Assembly (NCBI GenBank): GCA_021817755.1
Contig: JAKAGC010000017.1
Span: 1 to 15,607 of the forward strand
Direction of reading: 5' to 3'
Origin: Acidobacteriota bacterium
GTDB lineage: Bacteria; Acidobacteriota; Aminicenantia; UBA2199
DNA: 15,607 nt
This document shows, piece by piece, positions 1 through 15,607 of the stretch. The notes under the pieces were generated by a model. The model was not told the DNA's origin and searched no databases. It worked only from the letters and a program-made list of their open reading frames with translations. A program made the position numbers and the translations under genes. Positions within the stretch are counted from its first letter, which is position 1; the number at the start of each line of letters is the position of its first letter.

Positions 1-323
1 AAAAATTCAATCAAGGGAATATATTTTTTGATGAATCTCTTTCCTGGTACTCGGAGGAAATCGATTCCACAATTGAACTTCTATCTCAAGCTCCGACATT
101 ATTAGAAGTCAATACAGCTCCTTTATACAGGGGGTTAGGTCTTGAACCGTTTCCATCTTTATGGATTTTAAAACGATGTAAAGAAAAAGGTATTCGGATT
201 ATTCTTAATTCCGATGCACATTCCCCTGAATTTCTGGACGGAGGGTATTCCGAAGTAATTGATATGCTCGAAAAAGTTGGATATGAAAACGGATGCGTAC
301 TTTCTTCTCCTTCCGGAAATTAA
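1..323 (+). CDS. PHP-domain histidinol-phosphatase-like hydrolase, C-terminal part (5' end outside window)
   Basis: The reading frame is open from the first base (first full codon at 3) and stops at TAA 321-323, so only about 106 C-terminal residues are seen. They include LLEVNTAPLYRG, PFPSLWILKRCKEKG and IILNSDAHSPE, followed by a helix with a KVGYENG-like end. The SDAH and upstream Glu fit metal ligands of the PHP TIM-barrel fold, and the whole tail resembles HisK/HisJ histidinol-phosphate phosphatases, which carry out the dephosphorylation step in histidine biosynthesis. Other PHP phosphoesterases share these motifs, so the substrate is not certain. The last codons overlap an upstream-extended reading of the CHAT gene (ATG 293), but that gene most likely starts at 368, leaving a 44-bp gap. 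No terminator is apparent between them. Confidence 0.75.
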   Translation, partial: KFNQGNIFFDESLSWYSEEIDSTIELLSQAPTLLEVNTAPLYRGLGLEPFPSLWILKRCKEKGIRIILNSDAHSPEFLDGGYSEVIDMLEKVGYENGCVLSSPSGN

Positions 324-333
324 TAAAACATCC

Positions 334-361
334 TTGTAAAATGTCGTTATTCTGTTATAAT
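334..361 (+). promoter_or_regulatory. Candidate extended -10 promoter for the CHAT gene, possibly leaderless
   Basis: A perfect TATAAT lies at 356-361, preceded by TG one base upstream (TGTTATAAT, extended -10), with TTGTAA at 334-339 as a 4/6 -35 and a 16-nt spacer. The expected start of transcription is at about 368, which is exactly the A of the preferred CHAT start codon. No Shine-Dalgarno sequence is seen before that ATG, which is consistent with a leaderless message. This is prediction from consensus only. Confidence 0.5.
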
Positions 362-367
362 AATATT

Positions 368-3262
368 ATGAGATATCGTTTATTTTTTCCGGGCTTGTTT
401 ATAGTATTATCGTCATTTATATTTATTTTTTTTTCAGGTTGCTCTAACAAAATTCAAACTACCCCTGCCCACATGCCCGACAACCGTGCGTCTGATCAGT
501 TTGCGGTGAGCGCAGAAAAAATGTCTGATGAAGGTCAGTTCAAAACCTCAAATTTTTTTTACCAAAGAGCTATCGAAGGATATGAGAAAACTGATTCCTG
601 GGAGAAAGCTATTCGCTGTTATATCAAATTGGGAGAAAATGCCCAAAAAATGGATGATGTTGCCTCTGCTATGGGAAATTTGAATAAAGCTCTTGATCTC
701 ACAAAAAAGCAATTCGGTACACAGAACCTGGAATTGGCCAAAAGCTATGGACGGCTTGCCTTTAAATGTCTTAAAGATAAGGATTTCACAAAAGCAGAAG
801 AACTCTATCGAAAAGCTCTTGCTATCCAGTTAGAAATACTTGGAAAAGACAGTCCTGAAGTGGCCAAAACATATAACAACATAGCGCTAATTCAATTGAA
901 TGAAGCGAAAATTAATGAAGCTAATACGAATATCCTTAAAGCCTACATGATTAAAGTCAAAAACAGAAAAGATGTTCCAAAAGAGATTGATAAAAAATTT
1001 CGATCTATTGATCTCGACATCAGGAATTTTAAAAAAGGCGAATTCGATCAAGCACGTAATCAATTTAATAAATCCCTTGAAGAATACAATAAACAGTATG
1101 GACAAAATAAACCTCTTTTTATCTCAATATATGAACAAATCGGAATACTTTATGCTCTTGAAGGTAATTATGATAAGGCTTTCGATTATATTCGGAAAGC
1201 CTTTGATACCCGTATTGAAATCTATGGAGATGGAAGTGTTGAATCTGGGACGGGTTATTTAAATATTGGTATTTGTTTGAGATTAAAGGGTGAATTCGAA
1301 GCCGCTTCCAAGTACCTGGATAATGCTCTAAAAATAAAAATTGAACACCGGGGCGAATTTCATCCTGATATCGCCGATATTTATTGTCAAATTGGTAAGT
1401 TATTGTTTCAGCAGGATATGTGGGACCAGGCACTGGAAAATTTTCAAAAAGCGCTGATTTGTTGTGCTCCTCCTTTCAAATCTATGGATACCGCTTTAAA
1501 TCCTGAACTTCGTGATGAGTACCCGCATGAAAAGCTACTTGAAATTCTTTCTGCAAAAGCCGATACGCTGCGTATGTATTATTTCTTTAAACCTGAAAAT
1601 GAGAGATTTTTAAAAAATGCATTTGCTACCTACCGGGTTGCCTCTTATTTAATTGAAAACATGCGGAAAAGTTATAAAGCGGATTATTTTAAATTGTACT
1701 TTGGAGAAAAAAATCATTCTATATATCAATATGCGATTCAAACTGCTTTAATGCTTTACGACCTTACCGAGATTCCTTCATATAAAGAGGATGCTTTCTA
1801 TCTCTCTGAGAAAAGTAAGGCAGGTGTACTGGCTGAAGCGTTATATGAAGCTCATGCAAGAAAATTTGCAGGCATCACAAAAGATCTCCTCGAAGATGAG
1901 CGAAAAATCAGAGAAGATTTGACTTTTTTTGATACATGTCTTGAAATAGAGAAAGAAGTAGAGAAACCTGATCCGACTAAAATTAAAACTCTTGAAAGCA
2001 GTTACTATTCATCCATACTGAAATACCGTGAATTGATTAAACGCATTGAAACCGAGTACCCCCAATATTATAACCTTAAATACCATACACCTGATTTATT
2101 GATTTCTGATATTCAAAAAAATATCAATTCTGATACTGCACTTCTTGAGTATTTCATCGGAGATCATATTCTGCATATTTTCGTAATCACAAACGAAGGG
2201 TTCAATGTTTTTTCCGTAACTGTAGAAGATGATTTTGATGAACTCATATCAAATTTTAATCAATCCATAAAGAAAATTGAAGAAACCCCTTTTATAAATT
2301 TGAGTTCTCAATTATATCAGCTCCTGATCAAACCAGTTTATTCTTCTATCAAGGATAAATCACGTCTTATAATAATCCCGGACGGGCTTCTTTATACAAT
2401 CCCATTTGAAGCTTTATCGGATGTTCAAACCAGTCAACCGACTCTATCTACAATGGAATATATTGTTAGACAATTTGCCATAAATTATCATTATTCAGTT
2501 AATTTATGGATGTATGGCTCGGGAGAATCCCAGCTCAGTTCCAAAATGTCGTTTATTGGTTTTGCTCCTATTTTCGGAAATGAAGATAAACCGGGATACA
2601 TACTTTCTACCCCCGAAGACAAACCGGGGGTTACCCAACGTTCAATGCCTGTTTCTTTAATTCGAGATGAACCCGGATTTTCTTTATCGGAACTTCCTGC
2701 ATCAGAGGAAGAACTTCGCTCTATAATTGAATTATTTAAACTCCAGGGAAAACCTGCGACTGGTTTTTTTTACCGGATGGCTACAAAGGAAAATTTTAAA
2801 ATTATTGAAAAAGAAAATTACAATTTCATCCACATTGCTACTCATAGCATTAAGAAAGAAGAATATCCACCTTTATCCGGTCTTTTATTTTCATCCGGCG
2901 AACAGAAACACGGACAAGATGGGAGTGATATCCTTTTTGCAGGGGAAATATACAATATGAACCTTAATTCCGATCTTGTAGTGCTCAGCAGTTGTGAAAG
3001 TGGTATAGGGAAACTCATCAAGGGAGAAGGAATGATGGCATTAAATCGCGGTTTTTTTTATGCCGGTATTCGAAACATTGTTTTTTCTCTTTGGAAAGTT
3101 GAAGACCGCTCCACCAGCCGTCTAATGATTGCATTTTATAAGAATATCCTCAGCGGTTTTACTTTTCCCAAGGCTCTTCGAAACGCCAAACTTGAACTTC
3201 TCCGCGATCCCTTTACTGCGTTTCCCAAATATTGGAGTGGATTTATCCTGGTTGGACGATAA
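368..3262 (+). CDS. Secreted TPR-CHAT lipoprotein, putative cysteine protease
   Basis: The start at ATG 368 gives 964 residues and opens directly with a lipoprotein signal peptide (MRYR, hydrophobic core, SGC lipobox with Cys25). In-frame ATGs at 293 and 341 would add an unlikely N-terminal tail. Ser at +2 would favour outer-membrane sorting by E. coli rules. Residues about 75-375 hold tetratricopeptide repeats (for example around 121-160, 249-290, 292-333 and 333-375). A helical linker with a GVLAEALYEAHARKF segment follows near 485. From about 575 to the end lies a CHAT domain: the IIIPDGLLYTIPFEAL strand-turn, IHIATHS with catalytic His826 and VVLSSCESG with Cys876, so the dyad is intact. 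CHAT domains are caspase/separase-like peptidases. It is convergent with, and overlaps by 20 bp, the anti-sigma gene, suggesting a signalling role. Protease activity and substrate are inferred. Confidence 0.88.
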   Translation: MRYRLFFPGLFIVLSSFIFIFFSGCSNKIQTTPAHMPDNRASDQFAVSAEKMSDEGQFKTSNFFYQRAIEGYEKTDSWEKAIRCYIKLGENAQKMDDVASAMGNLNKALDLTKKQFGTQNLELAKSYGRLAFKCLKDKDFTKAEELYRKALAIQLEILGKDSPEVAKTYNNIALIQLNEAKINEANTNILKAYMIKVKNRKDVPKEIDKKFRSIDLDIRNFKKGEFDQARNQFNKSLEEYNKQYGQNKPLFISIYEQIGILYALEGNYDKAFDYIRKAFDTRIEIYGDGSVESGTGYLNIGICLRLKGEFEAASKYLDNALKIKIEHRGEFHPDIADIYCQIGKLLFQQDMWDQALENFQKALICCAPPFKSMDTALNPELRDEYPHEKLLEILSAKADTLRMYYFFKPENERFLKNAFATYRVASYLIENMRKSYKADYFKLYFGEKNHSIYQYAIQTALMLYDLTEIPSYKEDAFYLSEKSKAGVLAEALYEAHARKFAGITKDLLEDERKIREDLTFFDTCLEIEKEVEKPDPTKIKTLESSYYSSILKYRELIKRIETEYPQYYNLKYHTPDLLISDIQKNINSDTALLEYFIGDHILHIFVITNEGFNVFSVTVEDDFDELISNFNQSIKKIEETPFINLSSQLYQLLIKPVYSSIKDKSRLIIIPDGLLYTIPFEALSDVQTSQPTLSTMEYIVRQFAINYHYSVNLWMYGSGESQLSSKMSFIGFAPIFGNEDKPGYILSTPEDKPGVTQRSMPVSLIRDEPGFSLSELPASEEELRSIIELFKLQGKPATGFFYRMATKENFKIIEKENYNFIHIATHSIKKEEYPPLSGLLFSSGEQKHGQDGSDILFAGEIYNMNLNSDLVVLSSCESGIGKLIKGEGMMALNRGFFYAGIRNIVFSLWKVEDRSTSRLMIAFYKNILSGFTFPKALRNAKLELLRDPFTAFPKYWSGFILVGR

Positions 3263-4058
3263 AAAATTTTCCTACAAAAACCGCCTCATTTTTGCTAACC
3301 AATTTCCAATAGTAAAGTCCCTTAGGGAGTTCATTGTTGAAATCAAAATAAAATCCTTTGACTGAGAAAGAATAGAGAATTTTATTTTTATTATTTACAA
3401 TTTCGAGAGTGATAGGGGATGTCAATTCCTTCTTCCATGAAAAACGGATGGGGCATTTTACTGTTTCATTATTTAACGGGGAAAGCGCTTCGGGAGCACT
3501 TCCTCTTAACTGACTCCCAATCATATTTTCAAGGTTTGGGTTCACTTTGAAAGAAGCTTGCTTCTCTTCAAGCGATGCTAAATCCTCATGAGACATTTCT
3601 TTTTGAATTGAAGCAGGATCGTTTTCATTATTCGTTTCATTACTTCCATTTATAGACAGATTGGAATTATTCGAAATTCCTTGTTGTTTGGTTTCGTAAT
3701 TTTGCGAATCGGATAATGTACTATTAAATACTTTAGGGTGAGTTGTGATGAAAAAATATGCACTTAGCATCAATGCGAATACCGCAAAGATTGCCGCTAT
3801 TCTCACAGGGTAGAAGAAAATACTCTTTCTTCGGTTTTTTTCTGTGTTAATTACAATATCTTTTTCCAGGTCCGGGTTCCTAAGAATCATAACCACATCG
3901 ATAATTTTATCTTTGCACTCTGTACAGTGTTCAACATGGGTTAGAATTTGTTCCGATACCGTGGAAATCTGTCCGTGGATGATAGCATCTGCTGTTAAAG
4001 CTGCTGCATCATCGCTTATATGTCCGTCTCCCGGGAAATTATCGTCCCCCTTATTCAT
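3243..4058 (-). CDS. Transmembrane zinc-finger anti-sigma factor with extracytoplasmic beta-sandwich domain
   Basis: The start is chosen at 4058 (271 residues) because a perfect AAGGAGGT lies just upstream; an in-frame ATG at 4082 overlapping the sigma stop would add eight residues. The cytoplasmic N-terminus carries H-x3-C-x2-C (His41, Cys45, Cys48, in HVEHCTEC), the ZAS/zf-HC2 signature of anti-sigma factors. A single TM helix spans about 80-104 after a basic stretch. Residues about 110-147 are rich in Asn, Ser and Glu, probably a flexible linker. The C-terminal 80 residues begin SPLNNETV and contain FSWKK and GLYYWKL, resembling Ig/fibronectin-like domains common in FecR-type proteins. It lies 23 bp behind the sigma gene on the same strand, the usual sigma/anti-sigma order. 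The predicted role is to hold the sigma factor at the membrane until an envelope signal releases it. Confidence 0.82.
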   Translation of the reverse strand: MNKGDDNFPGDGHISDDAAALTADAIIHGQISTVSEQILTHVEHCTECKDKIIDVVMILRNPDLEKDIVINTEKNRRKSIFFYPVRIAAIFAVFALMLSAYFFITTHPKVFNSTLSDSQNYETKQQGISNNSNLSINGSNETNNENDPASIQKEMSHEDLASLEEKQASFKVNPNLENMIGSQLRGSAPEALSPLNNETVKCPIRFSWKKELTSPITLEIVNNKNKILYSFSVKGFYFDFNNELPKGLYYWKLVSKNEAVFVGKFFIVQPG

Positions 4059-4062
4059 ATTT

Positions 4063-4070
4063 ACCTCCTT
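4063..4070 (-). promoter_or_regulatory. Strong ribosome binding site that fixes the anti-sigma start
   Basis: Read on the minus strand, AAGGAGGT runs from 4070 to 4063 and is followed by AAAT and then ATG at 4058. This is the most complete Shine-Dalgarno match noted in the window and argues for the internal ATG over the ATG at 4082, which would lie inside the sigma gene's stop codon. It also implies that the anti-sigma is translated efficiently relative to the sigma gene, whose own ribosome site is weaker. Confidence 0.8.
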
Positions 4071-4081
4071 AGTATTGGTCA

Positions 4082-5134
4082 TCAGTTATAACCTCTCTGG
4101 TATTGCTTGGCTTTTAAATCTGAGATTTCATTTTCATTATTTTTTTTATCATAGTAGAGGGTTAAAAGATCCAAAAAATTTTTACTTGTATAAACGTCGC
4201 CCTGGTGGGTATGATTCATATGGGCTGTAATTTCATCCACTTTTAAAGAAACCCACTTCCTTAACGTATCGCTTTTGTTTTCCATACCTTCATGCCTGTT
4301 AAAAACTGTGATTACAGTATCGAAAACATTTTTATCTTTCATATTTTTAAAATCTTTGCTTAACAATTTCATATCATCGGTATTAAATGCTGGGAAACAC
4401 AAAGAAATATCTTTTTCCTTAACAGGAATGCGACATTTCAATTTTAAGCATAATTCCAATCGTGCACGGCTTCTATGATACAATAACAGAATTGTATCGA
4501 GTTTTTGAAATTCACTATCAATGGCAACACGAGTTAGCATGTTTTCATCCTTATTATCATATATATCAAAGGATTCATTCATGGGAAGCACATTACCACC
4601 AGTGAGAAGCCGTACATTTCTCTCACGAATAATATCCATATAAATATTACGGACTGTTACCATCAGATAGGATGTAAAAAAAGATTTTTTTACCTCTGTT
4701 TCATTGCTATACTCAAAATCAAAACGATCGCGAATCCTGTTGATTTTATCCGATATCAAGCGGGTCATTACTTCCTGGAAGATATCTTCCCAATCTTCTT
4801 TTCCTCGGCGTGAGCACGTGTGTTTGTACTTAATAAATTTTTTAATATAAGAACGATATATAAGTACGACTGTATGTGGATAAAATTTTAGGATATATTT
4901 AAAACTCAGGACTTCTTTAGCCAGTTTTACGATTTCTGTTTCATCATCTTTTACCGTATCTTTCCATTCAGGATGCTTTATTTTTATTAATTCTATGAAG
5001 AAGTCGCTTAATATTATTGTTAAGTCGGGGAAATATTTTCCCGGGTAATCTTCTTCTGTGTATAATTCGTGTCGTATTACATTGGAAACTATCTGCCGTG
5101 TCCGATCGATATTTAATCTGCTTATGTTTTTCAT
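4082..5134 (-). CDS. Atypical, enlarged sigma-70-family (ECF-like) sigma factor
   Basis: The protein has 350 residues, well above the roughly 180-200 of an ordinary ECF factor. Residues about 80-172 read as sigma region 2: the helix VVLIYRSYIKKFIKYK, then WEDIFQEVMTRLI, FFTSYLMVTVRN and MDIIRER, matching the core-binding and -10-recognition segment. About 75 residues precede it with no motif I recognise. Beyond residue 205 a canonical region 4 helix-turn-helix is not obvious; the stretch 209-240 (KLDTILLLYHRSRARLELCLKLKCRIPVKEKDISLCF region) may replace or extend it, and a further 100 residues follow. The neighbouring zinc-finger anti-sigma supports a sigma function. Translation starts at ATG 5134 after a weak AGGTTA. 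The likely role is to direct RNA polymerase to a stress or signal regulon, possibly including its own operon and the CHAT gene. Confidence 0.78.
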   Translation of the reverse strand: MKNISRLNIDRTRQIVSNVIRHELYTEEDYPGKYFPDLTIILSDFFIELIKIKHPEWKDTVKDDETEIVKLAKEVLSFKYILKFYPHTVVLIYRSYIKKFIKYKHTCSRRGKEDWEDIFQEVMTRLISDKINRIRDRFDFEYSNETEVKKSFFTSYLMVTVRNIYMDIIRERNVRLLTGGNVLPMNESFDIYDNKDENMLTRVAIDSEFQKLDTILLLYHRSRARLELCLKLKCRIPVKEKDISLCFPAFNTDDMKLLSKDFKNMKDKNVFDTVITVFNRHEGMENKSDTLRKWVSLKVDEITAHMNHTHQGDVYTSKNFLDLLTLYYDKKNNENEISDLKAKQYQRGYN

Positions 5135-5217
5135 TTTATCTAACCTGTTTCGATAAATTCCATTTTATTTATTCTAAGCATTTGGAACAATCCGGTTATA
5201 TCTATCTACCCATCCCA

Positions 5218-5246
5218 TTTATAACATAAATCCAAGAAATTTGCAA
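5218..5246 (-). promoter_or_regulatory. Candidate promoter for the sigma/anti-sigma operon
   Basis: On the minus strand, TTGCAA (5246-5241) is followed after 17 nt by TATAAA (5223-5218), with TG one base upstream of the hexamer (TGTTATAAA), an extended -10 form. Transcription would begin near 5211 and leave a leader of about 77 nt before ATG 5134. It resembles the CHAT promoter candidate (TTGTAA, TGTTATAAT). Prediction from consensus only. Confidence 0.4.
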
Positions 5247-5306
5247 CTTAATCCCATTTTGTATTGTCAAGTATTTTGAGTAAATTAATGCAGAAGTGTG
5301 CAATTC

Positions 5307-5362
5307 GGATAGCGAAGTCAAATAATACATTTTTGTATTAATGGATAGCGAAGGACGATAAT
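5307..5362 (+). repeat. Pair of imperfect 20-bp direct repeats, 36-bp period
   Basis: The unit begins GGATAGCGAAG at 5307 and again at 5343, an exact 11-bp match, and after four differing bases both copies continue with ATAAT, giving 16 of 20 identical positions. The copies flank the TAATACA/TGTATTA inverted repeat, so the cluster looks like a regulator binding array rather than chance. I did not see the 11-mer elsewhere in the window. Confidence 0.6.
5323..5340. promoter_or_regulatory. Inverted repeat, candidate operator
   Basis: TAATACA (5323-5329) and TGTATTA (5334-5340) are perfect inverted 7-mers around TTTT, forming an 18-bp dyad. It could be an operator for a dimeric regulator or a weak hairpin. 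There is no long T-run after it and it is not next to a gene end, so a terminator is less likely. It sits upstream of both divergent promoter candidates. Confidence 0.4.
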
Positions 5363-5463
5363 GGAGAAAAATCCCTTTGTCATTTAATATGATTTAAACG
5401 ATTCCGATCGTGAGTATTCGATTTTTCATCCTGGTTTTCCCCTTGTTGCTTTGAATTTTTCGG

Positions 5464-5492
5464 TTGACTTAATCTCTTCGATTATTTACAAT
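5464..5492 (+). promoter_or_regulatory. Candidate sigma-70 promoter for the methyltransferase gene
   Basis: TTGACT (5464-5469) and TACAAT (5487-5492) are each 5/6 matches and are separated by the ideal 17 nt. Transcription would start near 5499, leaving a leader of about 88 nt. The ribosome site AGGAG lies at 5567-5571, 15 nt before ATG 5587. An in-frame TAG at 5578 rules out starts further upstream, leaving ATG 5587 or possibly CTG 5584. Confidence 0.55.
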
Positions 5493-5586
5493 GTAAGTCC
5501 GGGTATATTTATACAGGCATCACATATTTAGTGAATGCACCGGATGGATTATTGGATAATATTAAAAGGAGACTCAATAGATACTG

Positions 5587-6693
5587 ATGAAACCGAACCT
5601 ACTATCTTTTACAGGCTGTATATATTGTCATACCCCACTTGAACTCCTTTCTCCTACAATAACTCCTTCACCTGGTTCATCTCAATTGCCAATTGAGAAA
5701 GGACTACTTTTCTGCAATGATTGTTCAAGGTTCTATCCTATTTCCAATTCAGTTCCATGTATTCTCCCCGACGAGCTCCGAAATAATGATGAGGACTTCA
5801 AATTACTTGATTTTTTTTCTTCGTCTGTAAATCCACTCGTTTTAAATAGGCTTAAGGAAAAAATTGGAAGTAGGGGAGAGGCAACTACTACTGATTCAGG
5901 GTTACATTTCAAACAAGCTGAAATGTCTATTCAAACCAGGGTTGATGATCCGGATTTTTTCGGTCCCGGTTTTAATGCTCCTTTTAATCCCGGTGATCCC
6001 CAATATACGGCACATTTGGTTAAGCGCTTTGGAAGTTTGCTTCATCTTCTCGATCTAAATCCCGGTGATCCTGTTCTCGATATTGGCTGTGGGTATGCCT
6101 GGACTACCGAATGGCTGATGAAAATGGGTTTTGAACCTATCGGTATAGATATTACGAATACTTATATCGACATTGGAATAAAAAGAATGAATGGAAATCT
6201 GCCGCATCTTGTTGTCGGAGATGTGGAAAATCTCCCTTTGCTTGATAATACCTTTAAAGCTGTTCTGTGTTATGATGCGTTCCATCACATTCCAAACCGG
6301 AAAAAAGCGATGACTCAATTCGCTCGTATTCTGCAACCGAATGGAAAAGTAGTAATGGCGGAACCTGGAAAAGATCATGAAAATGCTCAGGTTTCCATTG
6401 ATGTGATGAACAAATACGGGATACTAGAAAAAGGTATGAATTTAGATGATGTCACCCAATATTGCCAGGGGCTTCCCTTCTCCAAACCAATTCAACATAC
6501 TATATGCAAAATCGAAAAGCAGAAATCTTTTTTACCTGTTTTCTCCGCTGCAAAATATGTGGACAGTTTTATTTTTACTATTACTAAAACCAATGAAAAT
6601 AAACAATTAAAACATGGAATCACCAAAAATGTAATCTCAAATCTGCGTTTCTTAAAACGCATGTATGGTATATTATTTCAAGACAAACCTTAA
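5587..6693 (+). CDS. SAM-dependent methyltransferase with N-terminal Trm112-like zinc ribbon
   Basis: 368 residues. The N-terminus holds two CxxC pairs (Cys11/Cys14 in CIYC and Cys43/Cys46 in CNDC), followed by RFYPISNSVPCILPDEL, a Trm112/zinc-ribbon-like module often found ahead of methyltransferases. Residues about 155-262 form a class I Rossmann methyltransferase of the Methyltransf_11 type: motif I VLDIGCGYAW (163-172), the acidic end of strand 2 in IGIDIT, motif III-like VVGDVENLPLLDNTF, then CYDAFHHIPN and the post-motif GKVVMAEPG. The C-terminal 100 residues are unassigned. The substrate cannot be read from sequence: small molecules, lipids or sugars are all possible. It probably heads a transcript with the secreted protein gene 32 bp downstream. 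Confidence 0.85.
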   Translation: MKPNLLSFTGCIYCHTPLELLSPTITPSPGSSQLPIEKGLLFCNDCSRFYPISNSVPCILPDELRNNDEDFKLLDFFSSSVNPLVLNRLKEKIGSRGEATTTDSGLHFKQAEMSIQTRVDDPDFFGPGFNAPFNPGDPQYTAHLVKRFGSLLHLLDLNPGDPVLDIGCGYAWTTEWLMKMGFEPIGIDITNTYIDIGIKRMNGNLPHLVVGDVENLPLLDNTFKAVLCYDAFHHIPNRKKAMTQFARILQPNGKVVMAEPGKDHENAQVSIDVMNKYGILEKGMNLDDVTQYCQGLPFSKPIQHTICKIEKQKSFLPVFSAAKYVDSFIFTITKTNENKQLKHGITKNVISNLRFLKRMYGILFQDKP

Positions 6694-6725
6694 ATCATTA
6701 CATTTTTTAAACGGAGGAAAAAACC

Positions 6726-7682
6726 ATGAATAAGCAATTAATCATTGTACTTGGTATATGTATATTGGGCTTACTTCCTCTATTCTCCGGAGATAATCCC
6801 ATGAACACCTCAAAACTAACTAACAATGAAAAAAGCGATAAAGATATACTTCTGGAAACCGACCGACAGATTTCAACAATTGCCCGTGAACAGGGATTTT
6901 TAAAGGCCATCATTCCTTTCCTGGATGAGAACGCGATCATTTTTCCAACCAACGGATATCCCCTTTACGGAAAAGACTTTATTGTAAAGAGTAGTGAAAA
7001 AGTTGAATTTTTAGGTCGTGAAAGTATCCTCACATGGGCTCCTGTTGCTGCCGAAATATCTACTACATCCGATCTTGGTTATACATATGGAACTTTTGAA
7101 CATCAAACTACTAACACATCATCCACTCCCAAAACAGAAACCGCATATTACCTTTTTATCTGGAAAAAAAATAACACTCAGAAATGGAAAATAGTAGTCA
7201 GTCAGGGTTTACTTTTCATTTCCCAACTTGGTGACAAACCAGCACCAAATTTAATCGATAAATCCAAAATCGATTCTCTTAATAAAGAAATAGTGGAAAC
7301 AGAACTCGCTTTTTCAAATTATTCTGTAACTCACAATAGACCCCAAGCGTTTTATAATTACATCGCCCCTAATGGAGTCGCAATCGGGGGTAATACGCCT
7401 CGTACAAAAGAAACCTATGCGGAACTTATTGAAAAAGCCAAATTAAACCCGGACCCCAATGCCCCTAAGACTACCCTTGAATGGAAGCCCATTTACTCCT
7501 TTGTCTCCTCTTCGGGGGAGCTCGCATATGATTATGGACCATGGCGATTCACTCAAACGGATAAGTCCGGAAATTCCCAGGTATTTTATGGTTACTTCAT
7601 AACTGTCTGGCAAAAGCAAGCAGATAAAACCTGGAAATTTATCCGAGATTGTGGAAATGAATGTCCTAATCCTGTTTATTAG
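6726..7682 (+). CDS. Secreted protein with two tandem NTF2/DUF4440-like domains
   Basis: 318 residues starting at ATG 6726, eight bases after GGAGG (6713-6717). Residues 1-22 are a signal peptide (MNKQ, hydrophobic core ending LLPLFSG) without a lipobox. Two related halves follow: about 38-163, with a helix ILLETDRQISTIAREQG, FLDENAIIFPTNG, LGYTYGTFE and a final TQKWKIVVSQG; and about 186-310, with KEIVETELAFSNYS, YIAPNGVAIGG, LAYDYGPWRF and a final KTWKFIRDCGNE. This helix, acidic face and WK-strand pattern is that of SnoaL/DUF4440 cone-shaped domains, which may bind or convert small ligands, but many have no known activity. A duplication within one exported protein is likely. The function is unknown. 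Confidence 0.75.
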   Translation: MNKQLIIVLGICILGLLPLFSGDNPMNTSKLTNNEKSDKDILLETDRQISTIAREQGFLKAIIPFLDENAIIFPTNGYPLYGKDFIVKSSEKVEFLGRESILTWAPVAAEISTTSDLGYTYGTFEHQTTNTSSTPKTETAYYLFIWKKNNTQKWKIVVSQGLLFISQLGDKPAPNLIDKSKIDSLNKEIVETELAFSNYSVTHNRPQAFYNYIAPNGVAIGGNTPRTKETYAELIEKAKLNPDPNAPKTTLEWKPIYSFVSSSGELAYDYGPWRFTQTDKSGNSQVFYGYFITVWQKQADKTWKFIRDCGNECPNPVY

Positions 7683-7744
7683 TAGAATCCCAAGGGACTT
7701 TTTCGTAAAACCGCTCCCTGGCCCCCTGAAAATTTTTTCTTTGG

Positions 7745-8284
7745 ATGAATATAATGAATACTAAAATTTATTGTTATACATGTGGTACCCGTTTAATCCA
7801 ACAATATATTGAAGAAGAGAATAAGACTCGAAAATATTGCCCATCCTGTCGAAAACCTATCTATGAAAACCCAATTCCTTCAACAGCGGTTGTTGCTATC
7901 AATGATAAAAATGAACTTCTACTTGTATTGAGAAAGGTAGAACCCAAAGCCGGGCAATGGTGTTTACCCGGAGGCTATCTCGAAATGGAAGAAACTCCCG
8001 AAAATGGGAGTCTGCGTGAACTCAAAGAAGAAACAGGCCTTGAAGGTGAGGTCACTGGGTGGGCTGGAAATATCCTTGCAGAAAATATTTTCTATAAATC
8101 CGTAATCGTTATGGGATATATCGTATCAAATATAAGAGGAAAACTCACACCCAGTGACGATTGTATTGATGCTAAATTTTTTCCCATCGATCAAATCCCT
8201 CCTATTGCCTTCCGTAGCCATCGTGAAATCCTTTCCAATGCTTTAAAATTACGTAATTCAATGGATTCCAATATCTATAATTAA
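7745..8284 (+). CDS. Nudix hydrolase with N-terminal zinc ribbon
   Basis: 179 residues from ATG 7745; ATG 7754 is an equally possible start because neither has a clear ribosome site. Cys10/Cys13 and Cys32/Cys35 (CYTCG, CPSCR) form a NudC-like zinc ribbon, followed by the NPIPSTAVVAI strand. The Nudix box is complete, from Gly77 through Glu83 to RELKEETGL (91-99), providing the metal-binding glutamates for cleavage of a nucleoside diphosphate linked to another moiety. The protein is shorter than E. coli NudC and lacks its N-terminal domain, so it belongs to the small zinc-ribbon Nudix group. The substrate (NADH, ADP-ribose, oxidised nucleotide) is not decided by sequence. It lies three bases before nth, suggesting shared transcription with a repair enzyme. 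Confidence 0.85.
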   Translation: MNIMNTKIYCYTCGTRLIQQYIEEENKTRKYCPSCRKPIYENPIPSTAVVAINDKNELLLVLRKVEPKAGQWCLPGGYLEMEETPENGSLRELKEETGLEGEVTGWAGNILAENIFYKSVIVMGYIVSNIRGKLTPSDDCIDAKFFPIDQIPPIAFRSHREILSNALKLRNSMDSNIYN

Positions 8285-8287
8285 CTA

Positions 8288-9013
8288 ATGAAAAGACAAG
8301 AAGTAGATAAAACTGTAATTTTGGATCGAATAAGTCAAATGGTTAAACCTCTTAATCCGCCTGTGGATGCTTTTGAAAATAGTGCAAAACGTACCCCTTT
8401 CAAAACGCTCATTTCTGTACTTCTTAGTTCTCGCACCAAAGATCCTGTTACTCATAAAGCCTCGGATAATCTTTTTTCTATCGCCAGTACCCCCAATGAA
8501 ATGGTCCTTCTTGATGAAGATAGGATTGCCCAGGCTATCTTCCCCGTTGGATTTTATAGACAGAAAGCTAAAAATATTAAAACTATTGCCCGGATACTTA
8601 CTCAATCTTATAATAATAATATACCCTCAACTTTTGATGAACTCACAGCGCTCCCGGGAGTTGGGAGGAAAACCGCCAATCTCGTATTGTCTTTGGCATT
8701 CAATCAACCTTCTATTGCAGTTGATATTCATGTTTTTCGTATTTCTCAAAGACTGGGCTGGGCGAAAGGCAATAAACCCGAAGAGATCGAAGAACAACTA
8801 AAACAATCCTTTGCTCCTCAATTTTGGAACCGGATAAACCAGGTACTTGTTGGTTTCGGTCAAACTATTTGCAAACCCGTAAATCCATTGTGTAGCCATT
8901 GTGAAATTACTGAGCATTGCTTATACTTTAATAATTTAGAAAAATCCGCAAAGAATAACGTTTCTGGTTTCACGAAAAAGAAGATTATTAAAGGAACTAA
9001 TCAAAATGATTGA
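8288..9013 (+). CDS. nth: Endonuclease III, DNA glycosylase/AP lyase
   Basis: 241 residues. The helix-hairpin-helix LPGVGRKTANLVLSLAF (122-138) carries the catalytic Lys128, and VDIHVFRI holds the catalytic Asp146. The 4Fe-4S loop C-x6-C-x2-C-x5-C is exact (Cys195, 202, 205, 211). It removes oxidised pyrimidines from DNA and nicks the abasic site during base-excision repair. The conserved LLSAQTTD region reads LLSSRTKD (45-52), a variant found in some non-proteobacterial and archaeal homologues. About 25 basic residues follow the cluster. The gene starts three bases after the Nudix stop and its last eight bases overlap the ABC ATPase start (ATGATTGA), so coupled translation is likely although the functions differ. 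Confidence 0.95.
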   Translation: MKRQEVDKTVILDRISQMVKPLNPPVDAFENSAKRTPFKTLISVLLSSRTKDPVTHKASDNLFSIASTPNEMVLLDEDRIAQAIFPVGFYRQKAKNIKTIARILTQSYNNNIPSTFDELTALPGVGRKTANLVLSLAFNQPSIAVDIHVFRISQRLGWAKGNKPEEIEEQLKQSFAPQFWNRINQVLVGFGQTICKPVNPLCSHCEITEHCLYFNNLEKSAKNNVSGFTKKKIIKGTNQND

Positions 9014-9761
9014 AATCCGAGATTTATGTTATACCCGGGATAAACGTTATATACTTAAGAATATTGATTTAAAAATACAACCCGGGGATTCATGGATGAT
9101 TATTGGTCCCAATGGAGCGGGAAAAACGACCCTCCTCAGAATCATGTGTGGATTATTAAAAGATTACAGCGGATCTGTTCGTATTGATGGCAAAGAAGCA
9201 CGAAACACTACACCGAAAGAAATTGCACAATCGCTCTCTTATCAACCACAATTCGATGAATTCTCTCTTCCCTTAAAGGTTTTGGATATCTTAATGGCAG
9301 GTCGTTATCCCTATAAATCTTTTTTTAAAGACTATTCCGAAAAAGATATCCAGGCAGTCGATCAAATCATCCGGATGATGAATCTGGAACCCCTCGTAAA
9401 CCGTGATATAAATACGCTTAGTGGTGGAGAGCGTAAAAAGGTCACCCTTGCTTCCGCTTTTATTCAGGATGTCCCCTTAATACTCTTCGATGAACCCTTT
9501 ACTTTTCTTGATCCCGCAGTTATTTCGGGTTTAAAAAATATCATGAATAGTATGAATCGCATTGGGAAAACCCTTGTTGTGGTTTCTCATGATTTTGAAA
9601 TTCTGTTTCCTGCCTCAACCCATATACTTGCTTTAAAAAATGGACAAGTCGTTTATAATGGTCCTCGCAATTTTGACAAAGAAATGCTCCGGCAAACATA
9701 CGGAACACATTTTGAACGGATTTTTCATAATGGAAAAGAGATTATTTTTATCGATGAATAA
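9006..9761 (+). CDS. ABC transporter ATPase of the FecE/BtuD type (iron-siderophore or cobalamin family)
   Basis: 251 residues with all nucleotide-binding elements in order: Walker A GPNGAGKTT (34-42), Q-loop Gln80, signature LSGGERKKV (138-146), Walker B VPLILFDEP (156-164) with catalytic Glu163, and switch His195 in VVVSHD. The LMAGRYPYKSFF segment after the Q-loop is typical of the FecE/FhuC/BtuD subfamily of metal-chelate and vitamin importers. It overlaps nth by eight bases and the permease by eight bases (ATG 9754 inside GATGAATAA), so it forms a unit with the permease. No substrate-binding protein gene is in the window, so the ligand cannot be named. Confidence 0.92.
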   Translation: MIEIRDLCYTRDKRYILKNIDLKIQPGDSWMIIGPNGAGKTTLLRIMCGLLKDYSGSVRIDGKEARNTTPKEIAQSLSYQPQFDEFSLPLKVLDILMAGRYPYKSFFKDYSEKDIQAVDQIIRMMNLEPLVNRDINTLSGGERKKVTLASAFIQDVPLILFDEPFTFLDPAVISGLKNIMNSMNRIGKTLVVVSHDFEILFPASTHILALKNGQVVYNGPRNFDKEMLRQTYGTHFERIFHNGKEIIFIDE

Positions 9762-10737
9762 AAAATATACACTTTTAATCATAGTAGGAATAGTTATACT
9801 TATCGTAGTTCCCTTTATTGGGAATATAAGAATTAATTTAAATTCATTATTCCGGCATACTTCAGACCCTCATAATTTCATTTTTTGGCAGTTAAGGCTT
9901 CCACGCACATTGCTTGCATTTATTGTCGGTTCTACTCTCGCCGTGGCTGGGTTGATCTTCCAGAACTTATTTAAAAATAGCCTTGCTACCCCTTATACTC
10001 TTGGTGTCTCATCCGGAGCTGCTGCCGGTACTGTTCTTGCAATTAAATTAAATCTTGCGTTACCCTTTCTCGGGCTTGGAGGGACATATGTTTACGGATT
10101 TATTGGGGCCCTTGCCACTATTGCTGTTATACTCGCCATTACGCGGATCGTGAAAAGTTCCTCCATTTACACCCTCCTTATGTCCGGTGTTGCTCTTAAT
10201 TTCTTTTTCTCATCCTTAATCCTTCTTGTTCAATACCTTCTTGATTTTACAGAAACCGTATCCGTTCTTCGCTGGTTAATGGGAGGCTTAACCGTTACAG
10301 GTTATTCCGAAATACTTTTTCTTGTTCCACTTTATATTTTTTTTATTGTTACAACCTTTTTATTAAGACATGAACTGATGCTTATTTCCGGTGGTGATCA
10401 ATTCGCCCAGTCAAAGGGCATCGATGTTAAAAAACTGCGAAACGGTTTATTTATTCTTGTCAGTCTTATAGTCGGTATCGTTGTATCCATTACCGGTCCT
10501 ATTGCTTTTATCGGAATGATTGTTCCGCATATTTCACGACTCGTATTCAAAGAAGATTTCAAAGCTGTTACATTTATGACCGTATTAATGGGTGGGCTTC
10601 TTCTTGTCTTAACTGATTTCCTTTCTCGAGTTCTCATTCCTCCCGTTGAAATCCCTGTAGGGATCATTACTTCTTTTATGGGGGCTCCTTTTTTCCTTTT
10701 TATCCTCATATCGAAATTAAAGGAGAATCATGCATGA
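9754..10737 (+). CDS. FecCD/BtuC-type ABC transporter permease
   Basis: The start is set at ATG 9754, giving 327 residues, the usual FecCD length. A longer open frame reaches back to 9640 but would encode a non-hydrophobic tail out of frame with the ATPase it overlaps. The protein is highly hydrophobic with the family hallmarks RLPRTLLAFIVGSTLAVAG, IFQNLFKNSLATPYTLGVSS and GAAAGTVLAI near the N-terminus, and GPIAFIGMIVPHISRL in the C-terminal half, the loop that contacts the ATPase. About nine to ten TM helices are expected, working as a homodimer. It pairs with the preceding ATPase for uptake of an iron chelate, haem or cobalamin-type ligand across the inner membrane. Its stop overlaps the next gene's start by four bases. 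Confidence 0.92.
   Translation: MNKKYTLLIIVGIVILIVVPFIGNIRINLNSLFRHTSDPHNFIFWQLRLPRTLLAFIVGSTLAVAGLIFQNLFKNSLATPYTLGVSSGAAAGTVLAIKLNLALPFLGLGGTYVYGFIGALATIAVILAITRIVKSSSIYTLLMSGVALNFFFSSLILLVQYLLDFTETVSVLRWLMGGLTVTGYSEILFLVPLYIFFIVTTFLLRHELMLISGGDQFAQSKGIDVKKLRNGLFILVSLIVGIVVSITGPIAFIGMIVPHISRLVFKEDFKAVTFMTVLMGGLLLVLTDFLSRVLIPPVEIPVGIITSFMGAPFFLFILISKLKENHA
10719..10725 (+). promoter_or_regulatory. Ribosome binding site for the two-TM protein
   Basis: AAAGGAG at 10719-10725 stands eight bases before ATG 10734. A second ATG at 10730 is in another frame and too close. The site is inside the permease coding region, so the downstream gene has its own initiation signal despite the four-base overlap. 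Confidence 0.65.
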
Positions 10738-11660
10738 AAACACCCGATCAATCACTATATAACCATCTTGTACATATTGTCCAAAATAAAGAAATCCCAG
10801 GACTTTTTGATGTTGAATTGAACCGTATTAATCGTTTAAAGAATTTCCATTCTTTTGAGTTCCATTTTGTACTTTATCCCTTTAGCCGTAATATAGATGC
10901 CGATCATTTTATATTTAATCCTTTTGAAGAATATGTGAAAGATATCCAGCTTAACCAGAAATCTGCCTATGGTCCTATTAAAACCGGGTTTGATAAATTT
11001 TTCGGAGTATTACTCGGTTTTCTATTGTTTGTTATTTTTTATATTTTTAATCCTTCCGATCTTTTTTCTGTTCAATCCATTGTATCAGTAATAGGCGCTT
11101 ATGCAATCGGAAAGGAAATATGGGATGATATTGAAGATGCTATGATCCGGATGTCTGAAACCTGGAAGATACGATACATGTCATTGTATTACCGTTTCAG
11201 ACTTGAAAGTAATTCCACACAATCTCAATACACTCAATTTGCAAAGAAACGCAGATATGGGAAATCTGCTGTACTCCCAGAAAAAATGGATTTCATTCAA
11301 CTCAGTAATTCTCAAACTCTAAGATTATATTTCCTTGTAAAGAACTTACTAGGAATCGATGATACATCTGCTCATGTACTCTCCTTCCGGCTCGATTCCC
11401 AAGTACTTGATGATTTTTTACAGGAAGGATATGGCGTTGGAATAAAGCTTTCATTTAACAAGCGATTTTTTAAGTTTAACAGTTGTTTTGAATTGTTTCA
11501 ATCCTTCGTCGATGAATCTGTTGGGTGCCTTGATAAAAAAGGCCAGTGGAAAAAAGATAATCTTTTTTACAGACGAACTTTTAGTTTTGGACGCATTAAA
11601 TATTTTGCAAAACAAGGCTTTCTTAAAACCCAAAGTCTCCTCTCAGTGGATGTAAATTAA
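10734..11660 (+). CDS. Unrecognised protein with two central TM helices
   Basis: 308 residues that I cannot assign to a family. The first 85 residues look soluble, with a FHSFEFHFVLYPFSRNID stretch. Two hydrophobic helices lie close together at about 89-106 (FFGVLLGFLLFVIFYIF) and 111-126 (FSVQSIVSVIGAYAIG), forming a hairpin, followed by acidic KEIWDDIEDAM, aromatic MSLYYRFRLES and a mixed alpha/beta, aromatic-rich C-terminal region with no signature motif. Both termini are probably cytoplasmic. Its start overlaps the permease stop (ATGA), so it is expressed with the FecE/FecCD pair and could be an accessory factor, but that is inferred only from position. There is no lipobox and no substrate-binding-protein fold. 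Confidence 0.7.
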   Translation: MKTPDQSLYNHLVHIVQNKEIPGLFDVELNRINRLKNFHSFEFHFVLYPFSRNIDADHFIFNPFEEYVKDIQLNQKSAYGPIKTGFDKFFGVLLGFLLFVIFYIFNPSDLFSVQSIVSVIGAYAIGKEIWDDIEDAMIRMSETWKIRYMSLYYRFRLESNSTQSQYTQFAKKRRYGKSAVLPEKMDFIQLSNSQTLRLYFLVKNLLGIDDTSAHVLSFRLDSQVLDDFLQEGYGVGIKLSFNKRFFKFNSCFELFQSFVDESVGCLDKKGQWKKDNLFYRRTFSFGRIKYFAKQGFLKTQSLLSVDVN

Positions 11661-11747
11661 CTTCATTTCCAGAAATTACATTGAGAATTACCGATTTTGA
11701 CCCTGAACGCTTGAAATTATTGCGGTATTGTGATAAATTAAGTCTTA

Positions 11748-12482
11748 ATGAAAAATGAGATAAAAATTAAACTGAAACACTATGCGTTTATACTCCTGGT
11801 AGTGGTGGTTTATTTCCTTGCTTTTTTCTATTCTGTATTTTTTACAATGGAAACGCTAATTAAAGGTGAAGAGTTGAATGCACCTGATTTTGTCGGGAAA
11901 AGCTTTACCGAATCTCAAAAAATTGCAGAAGAGAAAAATGTCCATCTGAAAAAAATCATCGGTACTTATGATCGCCAGAGCAAGCCAAATGTAGTAATAA
12001 ACCAGGTCCCCAGCCCCGGAGTCCGTATTAAAGAAAATTCCATCATTAAAGTATTCGTCCCTTCAAATGTTATTGAAGTCATCGTGCCTAACGTTGTCGG
12101 ACTTCATCTGAATGAAAGTGAACGTGTCCTCAGAGAAAGCGATTTGATTAAACGGTATATATCATATGTTGATTCCGGCGATATTCCTGTGGATGTTATT
12201 GTTGGACAATCATTTCCTTTCGGTTCCCGGATGCCCAGAGGTTCCGAAATGGATTTACTGGTTTCTCGAGGGCCAAAGGAGATTACTTATATGATGCCCG
12301 ATTTCATCGGAAAAAAGGGAACCGATGTTGTTACTACTCTTGAACAACTCGGTTTGAAAGTAACTCCTCCAACACGTGTATCTTACCCCGGAGTCGAACC
12401 TGGTACTGTCATTAAACAATATCCTCTTTCCGGGTTTCCTATTAATACGAAAGCAAGGATAACCATAGAGGTTAGCCGATGA
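11748..12482 (+). CDS. Membrane-anchored protein with three PASTA domains
   Basis: 244 residues: a short basic N-terminus, one TM helix at about 12-33 (YAFILLVVVVYFLAFFYSVF) and three consecutive PASTA repeats at about 44-105, 110-175 and 178-244. Each begins with a V-P-x-(F/V)-x-G-like turn (APDFVGKSF, VPNVVGLHL, MPDFIGKKG) and ends with P-G/R-(S)-x-(I/M)-x-(V/L) strands. PASTA domains bind peptidoglycan fragments or cell-division partners. No kinase domain is attached, unlike PknB/PrkC. Such free-standing PASTA membrane proteins sit beside rpe in some diderm phyla. Its stop overlaps the rpe start by four bases (ATGA). An 87-bp gap precedes it, so it may begin a transcript, but no promoter is convincing there. 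Confidence 0.88.
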   Translation: MKNEIKIKLKHYAFILLVVVVYFLAFFYSVFFTMETLIKGEELNAPDFVGKSFTESQKIAEEKNVHLKKIIGTYDRQSKPNVVINQVPSPGVRIKENSIIKVFVPSNVIEVIVPNVVGLHLNESERVLRESDLIKRYISYVDSGDIPVDVIVGQSFPFGSRMPRGSEMDLLVSRGPKEITYMMPDFIGKKGTDVVTTLEQLGLKVTPPTRVSYPGVEPGTVIKQYPLSGFPINTKARITIEVSR

Positions 12483-13174
12483 GCCTGACTCACAATTCAA
12501 CTTCTATTAATCCCATTTTTCCATCTATCCTTTCTACCAACTACTTCAATCTTGAATCCAAACTTAATACGTTTCAAGAAAATAATATTGAATTTATCCA
12601 CCTCGATATTATGGATGGACATTTTGTCGATAATCTTTCTTTTGGTCCATCTGCCGCTTCTTCCATTAAATCACAATTTCCATTTAAAATTGATTCTCAT
12701 CTCATGGTAAATAATCCCGCTAAAATGATTCCCAAATTCATCAAAGCTGGTTCTGATTGGATTTCTTTTCATCTTGAAGTTGTAGAAAATTCTGATGTAC
12801 TCCCCATAATACAAATGATAAAAACATCCGGTTGCAGTGTCGGTATTGCTTTGAATCCGGATAAAGAGATCGAAACAGTTTTTCCTTTTCTCGACCGGAT
12901 CGATTTTGTTCTTTTGATGAGTGTATTTCCCGGGTTTGGCGGACAATCCTTTATTCCTTCTACATTGGAGCGGATTGCCAGGTTAAAGAAACAAATTACT
13001 CAAACTCAAAATAATGTCTTAATTCAAGTCGATGGCGGTATTAATGATTCTAATATTCACGATATCAAAAATGCCGGAGCCGATTTGTTTGTTATTGGGA
13101 CTTTTTTGTTTAATTCCGAACATATTAAAGAAACTCTTTTTTCAATTCATAATAAATTAATCCCTGGAGTGTAG
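12479..13174 (+). CDS. rpe: Ribulose-phosphate 3-epimerase
   Basis: 231 residues, full length for the family. All core motifs of the TIM barrel are present: PSILS (Ser17), HLDIMDGHFVDNLSFG with metal ligand His41 and catalytic Asp43, DSHLMV with His74, FHLE, GIALNP, MSVFPGFGGQSF, and IQVDGGI with catalytic Asp185, then GADLFVIGT for phosphate binding. It interconverts ribulose 5-phosphate and xylulose 5-phosphate in the pentose phosphate pathway. The loop residue before PGFGGQ is Phe where Asn or Glu is more usual; this position varies and is not catalytic. GAGGTT precedes the start, and the gene is coupled to its neighbours by overlaps of four bases upstream and one base downstream. Confidence 0.96.
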   Translation: MSLTHNSTSINPIFPSILSTNYFNLESKLNTFQENNIEFIHLDIMDGHFVDNLSFGPSAASSIKSQFPFKIDSHLMVNNPAKMIPKFIKAGSDWISFHLEVVENSDVLPIIQMIKTSGCSVGIALNPDKEIETVFPFLDRIDFVLLMSVFPGFGGQSFIPSTLERIARLKKQITQTQNNVLIQVDGGINDSNIHDIKNAGADLFVIGTFLFNSEHIKETLFSIHNKLIPGV

Positions 13175-14052
13175 TGAAAAACATGAGAAAAAAAATTACC
13201 TTTCCTTTCATTTCAATGGTCTTATTGATTTGCTTTTCAATGACCATGTTTACCGGTTGCGGTGGAAAGAAAAAATCAACCCTCGAGCCATCGGAAATCG
13301 GTACTGATAAAGAATTGTTTGATAAAGCCAACAGTAAAGTCAAACGTGACCCTGAAAAAGCCCGTATGTTATACAAGGAAATAATGCATCTTTACCCCGA
13401 TAGTATTTATTCACGTCGTGCTAAAATTGGAATAGCCGATTCATATTATAAAGAAGGAGATTCATCTTCTCTTATTATTGCAGCCAATGAATATGAAGAA
13501 TATGTCAACTTGTATCCAAATTCACCGGATTCAATTTATGCTAAATTCCAGGTATCTCAGTGTTATTTCCGACAGATGAAGAAACCCGGAAGGGATCAAA
13601 CCAATACTCATCTTGCAATAAAAGCACTTGAGAGTATGATCCAGCTTTATCCCGATACCAAAGAGGCAGAAACGGCAAGAAAAAACCTTGAAAAAGCAAG
13701 ATTAAATCTTGCTTTCCATTATTTTGAGATTGGAAAATCCAATTATATTATTAGAGCAGCAAAAGGTGCCATTAATCGTTTCAAGCAGGTAATGGACGAA
13801 TACCCCGAATACCCGGATAAAGCTAAACTTTTCTACTATACCGGGATGAGTTATTTCAGGTTGGGGGAATTTGAAAATGCCATTTCCTTTTTTCAGAAGA
13901 TAATCAATACCTATCCTCAAACTAAGTACGGCAAAAAAGCTCAGAAAATGCTCCCTAAAGTAGCGGAATATCAAAAGAAATATCCTCAAAAACCCCAACC
14001 ACCTGAACCGAAAACCGAAGAAAAAGAAGAAGGTGACAACGAAGGTCAATAA
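13174..14052 (+). CDS. bamD: BamD-like outer-membrane assembly lipoprotein
   Basis: 292 residues from GTG 13174, which overlaps the rpe stop and follows GGAG by four bases; ATG 13183, three codons on, is an alternative. A lipoprotein signal ends in MFTGC with Cys29. Tetratricopeptide-like repeats cover about 45-265, with the recurring LYP-D/N-S pattern (MHLYPDS, VNLYPNS, IQLYPDT, DEYPEYP, NTYPQT). The KPGRDQTNTHLAIKALE segment and FHYFEIGKSNY are characteristic of BamD/YfiO, which supports BamA in inserting beta-barrels into the outer membrane. The C-terminus is a Pro/Lys/Glu-rich tail (271-292). Other TPR lipoproteins such as CpoB/YbgF are less likely given the RDQT motif. The last 20 bases overlap uvrC. 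Confidence 0.85.
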   Translation: MKNMRKKITFPFISMVLLICFSMTMFTGCGGKKKSTLEPSEIGTDKELFDKANSKVKRDPEKARMLYKEIMHLYPDSIYSRRAKIGIADSYYKEGDSSSLIIAANEYEEYVNLYPNSPDSIYAKFQVSQCYFRQMKKPGRDQTNTHLAIKALESMIQLYPDTKEAETARKNLEKARLNLAFHYFEIGKSNYIIRAAKGAINRFKQVMDEYPEYPDKAKLFYYTGMSYFRLGEFENAISFFQKIINTYPQTKYGKKAQKMLPKVAEYQKKYPQKPQPPEPKTEEKEEGDNEGQ

Positions 14053-15607
14053 TTCAGACCTACGCAATGACCTCCCGGAAAAACCCGGAGTCTATCTTTT
14101 TAAATCCCGTGGAAAGATTCTGTATATCGGTAAAGCACGAAATATAAAGAAACGCGTTGATACTTATTTTCAGGATCGTGGACACGGGATTGTCCGCAAT
14201 CTCCTCGAGCAAGCCGATGATTTGGAATTTATCATTACCGATGATGAATCCGACGCCTTATTACTTGAATATAATCTCGTTCATCAATACCAACCCCCTT
14301 TCAATATTCGTTTGAAAGATGATAAAAGTTTTCCTCTCATTGAAATAACTATTTCAGAACCCTATCCCGGGATTTATTATACACGGCGTAAAGCAGAAGG
14401 AAATTTCTATATAGGTCCTATAGTCGATTCCCGAAAAACCCGCGAACTCATCGACACTATGACGCGTATTTTTAAGGTTCGCACCTGTCGAGAATCAAAA
14501 TTCAACCGTCATATTCCCTGTCTATATCATCATATAGACCGGTGCTCCGCCCCTTGTGATTCCAGAATATCACAGGAAGAGTATAATCGTCAAATCCAGG
14601 ATGCAATTCATCTCCTAAAAGGAAATAAATCCCGTATTCTTTCTACTTTAGAAGAACAAATGATGAAGCTTTCCAATGAATTTAGATTTGAGGAAGCTCA
14701 AAAAGTAAAAGAAGATATTCAGTTAATACAAAAGTTTGTTCTTGAATCTTACATTTCATCTGTCCGGCAGTTTGAATATGATGTGGTTACTCTTTACCGT
14801 GATCCAACCCGTACCGATTGCTTTGTCATTTTATTTTCCATCCGCGAGGGTAAAACAGTGCGTAAGGAGTTTTTCAATTTCGATACTCCACATATTCATG
14901 AGGAAGCTATTTTAAAAGAGTTTCTTCTTACTTTTTATCGGACAGAGAATATACCTCGTGAAATAGTTGTGCCTTTTCCCCCTGAAGATTTACAACAATT
15001 GGAAACTCTTTTTTCTCGTATCGTAGGAAGGCAAGTTAAAATAAAGTTACCCATTCGTGGCGTCAAGCGTAAAATGTTGACTCTTGCTCTTACCAATTTG
15101 AATACTTACATTAATAAAACCGATTATACTTCTCTTGGACAGAGGATACAGGATATGCTTGGTCTCTCTCGTTTTCCACGTTGGATTGAAGGATTTGATA
15201 TCTCTCATTTTTCCGAACGTGATCGGGTTGGGGCGGCAGTTGCTTTTCTTGATGGAAAGCCCTACAAAACACAATATCGCAACTATATTATTAAATATGC
15301 TGCTCCCGGCGATACCGAAGCACTAAAGGAAGTGCTTGAACGCCGTTTCAAGAACCGGGAAAAAAAGGATTTTCCGGATCTACTTCTGATCGATGGCGGT
15401 AAAGGGCAGCTCAGTGCTGCGCTTGAAATCAAAAAAAAATTAAATATACCCTCTGATGTTGTTTCACTAGCAAAAGAAGAAGAGCGATTATATGTAGAAT
15501 CCGGTCAGTCTATAATTTTCTCCGAAGGAACTCCCGAGCGGTTTCTCGTTCAAAACATACGTGATGAAGTTCATCGTCGTGCAATTACACACCATCGAAA
15601 AAGAAGA
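14033..15607 (+). CDS. uvrC: Excinuclease ABC subunit C, 3' end outside window
   Basis: The open frame begins at GTG 14033, the only start codon in frame ahead of the conserved LPEKPGVYLFK, after a purine-rich AAGAAGAAG, and runs 525 codons to the window edge (a full UvrC is about 600). The N-terminal GIY-YIG nuclease is seen in GVYLF and ILYIGKAKNIKKRV (Tyr21, Tyr31). Cys152, 163, 171 and 175 match the spacing of the UvrC 4Fe-4S cysteines. A UVR helix pair for UvrB contact lies at about 205-240. The C-terminal RNase H-like nuclease shows Asp389 (FDISHF), Asp454 (LLIDGGKGQ) and His514 (DEVHRRAITHHRKRR). It makes both incisions in nucleotide-excision repair. It overlaps bamD by 20 bases, so translation is probably coupled. 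Confidence 0.95.
   Translation, partial: MTTKVNNSDLRNDLPEKPGVYLFKSRGKILYIGKARNIKKRVDTYFQDRGHGIVRNLLEQADDLEFIITDDESDALLLEYNLVHQYQPPFNIRLKDDKSFPLIEITISEPYPGIYYTRRKAEGNFYIGPIVDSRKTRELIDTMTRIFKVRTCRESKFNRHIPCLYHHIDRCSAPCDSRISQEEYNRQIQDAIHLLKGNKSRILSTLEEQMMKLSNEFRFEEAQKVKEDIQLIQKFVLESYISSVRQFEYDVVTLYRDPTRTDCFVILFSIREGKTVRKEFFNFDTPHIHEEAILKEFLLTFYRTENIPREIVVPFPPEDLQQLETLFSRIVGRQVKIKLPIRGVKRKMLTLALTNLNTYINKTDYTSLGQRIQDMLGLSRFPRWIEGFDISHFSERDRVGAAVAFLDGKPYKTQYRNYIIKYAAPGDTEALKEVLERRFKNREKKDFPDLLLIDGGKGQLSAALEIKKKLNIPSDVVSLAKEEERLYVESGQSIIFSEGTPERFLVQNIRDEVHRRAITHHRKRR

Follow-up and report, generated by a model that had tools for sequence, protein, structure and literature searches.

A sigma-factor gene cassette pairing a putative exported TPR-CHAT protease with a candidate membrane anti-sigma factor in Acidobacteriota and other phyla

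Introduction

PrsW is the site-1 protease for RsiW, and in the CalpL-CalpT-CalpS system of type III CRISPR, which is CRISPR-linked and cytoplasmic, a protease of a type other than CHAT releases a sigma factor bound by an anti-sigma protein. RseA-DegS and RsiW, cases of site-1 proteolysis of membrane anti-sigma factors, are named in PMC10028731, which describes the Csx29-Csx30-CASP-sigma (RpoE) pathway of type III-E CRISPR (Craspase), in which proteolysis relieves sigma inhibition. PMC8999054 places CHAT proteins in the gene context of the ECF54 sigma group and proposes control of that group by proteolysis without an anti-sigma factor, and the bacterial gasdermin system as described in PMC9729208 has a TPR-CHAT activator protease with a linked substrate.

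Here we compare with these systems a locus in a 15,607-nucleotide stretch of an Acidobacteriota genome of Candidatus Aminicenantes type (contig JAKAGC010000017.1; hereafter the window). It shares with Craspase a TPR-CHAT protein and a linked inhibitor, here a candidate one, of an ECF-type sigma factor; however, the window CHAT protein is exported, as judged from its signal sequence, and the candidate inhibitor has a single transmembrane helix and another architecture. Craspase loci encode Cas7-11 and a CRISPR array alongside; within the window there is neither, the single two-copy repeat family being 74% alike and the 13 of 15 window proteins that were scanned giving no PADLOC match to cas genes. 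We propose that the cassette works like Csx29-Csx30, but at the envelope and with no CRISPR in the window. As in RseA-DegS and RsiW-PrsW, a membrane anti-sigma factor with an ectodomain is accompanied by an envelope protease, here the proposed site-1 cutter, but that protease belongs to clan CD (CHAT), is fused to TPRs and is usually encoded beside the anti-sigma gene. Unlike in ECF54, a conserved membrane anti-sigma factor stands between the CHAT protein and the sigma factor. The proposed release of the sigma factor from its anti-sigma protein by a protease also resembles CalpL-CalpT-CalpS, although the protease type differs, and whereas gasdermin systems share the TPR-CHAT protein, its partner here is an anti-sigma factor.

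The three genes of the cassette

The TPR-CHAT lipoprotein gene (368..3262, + strand; ATG at 368, stop codon ending at 3262) encodes 964 residues of a putative site-1 protease. Its N-terminus is hydrophobic and ends in FFSGC, which reads as a lipoprotein-type signal (residues 1–24 with the lipobox-like end FSGC; 368..439, + strand), and a rough hydropathy cut identified such a segment in 26 of 32 CHAT proteins of anti-sigma loci. Pfam TPR matches mark an array, the proposed sensor, at residues about 65–364 (560..1459, + strand), which is kinesin-light-chain-like by PDB comparison, and residues 646–964 (2303..3259, + strand) form a CHAT peptidase domain matching PF12770 with an E-value of 5.3e-56 and 190.6 bits against a cut-off of 24. 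The predicted catalytic residues His826 (codon 2843..2845, + strand) and Cys876 (codon 2993..2995, + strand) are intact in the window protein and present in 40/40 aligned CHAT rows, which come mainly from anti-sigma loci and include one locus twice (L008, L175) and some near-identical pairs; among the loci, one CHAT is in two pieces (L051) and two are short (L055 and L056). A profile built from 34 such domains matched solved CHAT proteins, 8rot at 1.3e-7 and the Craspase TPR-CHAT chains at about 1e-4, and separase at 0.11.

Tail-to-tail with this gene lies that of a 279-residue anti-sigma factor (3243..4082, − strand), which shares 20 nt with the 3' end of the CHAT gene and a single nucleotide with the sigma gene. 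Zinc-type anti-sigma (ZAS) factors are defined by an HxxxCxxC motif N-terminal to one transmembrane helix and by a gene next to a sigma gene. All three features are found in the window protein: a zinc-type motif region, H21...H49xxxC53xxC56 (3915..4022, − strand), one predicted transmembrane helix (residues 91–114; 3741..3812, − strand) and the neighbouring sigma gene. It matches no known anti-sigma family profile; Pfam gave no match at E-values up to 1, and neither of the two NCBIfam matches (0.095 and 0.12) is to an anti-sigma family. In an 81-row alignment H21, C53 and C56 are invariant and H49 is kept in at least 90% of rows, and across 52 anti-sigma ORFs the HxxxCxxC motif occurs in 44 and the order motif, transmembrane helix, ectodomain in 42. 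The predicted structure continues outside the membrane with a variable, disordered periplasmic linker (residues 115–165; 3588..3740, − strand; pLDDT mostly about 45–57) and a folded ectodomain, whose beta-sandwich (residues 199–275; 3258..3488, − strand) carries GLYYWK and GKF signatures in the alignment; Foldseek searches with the model returned generic beta-sandwiches, none at an E-value up to 0.001. The motif and the gene order together suggest that this protein binds the sigma factor.

The adjoining gene (4082..5134, − strand) encodes 350 residues which, by position and weak profile matches, we take to be an atypical ECF-like sigma factor. Its match to TIGR02937 (E-value 6.5e-5, 22.6 bits) falls below the cut-off of 42.9, its region 2 match is weak (13.1 bits against a cut-off of 24) and the region 4 profile is unmatched, so it lacks the above-cut-off matches to both regions by which ECF factors are recognized. 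Across the family, 16 of 21 aligned sigma members match PF04542 at E-values up to 0.1, the L041 sigma gene has a clear region 4 match, and the sigma gene stands immediately upstream of the anti-sigma gene in 43/51 loci. Upstream of the window sigma gene is TATGTTATAAA, an extended -10 type element (5218..5228, − strand; one match in the window against 0.13 expected), and elements of this type also occur just before the sigma start in L008, L010, L012, L013 and L177. A sigma-70-like element, TTGTAA-16-TATAAT (334..361, + strand), lies right before the CHAT start codon; since one such element was found against 1.7 expected, only its position supports it. When a common ECF-like promoter dyad was sought across the loci, its counts were at the level of shuffles.

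A sequence-only reading of the window had noted an exported TPR-CHAT protein whose His826/Cys876 dyad is intact and whose gene lies tail-to-tail with those of a zinc-finger, single-transmembrane anti-sigma factor and its sigma factor. The profile match, the FFSGC signal and the conserved dyad bear out the first of these; the genes and the motif lie as described, and the export of the CHAT protein and the membrane topology of its neighbour agree with sequence and predicted structure.

Co-occurrence and adjacency

Twelve of the 34 genomes of the order combine a strong anti-sigma match with a CHAT ortholog, and the other 22 have neither (Fisher's test on 12/12 versus 0/22, about 2e-9, calculated by hand with kinship ignored). 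The cut-offs were set in score gaps after the scores had been seen: the best CHAT E-value per genome was 1.1e-125 or lower in the 12 and at best 1.3e-32 among the 22, and strong anti-sigma matches were those below 1e-18, which excluded weak ones (1e-4 to 1e-7) in G049, G425 and G426 and further matches in G416 and G431. Within genus g2 (16 genomes) the pair is present in G424 only, and G417 of the same genus has neither gene, indicating that the two are gained or lost together. Adjacency was not seen in four of the 12 genomes (G413, G414, G418 and G384); the match to the anti-sigma factor in G414 amounts to 59 residues at the end of a contig, and contig ends also truncate the CHATs of G418 and G384. 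A candidate PrsW-like protease beside the G414 CHAT was rejected, as Pfam identified TPRs in it, with weak metallopeptidase matches in its N-terminal part.

We sampled 52 loci from several phyla, among them L028 of the Saprospiraceae, and counted 51, L058 having no anti-sigma ORF; the loci analysed also include L008 of the Aminicenantes; the near-identical pairs L026/L042 and L016/L018, and L020/L034, two copies in one genome, were retained. A CHAT gene adjoins the anti-sigma gene in 34 of the 51, tail-to-tail in 24 and on the same strand in 10. Twelve loci have no nearby CHAT, three of them with less than 1.8 kb of contig remaining; apart from these, four are contig-cut and one has a CHAT more than 5 kb off. 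The 12 include L057, in which the place of the CHAT protein is taken by two proteins that combine a signal-like N-terminus with a C14 caspase domain, of the same protease clan as CHAT. In G015, a member of the Bacteroidia with many anti-sigma copies, 12 of 17 stretches, one of which ends at the gene, lack a CHAT over a distance of about 1.2 kb. A Bacteroidota sample gave anti-sigma matches in 10 of 395 genomes, with seven loci in six genomes at E-values below 1e-30, those of G484, G495 and G014 being already rows of the query alignment; a weaker match, G014:C161, has no protease alongside.

The linked CHAT domains are also related, 30 of 34 forming one clade (support 0.952) together with seven of 46 other CHATs; all seven are among the 31 from anti-sigma-bearing genomes, and none is among the 15 from genomes with no strong match. 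In a mirror-tree comparison, CHAT and anti-sigma trees correlate with an r of 0.68 against a permutation maximum of 0.46, species history being ignored. The sequence-only reading had set co-occurrence as a test, and would have been contradicted by relatives in which the CHAT gene and the sigma pair usually stand apart; the data do not show this, the 12 genomes with a CHAT ortholog all having the strong anti-sigma match as well and 34 of the 51 loci having the two genes side by side. Its further idea, that the CHAT protein could sense a ligand through its TPRs and cut the anti-sigma factor, is supported in part.

A conserved arginine in the ectodomain

The alignments revealed a conserved ectodomain motif, FKVNPNLENMIGSQLRG (residues 178–194; 3501..3551, − strand), with Arg193 encoded at 3504–3506. 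Arg193 is kept in 81/81 rows of alignment A4, which holds the closer anti-sigma sequences; because A4 omitted many of the most distant loci, we counted again in a wider set and found it in 51/52 rows, the exception being Ile in L053. Sixteen further G015 paralogs carry Arg or, in two cases, Lys at this position, L108 being poorly aligned. Two CHAT/anti-sigma fusion alignments, A3 and A5, placed CHAT N-termini on the anti-sigma part and were superseded by A6. In predicted structures Arg193 falls in a lower-confidence loop between two ordered parts, the beta-sandwich and a linker-side segment, and the segment preceding it is predicted at high confidence; it may alternatively be a structural or docking residue and not a cleavage site.

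The Asp with which separase binds a P1 Arg is equated in PMC9729208 with TPR-CHAT Lys670, eight residues past its Trp when counted along the chain, and in our alignment the window equivalent (of C. thermophilum Asp2151) is Ser917, not an acid; Arg specificity of the window CHAT is therefore not predicted by homology. Asp913 (in LWKVEDR; Asp in 34/35) was ruled out as the reader of a P1 Arg, the separase position being Ser917. The Csx30 cut site is described as nonconserved (PMC11106740), and the conserved Arg here thus differs from what that precedent would predict.

Discussion

We consider it rather probable that the exported CHAT protein cuts the anti-sigma ectodomain, most likely at the Arg193 loop, and so starts the release of the sigma factor. 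The cassette would then be a switch that reaches from the envelope to the nucleoid. In the cytoplasm, the sigma factor would be gripped by the zinc-motif domain of its anti-sigma factor, with the transmembrane helix and disordered linker of the latter bearing the short conserved segment and the beta-sandwich outside; an envelope signal would trigger the CHAT protein via its TPRs, and the triggered protease would cleave between linker-side segment and beta-sandwich. General intramembrane and cytoplasmic proteases would degrade the membrane stump, freeing the sigma factor for its presumed regulon, in which the divergent lipoprotein gene found at the Saprospiraceae loci is a candidate member. In favour of this reading are the co-occurrence, the adjacency, the single clade of most linked CHATs, the correlated trees, the conserved dyad, the conserved Arg in its loop and the caspases of L057. 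Against it stand the missing separase-type Asp, the loci and G015 stretches with no nearby CHAT, the four genomes of the order where adjacency was not seen, the lack of a site-2 protease in the cassette and the nonconserved cut site of Csx30.

The CHAT protein might instead be an output of the sigma regulon, acting on some other substrate, with the anti-sigma ectodomain sensing the signal itself. Sigma factors often adjoin their target genes, the predicted folded beta-sandwich could bind a ligand, and in same-strand loci the CHAT and sigma genes probably form one operon. Yet in the window a -10 element of housekeeping type precedes both the sigma gene and the CHAT gene, and similar elements precede several related sigma genes and, by eye, several related CHAT genes, and ECF-like dyads common to the loci never exceeded shuffles. 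Tail-to-tail loci moreover place the CHAT gene outside the sigma operon, the ortholog is retained even where the two genes are apart, and the caspase replacement in L057 fits a protease role toward a conserved partner; we regard this alternative as unlikely, though deserving of weight.

It is more doubtful still that the CHAT protein binds and regulates the ectodomain as a co-sensor or clamp, with the Arg segment as docking site and no cutting. The conserved segment and the correlated trees fit binding equally well, the confidently predicted structure before the Arg and the missing separase-type Asp speak for it, but the His/Cys dyad, found in every aligned row, argues against a pure scaffold, which would not need one. 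That the genes are chance neighbours, or inherited together with no shared function, seems very improbable: CHAT genes are numerous (7 matches in the window genome, 45 in G015), but neither the all-or-none co-occurrence in the order nor adjacency in two orientations across several phyla fits that explanation.

That an exported CHAT protein is inherited together with an apparent anti-sigma factor suggests that such caspase-like proteases may couple external signals to transcription in bacteria of several phyla. More tentatively, at what we would call slightly less than even chances, proteases of clan CD, either CHAT or a C14 caspase in its place, constitute a site-1 class that acts on membrane anti-sigma factors across several phyla, with an Arg-containing cleavage loop in the ectodomain and a TPR or WD40 part as envelope sensor, the CRISPR Csx29-Csx30-sigma pathway being a cytoplasmic relative within a wider caspase-to-transcription logic. 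We found no prior description of such a class. To our knowledge, few CHAT proteins outside CRISPR and gasdermin loci have a candidate substrate; one that is specific and conserved can now be given for a group of exported CHATs, and an anti-sigma family with no Pfam match gains a candidate activating protease. If the proposal is correct, the proteases that trigger sigma release would include caspase-like ones besides DegS and PrsW, and the CRISPR Csx29 pathway could be regarded as an instance of a more general principle.

Organization of the cassette

The three-gene arrangement claimed in the sequence-only reading was recovered, the ORFs lying at the expected places in the window: the CHAT gene at 368–3262 on the forward strand (Pfam CHAT, E-value 5.3e-56, plus TPRs), the anti-sigma gene at 3243–4082 on the reverse strand, with zero Pfam matches, and the sigma gene at 4082–5134, also reverse, with a weak Pfam region-2 match and weak NCBIfam sigma70-ECF matches. 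At its 3' end the CHAT gene shares 20 nt with the 3' end of the anti-sigma gene; the overlap between the anti-sigma and sigma genes is 1 nt. The source genome (G000) spans 4.74 Mb in 811 contigs and is 79.6% complete; homologs of the window point to Candidatus Aminicenantes, the group named for the contig of locus L008, which belongs to G416, a genome of the same genus. Also in the window are a gene near that of sigma (6726–7682), whose product combines two DUF4440 stretches with a signal-like N-terminus, and ABC ATPase and FecCD-type permease genes (9006–10737) apparently unrelated to the cassette.

Linkage of CHAT and anti-sigma genes across genomes

A scan of genome contigs with the anti-sigma alignment returned 52 loci, 51 of them, from several phyla, with an anti-sigma ORF. 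CHAT lay within 1500 nt of the anti-sigma gene in 34/51 (24 tail-to-tail, 10 on the same strand), the gap being at most 153 nt in 29 of the 34. Four of the 17 remaining loci end at a contig edge right after the anti-sigma gene (L041, L045, L048 and L059; in L045 a TPR protein comes next and extends past the contig end), in one (L040) the CHAT gene is over 5 kb distant, and in 12 of the 51 we found no CHAT near the anti-sigma gene. A sigma gene immediately precedes the anti-sigma gene in 43/51 loci; it resembles that of the window in 29 and belongs to a second ECF type in 14. Of the eight exceptions, four are contig-cut. The same-strand loci include some from Saprospiraceae in which the anti-sigma and CHAT genes share a frame with a single stop between them, as in four of the ten (L021, L028, L038 and L055), where one third would be expected. 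Short CHAT ORFs of 405–417 residues adjoin the anti-sigma gene at L055 (10298–11512) and L056 (10441–11691), that of L055 matching Pfam CHAT alone, with TPRs absent.

Co-occurrence in relatives, which the sequence-only reading had proposed to check, held within the order: when 34 genomes were searched with the anti-sigma alignment and again with the CHAT protein, the identical twelve gave a strong anti-sigma match and a CHAT ortholog and the other 22 had neither, counts that ignore kinship. Presence is patchy inside genera. Eight genomes have the pair side by side (G000, G416, G412, G415, G411, G424, G431 and G144); in G384 a contig end cuts CHAT, in G418 and G414 the genes are separate, within contig limits, and in G413 each lies near a contig end. 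In the latter genome a YhgA-like transposase gene (L009, 10961–11932) adjoins the anti-sigma gene, with the CHAT ortholog at the end of a different contig; insertion of the transposase gene possibly broke the cassette apart. In G414 a 715-residue TPR protein with a hydrophobic N-terminus (L236, 3854–5998) is encoded tail-to-tail with the CHAT ortholog.

Across a 396-genome sample of the phylum, strong anti-sigma matches occurred only in the window's family. A 395-genome sample of the phylum of G014, which carries the Bacteroidales locus L057, gave seven strong anti-sigma loci, six with CHAT adjacent; the seventh, L057, has two C14 caspase-domain proteins with signal-like N-termini. This C14 pair (L057, 10345–14629, and L116; one WD40-fused, the other with a sub-threshold DUF4384 match) lies directly 3' of the anti-sigma gene, at the usual CHAT position. 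Both families are greatly expanded in G015 (Bacteroidia, loci L092–L108), where 21 matches are anti-sigma-like and 45 are to CHAT. Of 17 stretches from this genome, five have CHAT, whole or in part, within about 1.2 kb (L093, L095, L100, L101 and L104), and none was found within that distance in the other 12, in one case because the contig ends. G013 has eight matches, with CHAT adjacent in one of the places seen, L111 (= L054). These G015 and G013 results count against the proposed link.

When CHAT domains, 34 linked and 46 not, were arranged in a tree, 30 of the linked ones grouped in a single clade (support 0.952) with seven others, from G413 (one gene, counted twice), G010, G013, G005 (a pair that includes one actually linked, in L114) and G008; the linked CHATs of L047, L054, L055 and L056 fell outside. 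The genomes of these seven all carry an anti-sigma gene, partly by construction because 31 of the 46 others were drawn from such genomes; none of the remaining 15, from order genomes with no strong anti-sigma match, fell in the clade. The anti-sigma and CHAT trees correlated at r = 0.68 (n = 34; maximum of 2000 permutations 0.46), uncorrected for species history.

The anti-sigma ectodomain and a candidate cut site

The predicted anti-sigma structure (mean pLDDT 81, pTM 0.47) has zinc-domain helices (residues 24–74), a TM helix (91–114), a disordered linker up to about 165, and an ectodomain with helices 166–176 and 182–185, a loop carrying R193 and a beta-sandwich (199–275). With this model Foldseek returned generic beta-sandwiches only (best E-value 2.4e-3). 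The HxxxCxxC motif is present in 44/52 anti-sigma ORFs, a TM-like segment in 50/52 and the order motif–TM–ectodomain in 42/52, some of the exceptions being truncated ORFs. Eleven residues are invariant over 81 aligned rows: H21, C53, C56, R193, F214, N231, G255, Y257, Y258, W259 and K260. When the anti-sigma and CHAT of L028 were predicted as one chain, the stop read through (mean pLDDT 84.5, pTM 0.77; no bearing on docking), residues 11–20 near the ectodomain start had pLDDT 95, the Arg loop (21–30) 73 and the beta-sandwich mostly above 90.

Arg193 is followed by Ser in 60 of the 81 rows, Gly in 11, Asn in five, Asp in four and Ala in one. In the wider set Arg is kept in 51/52, L053 having Ile with Arg one position before; the 16 further G015 paralogs also have it, except for Lys in L101 and L105, with L108 poorly aligned. 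Separase Asp2151 binds a P1 Arg (PMC10317155, PMC9729208), and the latter paper gives Lys670 as its Craspase TPR-CHAT equivalent; alignment of the window CHAT found no acid there, the residue being Ser917. Other clan CD families are described as binding P1 Arg via different acids (PMC4357240). A P1 Arg for CHAT cleavage is thus suggested from the substrate side only. Also on the negative side, the cut sites of Csx30 lack conservation (PMC11106740).

Promoters and proposed mechanism

In the window the sigma start is preceded, at a distance of 84 nt, by TRTGNTATAAA, an extended -10 element that five related loci also have 5' of their sigma genes, and a sigma-70-like element immediately precedes the CHAT ATG. 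These elements fit, weakly, a poised, constitutively made switch over autoregulation. A lipoprotein-like gene (about 230–250 residues), divergent from and upstream of the sigma gene on the opposite strand, is common to five Saprospiraceae-type loci (L021, 8327–9004; L027, 2477–3187; L031, 8256–9002; L042, 8379–9071; L045, 6206–6886), at most 180 nt away in four and about 800 nt in L027, and is a possible sigma target. Related short ORFs lie immediately 5' of the sigma gene in L017 (182–538), L020 (2564–3109), L025 (8644–9117) and L035 (5724–6173).

Links between CHAT and sigma control are described for Csx29–Csx30 (PMC10028731; Craspase papers) and in a note on ECF54 (PMC8999054); we found no description of a membrane sigma/anti-sigma/CHAT cassette in the open PMC literature, the main ECF classification being outside the search. 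CHAT might itself be an output gene of the sigma factor, a reading we consider rather unlikely. It is more doubtful still that CHAT is a non-proteolytic partner of the anti-sigma; the His826/Cys876 dyad, described as intact in the sequence-only reading, is indeed complete in 40/40 aligned CHATs. A strongly hydrophobic N-terminal segment was present in 26/32 CHATs of anti-sigma loci by a rough hydropathy cut. We regard cleavage as the likeliest link between the two proteins, and a reasonably probable one: the exported CHAT would cut the ectodomain of the anti-sigma.
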